Both the position numbers and the translations under genes were made by a program. A stretch of 64,000 nt of DNA from Hyaloraphidium curvatum. Taxonomy: Eukaryota; Monoblepharomycota; Hyaloraphidiomycetes; Hyaloraphidiales; Hyaloraphidiaceae. The notes beneath the pieces were generated by a model. It did no database searches, was not told the DNA's origin, and was given only the letters and a program-made list of their open reading frames with translations. Of this stretch, positions 1 through 64,000 are shown piece after piece. Numbering within the stretch: position 1 is the first letter of the stretch; each line of letters starts with the position of its first letter. The stretch is taken from NCBI GenBank assembly GCA_025558095.1, contig JAIVFI010000014.1, positions 124,001-188,000 of the forward strand. The letters are read 5' to 3'.

Positions 1-888
1 CCCGTTCCCGCCGTTCCCCTCCCCCCCGCCCAGCCCGGCGCCCGTGGGCAGCTGCGTCGTGTTGGTGGGCCCGAAGCTCCTCGCGCCGCGGCAGCTGGTG
101 GCCTTGGCGCATCCCGCTCCGTTCCCGCCGTCCGACCCGCCCGTGCTGCCGGTACCCCCGCCTCCGCCGCCGTATCCGCCGCCGTTGCCGCCGTGGCCCA
201 GCGGGCCGGTGCTACCCGAGTTCCCTTTCCCGCCGTGCCCGCCGCCCTGCCCGATCGTCTCTCCGTCACCGCCCGCCCCGGCGGTCCCTGATGAGCCGTG
301 CCCGCCGCCGTTGCCCCCCGTCTTGGGTCCGTTGGATTCGCCGCCGCCGCCCCCCGAGGCGGAAAGCCCGGCGCCCCCGCCTCCGTAGGCACCCGCGCCG
401 CCCGCCCCGGCGCCCTTGGAGTTCTTGTAGTCCGTCGAATCGGAGCCGGAACCGCCTCCTCCCCCGACGTAGACCTGCAGCGTGGCACCTGCCGGCATCT
501 CGACCATACGCCACGCCTTGGGCATGGCGTTGTAACCGACCCCGCGCTGCGCGGTCTGAAGGTTCCCCACGGCCTGCCCGCCGTGCCCGCCGGGGGAGTA
601 CAGCCTAAGTCCCGTAGAAAGCTGCAGCGCCGTTGACCCTCCGCCTCCTCCGCGGCCGACCTTGGGGTCGTCCTCCTTGTAATATCCCGGCACGGATATG
701 CCGGCATTGCAGCCGCCGCCACCGCCGCCCACGAGAGAGACGTTGGCGACGATGGTAGAAGGGAGCGTGATGTCGATGGTGGAGACGATGTTGGCGACGC
801 AGAGCTTCTGCGCGGAGGCGGGGGATGGTCCGAGGAAAGCTGCCGTGCCCGCGAGCAGCGCAGACAGGAGAAGCCGGGATCCTCGCAT
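1..888 (-). CDS. Glycine-rich secreted protein (3' end off window)
   Basis: An uninterrupted minus-strand frame of 296 codons runs from ATG at 888 to the window edge, so the C-terminus is missing. Residues 1-26 form a signal peptide (MRGSRLLLSALLAGTAAFLG, then a small-residue cleavage region). The N-terminal part reads like a beta-sandwich strand set (VANIVSTIDITLPSTIVANV). From about residue 60 the protein is dominated by GG/GGG runs with scattered Ser, Asn, Lys and Asp. The pattern matches the glycine-rich domain family that ends in a short YVVIxY-type strand. The divergent neighbour at 1132 has the same plan and a related GARSF segment near its end, so the two are probably paralogues and this copy probably lacks only its last few tens of residues. 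A cell-surface or extracellular-matrix role is inferred from the signal peptide only. Confidence 0.7.
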   Translation of the reverse strand, partial: MRGSRLLLSALLAGTAAFLGPSPASAQKLCVANIVSTIDITLPSTIVANVSLVGGGGGGCNAGISVPGYYKEDDPKVGRGGGGGSTALQLSTGLRLYSPGGHGGQAVGNLQTAQRGVGYNAMPKAWRMVEMPAGATLQVYVGGGGGSGSDSTDYKNSKGAGAGGAGAYGGGGAGLSASGGGGGESNGPKTGGNGGGHGSSGTAGAGGDGETIGQGGGHGGKGNSGSTGPLGHGGNGGGYGGGGGGTGSTGGSDGGNGAGCAKATSCRGARSFGPTNTTQLPTGAGLGGGEGNGGNG

Positions 889-1131
889 TTGTTTGACGTT
901 GGATGTTGTTGTTGGTTTCAAGCTCGAGGGCGATGCGCTGTTCGGGGCCCCCGATTTATGGAGGCGAGCGGTGATTTTCGCGGCGGAATGTTCCCTGCAC
1001 AGCCCCAGCCCATCGCAAGAATTACCGCTCGCCAGAATCCCTGTCGCCAGAATCGGTTCAGAACTATAAGTGCCCCGCCCCGGCGATCGGATCAAGCCCA
1101 ATCTCCGAATTCTGAGCTTTCGGCTTCAACA
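889..1131. promoter_or_regulatory. Shared divergent promoter region of the two glycine-rich genes
   Basis: The 243 bp lie between two start codons pointing outwards. The stretch is less GC-rich than the flanking genes and contains AT-richer patches (about 885-915, and an ACTATAAGTG box at about 1061-1070, 60-70 bp upstream of the right-hand ATG) that could act as core promoter. No operator can be assigned. Co-regulation of the paralogous pair is inferred from geometry. Confidence 0.45.
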
Positions 1132-2172
1132 ATGCGAAACCGCCCTGCTTTCTACGCCGCGCTGCTCGCCTGCGCCGGCCTTGCGCACGCCGCGCCCATC
1201 AACCTCGAACCCCGCCAGACCCAGCCCCTCACCTGCGTCTCGGCCTTTGTCTCCGCCGCGAGCTTCGCCGTCCCCGCCGAGCTCAACGCCACCTCGTTCA
1301 CTGCCAGTCTCATCGGGGGGGCGGGCGGCGCCGGTGGCGCCTACGGAGCTGGCGGGGGCGGCGGTTCTTCGGCAATCGTCTTCATGTACGCCAACGGAAC
1401 TGCCGGCCGAGTTTATGCCGCCGGCGGAAACGGCGGCGACGCATGCGTTTCCTCCTACTGCCAACGCCATCTCCCCACCCCCGGCCTGAGGACCTCGGTC
1501 GCGGGGCTGGCCCTGCTGCCCGGAAGCACCGTCACCGTGACGGTGGGAGGGGGAGGTGGGGGCGGTGCAGGCGGCGACAACGGCAACAACACGTACTGCG
1601 ACCCCTACTATGCCCAGTATGACTGCTTCTACCAGGGGGGCGGCGGCGCCGCGGGGGCGTACGGCGGAAGCGGGGGCGACGCGGTGGACACGCAGCACGG
1701 CGGATCGGGCGGCGAGTCGCACGGCGCCGAGACCGGCGGCCCGGGCGCGGGCAAGGCGCAGGGGGGAACTGCGGCGGCGGGCGGGATGGGCGCCCCGCTG
1801 CCTGACATGTCGTACAACCCCTACGCAAACACCGGCGCGATGGGAGCGCAGGGCGCGATCGGACTCGCAGGTGGCGCGGGGCTGGCGTACGTTTCGCAGG
1901 CGGGTGCCGGGGGCGGCTTCGGCGGGGGCGGGTCCGGAGGAGACGACATGTACGCCTACGGGCAGTGCACGGGCGGGAGCGACGGCGGCGACGGCGAGGG
2001 GCCGAAGCCGGGCAAGGGCGCGAGGAGCTTCCCGAATCCCACTGGGCTGGGGCTGCCCAACGAGGCCGGCTCGGCGCCGCAGGTCTACTCGACGGGCGGG
2101 AACGCGGGATACGTGGTGATCGGATACGAGAGCCCAGACGGGGTCAGCTGCCCGCTGTACTCGCAAGTGTGA
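1132..2172 (+). CDS. Glycine-rich secreted protein
   Basis: A single-exon frame of 346 residues. I chose the ATG at 1132 because it starts a clear signal peptide (MRNRPAFYAALLACAGLAHA); the frame is open further upstream but that part is not protein-like. After the signal come a Cys-containing segment, a strand-like stretch (SFAVPAELNATSFTASLIGG), long Gly runs, and a second strand segment ending in TVTVTV before another Gly run. The end has Cys residues, YVVIGYESPDG and a final PLYSQV. This is the layout of glycine-rich-domain proteins found outside the cell (known family); the molecular role is unknown. It is transcribed away from its paralogue at 1-888. Confidence 0.72.
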   Translation: MRNRPAFYAALLACAGLAHAAPINLEPRQTQPLTCVSAFVSAASFAVPAELNATSFTASLIGGAGGAGGAYGAGGGGGSSAIVFMYANGTAGRVYAAGGNGGDACVSSYCQRHLPTPGLRTSVAGLALLPGSTVTVTVGGGGGGGAGGDNGNNTYCDPYYAQYDCFYQGGGGAAGAYGGSGGDAVDTQHGGSGGESHGAETGGPGAGKAQGGTAAAGGMGAPLPDMSYNPYANTGAMGAQGAIGLAGGAGLAYVSQAGAGGGFGGGGSGGDDMYAYGQCTGGSDGGDGEGPKPGKGARSFPNPTGLGLPNEAGSAPQVYSTGGNAGYVVIGYESPDGVSCPLYSQV

Positions 2173-2583
2173 AACCAAAACCCAGGTGTTTTCAAAAGCC
2201 CGCTGACGGCGTCCCCGAGGGATCCCGGAGATAGAACGTTGGGGAGTGGTTTCGGCGATCAGATGGGATCCGGGACGGGATCGCCACCCCGTCGAAGTGT
2301 CGACGCGATGCATCCATTCGGCTAGGATACTTTGATGGTGGAGTCGCTTCTCTAGCTCTGATCCTGGTCGAGGATCCAACTGGTTGTTTGTTGGCCGCTC
2401 GGACTCTGTCGTCCTCTGCGCCCATCGCACCATCCTGCGCGTTTGAAAACACGGTGTTCGCCCTCAAACTACATCGCCGGCCTCCTCCAAGACTGGCTTT
2501 AGGCTCTTGTTTCCAGAGGAAAGAGATCTACTCGCCCTACTGCAACAGTCTTGTCCGAACCGACGCGGGAGACATTTGCGCAC
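2173..2583. other. Intergenic, 411 bp
   Basis: Holds the 3' flank of the glycine-rich gene and the presumed promoter of the oxidoreductase. Short open frames on both strands lack protein-like composition. I see no repeat or RNA gene. Confidence 0.5.
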
Positions 2584-3793
2584 ATGGCCCCTCTCGGCGT
2601 CGGCTTCATCGGCCTCAGCGCGACCTCGTCGTGGGGAACAAACGCACACCTGCCGTACCTCTCCCGCTCCTCCGCCTACAAGATCGTGGCCCTCTGCAAC
2701 TCCTCCGAGGATTCGGCCAGGCGCGCCATCGAAGCCCACAAGCTCCCGGAAGGAACCAAGGCCTTCGGCGACCCCGCCGCGCTCGCCGCGGACCCGGATG
2801 TCGACGTCGTGGTCTGCTCCGTGCGCGTGGACAGGCATCACCCTGTTTTGAAGCCGGTGCTTGAGAACCTCGCCGCCGGCAAGCGCGTCTACTGCGAGTG
2901 GCCCCTGGGGAAGAACCTTGCCGAGGCGGAAGAGCTCACCGCGCTGGCAAAGGCCCGCGGGATCAAGACCCTGGTCGGGCTCCAGGGGCGCGTCGCTCCG
3001 ATTCCGAGGAAGGTGAACGAGCTTTTGGAGCAGGGGAGGATTGGAAAGGTGCTGAGCACTTCGGTGCTGGCGGCGGCCTACAACTTTGGCGCGGTCGACA
3101 TGGAGTCCATCGCGTACCTGTCGGACAAGGAGACGGGAGGAAACATGGTCAGCATTCACTTTTCTCACGGTGAGCTCTAATCTTGTGGGAGTCGGACGAA
3201 AGGATCTGACCATTCGTTATCAAGGATTCGATGCAATCAACCAGACCGTGGGCCAGCTCGACACCTTCTCCTCAATCCTCGCCATCACGCGCCCCGAGAC
3301 CCTCCTTCGTTCCACGCCGCTGACCGCCGGCCCCGACGCCCCCATCGTCGGCTCGGTACCGCGCACGACGCACGACCAGGTCCTTATCCAGGGCCACCTC
3401 GTATCGGGCGCGCTGCTGTCGTACCACCTGCGGGGCGGCCAGCCGTTCCCCGGGTTCCCGGGGCTGCTGTGGACCGTGTACGGCGAGAGCGGCGAGATCA
3501 GGGTGACTACGAACGGGTCGAACCTGCACATCGGGGCCGAGGGCGACGCGGTCGCCGTGCACAACCACAAGACGGGCAAGGTGGAGGCGGTCGAGGTCGC
3601 CAAGGACCAATGGGACGATCTGCCGTTCCCTGCGAGGAACGTGGCGAGGCTGTACGAGGCGTTTGCGGCGGAGAGGACGGCGGACTACGCGGATTGGGAC
3701 GCCTCCGTCACGAGGCACAAGCTCGTCGAGGAGCTGTACAAGCGGCAGGAGGAGGGGAAGCAGGAAACGCGCGCTGTGTACTGGCGAGAGTAA
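2584..3793 (+). CDS. Gfo/Idh/MocA-family NAD(P)-dependent oxidoreductase (Gal80-like)
   Basis: Two exons, 2584-3169 and 3225-3793 (384 residues); the 55 bp intron is GTGAGC..CAAG. Joining them restores the family segment FSHGFDAINQTVGQL, equivalent to the HxxD..xxLG helix that closes the active site or sugar pocket. The N-terminus is a Rossmann fold (VGFIGLS..SWGTNAHLPYL; then VDVVVCSVRVDRHH and YCEWPLGKN, the usual EKP-like motif with W in place of K). The canonical catalytic Lys of the EKP motif is therefore changed (CEWPLGK), as in Gal80-type regulators and some fungal members. The C-terminal alpha/beta domain covers the second exon. Likely a cytosolic sugar or polyol oxidoreductase, or a Gal80-like regulator; the substrate cannot be read. 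The next gene on the same strand is a tyrosinase. Confidence 0.85.
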
Positions 3794-4190
3794 CTGCGCT
3801 GTTGTGACATAGAGAGTATCCTTTCCTGGGCCTACTTCGGGGTGAAGGTGAGGTGGTACGCCGCAAACGGTTTCCCAGCAAAGACGGCCGGTTGGGCGAA
3901 GAAAAGCCGTCCGCGGCCGGACCGACACAGCCCTCACCCTGGTTCGAAGATGCCGTGCAGGCCGCAATGCATAAGGCGCCCTCCGCCGGCGCGCCGAAGC
4001 GCATCCTACATTATACGGCGCGCAGTTGCCGGCCGGATGCGTCCGCGTACGCAGCGGACGCGTCCGGCTCTGCCCGCGGGTTGTGCGGGTACGAAGGACT
4101 GCGCCGCGTCCCTCGCGCGGGTGACCGCGCCGACGCCCCCTGCGGCCTCCGGACATCTTCGACGACACTCGCGACGACACTCTCGACGCG
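3794..4190. other. Intergenic, 397 bp
   Basis: Lies between the oxidoreductase stop and the tyrosinase start. GC-rich; it contains a TACATTATACGGCGC patch near 4006-4022 that could be core promoter for the tyrosinase. Nothing else is recognised. Confidence 0.45.
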
Positions 4191-5738
4191 ATGCTCCGCC
4201 TCCTTGCCGCCGTCTGTCTCGCCGGCCTCTTCCTGGCGCCCGCCGCCGACGCCGCGCCGCGGTGCGCCGCCGCCCGCTCCCTCGCGCCGCGGGACCGCTG
4301 ACCCTTCCGCCCCCGGCAGCGTTCGCAAGGAGCTCCGCGCCATGACCGACGCCGAATACCGCGCCCTCCTGACGGGCCTCCGCACGATGATAAGCACAAA
4401 CACGACGGCGGGCCGCGCCCGGTACGGGCCGCTCTACAAGGACTACGACTACTTCATCGTCAAGCACGCCGTGGCCACCAAGTGGGTCTCCGCTCCGCGT
4501 CGTCCGATGCGCGCTCACCTGGGCAACTGCAGCGATCCGCGCGGCGATCAGGGTCACAATGGCCCGAAGTTGGTTGCAGAAGGGTCCGATTCGTACTGAG
4601 CTAACTACAGCCCCAGCTTCATGACATTCCACCGCGCGTGGCTTCTCGAGCTCGAGCGCTCCCTCCTTGCAGTCGCCCCGGCCATGCGCGCCCTTCCGTA
4701 CCTGGACATCACCGCCGACCTGAAGGGCGGGAGGTACTTCCGCACGAGCCGATGGGTTTTTTCCAACCGGTACGCGGGGTCGATCGACTGCGCTTCCGGG
4801 GTCGCCAGGGGTTGCCGGGTGAGTTTCTTGCACCTCCTTTACCTTCTCCGGCTGATGTTGTGCGGGGACGTGCAGGTGACCGACGGGGCTTTCCCCAACA
4901 AGCGCGTCTCCCGGTTCGACAACGCCACGTACGCCGCCTACGCCTCCATCTACAACGGCAGCCGCATCACCGGCCTCCTCCGCGGCTCCGACAACCCCAA
5001 CGCCTCGCCATTCCTCACCCGGTTCCCGAACCGCAACAATGCCCCGCAGGCCGCGGCCTTCAAGTCCTGGGCGCCCGTTGCGGCCGTGTGGCTCAACACT
5101 CGCACCGGCATATCCGCCGCATCGTCGTGGAACTACACCGCCGCCGACTTTGCGCGCTGCGCCGCCTTTCCCGGCGTCCGCAACTGGCTCGAATGGAATT
5201 ACTGCAACGACTTTACCTCCTTCGTCTTCGCTTTTAACCGCACCACGTACCTGGACCGTTTCGCCCGCGGGATGGCGTCCACCCTCCACGCCGGCGTGCA
5301 CTGGATCGCCGGCGGCTCCAACGCCATCTTCGCATCGGGGGACATGAAGGACACCGTGACGAGCCCCAACGAGCCGCTGCTGTTCTTCCTGCACCACGCG
5401 AACCTGGATCGGAGCGCGAGGATCTGGGCAAGGCGGGCGGCCAGGGGGGATCCGGCGCTGGCGAGGAGGGCGTTTGGGTACCCGAGGTCCAAGGCCGAGT
5501 ACCCGCAGAGCTTCGCAGGATGCTACCTTAACGACGTGGTTTCGAGCAACTTCCCGTTTTCGGACATCTTCGACGGCCAGGTGCGTTCGTGCGCAAGGAT
5601 TTGGGTTGGAGTTCGTGCTGACGCCTTCTTCGTCCGACGCCTCCGCGGGGCATGCAGACCAAACCCGCGACGCACGCGGACCTCATGAGGCTCGCCACGC
5701 TGGACGCGATTTACACCTATGACAGGATGACGGCGTGA
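4191..5738 (+). CDS. Tyrosinase (type-3 copper polyphenol oxidase), secreted
   Basis: Six exons: 4191-4261, 4320-4481, 4533-4568, 4611-4818, 4876-5580, 5658-5738 (420 residues). Introns are 42-77 bp with GT..AG ends. Exon 1 encodes the signal peptide (MLRLLAAVCLAGLFLAPAAD). All copper ligands are visible after splicing. CuA has His in YFIVKHAVATNDP, in DQGHNGP and in FMTFHRAWLLELE. CuB has two His in TLHAGVHWIAGG and one in LLFFLHHANLDR. The Arg/Asp after the CuB His and the C-terminal Tyr motif (IYTYDRM) also match the family. The enzyme would hydroxylate monophenols and oxidise diphenols to quinones; extracellular or vacuolar location is inferred from the signal. At 420 residues it is the short form without a long C-terminal pro-domain. 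Confidence 0.93.
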
Positions 5739-5832
5739 ACGAAGCGGATGAACAGCTTCTTATTAACAAGTGGGAGAGCGAAGTGAGTGTGAATGTATCC
5801 GCAATCTAGAGACTATGGGCGCAGGCACCAAT

Positions 5833-7197
5833 CTAGTGCAAGCCCACGTCCGCGTGCTCCGCCCCGACCCCACCTTCCTCGCCCTCCCTGCCTCCCGCAT
5901 CCGAAGCGTTCGCCGCAGCCCTCGTCAGCATCTCCCTCGCCTCCCCGCCCTGCACCAGATGCCCACCTCTCGCGGCCATCCACCTCACCGCTCCCATCCC
6001 CAGTACCCGTTCCCACATCTGCCCCTCGGCAAACAGTTCGCCCGCCCTCGTCGGATCCGCCACGTCCGGCTGCGTAGCCAGCACATTGGCCCGGCCAGCT
6101 GTGAACCACCCCGGCGCGCGGGCCTCGAACCGCTCCCGCACCTCCGCCGGCATGCCCCCCGCCTCGACCCAGTCTGCTTCGAGCGCCCTTGCGTCGGGCC
6201 ACCCGAGCGCGAGCTGGCCCGATCTGAGGCGGGCCACGCATAGCTGCGCGCGGGACCAGTCCAGCGGGAGGAGGCGGGACCAGTCCGCCGGGAGGAGGTC
6301 CAGGCTGTCCGCGGACGACAGCCTCACGCGGTCTGGGGAAAACATCGGGGAGGCGCGGAGCGCGAAATAGTCGTCCGCGGTTCCGGCAAAGGCGCGGATC
6401 AGCGGAGCGAGCGAGGGGCGCGATGCAACGCTGGGCCAGCCGCGGCGGCTGCCCGGCGAGGCGTCGAGGTCCACAACTTCCAGGTGTGGCGCGTCGTCGG
6501 AAAGGGAAGAAAGCATGTCGCCGTCCATGGGTCCGCGAAGGGAGAGCGTCCGCAGAGCGCGCAAGTTCCGCATAGAGGATCGCCACGGCGAAGAGGTCGG
6601 CACGGGGGAGTCCGGGAGGGGTTTGACCTGCAAAGTGAGCCGCTCGAGACCGGAGAGGTCGGTTTCGGAGAGGACGGCGAGGTCCTCGCCGGAAAGCACG
6701 TGGAAACTGAGCTCCCTCAGGCTCGACGAAGCCAGGACGGCCAGCGCGCGTCGGCACACCGTCGTCAAGTTGCGTGTCGGCGTGGCATCGGCGTCGAGCT
6801 TGCGCACCAGCGTTTGTAGCCTTGCCCGAGCGATGTAGTCCAGCGCCCTGCGGGCGGAAAAGACCGCCGGGCGGTAATGCCTATCGCCGCCATCCGTAAA
6901 GGCGTTCCGGAACATCGCCCGGACGTGCGCCGAGGTTTCGAGCAGCGGGATTTCGCGCCTTACGAAGTGCCAGACCGAGAAGGTCCGCAGGAGCAGCGGC
7001 AGCGCGATGGCGAGGGCGCCGCTCGAGGCCAACCCCAAATCAAGCAGTGCGGGGGATGCAGGCGACAGGAATTCCGCGATTTTCACGAGCAATTCGTCGG
7101 GCAGGAGCGGGGAGACGTGCACGCCGGGGCCGCGGGCGGCGGCGGCGCGGAAGACGCGGCCCGTAATCGGCTCCGCCGGCGCATCGCGGTGCTCCAT
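5833..7197 (-). CDS. F-box-like / LRR-type protein (paralogue of 11960-13330)
   Basis: Single exon, 454 residues, from ATG at 7197. The frame is open upstream, but 7197 is where similarity to the paralogue at 11960 begins (MEHRDAPAEPITGRV versus MDQRDAPEEPLTGRV). Residues about 28-75 form an F-box-like three-helix segment (LLPDELLVKIAEFL, then a helix ending ALPLLLRTFSV). The rest has irregular leucine-rich strands (LRELSFHVLSGEDLAVLS, LRALRTLSLRGPMDG) as in many fungal F-box proteins. Likely an SCF adaptor with an unknown substrate, or an F-box relative with no ubiquitin role. The last 30 residues are Gly/Glu-rich. It ends 95 bp from the tyrosinase stop (convergent). Confidence 0.72.
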   Translation of the reverse strand: MEHRDAPAEPITGRVFRAAAARGPGVHVSPLLPDELLVKIAEFLSPASPALLDLGLASSGALAIALPLLLRTFSVWHFVRREIPLLETSAHVRAMFRNAFTDGGDRHYRPAVFSARRALDYIARARLQTLVRKLDADATPTRNLTTVCRRALAVLASSSLRELSFHVLSGEDLAVLSETDLSGLERLTLQVKPLPDSPVPTSSPWRSSMRNLRALRTLSLRGPMDGDMLSSLSDDAPHLEVVDLDASPGSRRGWPSVASRPSLAPLIRAFAGTADDYFALRASPMFSPDRVRLSSADSLDLLPADWSRLLPLDWSRAQLCVARLRSGQLALGWPDARALEADWVEAGGMPAEVRERFEARAPGWFTAGRANVLATQPDVADPTRAGELFAEGQMWERVLGMGAVRWMAARGGHLVQGGEAREMLTRAAANASDAGGREGEEGGVGAEHADVGLH

Positions 7198-7332
7198 CGT
7201 GCGATGCGCTTCCAAGAGCGGATCAGAAGGCGGTTTCGGCGCGACAGGCGAATTTGAAAGAGCTCCTCCGTGCGAGACGCGACGGCTGTCCCAGCGCTCC
7301 ACTTCCTCCATTTCTGCCTCCCGGCGGACGCG

Positions 7333-8150
7333 ATGTCCCTCCTGGAAATGCTGCAGCAGCCTTTGGACTTTTTGGAATCGGCGTCGCCGTCTGCGCTGGC
7401 GGTCTACGCGCTGCTCGCTTTCGTCCTCGGTGCCGTGTCCTCACGCCCCGCACGGAGAAAACCCGCCGAAAAGGAGACCGAGCTGCCCCCGCCGCGCCAA
7501 TCGGACGCATCAGAACCCCAAACCGACGATGCACCCGCCCCATCGCGGGATTCGGACTCCGAACGGGACGCGGACCTCGCCGACTCGGCCGCCTCCGGGT
7601 CCGACGCCTCCTCCGGGGACGAAGACGACGACGACGACGAATGCAAGCTCGTCCTCGCCGTGCGTGCGGACCTCCCGCTCTCCCGCGCCGTCGCGGCGTC
7701 GGCCTGCGCGGGCGGGACGCTGGCGTGCTTCCGCGCGTCGCTGGCTGATCCGGAGCGGCACGTCGGTTCCTCTCCGTGCCCTTTCCGGGGTGTTCTTGGT
7801 GCTGATGGGGTGTTGTCGGCCAGGAGGTGCTCGCGGCGTGGGAGGACAACGGGCAGCCCAAGATCACGCTGCGCTGCAACGGCGAGGCCGAGATGTGGGT
7901 CAACCCAACCGGGCCGCCCTTGTCATGCTGACTGCCGCGCCTCCAAGGATGGACCTCCAGGCGCGGGCGAGGGAGCGTGGGTTGCCGGCGAGGGCGGTGG
8001 TGGACGCCGAAGGGAGGAAGACGGTGCTGGCCATCGGACCGGGTGGGCAGTTCGCAACGCGATTCGAGGGACCTTCAGCTAACGCGACGATTTCGAGCAG
8101 GCAGGGCGTCGGTGATCGACGGGGTGACGGGCTACCTGAAGCTCTTCTGA
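7333..8150 (+). CDS. PTH2-fold protein with N-terminal membrane anchor and degenerate active site
   Basis: Four exons: 7333-7761, 7824-7894, 7948-8042, 8101-8150 (214 residues). The N-terminus has one hydrophobic helix (about residues 18-37, SALAVYALLAFVLGAVS) followed by an acidic Ser/Asp linker, the layout of mitochondrial-anchored PTRH2/Bit1. The PTH2 domain is recognised from CKLVLAVRADLPL, TLACFRASL, LAAWEDNGQPKITL, TVLAIGPG and the C-terminal VIDGVTGYLKLF. The family signature KGKIAAQCSHA is replaced by SRAVAASACAGG, and the DAGRTQIAPGSRT loop is shortened to DAEGRKT. The catalytic Lys/His and Asp/Thr neighbourhood is therefore not conserved, and peptidyl-tRNA hydrolase activity is doubtful. 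The ATG is 135 bp from the divergent F-box-like start. Confidence 0.75.
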
Positions 8151-8223
8151 GCCGCCGGCGGAACGCTGCGGCTCTAGGCCCACGACGCTTGCTAATACCG
8201 CCCGTTCGCCACCCTTTTGCCCT

Positions 8224-8795
8224 CTACTCGTCGTGGTCCAGGCCCTCCTCGCCGTCATGCACCACGACGGTCAGGCCACGCTCGCGCAGCGCGTCCTCGA
8301 CCGTGCGTCCCGCGGGCACGGGGGGATCGGCCGCTCGGCCGCTAGTCCTTTGCGAGTCCATCTGCAATGCCTTAGCGCACACGGTCTGGTCCGTTGGATA
8401 TGGCTCCGCATTACCTACCCTCAGAGAGCCATCCTCCGTTCGCTGGCTGTTGGCGAGGCTGGAGACGGATCGCACCCCACCGGCGCACCGCTTCGGCCGC
8501 GCAGCTGGACTTTGAAGGGGATCCCGCGGCCCCAGGGAGGTGCTCGCCATGGTTCGGTCGTGCGGGACAGGTGAGACAATGCCGCTCTTTGTGTTCGCTT
8601 CGATGGGGAGACTTCGTGAGCGTGGCGACCGAAGTACACCTCACGACGGAAGCGCGCGCGCCGGGGCGAAGAAAGCCCGCGAAGGAAGTGTAAGGATGCT
8701 GGATTCTGTCATCTCAATGCACTTACGTCCATCGGATCATCGTTCTTCCTCGCCACTTGTTCGGTGAGTCGCTTGGCGGCTGGGCGCGACGTCAT
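8224..8795 (-). CDS. Possible small spliced gene, unrecognised
   Basis: Low-confidence model. A minus-strand exon at 8795-8727 (ATG, 23 codons) ends at a strong GTAAGT donor. An AG acceptor at 8641-8640 reopens a frame (VYFGRHAHEVSPSKRTQR). A second good intron, 8418-8362 (GTAGGT..TTGCAG, 57 bp), joins in-frame segments ending SQRTEDGSLR and MDSQRTSG and finishing with a hydrophilic tail (RTVEDALRERGLTVVVHDG). The middle needs a frame change I could not place. The product is unknown. The alternative is plain intergenic sequence between the PTH2-like and alpha-galactosidase genes; 8151-8223 and 8796-8945 show nothing. Confidence 0.3.
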
Positions 8796-8945
8796 GCTTC
8801 GCCACGGGCCGCGATCCTCTTCCGCTTTCCCTGGGACGAAGTCGACAGAGTCACACGCTCGAAATCTTCCAAACAGACAGTGCCGTCCTCGAGAGCGGCG
8901 CAGCGATCAACAACATCAAACCGAATCGCAGTCAGCCTGAACTAG

Positions 8946-10379
8946 ATGTTCCTGGTGCTTGCGCGTGCGGAGCGCGCGCGGGCGGGGGCGCTCCTCGTCG
9001 CCGCCACGCTGGCGGCGCTCGTCGCCCGCAGCGGCGCGCAGCTCGCCTCCGACAGCGGGCTCTTTCCCGCGGACCTTACCCCCGTCGCTGACGCCGCCCC
9101 CGGGCCCGCTGCGGATCAGGCGGGGGCCGGCGCGGGACCGCCCGCCGTCGTCGACTTCCTCCCGACGACGGCCTCAGACATCCTTCCCACCACCGCCGCC
9201 GCCCGCCGACCCGTGCTCGGCTGGAACTCGTGGAACGCCTTCCGCTGCAACTACTCGGAGAAGGACATCCTCGGCATCGCCGACGTGCTGGTCGCCAAGG
9301 GGTACGCTGCCGCCGGCTACACCCTCCTGGCCATCGACGACTGCTGGATGGCCGAGAACCGCACCCGCACCGGCCAGCTGGCCCCGCACCCGCTCCGCTT
9401 CCCGCGCGGGATCAAACCGGTCGCGGACTACCTCCACGCGCGGGGCCTGAAGCTCGGGCTGTACTCCTCCGCGGGCACCAAGACGTGCGAGGGCCACCCT
9501 GCCAGCCTGGGCCACGAGCTCGCAGACGCGCGGATGTTTGCGCTCTGGGGCGTCGACTTCCTCAAGTACGACAACTGCTACAACGAAGGGCGCCCGGCGG
9601 AGCCGAGGTACAAGGCGATGGCGGACGCCATCAAGGCGTCGGGGAGGAACATGGTGCTGGCTATGTGCGCCTGGGGCAACTACTCCGAATGGACCTGGGC
9701 GTACAAGTACGCCCAGATGTGGCGTATCTCCCCCGACATCGGCCGCCAGTGGAACAGGCCCTGCGGACCTTACCAAATTCCCGTCACCAACATCATCGAC
9801 CGCATGGCACCCCTGGCGCGATACGCCGGGCCCGGCCGGGGCTTCAACGACGCCGACATGCTCCAGGCGGGCAACCCGGGCCTCTCGCTCGAGGAGGCCA
9901 GGTCGCACTTTGCCATGTGGGCGGCGTTCAAGTCCCCTCTCATCATCGGCACCGACATCCGCAACGTCTCGGCGGCCGTCGAGAGGCTGATGCTCAACCC
10001 GGAGCTGATCGCGATCAACCAGGATCCCCTTGGGCGGCAGGTCAAGCGCATCCGCACTTGGGGAACCGGGGAGAGGAAGCAGGAACTCTGGGCCGGACCG
10101 CTTGCCGCCGCCGCGAGCGGCAAGAAGGCCGCCGTGGCCGTCTTTCTGAACCGCGCCTCGACGGGCGTCTCCGCCGCCGGCATCTGGCCGTTCGCGCTGG
10201 CCGGGGAACCCCTGGGTGGGATGGACGATCCATCCGTCAGGAAGGCGAGGTGGTACCTCCGCGACGCCCTCAACCGGAGGGATCTGCACGGGGGGCTGGC
10301 CAGGGGCGGATGGCAGAGGGTGGAGCTGGGGAGGGTGCCGGCGCACGGGGCGGCGGTGGTGCGGATGACGCAGGCCTGA
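8946..10379 (+). CDS. Alpha-galactosidase, GH27
   Basis: Single exon, 477 residues. The N-terminus is a hydrophobic signal or anchor (GALLVAATLAALVARSGAQ) followed by a Pro/Ala-rich linker to about residue 85. The GH27 barrel starts at PVLGWNSWNAFRCNYSE. Family motifs in order are YTLLAIDDCWM, LGLYSSAGTKTCEG, DFLKYDNCYN (nucleophile Asp209) and GFNDADMLQAGN (acid/base Asp in the usual WNDPDML position, here FNDADML). Then come MWAAFKSPLIIGTDIRN and NPELIAINQDPLGRQ. The C-terminal beta domain is complete. It would hydrolyse terminal alpha-1,6-galactosides outside the cell. Length and motifs are normal for the family. Alpha-N-acetylgalactosaminidase activity cannot be excluded. Confidence 0.95.
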   Translation: MFLVLARAERARAGALLVAATLAALVARSGAQLASDSGLFPADLTPVADAAPGPAADQAGAGAGPPAVVDFLPTTASDILPTTAAARRPVLGWNSWNAFRCNYSEKDILGIADVLVAKGYAAAGYTLLAIDDCWMAENRTRTGQLAPHPLRFPRGIKPVADYLHARGLKLGLYSSAGTKTCEGHPASLGHELADARMFALWGVDFLKYDNCYNEGRPAEPRYKAMADAIKASGRNMVLAMCAWGNYSEWTWAYKYAQMWRISPDIGRQWNRPCGPYQIPVTNIIDRMAPLARYAGPGRGFNDADMLQAGNPGLSLEEARSHFAMWAAFKSPLIIGTDIRNVSAAVERLMLNPELIAINQDPLGRQVKRIRTWGTGERKQELWAGPLAAAASGKKAAVAVFLNRASTGVSAAGIWPFALAGEPLGGMDDPSVRKARWYLRDALNRRDLHGGLARGGWQRVELGRVPAHGAAVVRMTQA

Positions 10380-10536
10380 GCCAGCATGCTGGCAACGGCC
10401 TTTGATACCTGAAATCTATGCCTGCACATATCTGTACATTCTCTGATGGATTTGAACGTCGATTGCTCACGCTGCGGTGTGCCGGGGAGGGTGCCCCACG
10501 ACAAGTAACAGCAAACCTAGTACGTCGCTAAGTGTC

Positions 10537-11784
10537 CTAGAAGGCGTCCCAGACGGCTCCACCTGACTGGAAGACCTCATCCCGCAGCTCGCGTATCAGC
10601 CGCTCCCAGCCCACGGAAAAGGAGGACTCCTCGTACTCGAGGAAGTCGACCCCGTCGATCCCGAGCCAGAATTCCTCCTCGTTCCGCCAGCGCTCGGCCT
10701 CTGCGAGGGCCTCAAGGGGTCCCAGGTGCTCCGGATCTTCCAGGTTGTACCAGCTCGGGTTGATGATTAGCTCCACGTCCGACGCTTCCAACGCGGCCCT
10801 TACGCGCCCGAACGACGACGGAGGCAGAGTAAGCGTCGCACCGTCGAGGAGCAGCGTGTCCAGATGCCCGAAATCGAAACTATCGAGCATGAAGGTTTGG
10901 GGCCAGTCGAGGGTCAGGTCACGCAGGCATGGAAAGCTGCCACAGACTCGGTTGAGGTTCAACTGCCCGGCATAACTCTGCGAAATGGTGAGCTTGGTGA
11001 TGGTTTCAAACTTCGCGTTGAACCAGCTCCCGATCGTAGTCGTCTTGAGGACCGAGCTGCTCCCGAGCCGGCGACCGACCTCGGGGAATGCTTGGAAAGC
11101 CGAACTTCAGCTGCGAGATCCGCGCACGATCTGCTTCGAACAAGCACTATCGTCTTCAAGGCTGAACTCCTTCAGGGTGCCCAAGCTGTTGATGCGGCGC
11201 AGGAGCGGCATGAACGGGTCTGCCTGCGGATCGAAGTGCGTTGCCCGCCAATCGGTTCCGCCCAGATCAGCGTCTCGGTAGCTCATGACGCGCAGCTGCA
11301 CGCGCTCCAGCCTCTCGATGGATTTGGCCGACTCCAGGAAACCTCGGACGCCGTCACAATGCCAGGCGGTGATTTCGAGCTCCTTGAGGGACGCCCCCGC
11401 CCCGCGGAGCAGGCCCGCGAGGAGAGGGTCCCTGAACATGACGTCGAGGCGGAGGAACTCTATCTTGCCGAGCTTCCCGGTGCCGAAATGATCCCGGAGC
11501 TTGCCACGGTAGGGGTCCAGATCGCGCGGAGTCGCGTACGCGTATGCCTGTGTGTGGAGCTCGACGCGCCGGACCAGCTCGCCGATCCCGAGCAAGAAGA
11601 GGCCGCGGCACGCCGAGAGCAGGTTGATGAGGGTCCTTTTGTGCCTGCCAGTGGCGCCCAGGATCTTCGCGACGGCTAGAAGGATCTCGTGGGGGAACAC
11701 GGCGGGCAGGGGATCGACACGTCGCGACGGGCAGAAAGCCGTGCGAGATTTGGAGGTCGGCTCCACGCGGCCTTTCGAGCTCAT
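10537..11784 (-). CDS. F-box-like protein
   Basis: Two exons on the minus strand, 11784-11148 and 11090-10537 (396 residues). A TGA in the otherwise continuous frame is removed by a 57 bp intron (GTGCTT..CCAAG) that keeps frame and gives FSLEDDTFPEVGRR. The donor is weak, so a genuine nonsense codon is the alternative. The N-terminus has an F-box-like segment (LPAVFPHEILLAVAKIL..TLINLLSACRGLFLLGIGELVRRVEL), followed by leucine-rich strand/turn units (LKELEITAWHCDG, FPCLRDLTLDW, LDTLLLDGATLTL). The acidic, Trp-rich C-terminus (WRNEEEFWLGIDG) resembles the tails of other F-box-like proteins here. Probable SCF adaptor. It is divergent from the next F-box-like gene, 175 bp between ATGs. Confidence 0.62.
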
Positions 11785-11959
11785 TTTGTCGTTTCGCAAC
11801 TAGCAAGGCGCGAGTTCACGTGCGGGAGAGAGGAGCGTACGTGTTGCTCGCCGCGCCTCGGAGAGGAATGGGGGACACCCGGTGCGTTCCGCGAAAGACC
11901 GACCTTCGGACTCTTCGGCCGCCATCGGGCCAGAATATCGTCCAAGACGCACCTTGGAC

Positions 11960-13330
11960 ATGGATCAGCGCGATGCGCCCGAGGAGCCGCTCACCGGGCG
12001 CGTTCTCCGTGCTGCCGCGGCCCGCGACCCCTCGCTCCGCGTGTCGCCGCTGCTGCCCAACGAGTTGCAGCTAAGAATCGCCGAATACCTGCCTCTGCGC
12101 TCTTCAACGCTGCTCAATTTGGCTCTGGCCTCGAGCGATGCCCTGGGCCTCGCGATGCCGCTGCTCCTGTCGACTTTCTCCGTGCGGCGCTTCGCCGAGT
12201 CGTGGCGGGCCGCTGACGACAGAGAGGAACTGGGGCGCCGCGTGGCCTCGATCGAGCTGCTGCTGGACCGCCGCTCCGCCCCCGCGCTCTACGAGGCCCG
12301 AAGCGCCCTCGATTACCTCTTGCGGGCCGGGCTCGCAGACCTCGTGCGGACGCTGGAGGCGGACTGCTTCGGGTCGCGCCTCCAGCGGTCCTTCTGCCGC
12401 CGAGCCGTGCGCTCTCTGGCTTCGGAAATCCTGCGAGAGCTCCGGTTCCAGGTGTTCGGGCGGGAAGACCTGGCCACCCTTTCGGCCGCCAACCTGCGAG
12501 GCCTCGCCGTCCTGCAACTGGAGCTGCGCACCCTGCCCAACTCGGAAGGACCCGAGGGCCCGGTCGAATCCATGTGGGCGACGCATGTGCCGGAGTTACC
12601 CGCGCTGCGGACGCTCGTCATCCGCGGGCACCTGAACCCGCAGTCCCTGGAGGCGCTGTGCTCCGCCGCGCCCAACCTGGAAGCGCTGGAGCTCGCACCC
12701 ACGGGCAGCAGCTCGGGATGGATGGATGCCGCTGCCCAGACCCCGCTGGCCCGCCGCATCCGCGGGTTCGACGGAAGGGTTGACGAGTTCTTTGAGCTGC
12801 GCCGCAGGAGCAAGCATTTCCGGCCGGCACGCGTCTGCCTCCGCTCCGCCGGAAACATGTCCGGGGACATATACCTGACGGAAGAGGACTGGCACCGGCT
12901 GCTCGCCCTGAACTGGGCCGGGGTGCGCCTTGGGACGCCGTTCCTCCGCTCTTCGCTGCTGTCCCTCGGGCTTCCCCGGGACGCCGACGGCCTGGACGCG
13001 ACCTTCCACATTGAGGTATCGGGGATCACCGCCGCCGCGCTCGCAGAACTGGAAGCTTTCGCCTCGTCCGCGCGGCCGGGGTGGTTTTCCGCTGGCTGCG
13101 CAGAGGTGCGCGCGAAAAAGGCGCTGGACCGCGGGGGGATGGCCGACCTATTCCGCGAGGGGCTGATGTGGGAGCGGTTGCTGGGGAAGGAGAAGGTGGA
13201 GTGGCACGGGAGAGTTCCCGGGCAAGGGTGGGACGGTTTCACGTCGATGTCAGAGCTGAGGGAGGCGCTCGACGACGAGGACACGGGCGTGTTGGTGAGT
13301 CAGTGGTGGGAAGGCTGGGGACTTGGATGA
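11960..13330 (+). CDS. F-box-like / LRR-type protein (paralogue of 5833-7197)
   Basis: Single exon, 456 residues, ATG at 11960 chosen by alignment with the paralogue. F-box-like N-terminus: SPLLPNELQLRIAEYLPL, then a helix ending GLAMPLLLSTFSVRRF. Leucine-rich strands follow (LRELRFQVFGREDLATLS, LPALRTLVIRGHLNP, APNLEALELAP). It shares domain order and many blocks with 5833-7197 (for example PGWFSAGCAEVRA versus PGWFTAGRANVLA; GLMWERLLG versus GQMWERVLG), so the two are recent paralogues in opposite orientation about 5 kb apart. Function is inferred only from the fold type. Confidence 0.72.
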   Translation: MDQRDAPEEPLTGRVLRAAAARDPSLRVSPLLPNELQLRIAEYLPLRSSTLLNLALASSDALGLAMPLLLSTFSVRRFAESWRAADDREELGRRVASIELLLDRRSAPALYEARSALDYLLRAGLADLVRTLEADCFGSRLQRSFCRRAVRSLASEILRELRFQVFGREDLATLSAANLRGLAVLQLELRTLPNSEGPEGPVESMWATHVPELPALRTLVIRGHLNPQSLEALCSAAPNLEALELAPTGSSSGWMDAAAQTPLARRIRGFDGRVDEFFELRRRSKHFRPARVCLRSAGNMSGDIYLTEEDWHRLLALNWAGVRLGTPFLRSSLLSLGLPRDADGLDATFHIEVSGITAAALAELEAFASSARPGWFSAGCAEVRAKKALDRGGMADLFREGLMWERLLGKEKVEWHGRVPGQGWDGFTSMSELREALDDEDTGVLVSQWWEGWGLG

Positions 13331-13612
13331 ATGAGTTTGTCTCCTGATGATGCAAATGCGGCTGGGGTCCAATACGGCCTTATCAGGCCTTGAGTTCCCG
13401 AGATGCAAGCGGGGAACGAATAGAGTTTGCGGGCGGCCGCCCCGGGTCCACGAGGAAAATCCGGCGCTTCCGAAACTCCGCACAGCAGCAGCTTCCGAGG
13501 AACGCGTCCCCGGGCCGCGGCTGAACATGGAACAGCAAATCCGGCACAAAAGCGGGCGCGTGCCGGGGGCGGCAGCGGAGCATCGGACGAGCCGGACACT
13601 CGAACCGGAGAC

Positions 13613-14321
13613 ATGGTCTGCGCGAAGACCGCCGACGCTGCTGCCGCGCCCGACGCGCCATCGCCGGCACCGACCAAGCTCCGCGCCGTCCTGGCGGGGC
13701 TCATGGTGGCCACTGCCGCGGTCGCGGTGTGGAACACGGCCTACGCGATAAACAACCTCCGCATCGCCCCCGGGATCTCGTCGGTCACGGCCGTCCAGCT
13801 CGAGGTGCGCTCCTTCCCCCGAATGCGCTTTCGACTCTCATCCTTCTGGCACCGATATGCAGTTCGAAACGACCGTGTACAACACCACCTCCGTCTATGC
13901 CCTCCGCGTCCTTGCCCTCGTCGCCTCGTCCCTCTATCTCATCGTCTCCACGGCCTTCACCATCTGGCTCTTTGTGCGGCTCAACGGCCCCGCCCTCCTC
14001 TCCCTGTGGACCTCCCCATCCCTCCCCCGGCCCACCAAGCTGGCCAAGGAGCTCACCGCCCTCAGCGCGACGACCACCGCGCTCTTCCTCCTGGACTTTG
14101 CCGCCCTCCTCGCCCTCCTCGTCACCGTGCGAGTCATGTGGTCTCAGACCTACGTCGCCCTGGGGACGCCGCCGCTGATCATCATGGCGATCCTGGGGGC
14201 GGCGGGGACGGGGGTGATGTGGGCTCTGCGGGGCAAGGTGGCCTGCAGGTCGCACGGGGCGGGCATGGAGGGGGCGGCGGGGGCGGAAGCTGGTGCGGGG
14301 GTTGTCGAGATGCTCGCGTAG
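13613..14321 (+). CDS. Small four-helix membrane protein, unrecognised
   Basis: Two exons, 13613-13804 and 13863-14321 (216 residues); the 58 bp intron GTGCGC..ATGCAG joins VTAVQLE to FETTVYNTTSV. Four hydrophobic helices are clear: AVLAGLMVATAAVAVWNTAY, LRVLALVASSLYLIVSTAFT, ATTTALFLLDFAALLALLVT and LIIMAILGAAGTGVMWAL. The N-terminus is short and hydrophilic; the C-terminus is Ala/Gly-rich. NTT and NNL between helices 1 and 2 give potential N-glycosylation sites. I do not recognise the family. Confidence 0.6.
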
Positions 14322-14413
14322 ATGGCGGGAGTGCGGCTGTTTGTCCAGAAGCCAACGATTATTCGATTGATTTCCCAGCCAGGGTCGCCGCGCCTTACAC
14401 GCAACACGTCCAC

Positions 14414-14869
14414 TCAGTCGCCATCGCTCTCCACGCCTTCCTCCGCATCGTACGCCAAGGCAGCGAGCCTGTGCTTGCGAAGCATGTTATCGACCGTGCT
14501 CTCGGCGACGGCCACCGCGATCCCCGCCGCCGGTTTGCCAGCATCGTTTTCGGCGCCATCTGCGTGCCCTGCCTCGGTGTTGGGATTCGCCGGATCAGCT
14601 GGGCCCCCTGCAGACCGGCCGGCATCGTCCGTGTCGGCCTGTTCCTCGAAGATAGCGCGGTCCGCGTGATCGATAGCGACAGAGCCCTTCATTCCGTCTT
14701 CTTCAGTCCCTGAGGTCCTCGGGGTTTCGGACCTGCAGCCGGTCCTTGTTCGGCTCGACTATGGCCGTAATCTGCGCATCGCGGTCAGCGATGGAAGGTT
14801 CCGAAGAGAAGGGGGGAAACGTACGCAGGCCGGGTAGAGAAAGGGGGGCAGCTTCTGCTCCTTGTCCAT
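14414..14869 (-). CDS. Small acidic protein, unrecognised (three-exon model)
   Basis: Minus strand, exons 14869-14825, 14771-14733 and 14686-14414 (118 residues). The first intron (GTACGT..GCGCAG, 53 bp, CTGAC branch) is convincing; the second (GTCCGA..TGAAG, 46 bp) is weak. The product starts MDKEQKLPPFLYPAC, has a middle rich in Asp, Ala and Gly, and ends with a basic/hydrophobic helix (TVDNMLRKHRLAALAYDAEE). Acidic composition and frame length argue for real coding, but no family is evident. It lies just downstream of the Rieske gene on the same strand (103 bp gap). Confidence 0.42.
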
Positions 14870-14972
14870 GGCGTGCCATACAGTCCCATTTGTCCGGACA
14901 ATGACCCACAGCCTCCAGACGGACGGGACGGGCCACACGAACTCGCTTCAAGGCAGTGTATTCCCCCCCAAT

Positions 14973-16112
14973 CTATCCGATGACGACCTTGGTGTCGTCC
15001 TGCCGCAAAACTAATCAGCACATGTCCGATCCGGCCCGCAAACAAGGGTAACGCACCTCGATGAACTCGTACGGCGGGATCTCGAGGTTCAGCGGCGCGG
15101 GGCCCTTGCGGATGCGGCCCGAGATGTCGTAGTGCGAGCCGTGGCAGGGGCAGAACCATCCTGTGCGTCGCACACAAGGGAAGAGGTGAGCTGCGAAGCG
15201 GCACACGTTGCCCGGCGGAGACGCACCGTGGTAGTCCCCCGCGTCGCCGATGGGCACGCACCCCAGGTGGGTGCACACGCCCAGCATCACGAGCCACTCC
15301 TGCTTGGGCGCCCTCTGGATGTCCGTCTCGGGGTCCCGCAGCTCGGCCAGGGAGACGTTGTTGCTCTCCTCGATCTCGGCCTGCGTCCTGTGCCGGATGA
15401 AGACGGGCTTGCCGCGCCACTTGAGGATCACGTTCTTGCCCTCGGGGATCGAGGTCAGGTCGACCTCGACCTTGGCCAGGGCGAGCACGTCCGCCGAGGC
15501 CGACAGCGAGGAGAGCCAGTCGACCAGGGTGGCCTTGGTGCCGACCGCCGAGACGGCGCCGAGGGAGCCGATCATGGCGTAGGTGAAGGCGCGGTTGGTG
15601 TCCTGGTCGCCCGAGCGCTTGTAGTAGGAGAAGTCGGGGATGGACTCGGAGTTTTGGCGCAGGGCGGGGGTGGAGTGGAGGAGGCGGCGCTGCGAGAAGG
15701 CGCCGGTGGGGACTGCGGGGAACGGGGGGGTCAGGGCCGGTTCCACCGCGGGCCTGCGTGTGGAGCAGATCGGTAGGAGACCCGGGGAGTGCAGGAGGGG
15801 GTCCGGCAGCCGCGGATGCATGCGCCGGCGCGAGTGGCACCCGGCCGGTCTGCGCCGATGGCGGCCCCCTTCCCACCCCATCCGAGCTCCGCCCGCCGCC
15901 TCCGCACGGTGCGCGCACTCACGCAGCTGCGGCGTCTTGAGCGCCGACGCCACGCCGCGCGTGGCGACGCCGAGGGCGGCCGGCTTCGGCGCCTTCTTGG
16001 GCAGCGCGCCCGCGGCCTCCGCGCCGAACAGCCCGACCTGCCGCAGCACCGTCGTCTTGTTGACCGACGCGGACGCCGCGCGCGCTGCGCGGAGGAACGG
16101 CTGGCCCGTCAT
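14973..16112 (-). CDS. RIP1: Rieske iron-sulfur subunit of the cytochrome bc1 complex
   Basis: Four exons on the minus strand: 16112-15923, 15712-15227, 15160-15057 and 14999-14973 (268 residues). The first intron is long for the window (210 bp); the last exon holds only the final residues DDTKVVIG. The presequence is rich in Ala, Arg and Ser ([18 protein letters not shown]), as expected for mitochondrial import. One hydrophobic helix follows ([16 protein letters not shown]). The 2Fe-2S ligands are present after splicing: CTHLGCVP (Cys, His) and CPCHGSHYD (Cys, His), plus the two disulfide Cys. [19 protein letters not shown] is the usual tail. It transfers electrons from ubiquinol to cytochrome c1 in the inner membrane. 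An upstream in-frame ATG at 16211 exists, but the intervening residues are not family-like. Confidence 0.95.
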
Positions 16113-16249
16113 CGCGCGGTGGCGTTCCTTCGGGGTGGAGGAAACGGTAGTTGGACCTCTAACCGCCGGATCTAACCGCCCACCCCAACCTGAATTCCAG
16201 TAGTTAGTCATCGAGCAGCCAGAAACCCGGAGACCTCGTTCCGGCCGCC

Positions 16250-19200
16250 ATGGAGGCAGCGGCCGCGGGGCCCTTGCCGCCCGGCGAGCCGGCGCCGCCC
16301 GACGCGCCGCCCGAGTACCCGCCGCGCAACTACCCGCACGTCTTCCCCGACGGCCCGCCGTTCGGCGACGACACGATGGAGCCGGCCGAGTTCTCCGAGT
16401 GGGACGGCGGCATCCCCGTCTTCCGGCCGTCGATCGACGAGTTCGACGACTTCGGCGCGCTCATGCGCCGCGTCGAGAAGTGGGGCCGGCTGCGCGGGCT
16501 CGTCAAGGTGCGCCGCACGAAACCCGCCGCAACCGCGCTGACGCGCCGCAGATCGTCGCGCCGAAGGAGTGGCTCGCCGAGCTCGACGCCTCCAAGTACG
16601 CGGAGCGGCTGCGCAGGATCGCAATCAGGCACCCCATCGCGCAGAACATCTCGGGTGCGCGTTCCGCTCCCGCCGTCCCCGCCGCCGCTGACGCCGCATC
16701 CCCGCTCGCAAACAGGCCAGGGCGGCGTGTACCGCCAGCTCAACATGGAAAAATCGGGGGTGCGTTTTCCCGCCGGCGCCCGCACGGTTGGGTGCTGACC
16801 TGGCCCCGCCTCGCCGCGTCCCTGTCCCCTCTCAGGTCTGGTCCTTCGCCGACTGGGCCCGCGAAGCCTTCTCCCCCGAACGCCTCCCCCCCCTCGACGA
16901 GATCTCCGCCGACGGCGGCGGCAAGAAGCGCCGCACCGACGCCGGCGCCGCCCCCGCGCCCACCCGCCCGAGCCTCAAGTCGCGCACCGCGCCGGGAAGC
17001 AAGACCAGCTCCGCGGCGTGGGTGCGCGACCTGCTCGCCGACGAGGCTCCCACCCCCGAGGACGCCAAATCCGAAGCTGCTGCCGACGGCCCCGAGCCCT
17101 CCGAGGCCGGCGACGCCAAGCGCCGGCGGAGGCAGGACCTCCCCGACGCCGCCTACGCCAACATCGCCTCGCGGCTCTCCCCCCTCTACCCCCCTGAGGT
17201 GGTCCGCGAGCTCGAGGCGCGGTACTGGCGCACGGTCACGTACAGCGAGCCCATGTACGGCGCGGACCTGTCGGGGACGCTGATGGACGACGTGGTGTTC
17301 TCGCGCGGGGACTCGTGGAACCTCAACAGGCTGGGCGGGGAGAGCAACCTGCTGCTGGGGATCGACAAGGCGCTGCCGGGGGTCAACAGGCCGTACCTCT
17401 ACTTCGGCACCTGGAAGGTGGGATCGCTCGAGGCCGGGTCGGCGACCGAAAGCTCACGAGTTGTGGTCATGTGGTGTCCCACAGGCCACGTTCGGCTGGC
17501 ACCTCGAGGACGTCGACCTCTACTCCATCAACTTCCTCCACTTCGGCGCGCCCAAGCAGTGGTACTGCATCCCCCCACCCCACCGCCCCCTCTTCGAGCG
17601 CGCGGCGCGCGAGTGCTTCCGCGAGGAACTGGCGCGGTGCCCGCAGTTCCTCCGCCACAAGGCGGTTATGATCGCCCCCTCTTTCCTCTCCTCCCGCGGC
17701 TTCGGGCTCGGTGCGGAGGACCCGGACGGGCGGGTGGGCAAGTCCGAGGCCGAGCGGCGCGCGCAGGAGGAACGGCGCCGGGCGCGCCGGGAGGCCAAGG
17801 AGCGCGGCGAGGCGGGGGAGGATTCGGACAGCAGCGTCGAGTACGTCCTCGAGCGGCCGCGCAAGCGCACCGCCGAGGCCGCGGCGCGGGAGCGCGCGCA
17901 GAGGGGGCGGGTGCTCAGGGTGGTGCAGGAGCAGGGCGAGTTCATCGTCACGTTCCCGCACGGGTACCACGCTGGGTTCAACCTCGGGCTGAATTGCGCC
18001 GAGAGCGTCAACTTTGCCACGCCCGAGTGGGTGCCCTTCGGCCGGGAGGCGAAGTGGTGCACGTGCGTCAAGGACAGCGTGAGGATCGACGTGCTGGCGA
18101 TGCTGGGGGAGAAGCCGGCCGAGGTCGAGGAGGCGCCGCCGAGGAAGAAGGTGGTGGTAAGGAGGAAGAAAGAGAAGGAGCCCAAGGTGAAGAAGGAGAA
18201 GGCGCCCAAGCCCAGGGCGGGGTGGAAGGGGTCTTCGGGCCGCGACGCGAGGAAGCCGATCGACGGTCGGAGGGTGGGTCGGCCGTCTTTGCGTCTTTCC
18301 TGGGCACCCGGCTCACCGACTTGTTTCAGTGCGAGCTCTGCCCCGCGCCGCCCTCCTTCGACGAGATGCTCCCCGTCGTCGACTGGATGCCCGGCGAGCC
18401 CGCCCCGCCGATGGAGAAGCGGCAGTGGTGCCACCGCATGTGCGCGCTCTTTGTCCCCGAGGTCACGGTGCTCGACGTGCCCGACTTTGACTGGGTGCCG
18501 CCGCCGGCGGGCGGCGACTCGTCGCTGGACGTGCTGCTGGCCGCGGCGTTGGGTGCCAGCGATTCGGGGGTGGAGATCGGGAAGGCGGAGGGCGGGGAGC
18601 AGGTGGATGGTGGGGACGGGGCGGCGGAGGGGGGAAAGCCGGCAGGAGAGGACGTCAAGCCCGAGCCGGCGGCCGCAACTGCACCCGCGCCTGCGGAGCA
18701 GCCCGAAGCCAAGCCCGAGGTGCCGGCACCCGAGCCGCCGCTGATCGACATCGTCGTCGGGGTGAACCAGATCCCGCGCGACCGCTTCCGCCTGGTGAGC
18801 CTCCCGCCTTTCCCCGCGGTGCGGTGCGCTCACCTCCAGCGATCCCCGCAGAACTGCGTGGTCTGCAACGCCGACGTCCCCGCCGCCGTGCGCAAGAAGC
18901 GGCGGCCGACGCACGGCGCGCCGATCCAGTGCTGCAAGGGCAAGTGCACGCGGGCCGTGCACGTGAGCTGCGCCAAGATCGCGGGGCTGCTGCTCGAGAG
19001 CTACTGGTGGGAGCTTCCGACGGTTGGCCGGCGCCGATTTGGGGCTGACCACATCCGTCCCGGGTTCCCACAGGGACACCTTCGAGTACACGGACGAGTC
19101 GGGGCAAGTGATCACGGAGGACATAGAGCGCGGACGGTGCTGGTGCGGACCTCACGACCCAGTGCGTACACTCGCGAACTCCATTGGCCTTTGGCTAACT

Positions 19201-19731
19201 CTTCACGACCTCGCCAGCGGAAGGACGAGGAGAAGCGCCGGGCCCAGGAGGAGGCCGACGCCGCTCTCGCCGCCAAGCTTTCCCAGGGCGCGCCCGTGTG
19301 GTGCCGAGTGTTGGTTGACCATGTTCGCCGTACACATCCGCAGTTAACGTGCTCACGACAGGTCCCGCTCCGAGCTCGTCGCCGGCCTCGTCGTCTCGGT
19401 CGACGCCGAGGCCCGCACCTGCACCGTCCGGCTGCGGATGGAGGACGACGAGCCCGACGCGGCCGCGGGCGACCTCAAGACTTTCGCGCTCAAGGACGTG
19501 CAGCTCCGGACCGAGTCCGAATCGGACCGCGAGGGCTCGGACGAGGATGAGGGCGAGGAGGCGGGGGACGGGGACACCGAGTCGGGCGACGAGGATCTGG
19601 AGGAGGAGGTCGAAGAGGAAGAGGTCGAGGAGGAGGAGGAGGAGGAGATGGATTCCGGCCACATTTCGGACGCCGCCGTCGCGGAGCGGGCGCCGGAAGG
19701 CCGCGGGATCGGGCCCCTCGGTGCGGCCTAG
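16250..19731 (+). CDS. KDM4-like JmjN/JmjC histone demethylase with extended PHD
   Basis: Ten exons: 16250-16507, 16552-16654, 16716-16759, 16836-17417, 17485-18273, 18330-18794, 18852-19006, 19074-19161, 19218-19300, 19362-19731 (about 978 residues; the last three junctions are less certain). JmjN at about residue 54 ([11 protein letters not shown]). Jmj[20 protein letters not shown] supplies His335 and Glu337 for iron, and [18 protein letters not shown] supplies His491. The structural zinc set ([14 protein letters not shown]) is kept. An Arg/Glu-rich insert of about 70 residues separates the two halves of the barrel. Then a C4HC3 extended PHD ([44 protein letters not shown]) and a short possible Tudor-like strand set, ending in a poly-Glu tail. 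Likely nuclear removal of H3K9/H3K36 methyl groups. The ATG is 138 bp from the divergent Rieske start. Confidence 0.9.
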
Positions 19732-19963
19732 GTATTCGTATTCAGCAAGCACCGCCGCAGCGCACGTAACGCCTTTGGGCACTATTGTTTCTGTAGTATT
19801 GTGCCTTGTAGCTCGTAGCACTTTGATGTAGCAACTTTGAGATTGCATTTGCAGGCAGTCCTCGCCACAACAGTCTTCATTGTCAGCCACTCCCACTCGT
19901 CATCGTCAGCGTCATCCCACGCATGCATCGGGCACAACCTCCTGAGTGAACTGCGACACATTC

Positions 19964-21539
19964 TCACCCTGGGCAGTACGATTCCCAGCTGATGAAGATT
20001 CCGAGACCTCTTGCGATACCCCAAAGCCCGACGAGGATCGTAATAAGCGCGATGAACGTATTTCGGACGACGGCAAAGTCTACGGCGAAGCCGAAAAGTC
20101 GTGCCATATGTCTGTGAAGGAGAGTGTGTGTCAGACATTACCCAAACAGGCGACGGAGACACAACAAACCTCTTGGTTTCCAAGAACGATGACAGCAACA
20201 TGTCGTGATCCCTGAGTCGTGCCATAAGCTTCTCGTTTGCGTCCTTCAATGTCCCGGCGCGCACTAGGGCAGAGCGGAGCACCGATTGTGTTTCGAGGTA
20301 GAGGTCCGCGATGTGCGAGATCTGCGCGTTGCTGGCAGCGAGCGTAACGAGCTCCACGAAGAAGACCATGAAAAGATAGGCACCGAAGAGCAGGTAACCC
20401 ATTGGAATGCAACTGCCGACAATGATGTTTGGAGCGATCGTAACAATCAGAACGATCAATTGCCCAAATATCAGCATCCTCGTCGCCAAAACGTTCACAT
20501 GGCGGGTTGCCCAGCCAGAAGCCAGGTTTGCATGGAGCTGTTCGAAGAGTTCCCGCTCGTTTGGCTCGCACGGTGCAGGGCCATCCGAGAACAGCGCATC
20601 GAGGTAGCGCGACAGGAAGGAGCGCACGGCGATGCGAACTGCGCGGTGCTGAACGCGACCCGTGAGCAAGATGACGGGATAGGGAACGGCGTAACGCGTT
20701 GCGTTGTTTGTGACATGGAACAGAATGTGATATGAAACTGCAACAAACCACGTGTCAGGAACGAGGATGGCACGACAAACGAGCTCTTACAGGTAAAGGC
20801 GAAGTACGCTGGGCCCCAGCCCGAAAGCCAGAAGTAGGGAGCAAAAGTGATGCAAAGAGTCCAAAGCACGGCGGCGGGGTTGAAAAGCAGATTGTACACT
20901 GTTCGCAGCAAAAGTCTGTGCCGTTCCTCCTGCGCATCCTGGTGACGGGCAAGGACACAGCTGGTCGTTGGAATCGTGAGTCACCAGCACGGACCCTGTA
21001 CCCTCATTCTCCGTCGAAGACACGAGCTCAATCCACCTCGCAAGGCCCGCGAACACGTGCCCGTTCCGGTCGTCCACTTTCGGGAGGGCGCCCGCAGCGC
21101 GTGCCCTGAAGAAGGCTTTGTGGCCATGTATATAAAGGGCAGATCCCGCGATAAGAAAGAAGGTCGCGGTAACACAACCGGCGGCCAGCTGGCGCTGGCC
21201 AAACACGGCGTCCAACGCGTTGAAGTAGAGAACGATGTAATAACCGAACAGGTTTGCAAAGAGGGTCGGCAGGTACTTCAGTAGCGGGCGCATCGAAATG
21301 GGTTCCATTGCAAATTCCAGCTCGACCATGCGCCGCAGCAGCGGCGACGCGGAGCCCAGGGTGCGCGCGAGCGAGGCTCGCGTGAGCGGGTTCGCGGTTC
21401 GCGCCGCGGCCGCTGGATCCGCGGCTGCCGGGAAATCTACCACCAACGGCGACAACGGCGTTGTTCGCCACGGCAAGATGGCTAGCCATTCGCCCTCCGT
21501 GAAGGTGGGCTGCGTCGCTGGCTCCTTCGCTTGCTCCAT
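19964..21539 (-). CDS. Seven-helix membrane protein, family member A (one frame break)
   Basis: Minus strand, exons 21539-20791, 20737-20170 and 20111-19964. Introns are 53 bp (GTAAGA..TTGCAG) and 58 bp (GTTTGT..CACAG). The summed frame needs one extra base to be skipped near 20910-20930 (just after CPCPSPGCAGG); then 487 residues result, equal to its paralogues. No intron can fit there without deleting the conserved loop. It has the family plan: a hydrophilic N-terminus with EWLAILP, two helices, the ARWIELV segment and Cys/Pro loop LCPCPSPGCAGG, four more helices, a helical linker (AASNAQISHIADLYLETQSV) and a last helix FAVDFAVVRNTFIALITILV ending in FISWESYCPG. See members at 27372, 29261, 35838 and 45853. 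Could be functional with an assembly indel, or a young pseudogene. Confidence 0.65.
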
Positions 21540-21909
21540 CGCGTTCCAGAGGTCTTTTAGAGAGAGATTGTGGCCTGGGTCTGTTTGGGCGCTCGTCCAC
21601 TCGCGTCCTCACTCTCGATCCTGCGGTCGAACCGGCGCGGATTGGGCCGTGGGCGTGTGAAACGCCGTCCGAATGAAGGGAGGGGCGGTCTCCGCCCGCG
21701 GCATCACGGGAGACCCCATCGACCCGACCTGCACACGCTAACGTAGCGACCGAACCATCCCTCCGTGTCTCCTTCCGGCGTGATTAAACCGAGCTAACTC
21801 TCGTCGGGCTCGGGTTAGCAGACAGAGGAACAGAGGATAAACCTCGCCACGGTGCGGATGGAGTTGCCTCTGGAACAGCCGAAAAGCCGGAGAGGAGCAT
21901 TCATCGACA
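21540..21909. other. Intergenic, 370 bp
   Basis: Presumed promoter of member A plus the 3' flank of VPS11. AT-richer than the genes around it; no coding, repeat or RNA feature recognised. Confidence 0.45.
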
Positions 21910-24900
21910 TCATTTCCGTACAGAGCTCGGGAGGATGCTCGACCCCGACTGCCGCGGCGTCCAGAAGACGTTTCGCCCGTACCACTCGGCGACCACGTCC
22001 CACCGATCGCCGGTCGGGTTCTTGGCCATGGCGCGCCTGAACTGCTCCGGATCCGCGGCCCGGGCCTCCTGGGACCGGATCATCTCCAGCACCATCCGGT
22101 TGTTGGGCTCGCATTTCGGGCATTCGGGGTAGCCCGTCTCGGCCAAGGTGTCCGTAATGGGCAGGCAGCGCTCGTGGTACGAGTGCTTGCAGTAATAGTG
22201 CACCGAGGGCAGATCGAGAGTCTGGTTGCATGACGAGCAGATGGTGTTTTCGAAGAGGACGGGCCTGGAAGGGAAAGGTCAGGAGACGTTAAACGAGCTC
22301 AAACAACAACCCACTTGGTCTGCAGGTCCTCAATCTCCTGGCGCATCCGTGCCGTCTCCTCCTGGTACTCCTTGGTGAGCTTCCGATCCTCCTCGATCTG
22401 CTCCTTCTGCTTCCGGACGTGCTTCAGGATGTAGTCCCGCACCATGCCGATGGTGACGGTCGACCCTGGCCCCGACAGGATCTGCAACACCTGGAGCAGC
22501 GGCATCAGCTTCCGCCGGTCAATTTCGGCGAGCAGCCGGTGCAGCTCCGTCTGTGCGCGGGGATCGTCGGCCTCGGCGGCAAAGTACGCCAGCGACTCGG
22601 TCCAAAGGGCCACGTGCTCGTCACCGTGGCCGAGGCAGATGGCGACGACGGCAGGGTAGTTCCTCGCCTGCATGTGCAGCCGCATGAGGTCGTTGAAGAG
22701 CTGAAGTTTCTCCGTGAGGTAGAGCACACCCTCCGAAAAGCCCCGCGACTGGCAGAGGACGAGCGAATGGTCCGGATCGTAATTGGCCTGCAAGCAAAGA
22801 TGAGATGCCAGCAACAGCGGTAGCCCGACGAATGCTTACGTTCGGATCCTTGAGCAGCGCCATCGCCCTCGGCTTCCAGTCCTGAACCACCGGCGACCTC
22901 GCCCTCGATCCCGTCGACACATTCGACGCGACGCTCTGCGACAGCTCCCTCTGGTTGAACGACCCCGGTGCCAACGCGCCGTCCGCCGGCGTCGCGCTCC
23001 TCAACGGGTCCTTCCCCGGCGCCAGCGTCCCCACGATCGTCCCGCCCATGTACAGCTCCAGCAGCGTGTTCCAGAGCAGCTGCGACTCCGCCTCCGCAGA
23101 CGCCTCCCGCGCAGGCGTCGACACCGCTGCCTCGTCCACGATCCCGCTCTCGGCCTCGTCCAGCCCGAGCATCTGCACTCCGCCCTGCCCGGTCAGGCTG
23201 CGCTCAACGTCCGCAGCCGAGTACACGCGGCCTTTACCCCGCCGCTCAAGCACCTCCTCAAGGAAGCGGATGCAGAACCGCGTCTTGACCTCGTCCCGAG
23301 CCGCGACCTGCTCAGCCGAAAGGAGCGGAGGCGTGGCAACTGAGGCGTCGTCCTCCTGCGTGACGGGGAGCACCTTGGATTGCCCCGCAAAGAGCTGCAG
23401 GAACTCGGCGGCGTTGGCCCTGGGGAGGGAGTTTGTCGAGCCGGGCGCCGAGTCCCGCGGCCGGCTCGAGGAAAGCAGCGCGTCCCTTTCGTCCCGGCCG
23501 GCCTCGACGGCGGCACCGAGCGGCGACGGCGCCGCCCATGACGAAGGCCGTAAGCTGCCAGAGGATGCAGCAGCAATCGCGGCCGGCGACGTGGTGGGCG
23601 GCGTGCCCCTCGCCGCCGTCGGTGTCCGCGGTCGTCCACCAGGGACGGGCAGCCCCGCCACGCTGGCCAGCTTGTCCAGCCCCGACCTGATCCCCGACAT
23701 GGTGGCCGACGCGGCCCTCCCCAGCTCCTCCTGCGCGAACGCCGAGGGCGTCGACGCCCGGGACCCGGCGGCGGGCGACTTCTTGCCCGCCGAGATGCCC
23801 AGCCCCGCCGCCAGCGCAGACTTTGGCGTCCCCCCCTCCTCCTTCGGTCCCCTCGCCGCTCGGCGGACGGGGTACCACCCCGTGCACAGCCTCGTGAGCA
23901 CCTCCGTCATCCCCTCGGGCACCTGGTCCACCAGCACCGCGCCGTACCTCGCCGCGGCCCTCGCCGCGTCCGCGAACGGCAGGTTGGAGATGTAATCCAC
24001 CGCCCCGGCGTACTCGCGCAGGTCCTCCACCTGGATCGCCACGTGCGAGTCGTGGTGCCCGTACCGCGCCGCCAGCGCGAGCGCCTGCCTCGCGTAGCCG
24101 GCGGAGCGGCACACTGCCACTGCGGTCTCGACGTCGAAGGCGAGGTCGCTGTCCTCCTTGCCGAGGAACGCCGAGAGCTTGGCCTCGTCCTTGGCCTTGG
24201 CGTAGCAGTTGAGCAGCAGGGTGGTATGGTCCGGCGTCGCGGCGCCCTTGGCGTGTAGGGCCTCGAGGTAACGCGTGAGCTGGTCCGTCCGCTGCACGTC
24301 CAGGAAGCGGCGGATGACGTAGGAGGATTCGAGGTGCGGGATGGTGAGGATGTACTGCGCCATGGCGGCGTCGTGGTCGGCCTTGGAGTAGAGCCAGTCG
24401 CCGTACCGCTTGTGGATCTCGGTGACGATGTTGTAGTCGTACGGGCCCGAGGGACGGTCCGCGGGGTCGCTGCTGTCCAGGTCCAGAGCGGAGCGGTCGG
24501 CGCCGGGGAGGCCCAGGAGCGCAGCCTGTTGCTCCGATTGGACGACGGCGAGTGCGAGTGAGTACATGCTGCGGCGGAAGAGGAGCTCCAGACGGGTGTT
24601 GAGGTCCTTTTCCGAAAGCCGGTAGATCTGCCCGCGGCGGGTGAGCCGACTGGCGAGAGCACGACATCACGCGAATGCACGCACCCGCTTGTCATCCGTA
24701 ATGACCCAAAGATAGCCCCACTGACTCCAAACGGCCCAGATCCCTACCGCCCTGTCCAGCATCTCCTTGCTCGCCGCCAGCATGTTCAGATCCGCCCCCG
24801 AGAACGCCTCGTCCTCCCCGCCCGCCCCGTCCCGCGTGAATATCGCCGAAAACGAGACGAACCTGTTGCGCAGGTCGTACAGCGTCAGCAGCGACACCTG

Positions 24901-26257
24901 CTTGTCCGCCTCGTCCCCGCCCGAGACGCCCTCCACCCTGCCAGAGGCCAACACGGGCCACCGCGTCACGAGGGCAAAGTAGCCGCGGTACCACGACAGC
25001 GCGGCCTTTTCGCCGTGGCCGAGGAGCTCCGAGGGCGGGCTGGACTCGGAAACGAACCACGCGGAGCTGCGGCCCGTGTCGGAGGAGAAGACGTGCAGGG
25101 CTTCGGGGCGCGCGAGAAGGAACTGCGTGTCGGTGGGGGCGGCGCCGGTGGAGGTGCCGGGGAGGGCGGCGGGGAGGGGGAGGAGGAGGTTGGGGGATTC
25201 AGTCCCCATCGACGCGTCGAGGACCTCCTGCGAGACGGTTGGCAAGCCACTGTGAGCATGCAAATCACCCCCGCGAGCCCGACGCGGTACTCGCAATGAT
25301 CGGCTTCCGCGAAGACCGCGACTCGGCCCCAGACCCGAGTCCTGTGACCTTGACCACCCTGCTCCTGTTGACCACGACCAGGTCGACCCTGGGGGCGCCA
25401 CCCTGCTGCCCACCCTCGGCAAACAACAACCCCGTGACCATGCTATCGCCCTCGTAGACGGTCTTGGTCTTGGTGGACCGCTCGGCGCGGGTGAGGTCGC
25501 CGCGCACGAGGACCACGACGCCGTTCTCGAGGCCGATAGCGAGGTGCGTGAGGGCGGGGAGGAGGGCGATGGCCGTGATCTGCAGCCAACGCGTTCGAAC
25601 ACGAAGAGAATGACGCGTGGTTGTGATTAGTTGGCTCGTTGGTTGTTTCCGACGCGTCGCGCTCACCGGGATCGGCTTCTTGTCCACGCTGGCCTGGATC
25701 TCGCGCAGCATCTGCGGCCGCCCCGTCACGCGGTCCATCTTGTCGAGGTTCCACACGCGCACGATCGGGAACGAGTTCTTGTCCTCGCCGGCCGTGACCA
25801 GGATGTTCTTGTCGCGGGCGTATGCGATGTGGGTCACGCCGACGATGCGGATGCCGCCCTCCGCGGCCGCTTTCCTCAGCGACACGCGCGGCGCGTCCTC
25901 CCGCGTGTCCCTGCGCTGCATCGTCGGCTGGCCGGTGCCGGTTGTCCGCGACCGCGGGATCGGCGGCGGCGGCGCGGGGATCGGCGGCTCGTGCGCCACG
26001 AAGCTCTCTGCCAGCCGCATGTCCATGTCGACGGCGTGCACGTTGCCGAGCAGGTCGCCGAGGAACGCGAAGCGGCGGCCGGGCGTCGCGCAGGTGATTT
26101 CGACCGCGTCGTCCGACGCGAGCCACTCGATGTCCGCCGCGCTGCCCAGCTGCTCGCCCGCGCGCTCCTTCCCCTTCGCCGACGGCGGCGCGCCCAGCTC
26201 GCGCCGCTCCACGAACGGGAACCGCCGCCATTGCGCGGACCCGGCGGCCGCGGCCAT
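21910..26257 (-). CDS. VPS11: VPS11, core subunit of HOPS/CORVET tethering complexes
   Basis: Minus strand. Exons: 26257-25667, 25579 to about 25320, about 25250-24685, 24627-22840, 22787-22315, 22264-21910 (roughly 1080 residues; the second/third exon junction could not be fixed). The N-terminal beta-propeller includes VTHIAYARDKNILVTAGED and VRVWNLDK; LSWYRGYFALVTRW and WGYLWVITDDKR close it. The alpha-solenoid has clathrin-repeat-like helices (EIHKRYGDWLYSKADHDAAM, YVIRRFLDVQRTDQLTRYLE, ANYDPDHSLVLCQSRGF). A coiled coil (KQKEQIEEDRKLTKEYQEE) precedes a C-terminal RING: CSSCNQTL, HYYCKHSYHERCLP, CPKC. A low-complexity Ala/Ser/Pro insert of about 250 residues interrupts the solenoid. It acts at endosomes and vacuole with Rab GTPases and SNAREs. 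Confidence 0.93.
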
Positions 26258-26594
26258 GATCCAGTCGACGCGCGTTTGACGCGTCGAAATGAAGTCCCTT
26301 GCTGATCGCGATCGCAGAGAGTACAGCCCCGGCGGGTGGTTCGCGGCGCGGAACCAAGTCGCTCCGCAGTGTCACCCCCACGCAATGCCCGGCATCCGAG
26401 TGCTCCCGCCGGCTCTCGGCGATGGCGTGCTGCCGCTTTTGTCGCTGGGCGTCTACTGGCGTGGGTCGTCGCACGGCCGCCCCGCCTCGTGTCCCGTTGC
26501 CAGACGCCCCCTGCCTGCACCGCCAGTGTTTACCACGGCACCGGCCATTTTCGATTACCTCGGACCGGTACTGAAGACGGGCAAGCGAAAGTCG
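26258..26594. other. Intergenic, 337 bp, divergent promoter
   Basis: Between the VPS11 start and the DUF2306-like start. Frames here are open but lack a protein-like pattern; I see no other feature. Confidence 0.45.
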
Positions 26595-27306
26595 ATGCCC
26601 TTGGAAAAGGTGCGCCACTAGTTCCATGCCAAGTCTGCCATGACTGAAGGTACCGCTCCAGATCGGCAAGGAGATATCGGCGATATCCGGGGGCGCCGTG
26701 ACCGCCAATGACGCGTCCACGTGGGCCGCGGCGCTCCACTCCGAGCGGTGGTACTGGAAGGAACCCCCCGTCTTCCTCCTGCACAACGCCGCAGCGATCC
26801 TCTGGGGCGTCCTGTCCCCCTTCCAGTTCTCCGCCCAGCTGCGGGATCGCTTCCCTTCCCTGCACGCCTGGACCGGCCGCCTCCTCCTGCTCTCGCTCCT
26901 CCCCGCATCGCTCACCGGCTTCCGCCTGGGCCTCAACTCGCGCATCGGCCGCGCCAAGATGGCCCCGCTCGGCGCTTTCATGGCCCTGTACGTGCTGTAC
27001 CAGGCCTTCGCGGGCTGGGCGGCGATGCGGGCCCGCCCCAGGCGGCTGTTCGAGCACCGCGTGCGGATGAGCAAGCTAGGGATCTTCCTCCTCGGGGTGC
27101 CGCTCACCAGGCCCGTGTTCGTCTGGTTGCTGGGGTTCGCGGACAGGATGCCGGCGCCCCGGAGGGATCTGGAGACGGAGGGGGCGGATCGCATGGTGGC
27201 GAGCCTGGGGCTGTCGTTCTACATCACGCTGGTCGGGACGTGGCTGGCGGCGGAAGGGTACGGGGCCGCGCTCGTGCGCGCGAGGGACAAGGCGATCGCG
27301 GGCTGA
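26595..27306 (+). CDS. DUF2306-like multi-helix membrane protein
   Basis: Two exons, 26595-26609 (MPLEK) and 26650-27306; the intron is 40 bp (GTGCGC..TGAAG). The main frame has no suitable in-frame ATG, and this tiny first exon supplies one (223 residues). The family signature is visible: FLLHNAAAILWGVLSPFQF followed by LRDRFPSLHAWTGRL, where the His residues are conserved in DUF2306 proteins. Five hydrophobic helices follow, including LLLSLLPASLTGFRLGL, APLGAFMALYVLYQAFAGW, MSKLGIFLLGVPLTRPVFVW and LGLSFYITLVGTWLA. The biochemical role of the family is unknown; a heme- or quinone-linked membrane function is sometimes guessed. The first exon is the least certain part. Confidence 0.68.
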
Positions 27307-27371
27307 CCTGGAAGCGATCGATAATCCTACGATGTTTGTGTTGTGCCTGTAGTTTTGAAGGTTCAGGGTCT

Positions 27372-28870
27372 TCACGGGAACGGACACACGCTCTCCATAG
27401 TGAAAAACACCCCCAAGCCCCTCAAAATCGACCACAGCGCCACCAGCACCGTGACCAGAGTGACCACTATCGTCCGGATCACGCCGTAGCTTACGACGAC
27501 CCCCAGGAACCGCGCGGGGTACCTGTCTTCATCGTCCAGGTAGCTCCGGAGTATCTCCCCGTCCGAGTCCATCCGTTCCCGGAGCGCCACCCCCGCGGGC
27601 GTGGGATCGGAGAATAGCGACGCCCGCCGCATCTCCCGAATCTCGCGCGAGGCTTCGCGGTACAGCTCCATGACGCTGCCGACCTGCGCATTGGCCGCTG
27701 CGACGTGGACGAGGTCCATGAGGATGTAGAAGAGGATGTAGGCGCAGTAGACGATGTAGGCGGCTGGGAGGCAGGAGCATGCAGCGGCATTGACGATCCC
27801 CATGACGGAAACGACGGTGACTGAGCCGAGGAAGGCTGAGGGGGTGTTGTAGATGGCGATGCGGCGCCGCCAGGCCCCGAGAGGAAGGCTTGCAGGTCCA
27901 TGAACAGGTCGTCTTTGGCGGGCGGGGAGGGATCGGGATTGGAATCCGTTTCCGGGGCCTTGCGCTCGAGCGCCTCGCGGTAGCGGGACAAGTGATCCGC
28001 CAGCACCCGACGCACGGCGCGGTGCGATGCCCGATGGGTCACTTCCAGAAGAGGAACATTGGTCGAGAAGCGCGCCAAAGCGATGGGAGCGGTAAAGACC
28101 ACGAGAGTGGCGAGATAGAGGGCGCCAAGGACGGCGGACCACGGAGTGGTCCACGTTGCCGGAGCCACGTAGGGCGAGAACAGTGGTGTGCTCACAAAAA
28201 GCACGACCGCGAAGTTGGCTATGATGAACTTGAAAGCCATGTCGACAAGGCGCATGGTCGCTAAGCGGCGAGCGATGCCAGCCGCGCAGCCAACAGCGGG
28301 GCAAGGACACAGGGGGTCTTTGGCATCGTGCTCGAGTAGCCAGCCTTCCTGGGAGTCGCCATCGGTGTTGTGGTCGTCCACCATCTGGATCCAGCGGGCC
28401 AGTGCGGCGGCACCGTGGGCCGAGTAGTCGGGCGCCGCTCCCGATACTGACATCTGACGCGAGTCCGAGACCGTTGCAGCGTAGGTACTATGGAGCGCAA
28501 GTCCCGTCGTGCCGTCAAAGACGGAAACAAGGACCGTGACCGTGGACACGGCCAGCTGCAACGTGTCGAATGACGCGCGGGCAAAGAACCAGGGAAAGGG
28601 CAGCACGAGAACCATGGCAGCGTTGAGCAGGAGCGAGCGCACGATGGCGCGGCGGGCCCACGGCTGCACCGCCGCCTGCGCGCGCACCGATAGTGCGAGG
28701 AAAGGCGACCGCGATGCGAGTGCGGCTTCGAAGGCGGCGCGGCCGAGCGGCTGTTCCTTGCGGAGCTCCGCGGCAGGATCGGCGGGAGGTGCGGCACCCG
28801 ACAGCGTATCGGCGGCACCCGGAGCGGTCGGCAGGAGAACTAGCCATTCGACCGGCGATATCGTCGGCTC
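27372..28870 (-). pseudogene. Seven-helix membrane protein, family member B (frameshifted, no clear start)
   Basis: Minus strand. One frame carries the N-terminal half from about 28870 (SPVEWLVLLPTAPG) through the Cys/Pro loop LCPCPAVGCAAG and helices 3-4 to DDLFMDLQAFL. The C-terminal half (GAWRRRIAIYNTPSAFL.. to the stop at 27372) is in a different frame; one base appears to be missing near 27885-27895, within CTCTCGGGGCC. The end is canonical for the family: VSYGVIRTIVVTLVTVLVAL then FFTMESVCPFP. No in-frame ATG lies where the paralogues start. So this is either a pseudogene, or a gene with an assembly indel and a missed first exon. It faces away from member C (about 390 bp apart). Confidence 0.6.
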
Positions 28871-29260
28871 TAACGGTCCACGACGAGTTTGACTTCGCCC
28901 GCGCCGCCGTTCGCGTTTTCCACTCCAATCCGGTCGCCATGTCGCGTGCGTCGCGAGCGGGTGCCGGAGATGTCACAAAGGGGCGCCAGCGGGTGAACCG
29001 ATCCGCGTTCGGTTGGCAGGTCAGGGGGAGACGTTGCAGGGGTCGCGATCCAACCTACTAGGCGATCCGACCGCACCACCAGAGTTTCCGCGGGTACTCG
29101 TGGGTGTCCATGGAAGAGCCCCCGGAAACTGGACAGCGGGGACGTAGCGCTTGACTGCGAAGCAATCTCTACTCTACCTACGAGAAAAGTTGGTTGATTC
29201 TTCGGAGCTTACTCCTACAAGCCGAAGGCCGATCCAGGGCTCTGCAGGTCTGAGGCAAAC
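28871..29260. other. Intergenic, 390 bp, between divergent family members B and C
   Basis: Would contain the promoter of member C and any first exon of member B. Short frames on the minus strand (for example ATGGCGACCGGATTGGAG, about 28939-28922) are not in frame with member B and have no usable donor. Nothing else recognised. Confidence 0.4.
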
Positions 29261-30745
29261 ATGGCCCGCACCATGGCGCCCGAACCCGCGCTCTTCGACC
29301 CCAGCGAGCTCCTCGCCATTTTTCCGCAGGCGCCGCCTGCACTGCCATTCCCCTCCGGGCGGCCAGCACTGCCGGATCCCGGCGCGAAGGCGCGGGCCGA
29401 CGCGCCTCTGACCCGAGACGCGTTCCTCGCCGCCCTGGCCAACGCCCCCGGGCTGCGGGCGGTCACGCGGCTGCAGATATCTTGGGAGCCGTTCACGCGG
29501 CTCGCGCTGGCGCGCGGCGTGGTCGGCTTCCTTTCGGGGCCTTTGATTGTGCCCATGATCCTTGTCTTCGGCAGCTTCGGAACCGTGCAGCTGGTCGTGG
29601 GTTTAACGGGGATGCTCGTGAGCAACTTCACGTCGAGCATACTGCTGCCACTGTTTGCGGGTTACAGGGCGACATTGGCGTTCGGCCACCCGGGATCGGC
29701 TGCCAACCGGCCTGCCGTCCGCGACTATTCCGGGCACGGGGCCGCTGGTCTCGCCCGCTGGGAACAAGCGCTTCTCGCTGTGACCGCCAACGGTGATCAG
29801 GATCCGTCGGAACTCCTAAAGCATGAGCCCATCGACGACCGTTGTACATGCGCAGCCCCTGCGTGCGCCGGCGGACTTCGATGGCGCGCGTCTCTCGATC
29901 GCATTGTGGAGCTAGTGTTCAAATACTGCGCCTTTCTCGTCGTCGCGGTGTGCGTGCTCTGGAGTGGCGTGACGGCGCCAGGCACGTGGAACCACGCCTG
30001 GAGCATCACCCTCGCCGTCATTTCTCTCATGATCCAGTTCGTAAATGCCGTCGGCTACTCCCTGCCTCGGTTTTCGACCAACTCCCGCCTTCTGGAAGTG
30101 ACGGACCGGCTACGCCGCCGTGCGATGAGCCTGGCCCTGCGCAACATGCTGGCAGCATACACCAACGCAGTCGATTGCGACGACCCGTCCCTCCTCCCTG
30201 CGGCGTCGCCCTTCCCCGAGCCTTTCGAGCAGCTGCACCACCTCTTCACTGTCAGTTGGGCTCGGCGCATCCGGCAGTACAACACCTCCTCGCCGCTCCT
30301 CTTCGCTTCCGGGGTCCATTTCGTCTGCGCCGTCGCCAATATGGCAGCTGGCAGCTGCATCCCCGGCCTCAACCTTTCCTTCATCGGCTACGTCCTCTTC
30401 ATCAACCTCTTTGACCTCTTGAACGTGGCCGCCGAGAACCGCACCATCTCCGAGTTCCGCGCGACCTATTTGGACGCGCACCGGGAGCTCCGCTCGCTCG
30501 CGGACCGCGCCGCCCGCGCCGCGCCCTTGCTCCGCCCCGCCGTCTCGGCCCGCGCGGCGCTGCTGGCGACATTCGCGGACCTGGACATCTACCGCGCCAA
30601 GCTGCTCGGATTCGCCGTCGACTACGGCGTGCTGAGGACGCTGGCGGTCACGCTGGTCACGCTGATAGTCGGGCTGTGGAGCATCCTCCGAGGGCTGGGC
30701 GTATTCGTCACCATGCAGACCATATGCCCGGCCAAGGAGTTTTGA
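29261..30745 (+). CDS. Seven-helix membrane protein, family member C (intact)
   Basis: Single uninterrupted exon, 494 residues, ATG at 29261. Order of features: hydrophilic N-terminus with the family block PSELLAIFPQAPP; helices 1-2 (residues about 85-130, GPLIVPMILVFGSFGTVQLV and TGMLVSNFTSSILLPLFAG); the segment GLARWEQALLAV with the Cys/Pro loop CTCAAPACAGG; helices 3-4 (YCAFLVVAVCVLW, SITLAVISLMIQFVNAVGY); a cytosolic-looking helix (LRRRAMSLALRNMLAAYTNA); helices 5-6 (SGVHFVCAVANMAAGSCIPG, FIGYVLFINLFDLLNVAAEN); a helical linker (ATYLDAHRELRSLADRA); helix 7 (VDYGVLRTLAVTLVTLIVGL) and the end VFVTMQTICP. I do not recognise a named family. The topology and last helix are compatible with gustatory-receptor-like proteins (inference). 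Confidence 0.8.
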   Translation: MARTMAPEPALFDPSELLAIFPQAPPALPFPSGRPALPDPGAKARADAPLTRDAFLAALANAPGLRAVTRLQISWEPFTRLALARGVVGFLSGPLIVPMILVFGSFGTVQLVVGLTGMLVSNFTSSILLPLFAGYRATLAFGHPGSAANRPAVRDYSGHGAAGLARWEQALLAVTANGDQDPSELLKHEPIDDRCTCAAPACAGGLRWRASLDRIVELVFKYCAFLVVAVCVLWSGVTAPGTWNHAWSITLAVISLMIQFVNAVGYSLPRFSTNSRLLEVTDRLRRRAMSLALRNMLAAYTNAVDCDDPSLLPAASPFPEPFEQLHHLFTVSWARRIRQYNTSSPLLFASGVHFVCAVANMAAGSCIPGLNLSFIGYVLFINLFDLLNVAAENRTISEFRATYLDAHRELRSLADRAARAAPLLRPAVSARAALLATFADLDIYRAKLLGFAVDYGVLRTLAVTLVTLIVGLWSILRGLGVFVTMQTICPAKEF

Positions 30746-30973
30746 AAGGGTGCTGCAGCCGGTGGGCACTTGGGATCGGAAGGTGGCGTCGGAACGGTTG
30801 CTGTACTCATTGACGGGCACCAGCACTCGGATCCACTGTTCATCGCAAAGTCCGGGACTTTTGGTGGCGCCAGCTTCCCGGCGGTCAGTTGCGGGCGGCT
30901 TTTCCGTCCCTGGCCGTGTTTCGGGGCTGGTGGCGCCATCCGGCCAAACACTTCCAATTGCACCGCCGGCCCG

Positions 30974-32168
30974 ATGCTCGCCCGCGCAGCGCTGATTACC
31001 CTCCTTGCGGCCACCTGCTTCGCGTCGGTGTTTGCCGACGAATCGCTGGCTGGGCCGGCGGTCGTCTTCCGGCGCTCCTGCGGGGAGTGCGGCGACGACA
31101 GCTTCTGCGAGTTCGGTTTCCCCGATGCGCCCGAGGGCCATGTTGCCTGCGTGGCCCACGACGGCGAAAATCTGGAGCATCTCTACAGGCGATACGATCC
31201 CGTGGGCACCCCCACGGTGACCGTTGTCGGCTTCGCCCCGGCGGCCACCGCAAACCTCGGATCCACCACGGACTCGGTCATCACCTCGACTTTCACTCTC
31301 TCCAACCCCGGCCCCATCCCGTACACGGTTACCAACATCGCCGTCAACCAGGCTGGCCAGCTCGCGCGGCGCGCGCCCCCCGCAGGCCCCGGCGGCACGA
31401 TCCTCGTTGGGGGGCTGGTCACGCCGGCCGTCGTCAGCGCCGGGAGCACGCAGACGTTCCAAGTCACGGCACAGCACACCGGAACCATTGCGGGGACTGT
31501 GTCGCCCGCTGCGGTGATCACAGTCCAAGCGACGGCCGCCACGCTTCCGGCGCAGAACCCGTTCACGTTGACCATCAAGGGCACGGTCGTCAGATACGTG
31601 GGTTGGCAATCTTGCTGAGGCCGTCCACCAACGCTCACAGTAAAGCCGCCCTCGACAATCTTGCATCCACCTCGTGCGGTCTGTCTGCCTGCAGGGCGCC
31701 ACGCTGTCCGTCGTCGGCATCCAGAACGGTGGCTCGACGTCCGTTTCGACCTCACCGGCCACCGAAGCAACAAGAACCCTGACCTTGTCGAACATTGGCA
31801 ACGGACCCCTTACGGTAACTTCGGTTGGCCTCTCCGGCCAGACGATCGGGGCCCTGCGTCGCCGTGGAGCGGTCTTCGGCGCCGGATGGGCTGTCGCGAC
31901 CCCGACGCCGACCGTCATCCCTCCCGGCTCGACGGCAACCATGCTCGCGACCATTCGCTACACAGCGGCAACTACGACCTTTCCCGGAATCGGCACCGCT
32001 ACGCTCACGATCTACGCCACGAGGACCCAGGCCACGGATCTGGCTGTCAATCCCACGGCCTATTCGATCACCCTCGGCGGAAGCGTCGCTACTCCCGTGG
32101 GTTCCCGCGGCTCGCTTTCTTTTGGCCTTCTTGACTCGAAACCTCGCCAGACTGCGGCCCCGAGTTAA
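30974..32168 (+). CDS. Secreted choice-of-anchor-D-like protein, tandem copy 1
   Basis: Two exons, 30974-31597 and 31695-32168 (365 residues); the 97 bp intron GTGGGT..CTGCAG joins VVRY to GATLSVVG. A signal peptide (MLARAALITLLAATCFASVF) is followed by a Cys-rich knot (RRSCGECGDDSFCEFGF, HVACVAHD). Two immunoglobulin-like beta-sandwich repeats follow. Repeat 1: SVITSTFTLSNPGPIPYTV to NPFTLTIKGTVV. Repeat 2: ATRTLTLSNIGNGPLTVTSV to AYSITLGGSV. The GNGPLTVTSV and NPFTLTIKGT patterns are those of choice-of-anchor-D domains, which are mostly bacterial. Each exon carries one repeat. It is probably an extracellular or wall protein. Nearly identical to the next gene. Confidence 0.78.
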
Positions 32169-32547
32169 GCTTCCGCCGTTCGAACAGACTTCTTGTTGCT
32201 TTAGGCATCAATAGACTCGCTCTTCACTCGATGTGCGAAATGCCGTGCAAGGGAAGTCAAAAGTTGCGAATCCGGGTGCCCCACCGCAGACGAGCAGTTC
32301 AAGCGCCCGGAGCATTCAGCCAAACAAGGCCGACGCGGTGGAGGAAACTAGCTTTGTTTCGTTTAGTTGATGTGCCGTTACTTGTCTACGGCATGCTTCC
32401 CGATTGGCGGGATGTTTTGGCGGTGGCGTTTAATTCTGGAGCGGAGCCGTGGGTCGCCACCGTCAGCCAATTTCGAGGGACGGCCTCCCAAAAGGGACGG
32501 CTCGAGGGATCGACACACTGCGGACCACAAGGCGCACCGCCGGCCCT

Positions 32548-33809
32548 ATGCTCGCCCGCGCCTCGCTGCTTGCCCTCCTCGCGGCCACGTGCCTCTCGTC
32601 GGCGTTTGCCGGCGAATCGGCGGTCGAGCCGGCGGCCGTCCCTTCGACGACCGAGCCGGTGGTCGTCTTCCGGCGCTCCTGCGGCGAGTGCGGCGACGAC
32701 AGCTACTGCGAGTTCGGCTTTCCGGACGCTCCCGAGGGCCATGTTGCCTGCGTGGTCCACGACGTTGAGGATATGGTGCATCTCTACAGGCGATACGATC
32801 CCGTGGGCACCCCCACGGTGACCGTTGTCGGCTTCGCCCCGGCGGCCACCGCAAACCTCGGATCCACCACGGACTCGGTCATCACCTCGACTTTCACGCT
32901 CTCCAACCCCGGCCCCATCCCGTACACGGTCACAAACATCGCCGTCGCTCCAGCAGGCCAGCTTGCACGGCGCGGCCCCATCGTTGCAACGCCCGGCGGC
33001 ACCCTCCTCGTCGAGGCCCTGGGTACCCGGACCGTCGTCAGCGCCGGGAGCACGCAGACGTTCCAAGTCACGGCACAGCACACCGGGACTATCGCAGGGA
33101 CTGTGTCGCCCGCTGCGGTGATCACGGTCCAAGCGACGGCCGCCACGCTTCCGGCCCAGAATCCCTTCACGTTGACCATCAAGGGCACGGTCGTCAGATA
33201 CGTGGGTCGCCCTCTTGCAGACGCCGCGGCCCGATGCTAACTTCAAAGCAACCCCGGACGAACCTTGCATCCAACCCCATGCCTTTTTTCTCTGCCTGAC
33301 AGGGCGCCACGCTGTCCGTCTTCGGCTTCCAGAACCTGGGCACGGCGACAGTATCCACCACGTCGACCACCGAAGCAACAAAGACCCTGACTGTGACGAA
33401 CCCCGGCAACGGACCGCTGACCATCACTTCGATCGGCCTCGCCGGCCAGACCTACGCGGCCCTGCGCCGCCGTGTCTTTGCTGCAAACGGCGCAGCATTT
33501 GCCGTCGCCAGCCCGACGCCAACGGTTCTCCTTCCCGGCGGATCGGCGACGATGCTTGTCACCGTACGTTATACGGCGGCGACCACGACCCTCCCCCCCT
33601 CAGCGACCGCCACGCTCACGATCTACGCCACAAGGACCCAGGCCACGGATCTGGCGATCAATCCAACCGTCTTTGTGCTCACCCTCAGCGGAGTCGTTGC
33701 CACTCCGGTGGGTGCCCGTCTCTTCTCCCCTGTGGGCCTCCTCACAGCTCATAACCTCGCCAGACGCCCGTGCCTTGAGCTTCAGTCGTCGACAAGACCG
33801 ACACCGTAA
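32548..33809 (+). CDS. Secreted choice-of-anchor-D-like protein, tandem copy 2
   Basis: Two exons, 32548-33201 and 33303-33809 (386 residues), with the intron (101 bp, GTGGGT..TGACAG) at the same place and phase as copy 1. A signal peptide (MLARASLLALLAATCLSSAF) precedes the same Cys-rich segment (RRSCGECGDDSYCEFGF). Repeat 1 is almost identical at DNA level to copy 1 (for example 32780-32930 versus 31180-31330); repeat 2 has diverged more (TLTVTNPGNGPLTITSIGL). The linker gained VEPAAVPSTTEP. The C-terminus runs longer than in copy 1. A recent tandem duplication with faster divergence downstream is the simplest reading. Confidence 0.78.
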
Positions 33810-34190
33810 TGTTTTTTTTGGGATTCGGAGTGCAGCGGGTGACGGCGAGGATCCATCGGGCTCACAACCCGGAGAAGCAAGGGAAGAGGCCATCCTTCTA
33901 ATAGCGCAAGGTCCCGAGTTCGGGAGATAGAACTTGCATTTGCATCCGTTCACTTCCAGGGTGCGCGCTATGTAGGACACTCCTTGGGGCTCTTCGGGCG
34001 GTCTCTCGCTTCCAACCTACAAGAAATCGTTTCGGCCCCCGCGACGCCTCTCAAATGACGTCGCCGTCTACAGTCCGCCGCTCACGCGATGCCGTACGTC
34101 TGCTCCGCTTCTCTGCCGTCGTCACTCCCCGATCAGCGGCTTACGGAGACGGCGCATCCGGAAGCGAACCGACGCGAAACGCCGCGGCAT
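33810..34190. other. Intergenic, 381 bp (convergent 3' ends)
   Basis: Between two stop codons of converging genes. Relatively AT-rich start (a run of T at 33810-33818). No feature recognised. Confidence 0.45.
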
Positions 34191-35593
34191 CTATTTCCCC
34201 AGCGAAAACTTGAGCGCCGGCTTCCCCTGCGCCGCCTTTTCCCCCGCCTCGGCCGGCCCACCCCAACCGCCACGATCGGGTGCCGGATCGGCGGTGCTCC
34301 ATCCCCCTCCGCCGCCTGCAGGCTGCGGATCGGCCGGCTGCGACCATCCCCCCCGATCGGCCGCGGATTCGGCGGACGTCCACCCGCCCCTACCGGCGGC
34401 AGAAGACCATCCCCCCGCGCCCGAGGATGCGGGCTTCGGCGGATCAGAGGCGGAGTTCCATCCGCCGCGGTCGGGAGCGGGGTCCGCAGACGTCCACCCG
34501 CCTCCGCCGTCCGAAGAGGACCATCCCCCCGCGGGTTTCGGCGGATCGGGAGCGGGGTCCGCGGACGACCAGCCGCCGCCCTGGGGGGCGGAGGACCAGC
34601 CGCCCGACGCGGAGGCGTCCGCAGGTGCGACGGGTGCCCACCCGCCCGAGGCAGGAGCCGATGCCGGCATCGGAGCCGGCACCGCGGCCGGTGCCGCGCC
34701 GGCCTTGCTCCCCGCCAGCCCGGCCAGCCGCTCCATCTCCCTCCTCTCCCTGTCCCGCTCCCTCTCCTCCCTCTTGCGCTTCTTGCCCTCGTCCTCCGGC
34801 ACGATCTTCTTAGCGTGCTCCTTCATCTCGCGCAGCCGCTTGCGGTGGTGGTGGTCGTAGCTCGACATGTGGTTCTCTGTTTGCGGGGGGCGCGGCGGGA
34901 TCGGTAGGACCGGCCCACGTCGGGCGGGCGAGGGCGCGGAAAGGACCCACCAAACTCGGCCACGCGGGCGTACTGCTTGTCGCACTCTGCGCAGTAGAAC
35001 GGCCGCACGATCTCCTTGACCTCCTCCTTCCTCCTCTCCTCCCTGTTCACTTTGGCCTCCCTCCTCGCGCGCTCCTCCTCCGTCTCCCGGGCGATGGCCT
35101 CGCTCGTCAGCTCCCTCCGCTTCTCCGTCGACGACGCGTGGTACTCTTCCAGCTCCGACTGCTTGCCCAGCCCGAGCTGGTCCTCCTTGACCTCGATCCT
35201 CACGGGGTCCACGCGCCCGACGAACGTGCGCCCGAGGCCGGTGCCTTCCTTCCAGCCCATCTTGGCCAGGAGGCGGAAGCCGGCGTTTGTGCGGGGGATG
35301 GGGAGGTCCATGGAGGCCTGCTCGGTTTCCGAGAGGTCCACGTAGCCGGTGGTCGGGGCCGAGACGGGGATGCGGGCGGGCGGGTCACCGGTGCGCTGCA
35401 GCGGGAGGGCGGGGCGGGCGGCGGGGTCGGAGGAGAAGGAGGCGCGGAGGTCGTTCCAGCGCGGGTCGCTGCCCCACGCGTGCGCGGGCGCCGCGGGGGC
35501 GGCGGCGGGCTGCGCGGCGGGTTTGGGCGCGGCGGGCTTCGCCGAGCCCGCCGAGCCCCATTTGGCCCAGTCGGCCTTGTTCTTGGACGACAT
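34191..35593 (-). CDS. G-patch / C2H2 protein (GPATCH8/ZNF804-like) with GW-repeat tail
   Basis: Minus strand, exons 35593-34951 and 34876-34191 (442 residues); the 74 bp intron splits the zinc finger and restores VAEFENHMSSYDHHH. N-terminus: low-complexity Ala/Pro. Residues about 95-135 are a G-patch (GFRLLAKMGWKEGTGLGR, then EVKEDQLGLGKQSE). A basic/acidic coiled coil follows (EEERARREAKVNREERRKEE). The C2H2 finger is FYCAECDKQYARVAEFENH..SYDHHH, typical of the GPATCH8 group, followed by a Lys/Arg/Glu helix. The last 160 residues carry eleven GGW motifs (GGWSSA, GGWTSA, GGWNSA) separated by Ala/Pro/Asp. GPATCH8-group proteins act in nuclear RNA processing, and G-patches recruit DEAH helicases (family knowledge). 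The GW tail is unusual and could bind Argonaute (inference). Confidence 0.85.
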
Positions 35594-35837
35594 GGCGGCG
35601 TCCAACGGGCGCGACGCGTTCGACGCGACCCGCTGCGGTTGTCCGGGACCGGTCCGTGTCCGGCCCGTCCACTGAACCGAGCTCGGTAGCGAACCAAGAA
35701 TGCCTAGACGCAGTTTATACCGGGGTTCCCGGGCTATGCAGGGCGGCGAGGGTGTGGCATGCTGCTGTGCTCGCACGCATGGATTTGCGCGGAGCGCGCG
35801 ACGATAAACGTGAACGTCTGCCCTCCTTCCGAACGCC

Positions 35838-36750
35838 ATGGCGGCCCCGTTTGAGCTACAAAACCTCGAGCTCCTCTCCATTTTCCCCTACGCGGTCAGC
35901 GCGCCGGCGTCGTTCCCGCGCTCGCTGTCCAGCGACCCCGAAAAGGCCTACGACCTGGAGGGGACGCCTCCGGAGAAGGACGCCGTGTGCCACAGCCGCG
36001 CCGTTGATCACTTCGGACGTCATCGCGCGGCTCCAACGGCCGGGCTGACGGCTCTGCCAGGCCGAGTGCGCGCGTGCGTCCCCTGGCTCGTGAATGACAC
36101 CAACGCCCTGGTGTGCGCGCTGGTCGCGACGTTTACGACAATCGCCACCTCTGCGTCCCTCTTTCGTCTCAACGACGGGACCTTCGGGACGCGCCAGCTC
36201 GCGGCCGGGGTCTTCAGCATCGGTGCGGTATACGGCGCAGCCTTGGTGCTGCAGCTTGTCGCGCGGTCGATTTCACTGCGAAAAGTTGGAATGCCCACAT
36301 CGTACAAAAGATTGGTCGTGTCTCTGACGCAGCTGTGCCGCTGGCTCGACGTGTGCGCGTCAGGGACACCGAGCAAGCTCGTTGAGCACGTTGCAAAGGA
36401 CCGCTTTCGCGCATGCCGCGACTGCTGCTCCGGCGTCGTGGACATTTCTGGGAGTCCTCCGCCCAACCTTCTACCATGATCAGCAGCCTCTGGAGCGCGG
36501 TTGTTTATTTCGGCGAATCCTTTTGGCACCAATGGTGGGGCATCCTGCTCAGATGTGTCGCCATCCTCGGGATTGTGGGTTGGAACGGCCTGCCCATCCT
36601 CGGGCGCACAGTGGGCCCGCGCGCAGCAGACGTCCGCCTCTGCACGCGGCTCTATCGCCCGGCATGCGAGGGCGCATTCCAGGAGGGTCCTTTTGCAGCC
36701 CGCCGCGTCGACCTTGCCGAACACAGCGAGCAGCAGCTCCTTGGGGAGCG
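35838..36750 (+). pseudogene. Seven-helix membrane protein, family member D (truncated)
   Basis: The frame from ATG 35838 reads 213 residues. It has the family N-terminus (ELQNLELLSIFPYAV), helices 1-2 (NALVCALVATFTTIATSAS, GVFSIGAVYGAALVLQLVA), the LCRWLDVC segment, and a worn Cys loop (KDRFRACRDCCSG instead of D.LCPCP..CAGG), then stops. A second frame (from about 36475) continues with helix 3-4-like sequence (WWGILLRCVAILGIVGW, then TRLYRPACEGAFQ), as at the equivalent place in the intact members. Helices 5-7 and the VCP end are absent before the next gene. The locus therefore looks like a decayed, truncated copy. An intron could bridge the two frames, but none with good sites and phase was found. 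Confidence 0.6.
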
Positions 36751-37026
36751 CGGGGGATGGTGTTCTGCAGGGGATGCGGCGGCGCCGGGTCCGCTGCTCC
36801 GTTCATCCCGTTCCGCCTCGGGCCGCGACAGCATGAATAGAAATGGAACGCCCGGATGGCAAAAGTCTCCGACGCTGGCAGCAGCGAGCGCGTCGCGTCG
36901 CGGGGGACCGACGCTTTGATCGTCTTCGTCCTTCGCCGCGCTGCCCACTCCTCCAAACAGCGTGGGGGACAGTCGCCACTAATCGCACCTCAACCGCCCT
37001 CCCACCCCTCCAAACCGCGCATCGCG

Positions 37027-37881
37027 ATGGCATCCCCCGAATTCCGCGTGCCCCGCATCGTCCCGACCCCCGACGGCGGCACGGTGTGGCAGGACCTCGT
37101 CGTCTCCCTCCCCCACTCCAAGGGCCCCATGCAAACGTCGGATCCGATGCCCTGCACGGGCGTCGTGTTCAGGCAGAACACGGGCGCGTACGACTACGAT
37201 TTCCACCGCGCGCCGAGGGAACAGTACGTAGTTTCATTGTCCGGCCTGGTCGAGATCACCACGACGGACGGGACGACAAAGACGCTCAAGGGCGGGGAAC
37301 CCATGTACGTCGAGGACGTCGTCGGCCGGGGCCACAAATCGCGCGCCGCGTCGTCGGACCTGCGGCGGTCCATCTTCGTCTGCACCAAGCCTCTGCCCCC
37401 GGGAGACACCGCGCACGGGCGGACCGTTCTGGACCTCGGCAAGAAGGACGGGGAGGGCCCGTGGTTCCCGCTGGTCAGGATCGTGCCGACAGAGGACGGG
37501 GGAAGCGCGTTCGTGGACTCAGCGGTGCCCCTCTCGCTGGCGCCAATCCCGAACAACAACATGTCGGTCGTGTACCCGGCGCTGGACGTGGTTTTCGCAG
37601 TCAGGACCGGCGACTCGGACTTCCACGTAAGTCTCGCGTGCTCTCCGCTCTTTGCTCTCGCCGCTGACCGGCCGCAGACCGCCCCGCGCAAGCACATCGT
37701 CATCATCCTCACAGGCACCCTCGAGATCGAGACCACCGCGGGCGAATCCCGCAGGTTCGGGCCGGGGGACGTGTTCCTGGCCGAGGACGTGGTCGGGCGG
37801 GGCCACCGCACGCGGGCGGTCGGTGGGGAGTGCGCCTCGATGTGGATGAAGGTCGGGGACGGGGTGGGGCCGAGCTTCTGA
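37027..37881 (+). CDS. Bicupin (two tandem RmlC-like cupin domains)
   Basis: Two exons, 37027-37626 and 37678-37881 (267 residues); the intron is 51 bp with a GTAAGT donor and CTGAC branch. The internal repeat is plain. Domain 1: DYDFHRAPREQYVVSLSGLV, ITTTDG and EDVVGRGHKSRA. Domain 2: DSDFHTAPRKHIVIILTGTL, ETTAGE and EDVVGRGHRTRA. Each has the cupin strand order with a conserved GRGH (single His) and FH, so metal binding by two His is possible, but the canonical HxH..E motif is not obvious. The substrate is unknown. The intron lies just before the core of domain 2, right after FH. Confidence 0.75.
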   Translation: MASPEFRVPRIVPTPDGGTVWQDLVVSLPHSKGPMQTSDPMPCTGVVFRQNTGAYDYDFHRAPREQYVVSLSGLVEITTTDGTTKTLKGGEPMYVEDVVGRGHKSRAASSDLRRSIFVCTKPLPPGDTAHGRTVLDLGKKDGEGPWFPLVRIVPTEDGGSAFVDSAVPLSLAPIPNNNMSVVYPALDVVFAVRTGDSDFHVSLACSPLFALAADRPQTAPRKHIVIILTGTLEIETTAGESRRFGPGDVFLAEDVVGRGHRTRAVGGECASMWMKVGDGVGPSF

Positions 37882-38344
37882 TGATGGGGGTGGACTGGGT
37901 GCGGTGTGATGCCCGCAGGAACAGACGTGTTGAGCCAGCAGCGTTTGGCCACCGGGTGGCAGAAGGGCGTTCCAGGGTCCGGGAAAGGCCAGCTCTGGAG
38001 TGCCCGGGAAGGTGCATCCATTATCTTTGCTGGCCGGAGGGCTTTGCGATCGAGCTTCAGGGACCTGTTTCCTCCCATGCCCCATATCGTTGCCCTCCTC
38101 AAGTTTTCGATGCGCGGGCGGGCGCTGAACGGGGGCCCGGGCGGGTCCAGTTCCCGATCGCTTGGCCACCAAGAAACCACCCCGTCTCCCGCACTCTCTC
38201 CCACCTTCGTCGCTGCGCGTCGCCTGCAGGGACGTCGCCGCTTGCTGCACGCGTCGGCCGTTCCGTCTCGCTCCGCGCCCGCCCATAGCCCGCGCCCGCC
38301 GCCCGAGCGCCACCCCGCCGCCCGCCGCCCCGTGATCCGCCGCC
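37882..38344. other. Intergenic, 463 bp
   Basis: Presumed P450 promoter. A frame on the plus strand is open but has Arg/Pro/His-rich composition typical of GC-rich noncoding DNA. No repeat or RNA gene recognised. Confidence 0.45.
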
Positions 38345-40123
38345 ATGGCGCTCTCGTCGGCCCTCGTCTGGCTCGTCGTCGCCGCGTCGTTGTTCATGCT
38401 CCTGCGCGAGCTGTACCGCCGCTTCTACCTCGACTTTGACGACGCCGACGCCGTCCACACCACCTTCGGGTTCCCGCTCTGGAACCGGCCCGACATCGCG
38501 CGCGTGGACCAGGTGTTCCTCGTCGACACGGACTTTATCCGCAAGTCTGGGAAGAAGGTCGTGAGATACGGTGGGTATCTGGCCTTCGCCGGGCCCGTTC
38601 GCCCGTCCTGATCGGATTTGCCCGCAGTCAACCCCATCAGGCCGTGGGAGCGTGTGGTGGCCGTCGCCGACGCCCAGGTGCTCCGCGAGATGTTTGTCGG
38701 CACCCAGTGGGAGAAGTTCCAGCGCACCACGCCGATGGCCGGACCGCACGAGCCTTACGCCGGAGGGGTAGGCCCCATCGACCTGGGTGCCGTGGTCCGG
38801 ACTGACCTCGTACGATCCAGCTGATCTTCATGCCCAACGGCGAGGACTGGCGCGCGGCCAGGGCCATGTTCGACCGCACCTTCACCAACGCCGCCGTCAG
38901 GTCCTACGTGCCCATGCTCAACGAGAAGCGGACCATCTTCATGGAGCAGCTCGCCAAGGCCGCCAAGGAGTCCCCCGACGGCACCGTAGAGATCCAGGCC
39001 CTCCTCATGCGCATGACTTTCGACGTGATCTCGCGGCTGGCCTTCGGCGAGGAGTTCGACGCTCAGAGGAGCGAGAAGGGCAAGGAGATCATGAAGGCGT
39101 GGGAGGGCTGGTTCGCGTCGGCCGTGCAGCTGCTCGTGCTCAACCTGCTCCTGGGCGAGACCGCGTGGCAGTGGGCCGGCGGCGCGCTGGGCCTGCTCAA
39201 GCCCTGGAACGAGGGAAAGAAGGTCATCTACGGCCTCATCGAGCAGGGCCTCCAGCGGCGCCGGGACGGGATCGACCTGGACCGCATCTCCATCATGGAC
39301 GACACGCTGAGGAGCGCCAAGATGCCCGAGTTCATGAAGGACGACGAGACGTTCAAGAAGCATTTGTGCACCATCCTGTTTGCCGGCCACGACACCACCT
39401 CGGGCACCCTCGCGTGCGCCGTCCACTACCTGGGGCAGAACCCGTCCTGGCAGGCTAAGATCCGCAAGGAGGTCGCCGATGCCGTGGGCAAGGATGGGGC
39501 GATCAACGCGCTGGAGCCGATCGAGAACCTTCCCTCGCTGAACGCGGTCATCAAGGAGACCATGAGGCTCCTGCCTTCCGCGGCGGCTGCCGGCAACAGA
39601 TACATGATGGAGGATTTGGACTACGTTTACAAGGATCCCGTCGACGGCCGCGAGAAGAAGATCTGCTTCCGCAAGGGCGATTGGTGGGTTGCTCCCTGCC
39701 TCGCTCGCAGGAATCTCCTCTCACTGTGGCGTTGCCGACCCTACCAGGCTGTTCCCCATGCTGTACACCGTCCAACGCCACCCCGACTTCTGGAAGGGCA
39801 CCGATCCCGAGGTCTTTGACCCGCAGCGCTGGATCGACGACCCGCAAGGCGGTTCCAAGCACCTGGTGAGTACCCGGGCGCGCGGCACAACCGCAGTCTC
39901 TCATCTGTTCCGGCCGCAACAGTACGCCTACGCCCCGTTCGGCAACGGTCCCCGCAAGTGCGTCGGGGAAAAGCTCGCCCTCGGCGAGATGCGCCTCGTG
40001 CTCGCCAGCATCCTGCAGAAGTACGACATCGTGCCGGGCAAGTACGAGTTCGTGCCCAAGCAGGATGCAACCATCTCGGCCAAGTACGGCGTCCACGTCA
40101 AGCTCGTGCCCGTGTCGGCGTGA
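38345..40123 (+). CDS. Cytochrome P450 monooxygenase
   Basis: Five exons: 38345-38570, 38628-38767, 38821-39683, 39748-39865, 39923-40123 (515 residues). An N-terminal membrane helix (SSALVWLVVAASLFMLL) indicates ER anchoring. I-helix oxygen-activation motif FAGHDTTSG; K-helix ExxR in IKETMRLLP; PERF-like region DPEVFDPQRW; heme loop FGNGPRKCVGE with the axial Cys. Each junction was placed by motif continuity (for example KKVVRY joined to VNPIRPW, and RKGDW joined to LFPMLYTVQ). Length and motifs are those of a CYP4-like class II enzyme using a separate reductase. The substrate cannot be inferred and no biosynthetic cluster is evident around it. Confidence 0.93.
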
Positions 40124-40301
40124 GGACGTGGGACGTGGGCCGCGCGATGATCGGTTTGGATTGGTGGACGCGGAATGGCTGGATGTGGCTCCTCACTGAA
40201 TTGGATTCATAGATAGACCAGTAGTGATTTTGTCGATCTCGCTGCCTCGCCGCGGCTTCATGCCTTTTGTTGAATCAGTCCGCTATTGAATCGAGAAGGC
40301 T

Positions 40302-41693
40302 TCACCGCCGAAGCAGCCAGTACGCAAACGTCAGAGCCAAGAAGAGAATCCAAATCCACGAGGTCGCATTATACGGCGGGATCGCGACGTTCTCCGGTAC
40401 GCACTGGGTGATAGCAGGGCTCTGCTGCATCGTATGCCGTTGATGCACTCGTCCGGCCGCGCGGCGGGGCCAGACGAAGGACGCCGTGCTGGAGTCCTCG
40501 AGCGGCGGACCGCACAAGGCCTCCCACATCCGGTACTCCCCATCCGCCCGTGGATCCAAATTGACGTCCCACGGTAGGAGCACGACACGGAGGTGCGCGA
40601 TCCCCTGGCCGCAGGAAAGCGCCTCCGCGAGGCGGTCCGCGGTATCCCGGTCCACGGCTGGGGCACGGAACCGACCCCGGACAATCTCCACCGAGGGATA
40701 TCGCACGAAGCCCTTCGCCAGCAAAACCAGAAAATCCACATCCAGGTGATCGAGCATCAGCTTTCCCGGCGGGGTGGGCATCTCTTCCAGGAGCCGAACG
40801 TGATCAAGGGAGAACATGGGCTCCCCAGGGAGGGGCGCGTGATTCGCCGAAACGGGGCCGCGCAGCCCCAGCGTCTCGAGACGCATCTTCCGCAGCGGGA
40901 AGCCCTCCATCCCGGCTAACTGCTCGAGGGCGGACCCTGTCAGCCGGATCTCGCTCAGGACCGGTGCGAGTTGGGCCCAGCGCCCCGGCCCCCAAGGGAC
41001 CTCGGATCCAATGGGAAGACTGACGTGGAAGCGCATCTTGGCGAGACCCGTGAATATGTGGGGGGCCTTTGCGAGAAAATACGCGACCGTTTCGTCCAGT
41101 AAGCGGGATCTGAAGGTGACACGCCAAGGGCGTTCGGGGAGCTGATTGAGCCAGAACAGCATCTCGTGGAGCTTTTCCCTCCAGCGCTGGGAAAATTCAA
41201 AGTTGATCTCGATGTCGAGCTCGATGACTTCGCCCGTGCATCGGCGTCCCGGCTCTGCGACCCAGCGCCAGTGATCGCGCATCATCCACTCAAGGGCGCG
41301 CTGGAAACCCCACTTGCCCGTGCAGACCAGGACGAGCTTCCACACACGCCCGCCGCGCATGAACCCCTGGAGGAGGCTCTCCCAATTGCCGTGGTCGTCC
41401 GCAGGCACGGTCAGCTCCCGCACGTGCTTTCGGTAGTAGGCCTTGCGCAGCGCAAGGGTGACGCGACCGTCACGGAGGTCCACGGCACGGTAGAGGTACG
41501 GCAGCGCGAGCGCGTGGCACGACATGGAGGTGCGGGAGAGCCTGGCAAGGTCCTGATGAGGGAGGTAGTCGAAGATGTGCCAGAGGAGCTCGCGCGGGAA
41601 GGCGCCGAACAAGCTCGCGGTGCTCGCGGCAGGGCCGAAGAGAACCCCCCACAGTGCCCGGGAGTATGCGCCCGAAAGAATCTGCGTTGCCAT
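40302..41693 (-). CDS. F-box-like protein with C-terminal membrane anchor
   Basis: Single exon, 463 residues, ATG at 41693. The F-box is clear at residues about 30-75: LFGAFPRELLWHIFDYLPHQ, then a helix with LSRTSMSCHALALPYLYRAV. Leucine-rich strand segments follow (VRELTVPADDHGNWES, LAPVLSEIRLTGSALEQLAG, MRLETLGLRG). The last 20 residues are a hydrophobic helix with a basic end (TSWIWILFLALTFAYWLLRR), a tail-anchor arrangement that is rare among F-box proteins. It could target an SCF ligase to a membrane (inference). Confidence 0.75.
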   Translation of the reverse strand: MATQILSGAYSRALWGVLFGPAASTASLFGAFPRELLWHIFDYLPHQDLARLSRTSMSCHALALPYLYRAVDLRDGRVTLALRKAYYRKHVRELTVPADDHGNWESLLQGFMRGGRVWKLVLVCTGKWGFQRALEWMMRDHWRWVAEPGRRCTGEVIELDIEINFEFSQRWREKLHEMLFWLNQLPERPWRVTFRSRLLDETVAYFLAKAPHIFTGLAKMRFHVSLPIGSEVPWGPGRWAQLAPVLSEIRLTGSALEQLAGMEGFPLRKMRLETLGLRGPVSANHAPLPGEPMFSLDHVRLLEEMPTPPGKLMLDHLDVDFLVLLAKGFVRYPSVEIVRGRFRAPAVDRDTADRLAEALSCGQGIAHLRVVLLPWDVNLDPRADGEYRMWEALCGPPLEDSSTASFVWPRRAAGRVHQRHTMQQSPAITQCVPENVAIPPYNATSWIWILFLALTFAYWLLRR

Positions 41694-41864
41694 GACTGGT
41701 TTGATGGAATCTCTGGGGTCTGTTCGGCAATGTCTTCCGCGCTGTCCACAGCTCTCAACCGTGGCTGAAGTCTCAATGGCTCAGGCCGCCAACGAACGTC
41801 TCGTTGGTTCCTACATTCCCGATTTGCATAAAGCAGCACAAATGAGATTACACACCAACCGCAT

Positions 41865-43371
41865 CTAGATGTTGGGCATATACGTGACCAGCTGCCTGGC
41901 CAACCACGTCGGCCTCGTGTAGATGAACCCGCTCGTGCACCCGTCCGTGCAGTTGACCACCCGGTTGAGCGCGTTCATGTTGAGCGACGTGTAGTTGCGC
42001 ATCACCTGGTTGTACCAGTTGTCGGCGTCGGCGGGGGTGGTCTGCACGGGGATGGAGAGGATGCGGATCGAGTCGGGGAGGGGGCCGGGGGTGTAGCTGG
42101 AGCGCTCGTTGTTGCGGAACTCGTGGTACTGCGAGGCCCACTGGATCGTTCCGGATCGTGAGCCTTCCATGCCTGGACGAGAAAATGCGAGCGCGGAACT
42201 CACCGTCTTGTCGTGCATATAGGAAGCGTAACGCTTCTCCTCAAACTCGGCCGGGACGAAGGGCTCCGTCTTGGGAAGGCCGGGGAATCGGCTGTAGAGC
42301 ATCCCCGCTGGCCCGTAGAAGCCGCGGTTCGCGTCGAGCCCGCGGCGCTGGGCGTCCCTGTCGGCCATGATCTCCTCGCGCGTCCAGTTCTTGCCGCTAC
42401 GAAGGACAAAGCGTCAGCAAAGCACGTCGGCAAACAATCAAGCAGACGTACCCGGTGACGGCGCTGTTGATGTAAGGGGCGTCCGCGGGCCAAGAGTCCA
42501 GGAAGGCGATCGCGTTGACGTCCTGCGGGTACTGCTCCGCGTAGCGGGCCATCAGCTGCCCGCCCTTGCGGTGGCCGACGTAGTTGAAGGGCTTCCGAAG
42601 GCGCAGCTGCGGGTTCGCCACCATGGCCTCGGTGATGAGCCGGATCTCCCGGACGATCTGCTGGTCCGTGCGCGGGTAGTTGACAGGGTAGTCGGAGAAC
42701 CCGTAGCCTGGCCGGTCGTAGACGCAGACGCGCGCGCCTTCGAGGGCCAGGGACTGGAGGAGGCCGAGCATGTCGAAGTGGTTGGCGCCAAAGTCGACGT
42801 CAAGGAGGTAGTGCGAGCTGTTGGGCGGCACGAGGTCACGGAATGGCGGACGCGCCGGTCAAGTCGCCACGTACCGGATGGCGCCGGCGAGCGGTCCGTC
42901 GCAGTAGACGTGAACGTTGCCGACGTCGGTCACAGGCACAGACCTCCCCAGGGGCGGGTTCTCGGTCTTGCTGGCCGCGGCGCTCTGGATGCCCCCGTTG
43001 AGGAGAAACCCGAGGAAAACAAAGTTGGCGATGGTCAAGAGGCCCATGATCACGCGGTAGGTGATGGTCGACACCTTGGCCGCCTTCTTGCCGAACGTGC
43101 CCTCCTCCTTTTGCTCGGGGTCGAACCATCCCTCCTTCTTCCCCATGATGCAGCCGGCCAGCCCCACGACCGCGACGGCAGAGCACGCCGCCATCCAGCC
43201 GGTCGCGTCGGCGCGGGCCTGGTACCCGTAGCAGATGGCGACGCCCAGGCACAGCGCGAGGGTCGCAGTCCAGGCAAAGATCTCGCCGACCTGCCAGTGG
43301 ATCTGGGGCGGGGGTCCAAGGATCGCGGTGATGATGGAGGCGAGGGAGAGCCAGGTGAGCTCGGTCGCCAT
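41865..43371 (-). CDS. Membrane-anchored alpha/beta-hydrolase with Ser-to-Arg nucleophile change
   Basis: Minus strand, exons 43371-42875, 42817-42452, 42396-42204 and 42140-41865 (443 residues). Introns are 55-63 bp with GTACGT or GTGAGT donors. The N-terminus has four helices (LTWLSLASIITAIL, IFAWTATLALCLGVAIC, WMAACSAVAVVGLAGCIMG, YRVIMGLLTIANFVFLGFLL). The hydrolase part has the oxyanion-side segment HYLLDVDFGANHFDML, RVCVYDRPGYGFSDYP (typical of hydrolase-fold enzymes) and the nucleophile elbow YVGHRKGGQLM, where GHSxGG is expected. The codon is CGC, one transversion from AGC. IAFLDSWP follows as usual. If correct, the catalytic Ser is absent and the protein is a pseudo-hydrolase or uses other chemistry. 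Confidence 0.78.
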
Positions 43372-43440
43372 GGCCAGACTGAGGAGCTGATTGGACTGCG
43401 GGCCCGCTGCGAAGAAATGACGTGTTACCGGTCACTTTCG

Positions 43441-44196
43441 TTAGCGAGGTGATGGAGGATGCGACGTACGGTTATAGGCGTAGTACCTGGAGGAACGTCA
43501 GTAAGAGAACGCCGCGCCTGCCGAGGGTGCCGATGGGGGACTCACCACGACACGACGATGCCGATGATCCCGGTCAGGAGGAAAATGAAGGACAGGGAGC
43601 TGAAAAGCACCTTCCGCTTCGTCCCCGGGCGCATCTCTTTGATCTTGCGCTCCAGCGGGTTCGAGGCATAGTCATCGGGGATGGTAACCCCGGCGGTGCC
43701 GGCGGTAGCGCCGGTCTTCTTAGAATCTGCGATTGAAGGCCCCTTCAGCTCCGATCCCGGTCCTGAACCAAATGGCCAACCCACCCTGAATGAGCTGCTG
43801 CGTGTATGGCGACAGCATCTCCATCGGCGGCAGGCCGGGCCCGGCGGGGGTTCCGGGCGCGCCATTCACCGAGGCGATTGCGGGCGAGCCGGGCGGCGAG
43901 GTGGCAATCGGCGTGCCCGGCAGCGTTGCGGGGGCGGCCACCGGCGAGCCGGGGACCGAGGACGGCGGCGATGCGCCGGGCGAGGCGGGCATCATCGCGG
44001 GCGTGTCGACGGGCCCGAGCGGCATCGGCGACGACGCCGCGAGGGCTTTGGAGACCTCGGCGTCGGCCCGCGCAATGTCCACGTCCGCGTACGGCGACGA
44101 GGCGTCGCTCGGCCCGGCGAACGACGCCCCGCCGGTCATCGGCGGCACCGTCGGCGCCGGGTCCTTCGGCTTGAACATCCGGTCGAGGAACCCCAT
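43441..44196 (-). CDS. Proline-rich protein with single C-terminal transmembrane helix, unrecognised
   Basis: Minus strand, exons 44196-43785, 43726-43546 and 43486-43441 (212 residues). Introns are 58 and 59 bp; the second has a GTGAGT donor and TACTGAC branch. N-terminus MGFLDRMFKPKDP, then a long Pro/Ala/Ser segment with repeated Pro-Gly-Ser/Thr (PGTPIATSPPGSPAIAS), a short Gln-rich helix (MEMLSPYTQQLIQ), a basic stretch (NPLERKIKEMRPGTKRK), and a hydrophobic helix (VLFSSLSFIFLLTGIIGIVV) followed by a short tail. An organelle membrane location is possible. Only 69 bp separate it from the hydrolase start on the same strand. Confidence 0.6.
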
Positions 44197-44566
44197 GGCA
44201 GCGGCTCCGAGCGCCGGGGGCGCAACAACGGGCCGCGCGGGCTACGCGGGAGGCACTTTGCCAACGCCGACAAACGCCTCCTGCTCGTGGCGGAGCCTCA
44301 GCGTCGGGGTCGGGGATTTCGGAGTGGAAGTCCCCTGAGGCTTAGGAATAGGCGGTGCGAGGCCCTGAAAAGTCGGGAGGCGGCGCGGCCCCTCGCTTTC
44401 CGTTCACCGTGGATGCTCCGACATCGCTCGCGGACATTCAACGCGAAGAAGAGAAGCATCTGATGAAGATAAAGATGTCTTGCCCAATTAAACCGTGAAC
44501 ACGGAGGAGCTAGCTATCTATCTGCCGCCGTCTCCTGATCAAGAAGCCCCGACGCTTGAGACTACG

Positions 44567-45565
44567 CTAAAAGTAGGTGACGCTCCAGCCTAATCGCTGA
44601 AAAACGAAACAAATAGGATGCCGCCGGATTTGAGGCTCGCGGCAAACAACACGCCTGGGGCGAAAGAGAACGTCGGCCCCTGTTTGACGTCCCGACCATC
44701 GAAACGCAACACCCACCGTGCTCAACGTCGTCGTTGCCAGTCTTGTAGATGGCCCACTGGTCCCAGGTGTCCCGCGCGTCCCCATCGAGCGCAGCCGCGA
44801 CGGCCTTCTTGACATCCTCGGCGTTGTCGGCATTGACAAAGAGCTGCTCGAACTCGAGCTCCGAGCCCTTGACCTTCTGCAGCCACGCCACCGAGTCGGC
44901 GTCTTCCGGGGGAGCGCCGAGGAAGAGCTCCTTCCACTCCTGGAGGTAAGACTCGCGGCCGCCGAACTGCTCGTAGTGCTTCTTGCCCAGCATGTGGTCC
45001 AGGTAGACGTTCTGGCACGTCTCCTCGTTGAACTTGGGCGTCGGCATGAACACCGCCTTGGCACCGTACGGTGGCGGGTCCTGGAGCAGCTGGACCAGCG
45101 CGCCGACGGCCTGCGGCGGGCCGGGAGGCATGATGGCCGGCGCCTTGGTGTCCGCGGGGCCCCCCCGCGTCCGCTTGGGCGCAGGCTCCTCCGCGGGCGG
45201 CTTAGCGGCGCCCCGCGTCCTCTTGGGGGGGGACGGCTTGTGGGGCGGAGCGTCTTCCTCGTCGCCTTCCTCCTCGTAACCCTCATCCAGCTTCTCCTGC
45301 ACCATCCTCTCGACGAACTCCATGGCTTCCTCGGGCGACCCATGGTCCTTGATCCTCGTCTGGCCCTTCGAGCCTATCTTGCCGAAGCGGACGATGGTCT
45401 CCGACTCATCCTCGTCGAAGGCAATCTCCCAGAACTGCGTTGGGGGACAACCGGCGCACGGGGTGGCAACGGGCGCGGCGTCAGCGCCGCCGACGCAGGG
45501 AAAAGGGCGCCGCAAACCTTTTCGTCGAGCTCGAAGTACCGTTTGGACGACAGCACGCCCGACAT
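44567..45565 (-). CDS. WGR-domain protein
   Basis: Minus strand, exons 45565-45518, 45434-44717 and 44589-44567 (262 residues); introns are 83 and 127 bp. The WGR domain spans about residues 9-62 after splicing: RYFELDEK joined to FWEIAFDEDESETIVRFGKI, GSKGQTRIKDHGSPEEAMEF. A basic/acidic linker with two KRTRG motifs looks like a nuclear localisation signal. The C-terminal part (KFNEETCQNVYLDHMLGKKH, EWKELFLGAPPEDADSVAWL) is unassigned; the last exon adds only the end WSVTYF. WGR domains occur in PARP-type ADP-ribosyltransferases and in DNA-end-sensing proteins (family knowledge). No PARP catalytic domain is present, so this is a stand-alone WGR protein. Divergent from member E. Confidence 0.75.
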
Positions 45566-45852
45566 TTTGGAGTGGGCCGCCGGGTGAAGGTCGAGAAACG
45601 GTCGACTGCGGCCCAACTGCGGCGCGTGGGACCGGGGCCCTGATCGCAAGCGTTTGCCATCGCTTCGCGCCTCTGACCCCAGCTGAAGCGAGGAAATCTT
45701 CATTTGGACTTCATGACATTGCAACGTGCACGATTGGCTTCTTTGCCGGCCGGGACGTCGATCTGAGGAGACGGGAGACACCCCTGGGCAGAGGCTTCGA
45801 CAACTGGAAATGGAATCCGACTTGGCGTTCACTCCGATTGGGCCAGCGCAAA

Positions 45853-47325
45853 ATGCAGACGGTCGACGACTCGTGGCTCCCTGCGGCGGCGTGGGTCGCG
45901 CTGCTGCCGGCCCCCACGAGGCCCGCGCCCGCCCTGTGCGCGGACGAGGAGCCGCGCCTGCTCGAGCGCGATCCGGCGGCAAAAGACCGCGAGCCGCTGA
46001 CAGTCGCCGACTATCACCGTGCGTTTACCGCCTCGCCGGTCCACCGCGCGGTGCTGTGGGGGATCCGCAACGTGCCCTCGCTCAATTCGCGCATGGTGCT
46101 TCGGGCGCTATACTACACCGCACCTGCCATCGTCGTGCCCTCCAGCGTCGTCGGGATCATGCTGGACTCTGGCTTTTTCGACTTGCGTGGGGTCGTGGCG
46201 GGGCTCGTGGGGTACGTCTTTGTGCAGATCTTCCACGCCGTGGCGTTAACGTTCGGAATGAAAGCCGCCGTCGCCATGCGCAAGGATCTGGACCTCCATC
46301 CCTTTGCGGTCTACGTGCGGTGGTACCATCTTTGTGTTACCGTGGGCACTGCCGGGGGCGGGCCCGATGTGGAGCTCGGAGGCGCCTCAGACTGGAACGC
46401 AGCGCTGCTCGCGCACAACGCCGAGGATCCCTTCTGCCTGTGCCCTGCGCCGTCCTGCGCCGGCTCCGTGCTGCGCACATCGGCGGCGGCACAGGTCGCA
46501 TTCGCGCTCTTTGAATTCCTGAGTGGGCTCTGCACTTGGGTCGTCCTCGCCCTCTGGACCCCCGTCGTATTCCTTGCCGCCGAGATGTGGACGACTTGGA
46601 GGGCGGGATTTGCCGCCTGGACCATTTTTGTTACCGTCGCGTGCCACGTCTCTCTCCTCAGCGAGATCGCCACAACGGACGTCGCCCTCCTCGGCCTCGA
46701 GTCCAGGCTAAAGCACCGAGTGCTGAAGCTGGCTCTAGCGGGCCTGGTTTCGAGAGCAACGCGGTCCTCCGCCCGCGGCGAAACCATTTCCTGGCCGTTC
46801 ACCGAACCCTACATTGACGTGCAGATGGCTTTCGCACCTTCGTGGCGCAGCAACAAGTCATCGACGGAGATCGGGCTCGTCCTCTTCGTGGTCGCCGCTT
46901 CGACGACGGCCCTGTCGTCCCTCGCTTCGTTGCTCGGATCCGGCTGCATCCCCGCCTTCTACATCTCCACCGTCGCCATGGACCTCGTCTTCTGCATCCG
47001 CTATGTCTCCGACGCCATCGTCGCCAACGGCGGCGTCTCCTCGGCCGTGGACCTCTACCGCCGCACGCGTACCACCCTAGCCGGCCTCCTCGCCCTGGAC
47101 CCGGACCACCCGGAGCGGCGACGACTGCGCGCCCACGCGGAGCTGCTGGCGCGGTACGAGGCCGCGTGCTCCGAGGACCTGGCAATGCTGTTTGGGTTCG
47201 TCGTGCGGTACGGCGTGCTCAGGGGCTTGCTGGTGACGGGGCTGACGGTGGGGATCGGGCTGTTTGGCATCCTGAGGGGGGCGGGGGCGAGGGTGACGCT
47301 GCAGACGGTGTGCCCCGTGGCGTGA
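45853..47325 (+). CDS. Seven-helix membrane protein, family member E (intact)
   Basis: Single exon, 490 residues, ATG at 45853. N-terminal family block DSWLPAAAWVALLPAPT; helices 1-2 (YYTAPAIVVPSSVVGIML, GVVAGLVGYVFVQIFHAVAL); VRWYHLCVTV segment; Cys/Pro loop FCLCPAPSCAGS; helices 3-4 (SGLCTWVVLALWTPVVFLAA, FAAWTIFVTVACHVSLL); helices 5-6 (GLVLFVVAASTTALSSLASL, PAFYISTVAMDLVFCIRYV); linker helix (SAVDLYRRTRTTLAGLLALD); last helix FVVRYGVLRGLLVTGLTVGI with the end LQTVCPVA. This is the most divergent of the five, yet the loop Cys pattern, the linker and the VCP end are kept. Function unknown; see the family finding. Confidence 0.8.
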   Translation: MQTVDDSWLPAAAWVALLPAPTRPAPALCADEEPRLLERDPAAKDREPLTVADYHRAFTASPVHRAVLWGIRNVPSLNSRMVLRALYYTAPAIVVPSSVVGIMLDSGFFDLRGVVAGLVGYVFVQIFHAVALTFGMKAAVAMRKDLDLHPFAVYVRWYHLCVTVGTAGGGPDVELGGASDWNAALLAHNAEDPFCLCPAPSCAGSVLRTSAAAQVAFALFEFLSGLCTWVVLALWTPVVFLAAEMWTTWRAGFAAWTIFVTVACHVSLLSEIATTDVALLGLESRLKHRVLKLALAGLVSRATRSSARGETISWPFTEPYIDVQMAFAPSWRSNKSSTEIGLVLFVVAASTTALSSLASLLGSGCIPAFYISTVAMDLVFCIRYVSDAIVANGGVSSAVDLYRRTRTTLAGLLALDPDHPERRRLRAHAELLARYEAACSEDLAMLFGFVVRYGVLRGLLVTGLTVGIGLFGILRGAGARVTLQTVCPVA

Positions 47326-47472
47326 TCGCGATGCATGTACCGATGGGGATCCAGCATTGATATGTTACACTGATGGTATGTTTCCCGTCCTGACGCGACC
47401 GACTTTCCTTAGACCCCTTTCCCTTGCGCCGCCTCCTCCGCCAAAATTCGACTCGAAACCAGCTTTTGATGC

Positions 47473-47965
47473 TTACTCTGATACGGCGGGATCGTCAGCG
47501 TCTCGGTAGTTGGACAGACGCTGCGCATCCAAAATTTGACGTACCAAAGTGGAAGGCGACGCCGTGGTCCTGGGCGGTGCAACCGTGCTCCCTGGCGTGG
47601 CGCTGGAGCAAGGCGATGGTGGAGAAGGGCTGGTTGCAGAAGCCGCACTCGAGGTGGTTGGCGAAGCAGAACGAGTGCATCACCGCGGCGTCGACCCTGC
47701 GGAAGTGGTGCCCGCAGGCGTTGCAGTCGACTCCCCCGTCGTCCGCCACGGGGCCGAGCACGGGGCGCCTGTTGACGCAGATGGCGGCGTGCGGGATGTG
47801 CACGTTGGAGAGGACGGCCTGGCCACTGTCGACACGGAGAAAGCGCCTTACGATGATCTCGGGGCCCTGCCCGCGGACGGCCACGAAGACGTAGGACGGG
47901 CAGACGTGCTGGAAAGCGTTGGGATCGGCCGCCATGCAAATCAATCGGGCGCGCGTGGTGTTCAT
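47473..47965 (-). CDS. Small C2H2/C2HC-like zinc-finger protein
   Basis: Minus strand, ATG at 47965, exon 47965-47545, then a probable tiny exon 47477-47473 after a 67 bp intron (GTACGT..TATCAG, CTGAC branch) that places a stop straight after the junction (141 residues). The 3' end is the uncertain part. The N-terminus is mixed beta (FVAVRGQGPEIIVRRFLRV). The C-terminal half carries Cys/His pairs: CNACGHHFRR, VMHSFCFANH, CGFCNQPFSTIALLQRHAREH. This gives at least two zinc sites, one a normal C2H2 finger. Nucleic-acid or protein binding is likely; no closer family is seen. Confidence 0.6.
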
Positions 47966-49123
47966 AGAGGGGCCTTGAGCCTGTGAGGAGGGACCTGAGT
48001 GAGCCAGTTGAGGCTGTGCCATCCCGCCAACCGGGAAGAAAAACCGTTCCCGGGCTGCCCCGACGCCAATACAGCGCCTGCGACCGCAGACACGATGGTC
48101 ACGGGGTCAGAAGGGTGATTCACAGGTCCACGCGGCAGATCGGCCGCCCCGCCTCGGGGGAACGTCCGGTGCGGATGGGCCCCGGGCCAGGTCCGCTGAT
48201 GGGGTCGTTTCTCACCTTCTGCGGGGCGCCCGAAGCCGGGGCGTCGCCGAACTGAATAAGCGTGGCGGTCTTGTCGCACGCGTCGAGGCGCGGTCGGGAT
48301 CCGGCGCTGAGGGTCCGGCGGGGAGGGACGGGGTCAGCGCGGCGGGTCACGTGGGGTGGCCCGCCCGCGGCCGCCAAGCCATTGCAGGGCCCGCGCTGCT
48401 GGCAGGCGCTCTGTGCGGGGCATGGCGGATCTGCTCTGGGGCGGCGGAGATGGAACTCACAGTTTTCGGGGGGTGCCGTAGAAATGCTGGAAAATGGTTT
48501 TGGAAGGACAGGCGCGCCTTGGCAGCGCGTTCCGTAAAGTGCTTACGAAAAATCGGAACGCAAGTTGCGGCAAGCCCATCCGGATGGCTCAGGACTACGA
48601 CAGGAGCATAGTGGCTCCAGTTCTCACTTAGGTGAAGTAAGGGGATCGGCTCGTCGACGGCCGCGGCCGGACGATCGTCGAGGCAAAGTACGTGCCGCAC
48701 CTGCTCACAATCGAAGCGTGGTACTGCGCCGAGTTCAAGTACGACCACTTCGAGGACCCCGTGGACAAGACGAGGCGCGAAATGCTTGAGACGCTATCAA
48801 GTGGATGTATCTGAACTTGATGGAGCAGCAGAGTATCGGAACTTGGAAGAAACAGGATCAGAAAACCGCCAGCCGATTGATTTCAGCAGGGAGTGGTGCA
48901 TCTGGTGTATCAAGGCAGAGTTTGTACCTCTAGATTGACCTCGATTCGTCAAGCAGTTTATCGTCGGCATCCCTTCCCTGCAAAAAACATCGGTTCCATT
49001 ACCATTAGCCCCCGTCCGTCCGTCTTCTCTTCCCCGCCGCAGCCCCCATCCGCCATTCCGCGCGGTCCGCCGGCCCGCCGGCACCCCGCGCGGCCGCATC
49101 CCTCCCTTCCATCCCCCTGCATC
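47966..49123. other. 1.16 kb gap with little recognisable coding
   Basis: Apart from the coding-like block listed at 48641-48814, I can support no gene here. 48100-48540 is GC-rich with open frames on both strands that lack protein-like patterning; 48800-49000 is AT-richer. No tRNA or repeat recognised. Confidence 0.4.
48641..48814 (+). pseudogene. Coding-like remnant or orphan exon
   Basis: A 57-codon block opens directly after an in-frame TAA and reads DRLVDGRGRTIVEAKYVPHL, LTIEAWYCAEFKYDHFED and PVDKTRREMLETL before a TGA. The balanced use of aromatic, charged and hydrophobic residues is unlike the Arg/Pro/Ala-rich translation of noncoding frames here. There is no start codon and no convincing upstream exon, so it may be a gene fragment or the last exon of an unrecognised gene. 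Confidence 0.35.
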
Positions 49124-50765
49124 TCACCTCCCCTCCTCCCCCCCTTCCGGTTCCTGCTCGCCCTCCCCGCCCTGCTCCTCCGCGACGATGCCGGGCGGCG
49201 CCTCCCCCCTCGGGCTCGCGTAGTCGAACCCCACCCCCTGCGGCAGATAGGCGCCGAACCCCTCCTGCTGGTAGATCGGGCTGAGCGGGTTGAAGTGGAA
49301 CGGGCCCACGGGGAACGACAGCGGGGACATCGGGGGCGGGGAGAGCAGCGCGCCGGGAGGGGGGCCGTAGCCGAGCGGGAAGTCGGGGGGGTGCATGAGC
49401 GGCGGCGGGCGGACCTGCCGGCGGCCGCCGCCGGGGGGGGCGGGGGGCCCGCCGGCCGTGAGCGCGGGTTTGGGGGGTTCCGGCGGGGGAGAGTAGTAGT
49501 AGTTTGCGGGGTCGGGGCGGTCGCCGAGGGAGAGGGAGGAGAGGTCCGGTGGTTCGGAGGGGGCGCGCGGGTCCGGCGGGGGTGCCGGGTCGGGGGGCAA
49601 GGCGGAGAGGAAGGGGCTCACGGGCCCCGGGTAGCGCATGGGGAACGAGTAGGGCTGGTTGGGGAGGAGCATCATGCCCGGCGGGAAATGGCCGACCGGT
49701 GCGGGACCCCGCGAGGGGGAGGTGCGCATGCGCGCGTCGGCGGGGTGCGCGGGGGAGCCCGGGGAGGAGCCGGGGGAGCGGTGGTGGTGGTGGTGCTGGG
49801 GCGCGTTGTTGAGGAAGGCGAGGTGGCCGAGCTTGTCCTCGCGGACCTGGATGGTGCGGCCGTGGATCTGGACGTTGTTGAACATCTCTGCGGCGGATCC
49901 GTGGGGTGAGAAGGCTGCAAGACCATGGCGGTCCGTCGCGGGACCCACGGATGGCGGCCTCGGCCTCCTCGCGCTTCTCAAACACCACGACGCCCAGCCC
50001 CTTGCTCCGCCCGTCGCTCTTGAGCAGCACGTCGGCGCGGATCACGTTCCCGGCCTCCCTGAACATGCTCTTCAGGTCCTGCCAGCGCATCTGGTAGGGG
50101 AGCTGCCCACGGGCGCGGTGAGCGGGGTCACGCGGGGCGGAGAGGCGGCGCCCCACGTTGGTGACAAAGAGCTGGCGGCCCTCCATGGTGGTCTGCTCGG
50201 ACCGCGCGTTGCGGTCCTGGTGCACCTGCAGGATGCGGCCCTGGTACTCGCGGCCGTTGAACATTTCTGGTCGGCGGCAAGCCGCGTCAAGCCACGTCGG
50301 GGGACCCGCAACGGTTTCCACCCACCGACGGCGCGCTTCGCGTCCTCCAGCTTCTCGAACACGACGCTGCCGAAGCCCTTGCTCTTGCCGTCCGCGTCGA
50401 CGCTCACGTCCGCGCGCAGCACGTTGCCGCCCGCCTCGCGCATGAGGTCCTATTTTGGCGGGGTTCCGGTGCCGGGAATGAGCCATCTTGGGGCCCCTGC
50501 GGGTCCCGCGACCGTGTACCTTCAGGTCCTGCCACGACACCGAGTACGGCAGGTTGCGGACGAACAGCTGGCGCGAGGAGATCTCCGGCTCGCCGTCGTG
50601 GGACGGCGACGCCCCCGGGAACCCCTCGCCCTCCTGCGCGCCTCCCGCCATGTGCCCCGCGTGCGGCGCGGTGGACGCCCGCGCCGGGTCGCGGTCGGCG
50701 GCGGAGTGCGGCCGCGGCGGCGGGTCCGACGCGGTGCGGCCCGGTGCAGCGAACGGCGCGGCCAT
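49124..50765 (-). CDS. RNA-binding protein with two RRMs (Gbp2/HNRNPM-like)
   Basis: Minus strand, exons 50765-50520, 50449-50326, 50266-50157, 50102-49949 and 49887-49124 (465 residues). Introns are 54-70 bp. RRM1: RNP2 LFVRNLPYSVSWQDLK, RNP1 GKSKGFGSVVF. RRM2: RNP2 LFVTNLPYQMRWQDLK, RNP1 GRSKGLGVVVF. Both have the WQDLK..REAGNVLRADV pattern of the Gbp2/Hrb1/HNRNPM group, which couples splicing with mRNA export (family knowledge). The C-terminal 250 residues are Pro/Gly/Tyr-rich with a His run and no third RRM. The introns split each RRM at matching places, between RNP2 and the first helix and at the end of RNP1, which suggests an internal duplication. The start at 50765 follows an in-frame GTG that is probably not used. 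Confidence 0.9.
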
Positions 50766-51213
50766 CCCGCTCACACGGCGCGCGGCCGCCCGGCAAGAAG
50801 GGCGCGCCGCTGACTCATCGCCGCGGGGCGCTGGCCGCGGGGGGCGCGCCGGCGTGGGGCCGGGGAGGGGCGCTTATCGCGCTGCGGTCAGCCAACCCCG
50901 GGGGACGCGGTGGCCCAGGCCGGCCAGCACGCCATCCGCGCCGTCCGCTTCGGGGGACCGGAGGGGCCGTATGATGCGCATCGGAGTGCCTGGATGCCGG
51001 CGGAACGGGGCAGGGAGGATTCCGGCGGCCGGGAGCCGCGGGCGGGGAGGGCCCGGCATCCTGCGCAACGGCACCGCGTGAACCTGCGAAGCTATTCCTT
51101 CCCCCGCCGCCAACCATCTCGATCGGGGCGGAAACTTGCCGCCTCGCGTCGTTCGTCAATCGGCTGCCCCGTTGGGACGGAACCCCTGCCCATACACCGC
51201 CCCCCTCGGCACC
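50766..51213. other. Intergenic, 448 bp
   Basis: Holds the promoter of the RRM gene and the 3' flank of the next gene. Open frames are GC-driven and compositionally poor. Nothing else recognised. Confidence 0.4.
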
Positions 51214-52110
51214 TCACGCCCACCTCTCCCCAGATACCCACAGCTCCAGCTCCGCCGCCCCCTCCAGCGCTTGCCCGCACTCCCCAAAGTGCCTCCTCAC
51301 CCGCTCCCCGTCCCCGGGCCCGGCATAGTACGCCACACACGCCGCTTGCCCCGCCTTCCCCATTTCCCTGTACTCGACATCCAGCAACCCATCCACCCTC
51401 CCCGGGTGCGCGCACGGGTACCCGAGCGCAGCAGCGACATCGCCGTCCGACACGCGGATCCACCCGTCGTCCCCCGGTGGGCCGGGGGGGTGGAACGTCC
51501 GCTCCGCGAGGGCCGACAGGGGGTGCGACGCGAGGACGAGCGAGTAGTGCCCCTCAAAGACGCCCGTGGGCGAGCGCACGGGGGCATCGACGGGGCGCAG
51601 GGCGAGCGTCGCCAGCGCGTCGAGCAGCTCTGCGGCCCGGGGAGAAGTCAGCCTCCCCTCCACCCATGCGCGGGCAGCGGACCCACCGCGCGCGTCCGCA
51701 TCTCCCTGCCCCGCCATCTCCCTCAACCTCCCCGCCGCGGGCGTCCACACGCCCTCCACCCACCTGTCGTCCAACTCCTGTGCCTCCTCCCTCCGCCCGT
51801 CGCCGAACCCCAGCAGCACGCACGGCCTCTTGCCCGCCGCCAGCAGGGCGAGCTCGAACCGGTGCAGGTAGTACGCATCGTCCTCCCGCATCCCCGCGGC
51901 TTCGAGGCGGGCGCGGTGGGACTGGAAGGGGGGGAGGGTGGATAAATAGGCGAGCAGGTGGGGGGGCAGCGAGGCGAAGAAGGCGGATTCGAGGGGGGCG
52001 AGGAGGGAGAGGAGCAGGGAGAGGGCGCGGGGGGAGGGGCGGCGGGGGGGCGGGCGGGCGGGGGTGGTCGGCGGCGTGGGGGGTGCGTGGTCTGGATGGA
52101 GGGAGGACAT
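51214..52110 (-). CDS. Unrecognised 298-residue protein
   Basis: Single exon from ATG 52110. It starts with a Pro-rich segment, then a helical region (LSLLLSLLAPLESAFFASLP), a conserved-looking core (MREDDAYYLHRFELALLAAG, CVLLGFGDGRREEAQELDDR), a middle rich in Ala/Leu helices, then FEGHYSLVLASHPLSALAER, GWIRVSDGDVAAALGYPCAH and a C-terminal alpha/beta segment (CVAYYAGPGDGERVRRHF). Composition and periodicity support real coding, but I cannot name a family. Divergent from TANGO6/Rtp1, 133 bp between starts. Confidence 0.6.
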   Translation of the reverse strand: MSSLHPDHAPPTPPTTPARPPPRRPSPRALSLLLSLLAPLESAFFASLPPHLLAYLSTLPPFQSHRARLEAAGMREDDAYYLHRFELALLAAGKRPCVLLGFGDGRREEAQELDDRWVEGVWTPAAGRLREMAGQGDADARGGSAARAWVEGRLTSPRAAELLDALATLALRPVDAPVRSPTGVFEGHYSLVLASHPLSALAERTFHPPGPPGDDGWIRVSDGDVAAALGYPCAHPGRVDGLLDVEYREMGKAGQAACVAYYAGPGDGERVRRHFGECGQALEGAAELELWVSGERWA

Positions 52111-52243
52111 TGGAGGGGAGAAGTGGGGGCAATGGCCCTCAAGCGGGCGACGGAGGTTTGCGCGTTTGAGCTGACGACCCCGGCGCGGGAGGCAAGGGAT
52201 CGCGCGGTAAACAAACAGACGCGCTGATCTGGCCTGTGGCGGG

Positions 52244-55200
52244 ATGGCTGCCGGCCTCGCGGGCCCGCTGGGGCTGCTCCGGGCGCTGGTCGACCCGTCG
52301 GGCGGCCGCTCGGCGGGGCAGCAGCTGCCCGAGGAGGCCTCGGACCGGCAGGAGGGCCCGCCGCCGCGCACGCTGGAGGAGCTGCTCGCGCGGCGGCTGC
52401 ACGCGTGGTCCGCACGGTTGGCCCGATTGGAGGGGCGGGACGCGGAGCCGACGGGCGTGGATCTGGGGACCGCGGAGGGAACGGGCCCGCCGGCGTTCCG
52501 GTTCGCGCTGGCCTGCGTGGACGCGCTGCTCCGCGTGCACCGCGCCCTCGCCGACGCCCTCGCCGACACAAACGCCGCGGAGGAACCCACCCCGCTGATC
52601 CCGCTGGCCGCCTACGCGCAGCTCACCGCCGCGCTCGAGTGCGCCGTCGTGTGGGGCCTCGCGGCGCACCTGCCCGACGGCGTGGGGCCGCCGGCCGAGG
52701 CCAGGGGCAAGCACGCCTCGCGGGCGCTGGGGCACTCCTCCATCCCGGCGGGCAAGGCGGCGGACAAAACGCGGTACTTCAAGGACGACCCCGCGCCGCT
52801 CACGGACGCGCAGAAGCTCGCCAACCTCGCCCTCGCCGCGGGCCCGCTGGCCTCCCTGGCCCTGCTCCCCGCACCCGAGGACCCCGGCGCGCCCCCGCTC
52901 CCCTCGCAGCTGCTGCGATCCTATCTCCCGGATCTGCTGGCAGCGACGTGCTACCTCTCCCTCCGCGACCACCGTTCACCCCATTTCGCCTCCCTCGTCC
53001 GCGCGCTTCCCGCGGACCCCCTCCTCCCCTCCCTCCTCCCGCTCATCCCCCCCTCCGCCCCCACGCACTTTGCCCTCCGCATCCGCGCCGCCCTGACGTA
53101 TGCGCTGTTCGGCCGCCCCGGCGGTGCAGCACCGGGCATTGCGGCACTGGTAAAGGCCATGTGGCCCCCGGACGGCACCTCCCCCGAACGCGCGCTCGCC
53201 GCCGCCGCGGGCGCCGTGTGCGCCTTGCCCCGCGCCGAGGTGCTGCAGGAGTTGTCCGCCGCCGGGCTGGGCCTGTGGACCGGCGAGGGGTGGCGGAACG
53301 AGTGGAGCGCGGCGGTCGCCTCGGGGTGCCTGGACCTTTTGGACGCGTTTGCCCGCGACGCGGCGGACGGCAGGCCCAAGGCCGACGACCGCCCCGCCCT
53401 CGGCGCGGCGTACCTCCTCTCCCGCCTGCGCGCCGCCCATCCGCGCCCGTTCCCGCGCCCGCTCGTCCGCTCGCGGCTCGCATGGCCCGAACACGACGCC
53501 CGCGCCGCGATGCTCGCCGTGCACAGGCTGGGCGTGTTCCTCCGCTCCCTCCGCGAGGAGGGCGGGGCGGATCCCACCCCCCTGAACGCCGCATTCGTGC
53601 TCGGCGAGATGCTATCGCCCCTCGCCGCGCGGCTTTGCCTGCTCGCGGTCGGGCTGGACGGCCCGCAGAGGGTCGCGTCCCCGTCGGAGGAGGAGGCGAG
53701 GGAGGTGCTGAAGGAGGGCGCGGGGGACGCGGCGTTTGCGTTCCTGGAGCTGCTGGAGAGGAGCGAGGGGGAGGAGGCGGCGGTCAGGGGCGCGGAGATG
53801 CTCTGGGAGGCCGTCTCCTCGGCGGCTGCGGCGGGGGAACTGGGTCTGGAAGTGCGGGAGACGGAAGGGGGAATGGAGCTGCGGCGGGTCGAAGATGGGA
53901 GGGCGGACGGGAAGGGGGAGGTGCGCGTCGCGCCTCCGGATTCGGACGACGATGACGAGCGGGCCGCCGCGGACGCCATGCGAACCCTCTCACTCTCCCC
54001 CTCATCCTCCGCCCCCCTGGCTTTCGCACGCCTCCTCCGCGCCTTCTCATCGCGCCCGGGGTCTGGCTTCGTCGCCGGGTTCTTCTCATGGGCCGCGGAC
54101 GAGTGGGTCCGCACCGCGTCGGAGCTGCGCGACAGCGAAGAGGGTGAGGAGGATGAGGAGGCGGGGAGGAGGCATGCGAGGTTGGCGGGGCTGCTGATGG
54201 CGATGGTCTCGGTGTTTTCGGAACCTGCACCCGGCGAGGCGGCGGACGACGCCGACCCGGCGCCGCTCAAGGCGCTCCTCGGCAACCCCGCCCGCGCCGC
54301 CCGGTTCGCGCGCGCCGCGCTGCACGCCGGCTCGGAAGCGCTGGCGGACGCGGCGGTGGCGGCGCTCGCGGGGTCGCTGGCGACGGATCCGGCGGGGCTG
54401 CTCGGGGTGGAGAAGGGGGTGCTGGAGGAGCTGCGGATGCTGCTGGGGATACGGGGTGGGGGGGTGGAGGGCGCGCTGAGGACGGCGATCGCGGCCGCGT
54501 TGGCGTTCAGGGAGGAGGAAGGGCCTGCCGACGGGAAGGCAGGGGAGGACGGAGGGGACGACGCCGATCCGGTTGCGAGGTCGCTCGCGGACCTGAAGCC
54601 CGGCACCATGGCCCCGCTCAAGGCACGCGGACTGTCGACGCTGGCCTCGCTTCTCCGCGCCGAGGACCCGCGGGTGCTGAAGCTGGGCACCCCCGCGCTG
54701 GCGGCGCTGGGGATCGCGGCGCTGGCGGACCCCGAGGAGTTCGCGTACCTGCACGCGGTCAGGTTCCTCGCGGCGCTGGCCGAGGCCGATCCGGAGAGGG
54801 GCATCGAGGCGCTGGCGGGTGCGTTCGCCGGGGACGGGGATGTGGCGACGAGGTGCAAGGTCGGGGAGGTGCTGATGCGGGTGGTCGTGCGGCAGGGCGA
54901 GGCGCTCGGGAAGCTTGGTGGGATCCATAGTTGACGCGATCGCACTGTTTGGACTGACGATTCGTCTTTCGATTTCAGCCCCGCGCTTCGTGCCGTTGTT
55001 CCTGCACGTCCTCAACGCCTCGGCCTCGCCCGTCAAGCCCTCGACGGCCTCCCACCCCGCACCGCAGCAGCCAAGCGGCGACGACAACATCGCCCTGCAA
55101 TCGTCCGCACTCTCCCTCATCGCAGCCTGCCTCGAGGTCTCCTTCCTCGCCTGCCTCCCCTTCCTGGACACGGTCGCCGACGCCGCGCTCGGCGTGCTGC

Positions 55201-55622
55201 GCACCGAGCGCCGCCACCCGCAAATCCGCTGCGCGGCGGTGTACCTGCTCGCTTCCTTCGTCGAGGGCGCGGGATCGATGCTCGAGAGCTCGCCCGCAAA
55301 TGACGCGGGCCTCGATCCGAAGCTCCTCGCCAGCATCCGAGCGGCGCTCGAGATCGTCGAGTCCGGGTCGGGCGTGCTGGGCGAGCCGGACACGGAGGAG
55401 GACGGGATCGTCCGGGATCACGCGAAGGCGGCGCTGGAAAGGCTGGGGATGGTGGCGGCGGGGTTGCCGGGGCGCAGGGAGGGGAGAGGGCTGAACGCGG
55501 CCATGTGGAGGCGCCGGGAGGGGGAGGCGAGCGTGGTGCGGGGGTTGCTCGGGGACATGGTGGATGGAGGGTCGAGGAAGGCCGATATTGGGCTCAGGGT
55601 GGTCGAGGAGAGGAGGCTGTAG
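52244..55622 (+). CDS. TANGO6 / Rtp1-like HEAT-repeat protein
   Basis: Two exons, 52244-54917 and 54979-55622 (1105 residues); the 61 bp intron GTGGGA..TTTCAG yields EALGKLAPRFVPLFLHVL. It is almost entirely helical. The C-terminal third matches the Rtp1/TANGO6 conserved domains: MAPLKARGLSTLASLLRAED, then EFAYLHAVRFLAALAEADPE, TRCKVGEVLMRVVVRQGEAL, SALSLIAACLEVSFLACLPF and QIRCAAVYLLASFVEG. Yeast Rtp1 helps nuclear import and assembly of RNA polymerase II; animal TANGO6 is linked to coat/Golgi function (family knowledge). An acidic low-complexity stretch (GEEDEEAG region, about residue 635) separates the two halves. Confidence 0.82.
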
Positions 55623-55785
55623 AGCTGCGATTCAGCCTCGTGGAGGTCTCGCGGTCAAATACAGTACTAGATCCTGCTGCCCTTGTTCTCGCCTCGCACC
55701 GTCCTGCATCCCTCCTACTCCGTTACGACTCCTCGCGGGCTCCCAAAGCTCCCGCAACTCTTGCGGATCGGCTGACTCGCCGTCG

Positions 55786-58191
55786 TCAAGCGTCAACAAG
55801 ATCGATCACCTCTGCCGGGCCGGATTGCTTCCGTCCATCCACGCCATCGGCAGCGACTTCGAGATCGATGACTTCTGCGGGACCGGATGGCTTCCGCCTC
55901 GCCTCGCCATCCGCTGTGACTTCGATCTCGTCCACGTCGGGGAACTTGGCGAGCCAGATGAGCATGTCCTGGTCTAAGACAACGCTGCCGAGAGTTTTTC
56001 GGCAATGCGGACAGATCCACTCATTCACCGGCTTGCTGAAGTCGACCTCCGTGCGCAGAACCTGGGAAGTCGTGCCGTTGAAGAAAGCGTGGGTGAAACG
56101 ATTGCCAAACTCACCGTTCCTTCAATGCACTCCGGATGCGTGCAGTTAGACCCGCGAAGCGGCACTTCAAGCCTCTTGCGCGTAAGTGCCGAAAGCAGCG
56201 AGACCGAACGAGACACTAGGACGATTTCATCATCCTCCACGCCGCCTCCTCTCTCCTCTTCTCGGTTTCTCGGCGACAGCCTTTCGAGGGAGAGTTGCGC
56301 GGCCGCGTGGCCCTGTCCAGCTGCGACTCCGAACCATCTGGCAGCTTTAACTAGATCCTGGGCGATGCCCTTGCCCTCCTCATAGCACCGCCCGAGCTCA
56401 TTTTGGGCCTCGACGTGGCCCTGGTGGCCGCCTTGCGGAACAATCGAGCTGCCTCTGCAAGATCCTGAGGGATGCCACTACCAGCAGCACAGAGCTGCCC
56501 CAGGCGCAGTTGTCCGTCTGCGTGCCCCTGGTCGGCCGCCATGCGGTACCATCGTGCGGCTCCGACGAGATCCTGCGGCACGCCTGTGCCATTTTGGTAG
56601 CACACTCCAAGGTTGGCCTGCCCACCCCTGTGGTGTTGATCGGCCGCCATGCGGTACCATCGTGCGGCTTCTGCGAGGTCCTGCGGAACGCCCTCGCCCC
56701 TCTGGTAGCACACCCCGAGCTTGACCTGCCCGTCCGCGTCGCCTTTGTCAGCCAACTTGCGGAACCATCGGGCGGCCTCAGCAAGGTCCCGTTGGACGCC
56801 AATGCCCTTCTCATAGCACTCTCCGAGATTGAACTGCCCTTCCACATCGTCCTGATCAGCAGCCTTGCGGTAACACCGTGCGGCCTCGGGGAGGTCCTCC
56901 GGGACGCCTCTACCCGTTGCGTAACACCACCCCAGGATGAATTGCCCGTACGCATCGCCCTGTTCAGCAGCCATGCGGTACCACCGCGTCGCCTCTGCAA
57001 GATCACAGGGAACGCCGGTGCCTTTCTCGTAGAACATCCCGAGGCGCACCTGTCCCGCTGCATGCCCTTGTTCGGCCGCCTTGTGGTACCACCGAGCTGC
57101 CTCCGCGAGATCCCGAGGGACGCCATTGCCATTCTCGTAGGATGCTCCAATATTATACTGTCCCATCGCATGGCCCTGGTCAGCCGCCTTGCGGTACCAT
57201 CGTGTGGACTCGGTGAAGTTCTGCGCAACGCCCTCGCCTTTGTAGAAGCAATCTGCGACCTTGAGCAGCCCGTCCACGTGACCCGTGTTAGCTGCCTTGC
57301 GGTACCAATGAAGAGCCTTTGCGAGGTCATGAGGGGCGCCGTTGCCCTTCTCGAATAGCAGGCCAAGCTGCAACTGCGCAACCACGTGCCCTTGGATGGC
57401 GGCCTTCCGGAACCAGCGTGCGGCCTGGGCAAAATCTTGCGCAACGCCGTCGCCGTCCCTGTACGACACACCAAGGTTGAACTGCCCGTCCGCGTAGCCC
57501 TTTTCAGCTGCCTTGCGGTACCATTGTAGAGCTTCCGCAAGATCCTGAACCACGCCCAGGCCGTTCTCGTAGCACGTTCCGAGGTAGAACTGGCCGCTGG
57601 GCTCTCTCTGCTCAGCGGCCTTTCCGTACCATCGCGCCGCCTCTGCAAGGTCCTGCGAGACGCCCTCGCCATTCTGGTAGCACAGGCCAAGGCTGACCTG
57701 CCCGCTCACGTGGCCCTGCTCCGCTGCCATGCGGTACTATCGTGCGGCTTCGACGAGATCCTGCAGAATGCCCTCGCCGTTCTTGTGACACGCCGCGAGG
57801 TTGAACTGCCCGTCTGCGTTGCCCTGATCAGCCGCCTTGCGAAACCACCGCGCCGCCTCGGTAGAATCTTTGGTGACACCCAAGCCTTCCGGTGGAACTC
57901 CCCAAGTTTGTTCTGTGCGAGCGCGTGGCCCTGTTCGGCGGCCATGCGGTACCACCGTAAGGCTTCGGACGCAGCTTGATCCTTCCTGATACCTGGGCTG
58001 GTCTCATAGAACTGTCCCAGCTTGTACTGGGCAAACGCGTCGCCGGCGACTGCGGCCTGAGTGTCCTTCATGGCCTGTTCAATGTCGCGAGTCCGCTCCG
58101 CCGAGCTCTCCAATGCGGTTGCTGCCGGCTTCGGCACCGCTGCCACCTTCTGCTCGGCAACATTGGCCGGTTTCGCTTTGGCGCTCAGCAT
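55786..58191 (-). pseudogene. SEL1-repeat / SP-RING (PIAS-Siz type) fusion gene with three lesions
   Basis: Minus strand from ATG 58191 (MLSAKAKPANVAEQ). More than ten SEL1 repeats (pattern A-RWYRKAA-QGHA-GQ--LG-CYE-G-GV-QDL-EA) run to about 56320. Three lesions break the frame: a missing base near 57893 (LGEFHRK before GLGVTKD), TAG for TGG at 57739-57737 (EAAR*YRMAAEQ), and a missing base near 56430-56440 (LFRKAA before GHVEAQNELG). The frame then stays open from the last repeat (AARWFGVAAGQGHAAAQLSL) into an SP-RING: LTRKRLEVPLRGSNCTHPEC, a 53 bp intron (56114-56062, GTGAGT..CCCAG), then VNEWICPHCRKTL. The tail has two EVIDLxx SUMO-interacting motifs. SP-RINGs are SUMO E3 modules; SEL1 repeats bind partners. 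It may be a pseudogene, or an intact gene with assembly errors. Confidence 0.7.
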
Positions 58192-58615
58192 TTGGAAACA
58201 CTGGTTCTGCCGGACGAATTCGTCGTCGAATGGGGGACGCTCTAAACAACCGTGCGGAAGACTTTCCTTCGCACCAACTACGCGTCCGCCTCCCGCTATG
58301 TACGCGAAAATCCCACCGCAATACCTCCATCGCCGCCTACCCGTCCCGTCCACATCGATTAGCAGCCAGATAAGCCGGCGGCGGCCTACGATGGGCCGAC
58401 CGTGACAATGCCAAGTGCTGCGAGACGGACGTGTTCTCACCCTCGGGTTCGAGCGCCGCATTGTCTGGCGCGCCGCGCAATGTGCGCGGCGATGCCCTGA
58501 ATTTGCGGCTACATCCCCATCCGGTCCCCATGTGGCGTTTCCCGGGCCTTGTAAACAATGAAACAGTCTCCCATCACCGGCCGGCACCCAGCGTCCGCAT
58601 CACGGCGTGTCCGCG
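58192..58615. other. Intergenic, 424 bp, divergent
   Basis: Between the start of the SEL1 gene and the esterase-like start. Minus-strand frames continue open above 58191 without SEL1-like content, so they are not included. Nothing else recognised. Confidence 0.4.
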
Positions 58616-59566
58616 ATGCCGTTCCGCGTGCGCGAGCAGCGCACCATGACCTCGTCGCCGCGGTTCCTGCTGTGGCACCCGCCGGGGCTGGACGCGTCCA
58701 AGCGGTGGCCGGTCATATTCTACTTTGCGCCCGAGTCGGAGCTGCGCGCGGCGCTCGCGAGCACGGCGTCGGACGGGCTGCTGGACATCTTGGCTCGGCC
58801 GGGCGGGCCGGCGCACTCGGAAAGGGCGCGGTCGTCGGCGCTCGCCTCCGCATCGGTCGTCGTCTGCGCGCCGTTCCTGTCGTCGCTGCCGGCGGCTCCC
58901 GCTGCGGTCGAGGACGCGATTGCGGATGCCACCGCTGAGCTCCCCGCAAATGCCGAAAAGGTGTACGTTGTGGGCCGCGGAGAGGGCGCCGCCCGGGCCT
59001 GGGAACTCGCGTCAAACTGTCCTTGGAGGTTCGCTGGCCTCGCCGTGTGGGACTTGCCCGCAGCCGAGGACTGGGAGGCCGGAGCGCCCGTGCAGATACA
59101 GGGCGCAAAGGGTACCAAGACGACGCCGCGGACTCGCTTGGACGAACAGTGCGAGGCCCTCCGGCGGATGCCCGTCTGGGTCTACTCTTCCTCGGATCCC
59201 CCACCGCTTTCGGACCCCCAGCTCGGCCAAGCGGACCCGCCAAAACCGGCCAGGAAGCTGAAAGTCACCGTCGGACCTCCGAAAGCATCACCGCCGGCCC
59301 CGAAACCGCCCCCGGAGCCCGAGCTGCCGCCTCCTTTCGCGGATACCCTCCGCGAGCTGATCGCCGCCAAGCTGCCCCCGCCCGCCGCGGGTTCCGAGCT
59401 GGCATTTGGCGGCCTCCGTGCTGCAGGATCGGTGAAGGTGCTTCGGACAATGGTCGGGGGCAAGGACGACGGCCGGCCGCGGATCGCCGGCGCGCCGTTC
59501 GAGAAGTTTGACTTTTGGAGGTGGTTGCTGGGGCATTCCAGGCCCAGGGGTCCGGGCAGGATGTAA
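58616..59566 (+). CDS. Esterase/peptidase-like alpha/beta-hydrolase lacking the serine nucleophile
   Basis: Single exon, 316 residues, from ATG 58616. The fold start RFLLWHPPGLDASKRWPVIFY matches secreted esterase/PHB-depolymerase-like 'predicted peptidases' (LPPGYDPSKKYPLLVFLHG pattern). The nucleophile elbow reads KVYVVGRGEGAARAWELASN where GLSMGG is usual, so Ser is replaced by Gly. A Pro/Lys-rich linker (PPKASPPAPKPPPEPELPPP) is followed by a C-terminal segment with FEKFDFWRWLLGHSR, which may contain the original His strand. There is no signal peptide. A non-catalytic relative is likely. Confidence 0.62.
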   Translation: MPFRVREQRTMTSSPRFLLWHPPGLDASKRWPVIFYFAPESELRAALASTASDGLLDILARPGGPAHSERARSSALASASVVVCAPFLSSLPAAPAAVEDAIADATAELPANAEKVYVVGRGEGAARAWELASNCPWRFAGLAVWDLPAAEDWEAGAPVQIQGAKGTKTTPRTRLDEQCEALRRMPVWVYSSSDPPPLSDPQLGQADPPKPARKLKVTVGPPKASPPAPKPPPEPELPPPFADTLRELIAAKLPPPAAGSELAFGGLRAAGSVKVLRTMVGGKDDGRPRIAGAPFEKFDFWRWLLGHSRPRGPGRM

Positions 59567-59664
59567 TGTAAGGCGGGAGGCGGATGGTTGCATAAGGCGA
59601 TTGAGCTGCCCAAAGGTGAACTCGCGTCCCTGACCGACTCTCAACTCTCCCTCGCCTCGCACCA

Positions 59665-60604
59665 ATGCAGACCCGTTCCCGCGCCAAAGCCCCCGCGAAG
59701 CGGAAGGCGCACGCCCCGCCGCCGGAGGCCGATGCGCCGGCGCAGCCCGTTGCCTCCGCGCCCGGGGAGGTCGCGCTCCCGATCGAGCTCATTTCGTCCG
59801 TCATGGAGATCCTCGGCAAGCGCGGCCTCAGGGCCACGCTCCTTGAGTTCATGCTGGCCAGCAAGCGGTGCTACGTGCTCGGACTGCGGGACCTCGCGGG
59901 CGACCTCGTCCTGGGACCGCGCGAGGGGTTCGGGCCCGAGAAACTGGCGCTCCTGGCGCGCGGCTACGAGTACGCGGGCGAACCCGTGCCGCGGCTCGTG
60001 AGGACGCTCAATATCGCGCCCGGCATCACGTGGACGGCCGCGAGGCTCAAGGTGCTGAAGAAAGTGTTGGTCGGGGTGGAGCGCTTGGAGGTCGAGTTGC
60101 GAGGCCCGAACGTTGTCAAGTCCATCTGGAACCAGCTGCAGGGCGCTCAGGAGCTCAAATGGCTGAGGCTCGGTTTTTTTGCCAACGCGGTCGAAGCTTT
60201 TGACGACCGATCCGCCCTTCCGTCCTCTGTTCGTCACTTGGTTCTCAGCGTTGACACAGTGCGAGACCGTGAGCGCGGCGGTCGGAGCTTGCCGAACACT
60301 TCTTCTCTGAGAGCGATGGTGGAGCGGGCGCCGAACCTCGAAAGCATCCGCTTTGTTGGAGAGAAGCTGCTCACGACGGGAAACTGGGCTTCGAGCCCGG
60401 CCGTGTTCAGCAAGTTTGTCGGCATATTTGGGGCCTTCTTCAACTCCGTTGCGGATCTTGCTTCACGACCCGGTGTTCGCATACCTTATCTGAGGCTTCG
60501 CGTTTGGGACTTTGGCAACATCAACTGGGATGTCATAGCCAGGCTGGGTGTCCGCACATTGGAAGTCTCCGCCGTCACTCTCGACTCCGTTCGGCGGCTC
60601 CTAG
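59665..60604 (+). CDS. F-box-like protein, interrupted after residue 313
   Basis: From ATG 59665 the frame has a basic N-terminus (MQTRSRAKAPAKRKAH), an F-box-like segment (LPIELISSVMEILGKRGLRA, then a helix with LASKRCYVLGLRDLAGDL) and leucine-rich strands (RLEVELRGPNVVKSIWNQLQ, YLRLRVWDFGNINWDVIARL, VRTLEVSAVTLDSVRRLL). Beyond 60604 (a GGTACC with a possible GTACCG donor) the translation turns into Arg/Pro/Ala-rich sequence that does not belong to the protein. A plausible C-terminal exon lies at 61438-61647. The gene therefore has either an unusually long intron or an insertion. Confidence 0.62.
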
Positions 60605-61434
60605 GTACCGCGGTCCCGGCATGCCGAACGCCCTCCCACCCCTCAGCCGTGTTGCCGCCGCCGTCCCCCTTCATGTCCCCCATTTTGCTGTCCGCCGCCG
60701 TCGACCGTGGCTGCGCGGGAGGGGCGCCGAGGGGTGCAGCGCGTGAGGGACGTCCGACGGGGAGCGGCGCCGGGTTGCCCCCACCGCGCCTCGTCCAGCC
60801 GCCGCGCCGCCGCCGCCGCACAGGAACGCACGCGCCGTCACCGCGGTGGTGTCCTCCGGCCCAGGGAGCCGTTCCGGTGGACGTGGGAGCCGGTTTGGGC
60901 GAGGGGGTGTTGGGCGCGCGCTCCGCCCGGGGTCTGGCCCCCACCGGCCCGGAAGCCCCCCGGCAGGGGATCTCACTACCCATGCATTTCCCGACGGGTT
61001 TTATTGCATGAAAAGCGTGCGTATGCATCTCAACGTCCGAATCCCGCGCGCCGCCGGCGGGCGTCCACGGGGGAAAGAACTGGGCGCGAAAAGTTATTGT
61101 AGCCTGCTGCCCTGTAGCTCGGGGCTTCGCCCCTCGCCCAGACCGCTCGCTGTGCTCGCGGGGGCCGCTCCGCGGCAAAAGCTTGCAGGCAGGTAGCGGC
61201 GGGAGACGTGCGTGCCTGCGGCGGTGGGGTACGTGCCCGCTGGCGCGGGGCTCGCTGGCGCTCGCGGACCGCTCCGCGGCAGAGCTTGCAGGCAGGTAGC
61301 GGCGGGGGGAGCGATACCAGCTGCCAAACGACCTGGAATCAGTGTACCAGACGCGGCAGTGACCATTCGCGGCGCAACCTGGAACCAGTGAACCAGACTC
61401 GGCCCCGGGGAATCCATGTGGTCTCGAACGCATT
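60605..61434. repeat. Repeat-rich, hairpin-containing insert
   Basis: Two near-copies of CCGCTCCGCGGCA..AGCTTGCAGGCAGGTAGCGGCGGG lie at about 61168-61205 and 61271-61308. Two near-copies of ACCTGGAA(T/C)CAGTG(T/A)ACCAGAC lie at about 61329-61351 and 61378-61400. A GGGGC-TTCG-CCCC stem-loop is at about 61120-61133, and GCTCGCTGTGCTCGC type inverted repeats follow. No transposase frame, long terminal inverted repeat or target-site duplication could be identified, so the element class is open. Confidence 0.5.
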
Positions 61435-61437
61435 GTG

Positions 61438-61647
61438 ATGTGCCACTGGTTTATGGACTTCCTCCAGTGGCCGCAGGCGGACGACTTCAGGTTCTCACAG
61501 ATCCGACAGCGTCTTACTCAGGCCAACTTCGGGCAGCTCGTGATTCACGACAGGCAAGCTATGGGTCAAGTCGAAATCGACTTTTGGAACTCGGTCGGAG
61601 TGCATTGGGCCACAAAGGCCGAAGTCGAGGGCTGGAGAGATCCGTGA
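61438..61647 (+). pseudogene. Probable severed C-terminal exon of the F-box-like gene
   Basis: A 69-codon frame reads MCHWFMDFLQWPQADDFRFS, QIRQRLTQANFGQLVIHDRQ and QVEIDFWNSVGVHWATKAEV to a TGA. Its mix of aromatic and acidic residues with a leucine-rich strand resembles the C-termini of the other F-box-like proteins here. It could be the last exon of the gene at 59665 (an intron of about 830 bp, far longer than any other seen) or a fragment left by insertion. No acceptor with matching phase could be fixed. Confidence 0.4.
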
Positions 61648-61715
61648 CTGCCACAAGCCATCTTTGTAGCAGCAACTGAGCCGCAAGTTACTCTAATGGC
61701 AAACAGCATAACCAA

Positions 61716-64000
61716 TCACTTGGCCTCGGCAAACAGTCCGCCCGGCCCAGCAAACACGTCGTCATCGTCGTCCTCCACCGCCTCTCCGCCATCCGTACTC
61801 GCCGCGTCCCGATCCACACCGCGAGACCCGATCCCAAACATCTTCCCGGCCAACTTCCGCTCCTCCTTTGTTCCCGCCTTTGCCAGGGCCTCCCTCCTTT
61901 CCTTCACCGCCTGCGGCACCCTCTCGCCCATCCCCCTGGCAATTTCGGCGACGGCCAGCGAGGTCTTCTCGTCCATGAGGGGCAGCATTGCCCGCCGCAG
62001 GCTGTCGAACAAGTTCGGCACCGCCGCTTCCTCCCGCTTCAGCAGCGCCTTGACCCGTTCCCGTTCGCCGGGCGCCGCGAAGCAGGCCGGGCAGTTCTCG
62101 TTGATAATTGGTAGCCCGGCCTTGACGGCAAACTCGCGCGTCTCCTTCTCCCTGACGTAGACCAGCGGCCTGATGATCCTCAGCCCGTCCTTCTCGGCGT
62201 AGCACGCCCGCATCGTCCGAAGCTGCCCGTTGCGCGACATGGCCATGTACATGCTCTCGGCGAGGTCGTCCAGGTGCTGCGCAAGGATCAGCGCGGTCAT
62301 CCCTTCGCGGCGCGCGGCGGTGTAGAGGTGGCCCCTCTTCATGCGGGCACAGTAAGAGCAGTACTCGTCGGAGCCCTGCGGGAGGGTCTGCCGCGCCATG
62401 GCAAAGATCTCGGTGCGCTCGTAGTGGTAGGGAACTCCCAGCCTGGCCATGTACGGGATCAGGGGCGAAGGATCAAAGGCCTCGGTGCCGGGATCGATGG
62501 TGCACGCCGCGAGCTCGAAGGGCACCTGGATCTGCCCGCGAAGGTGCAGGAGCACGTGGAGGAGGGACAGCGAGTCCTTGCCGCCCGAGAGGCCAAGTAG
62601 CAGGCGGTCGCCGGGGCGGATCATGTCCCATTCCCAGATGGCTTTTCGGCAAAGGAACAGGAGACGTCGAGGCGGAACAGGGTGGAGCTGAGGAGCGGGG
62701 GAGGAAAGCAGGCCGAGGACCGCGGATGCGTTCGTGCCCTGATTGCTGGAGGCGGGTTCGACCGGCAAGGCCACGCGCTGCGAGCCGATCTTGCCGTTGA
62801 CGCCACGTTTGGGCTGCTTCAGTTCGCGCTTGGTCGGGGTCGGGGCCAGAGAGGCCGTCGGGAGGGGAGGCGGCGTCGGCGAAACCCTCGCCTGTGCCGG
62901 AGCGACTGTAATGGTACCCGTCGCGGGATCGTAGGCGTCCGTTCTCCGCGGCGCCAGACAGGGCAAGCAGACCCCGTCCCCGTCGGCCGAAGGCAGCGCG
63001 CAGGCCGATTCGATGCCGTCCAATGACGCACTCTGCCCCAACCCCGCGCGATAGCGCTCGGGATTCACCACGCAAGCAGCATCCACATCGCCGTGCGGCT
63101 CACCCAGGTCCCCTGCCGCCTCAAGCTGGAGCGCCCTCCGGGCTTCGACCGGCATCGCGAACCACCTGAGTCCTCCAAGCAGCTCTTCCTCCGGCTCCGG
63201 CAGCTTCTTCTTAAGCGCTTCGAGCGGCATGGTCTCCATGATCTCCCGCGCACGGCGACGCACTTCGCGGAGGGAAGTCGTGACCGGCGCCTCCTCGACG
63301 GCGGCAGGCCCGAACGGATCAAAATCGATTGCCAGCCACCTCCGCTCGGCAAACTTGCCAAACGCAGCCGAGAATCCCCATTCTCCAGTGTTGGCATCGT
63401 GCCGATAAAGAGGCAACATCCTCCAGCCCATCTCGGCCACCTCCCTCACGGCCTCGAGCACGTGCTCAACCTCCTCCTCTGGGGCAAAGTACGCCAGCGA
63501 GAACCTCACTGCGCCCGGCCGCGCGTGCTCGGCTGGATGCTGGGACCCGACGAGCAGGTCCTCGGTGGCCTGCACAGCCGCAGGCGACAGGCCCAGCAAG
63601 CGTTGTATGTACGGCCCGGCGCACATGCACCCGGCGCGAACCTGAATGCCGTAGAGATCGTTCAGGAGGCGAGCAACAAAGTTGTGGTGGAGAAAGGCGG
63701 CTCGGCCTTCCGAGTTGGGCGGAGGATGAGGGAAGCGAACGAGGAAGGAAAACACGGGGAGCCGCGGGCCATCCTCGGGGCCCAAGAGGCACAAGTTCGG
63801 GGAGCTCCGAAGCAATTTGAGCCCGCGGGCAACCAACTCTCCCTCGCGGTCCATGATAGTCGCGACTCCGACCGCCTGCTTGACCTTGAAGGCCAGGCCC
63901 GCGCGGACACAGCCCACAACGTCCGGCGTGCCGCCTTCCTCCCTTTCGGCGCGGTCGGCGAGGTACCTGTGCCCGTCGGCCGACACGAAAAACACGGATC
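61716..64000 (-). CDS. Aminotransferase-V (cysteine-desulfurase-like) / TtcA-like PP-loop ATPase fusion, 5' end off window
   Basis: One open minus-strand frame of about 760 codons enters from the right edge. Part 1 (to about 63250) is the C-terminal part of a class-V aminotransferase: EEGGTPDVVGCVRAGLAFKV, LHHNFVARLLNDLYGIQVRA, then GCMCAGPY (active-Cys loop position), and HARPGAVRFSLAYF. The PLP lysine would be beyond the edge. After a linker of about 250 residues comes a PP-loop ATPase: RPGDRLLLGLSGGKDSLSLL (62591-62574), DEYCSYCARMKRGHLYTAAR, LILAQHLDDLAESMYMAMSR, GLRIIRPLVYVREKETREFA and INENCPACF. The paired CxxC motifs and order are those of TtcA-type tRNA 2-thiolation enzymes. Likely function: sulfur is mobilised from cysteine by part 1 and inserted into tRNA by part 2. 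The tail is acidic (EDDDDD). Confidence 0.85.
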   Translation of the reverse strand, partial: SVFFVSADGHRYLADRAEREEGGTPDVVGCVRAGLAFKVKQAVGVATIMDREGELVARGLKLLRSSPNLCLLGPEDGPRLPVFSFLVRFPHPPPNSEGRAAFLHHNFVARLLNDLYGIQVRAGCMCAGPYIQRLLGLSPAAVQATEDLLVGSQHPAEHARPGAVRFSLAYFAPEEEVEHVLEAVREVAEMGWRMLPLYRHDANTGEWGFSAAFGKFAERRWLAIDFDPFGPAAVEEAPVTTSLREVRRRAREIMETMPLEALKKKLPEPEEELLGGLRWFAMPVEARRALQLEAAGDLGEPHGDVDAACVVNPERYRAGLGQSASLDGIESACALPSADGDGVCLPCLAPRRTDAYDPATGTITVAPAQARVSPTPPPLPTASLAPTPTKRELKQPKRGVNGKIGSQRVALPVEPASSNQGTNASAVLGLLSSPAPQLHPVPPRRLLFLCRKAIWEWDMIRPGDRLLLGLSGGKDSLSLLHVLLHLRGQIQVPFELAACTIDPGTEAFDPSPLIPYMARLGVPYHYERTEIFAMARQTLPQGSDEYCSYCARMKRGHLYTAARREGMTALILAQHLDDLAESMYMAMSRNGQLRTMRACYAEKDGLRIIRPLVYVREKETREFAVKAGLPIINENCPACFAAPGERERVKALLKREEAAVPNLFDSLRRAMLPLMDEKTSLAVAEIARGMGERVPQAVKERREALAKAGTKEERKLAGKMFGIGSRGVDRDAASTDGGEAVEDDDDDVFAGPGGLFAEAK

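Follow-up and report, generated by a model that had tools for sequence, protein, structure and literature searches.

In well-studied organisms, the removal of sulfur from cysteine and the insertion of sulfur into tRNA are carried out by separate proteins. In the stretch of Hyaloraphidium curvatum DNA analysed here (the window; 64,000 nucleotides, C14:124001-188000 of a 31.9 Mb assembly of 55 contigs), an open reading frame on the minus strand, at 61716-63998, reaches the window edge and appears to combine the two kinds of enzyme. Does this locus encode one protein, and if so, what might that protein do with its sulfur? A sequence-only reading had described a desulfurase-like domain and a TtcA-type PP-loop domain in one frame, and every motif that it quoted (GGTP..RAGLAF, GCMCAGPY, RFSLAYF, SGGKDS, CSYC and CPAC) was found again.

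We read the contig beyond the window edge and recovered a single intronless frame, C14:185716-188835(-), that encodes a complete protein of 1,039 amino acids plus stop; the sequence contained no run of N. Window positions 61716-64000(-) hold the C-terminal three quarters of this frame. The start ATG, at C14:188835, corresponds to window position 64835 and lies outside the window; residues are numbered from this position, counted backwards at three bases per residue. Pfam analysis of the whole protein placed Aminotran_5 at residues 40-458 (E 1e-37) and ATP_bind_3 at residues 745-910 (E 1e-15). Both matches were above the cut-off and each was far beyond chance, confirming that the frame carries both domains. 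The N-terminal half of the desulfurase domain, PLP lysine included, is located just past the window edge. Loss of this lysine had been named as a finding that would undo the fusion; it is present as K248 in the motif SPHKF (residues 245-249) and aligns with the lysine of SufS. Extension of the contig removes the main doubt about the fusion. The features of the gene within the window are as follows.

61716-64000, minus strand: fusion gene, C-terminal part (residues 280-1039 and stop), from the reading frame and contig extension.
63114-64000, minus strand: SufS-like class-V PLP domain, in-window part (residues 280 to about 574, including a C-terminal extension), from Pfam and alignments to structures and relatives.
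63621-63629, minus strand: cysteine loop C403-M-C405 (GCMCAGPY), from alignment to SufS; both cysteines invariant in aligned bacterial relatives.
62691-63113, minus strand: linker, residues 575-715, predicted to be disordered, lacking methionine and not present in bacterial relatives.
61941-62690, minus strand: predicted TtcA-type PP-loop tRNA thiolase domain, residues 716-965, from Pfam, profiles, alignments and predicted structure.
62571-62588, minus strand: PP-loop SGGKDS, residues 750-755, invariant in 41 sequences.
62349-62360, minus strand: CSYC, with C826 and C829 as predicted [4Fe-4S] ligands, from alignment to TtuA; invariant in 41 sequences.
62082-62093, minus strand: CPAC, with C915 (predicted third cluster ligand) and C918, from alignment to TtuA; invariant in 41 sequences.
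61719-61940, minus strand: C-terminal tail, residues 966-1039, in which helices are predicted first and then an acidic end of low confidence.

The surroundings of the gene were also recorded. Its start is close to a divergent open frame outside the window (L009:4367-5563, plus strand), the translation of which is BTB/POZ-like by eye. Downstream, window positions 61154-61306 are GC-rich and contain a 24-nt direct repeat without mismatch, AGCTTGCAGGCAGGTAGCGGCGGG, with copies at 61180 and 61283; next to it is a second repeat of 83%.

The desulfurase half (residues 1 to about 575) most closely resembles SufS. SufS-type cysteine desulfurases were the nearest solved structures, and C405 (RAGCMCAGP) aligned with the catalytic cysteine of SufS (RTGHHCAMP). 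The histidines of the EHH motif correspond to those of SufS, and the region of the SufS substrate arginines (RAG, RFSL) was matched by eye; both are conserved in the bacterial relatives, and SPHK is invariant in those aligned. SufS models scored about 100 bits higher than those for IscS and NifS, and an IscS-type identity was ruled out on these scores. The earlier call of a desulfurase-like domain was sound, and its assignment to an IscS/Nfs1-like kind gives way to a SufS-like domain of a distinct family. The half scored below every desulfurase family cut-off tried; against the SufS model TIGR01979 (NCBIfam) it reached 127 bits, compared to a cut-off of 475, and a bacterial relative reached 144. 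Because of this score we file the first half only as SufS-like, a putative cysteine desulfurase belonging to a family with a GGCxCAGPY loop. No paralogue of the fusion was found among class-V loci elsewhere in the genome.

Stand-alone bacterial proteins with the annotation 'aminotransferase class V-fold PLP-dependent enzyme' were the closest relatives found for this half; identity was 41-47% for most. They share the GGCxCAGPY loop, with both cysteines invariant in the sequences aligned. One match from a bacterial genome covers residues 19-572 of the fusion, and similarity continues to residue ~572 through a C-terminal extension common to some of the relatives. In two marine alphaproteobacteria the relative lies in an operon with a 2-amino-thiazoline-4-carboxylate hydrolase and an M20 hydrolase, likely a cysteine-yielding catabolic pathway; ABC transporter and FAD oxidoreductase genes were also seen in the operon (L015, L145). 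In six other genomes the relative faces a divergent Lrp/AsnC regulator. The operon context fits a cysteine substrate, short of proof. We found no characterised member of the GGCxCAGPY family, and none of the 12 neighbourhoods contained a thiolase beside the relative.

For the second half (residues ~716-965), Pfam, the TtcA model and identity to bacterial TtcA agreed with the earlier description of a complete PP-loop module of TtcA type. The TtcA model matched with an E value of 1.6e-53; its lead over the models for TtuA and NcsA exceeded 150 bits, and TilS was also far behind. The NCBIfam TtcA equivalog model (NF007972) gave 182 bits against a cut-off of 272. Bacterial relatives of this half also fell below that cut-off, at 205-241 bits, and for this reason the model appears to be fitted to TtcA of the E. 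coli kind; we classify the half as a TtcA-type domain by sequence, not as an equivalog. The three predicted cluster cysteines, C826, C829 and C915, align with the CSxC and E-x-CP motifs of TtuA, and ENCPACF, CxxC and the PP-loop were invariant across the 41 aligned sequences. The PP-loop domain was predicted with high confidence and matched the folds of TilS, TtuA and NcsA at Z 22-25; with TilS ranking equal to TtuA and NcsA, the predicted fold by itself does not settle the substrate. No Pfam match to the Ncs6-type zinc ribbon (PF16503) was detected in the fusion.

When bacterial and archaeal genomes were scanned, 80 loci matched the TtcA-type half at 52-59% identity, mostly from Thiobacillus, Thiothrix, Acidithiobacillus and other sulfur oxidisers. 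In all 12 source genomes searched, this relative was the only TtcA-class gene, the second matches being much weaker and TilS-like. Canonical TtcA proteins from other proteobacteria (pseudomonad-type) were 36-38% identical. The sulfur-oxidiser sequences (L019-L098) form an ENCPACFA-type group, apart from canonical TtcA and below the NCBIfam cut-off.

Is the join between the halves real? The linker had no similarity to bacterial relatives at residues 575-715 and was predicted with a pLDDT below 50 over most of its length. It contains four cysteines absent from those relatives, C588, C612, C623 and C626 (the last two in CLPC; window 62958-63074, minus strand), a possible metal site or sulfur relay. 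Two genes or transcripts, or an assembly join, might share one open frame by chance. In first-order Markov resamplings, 141 codons stayed open in 630 of 5,000 cases and 226 codons in 99 of 5,000; a stretch of the linker's length thus has roughly a 13% chance of staying open in DNA of 67% GC, and the open linker by itself is weak evidence. A stronger argument for one gene comes from what two genes would lack: reading on from the desulfurase part, the first stop codon is that of TtcA, and residues 561-738 contain no methionine to start a separate TtcA part, even though the conserved N-terminus of that part begins near residue 720. The GC content of the linker by codon position (0.70/0.56/0.77) is coding-like, which also speaks against separate genes. 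A contig join in the linker, raised earlier as a possible artefact, is opposed by the absence of N from the 7.5 kb around it, inside a 753-kb contig. We regard a chance arrangement as very improbable, and on this sequence evidence the fusion looks real.

Several loci give strong matches to chitin synthase 2 (best E 5e-182), and introns occur in both protein-coding and tRNA genes, features that together point to a fungal source or a near relative of the fungi. A genome-wide search with Pfam ATP_bind_3 returned the fusion as its only match, which first suggested that Ncs6 was missing. Ncs6 is split by introns, and it was located through its zinc ribbon (PF16503) at C31, the sole zinc-ribbon match found in the genome. 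Ncs2 and Urm1 are likewise kept, as is the IscS-type Nfs1, in pieces at C36. A further NifS/IscS-like frame, with no stop across the domain, was seen at G000:C2:994492-995718, apart from the Nfs1 pieces, and the genome has several other class-V enzymes. Since Ncs6, Ncs2, Urm1 and Nfs1 are all present, the idea that the fusion stands in for the Urm1/Ncs6 relay was not borne out and replacement of that route was ruled out: the fusion comes on top of the usual thiolation genes. No obvious targeting peptide was seen at the chosen start, and from this we infer that the protein is cytosolic.

Judging from domain content and family chemistry, we favour, as probable though well short of secure, a single-chain, self-supplied tRNA thiolase in which a desulfurase is tethered to a TtcA domain and the most likely target is C32. 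The SufS-like domain would take sulfur off cysteine, using PLP on the SPHKF lysine, and C405 would carry it as a persulfide. The TtcA domain would use ATP at SGGKDS to adenylate the C2 carbonyl of a tRNA base, and that carbonyl would be replaced by sulfur held on a [4Fe-4S] cluster of C826, C829 and C915. In TtcA, TtuA and NcsA, a three-cysteine [4Fe-4S] cluster binds incoming sulfur on its free iron while ATP activates the base (PMC10067955, PMC5372739). Because free cluster iron binds sulfide in these enzymes, a direct transfer of persulfide to tRNA, as proposed in the sequence-only reading, is unlikely as worded; the desulfurase would feed the cluster, and the route probably passes through [4Fe-4S]-bound sulfide. 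The tethered desulfurase could load the free iron directly, with the flexible linker raising the local sulfur concentration. Given the predicted disorder of the linker, there is no support for a rigid channel from cysteine to active site, and no such tunnel is part of the proposed mechanism.

The target would be C32 of tRNA-Arg and tRNA-Ser(GCU), giving s2C32, a modification that requires IscS in E. coli (PMC5372739). C32 is present in this genome in tRNA-Arg ACG, CCG, CCT and TCG and in tRNA-Ser GCT. Of the four E. coli-type s2C32 targets given in PMC5372739, these tRNAs account for three; the tRNA genes retrieved from the genome did not include the remaining one, tRNA-Arg(UCU). Presence of C32 is a necessary condition for s2C32 and, because C32 is common in any tRNA set, a weak test.

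Two other readings of the protein were weighed. It might thiolate tRNA by the same mechanism at another base, such as an anticodon-loop U or a position in an organellar tRNA. TtcA, TtuA and Ncs6 are alike in fold and chemistry, their sequences are a poor guide to which substrate is used, and a review lists s2C32 for bacteria and archaea and not for eukaryotes (PMC5372739). We nevertheless consider another base unlikely, given the lead of the TtcA model over TtuA and NcsA, the lack of a match to the Ncs6-type zinc ribbon and the fact that U34 is already covered by Ncs6. Somewhat less likely still is a reading in which the fusion serves co-expression and not sulfur hand-over: the main job of the desulfurase half would be to assemble or repair the Fe-S cluster of the TtcA half attached to it, or else to break down cysteine on its own. 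TtcA does need a [4Fe-4S] cluster (PMC5372739). A catabolic role would suit the bacterial relatives of the desulfurase half, whose genes lie within catabolic operons or opposite a divergent Lrp/AsnC regulator and have no thiolase close by. Against it, one would hardly expect an enzyme with a purely catabolic function to end up fused to a thiolase. Building of Fe-S clusters, for its part, normally requires IscU or SufU-type partners. A bolder form of the tethered thiolase that we favour, a eukaryotic s2C32 synthetase with its own sulfur donor in one chain and no carrier protein, is offered tentatively and is more doubtful than likely; C588, C612 and C623-x-x-C626, lying between the two active sites, could then act as a swinging persulfide relay.

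Plasmid records, phage records, viral contigs and 299 Pseudomonadota genomes yielded no example of the fused form; the search covered bacterial, plasmid, phage and viral sequences, and in related fungi such a fusion may already be known or common. The two families were neither fused nor neighbours at the 80 loci of the TtcA half or in the 12 neighbourhoods of the desulfurase half, and the genes around the bacterial TtcA relatives showed no readable conserved set that would explain function. In a tree of the TtcA half, the H. curvatum sequence fell among gammaproteobacterial sequences on a long branch in a biased sample, and the tree is not usable for origin. Both halves are nearest to stand-alone bacterial proteins among the relatives found, and a horizontal origin, raised as possible in the sequence-only reading, is plausible. 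No prior report of a desulfurase-TtcA fusion was found in the open-licence papers searched. Each half is near a known family; their combination is what is new here, among the sequences and papers searched.

The sulfur supply to TtcA-class enzymes has been described as still unclear (PMC5372739). A natural fusion hints at a physical sulfur partner for this class and offers a one-protein system for studying the flow of sulfur from cysteine to tRNA; if the C32 reading is true, it also predicts s2C in a eukaryote.

The closest known systems compare with the fusion as follows. Bacterial TtcA of the ENCPACFA type, from sulfur-oxidising proteobacteria, shares SGGKDS, the CxxC and ENCPxC cysteines and its 52-59% identity over the whole domain, but stands alone, whereas the H. 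curvatum domain is fused and sits in a fungus-like genome. SufS and the GGCxCAGPY family have the PLP lysine, histidine and catalytic cysteine in the same positions, yet the fusion is far below the SufS cut-off, and the GGCxCAGPY family, for all its 41-47% identity, yielded no fused member among the bacteria that were searched. Ncs6/Ctu1, which acts with Ncs2/Ctu2 and Urm1 in eukaryotic cytosolic s2U34 formation, has the same PP-loop and three-cysteine [4Fe-4S] chemistry; it is encoded here by a separate gene, takes its sulfur from Urm1 and has a zinc ribbon that was not found in the fusion. A desulfurase also feeds a PP-loop Fe-S enzyme in DNA phosphorothioation by DndA and DndC (PMC10853773), in which the genes are separate, the target is DNA and the PP-loop belongs to another branch. 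YrvO and MnmA of Bacillus subtilis are, like the two halves of the fusion, a dedicated pair of desulfurase and PP-loop tRNA thiolase. A laboratory MnmA-YrvO fusion complements loss of MnmA in the malaria parasite (PMC10219651); that construct is man-made, carries an MnmA-type thiolase and has its domains in the reverse order to those of H. curvatum.
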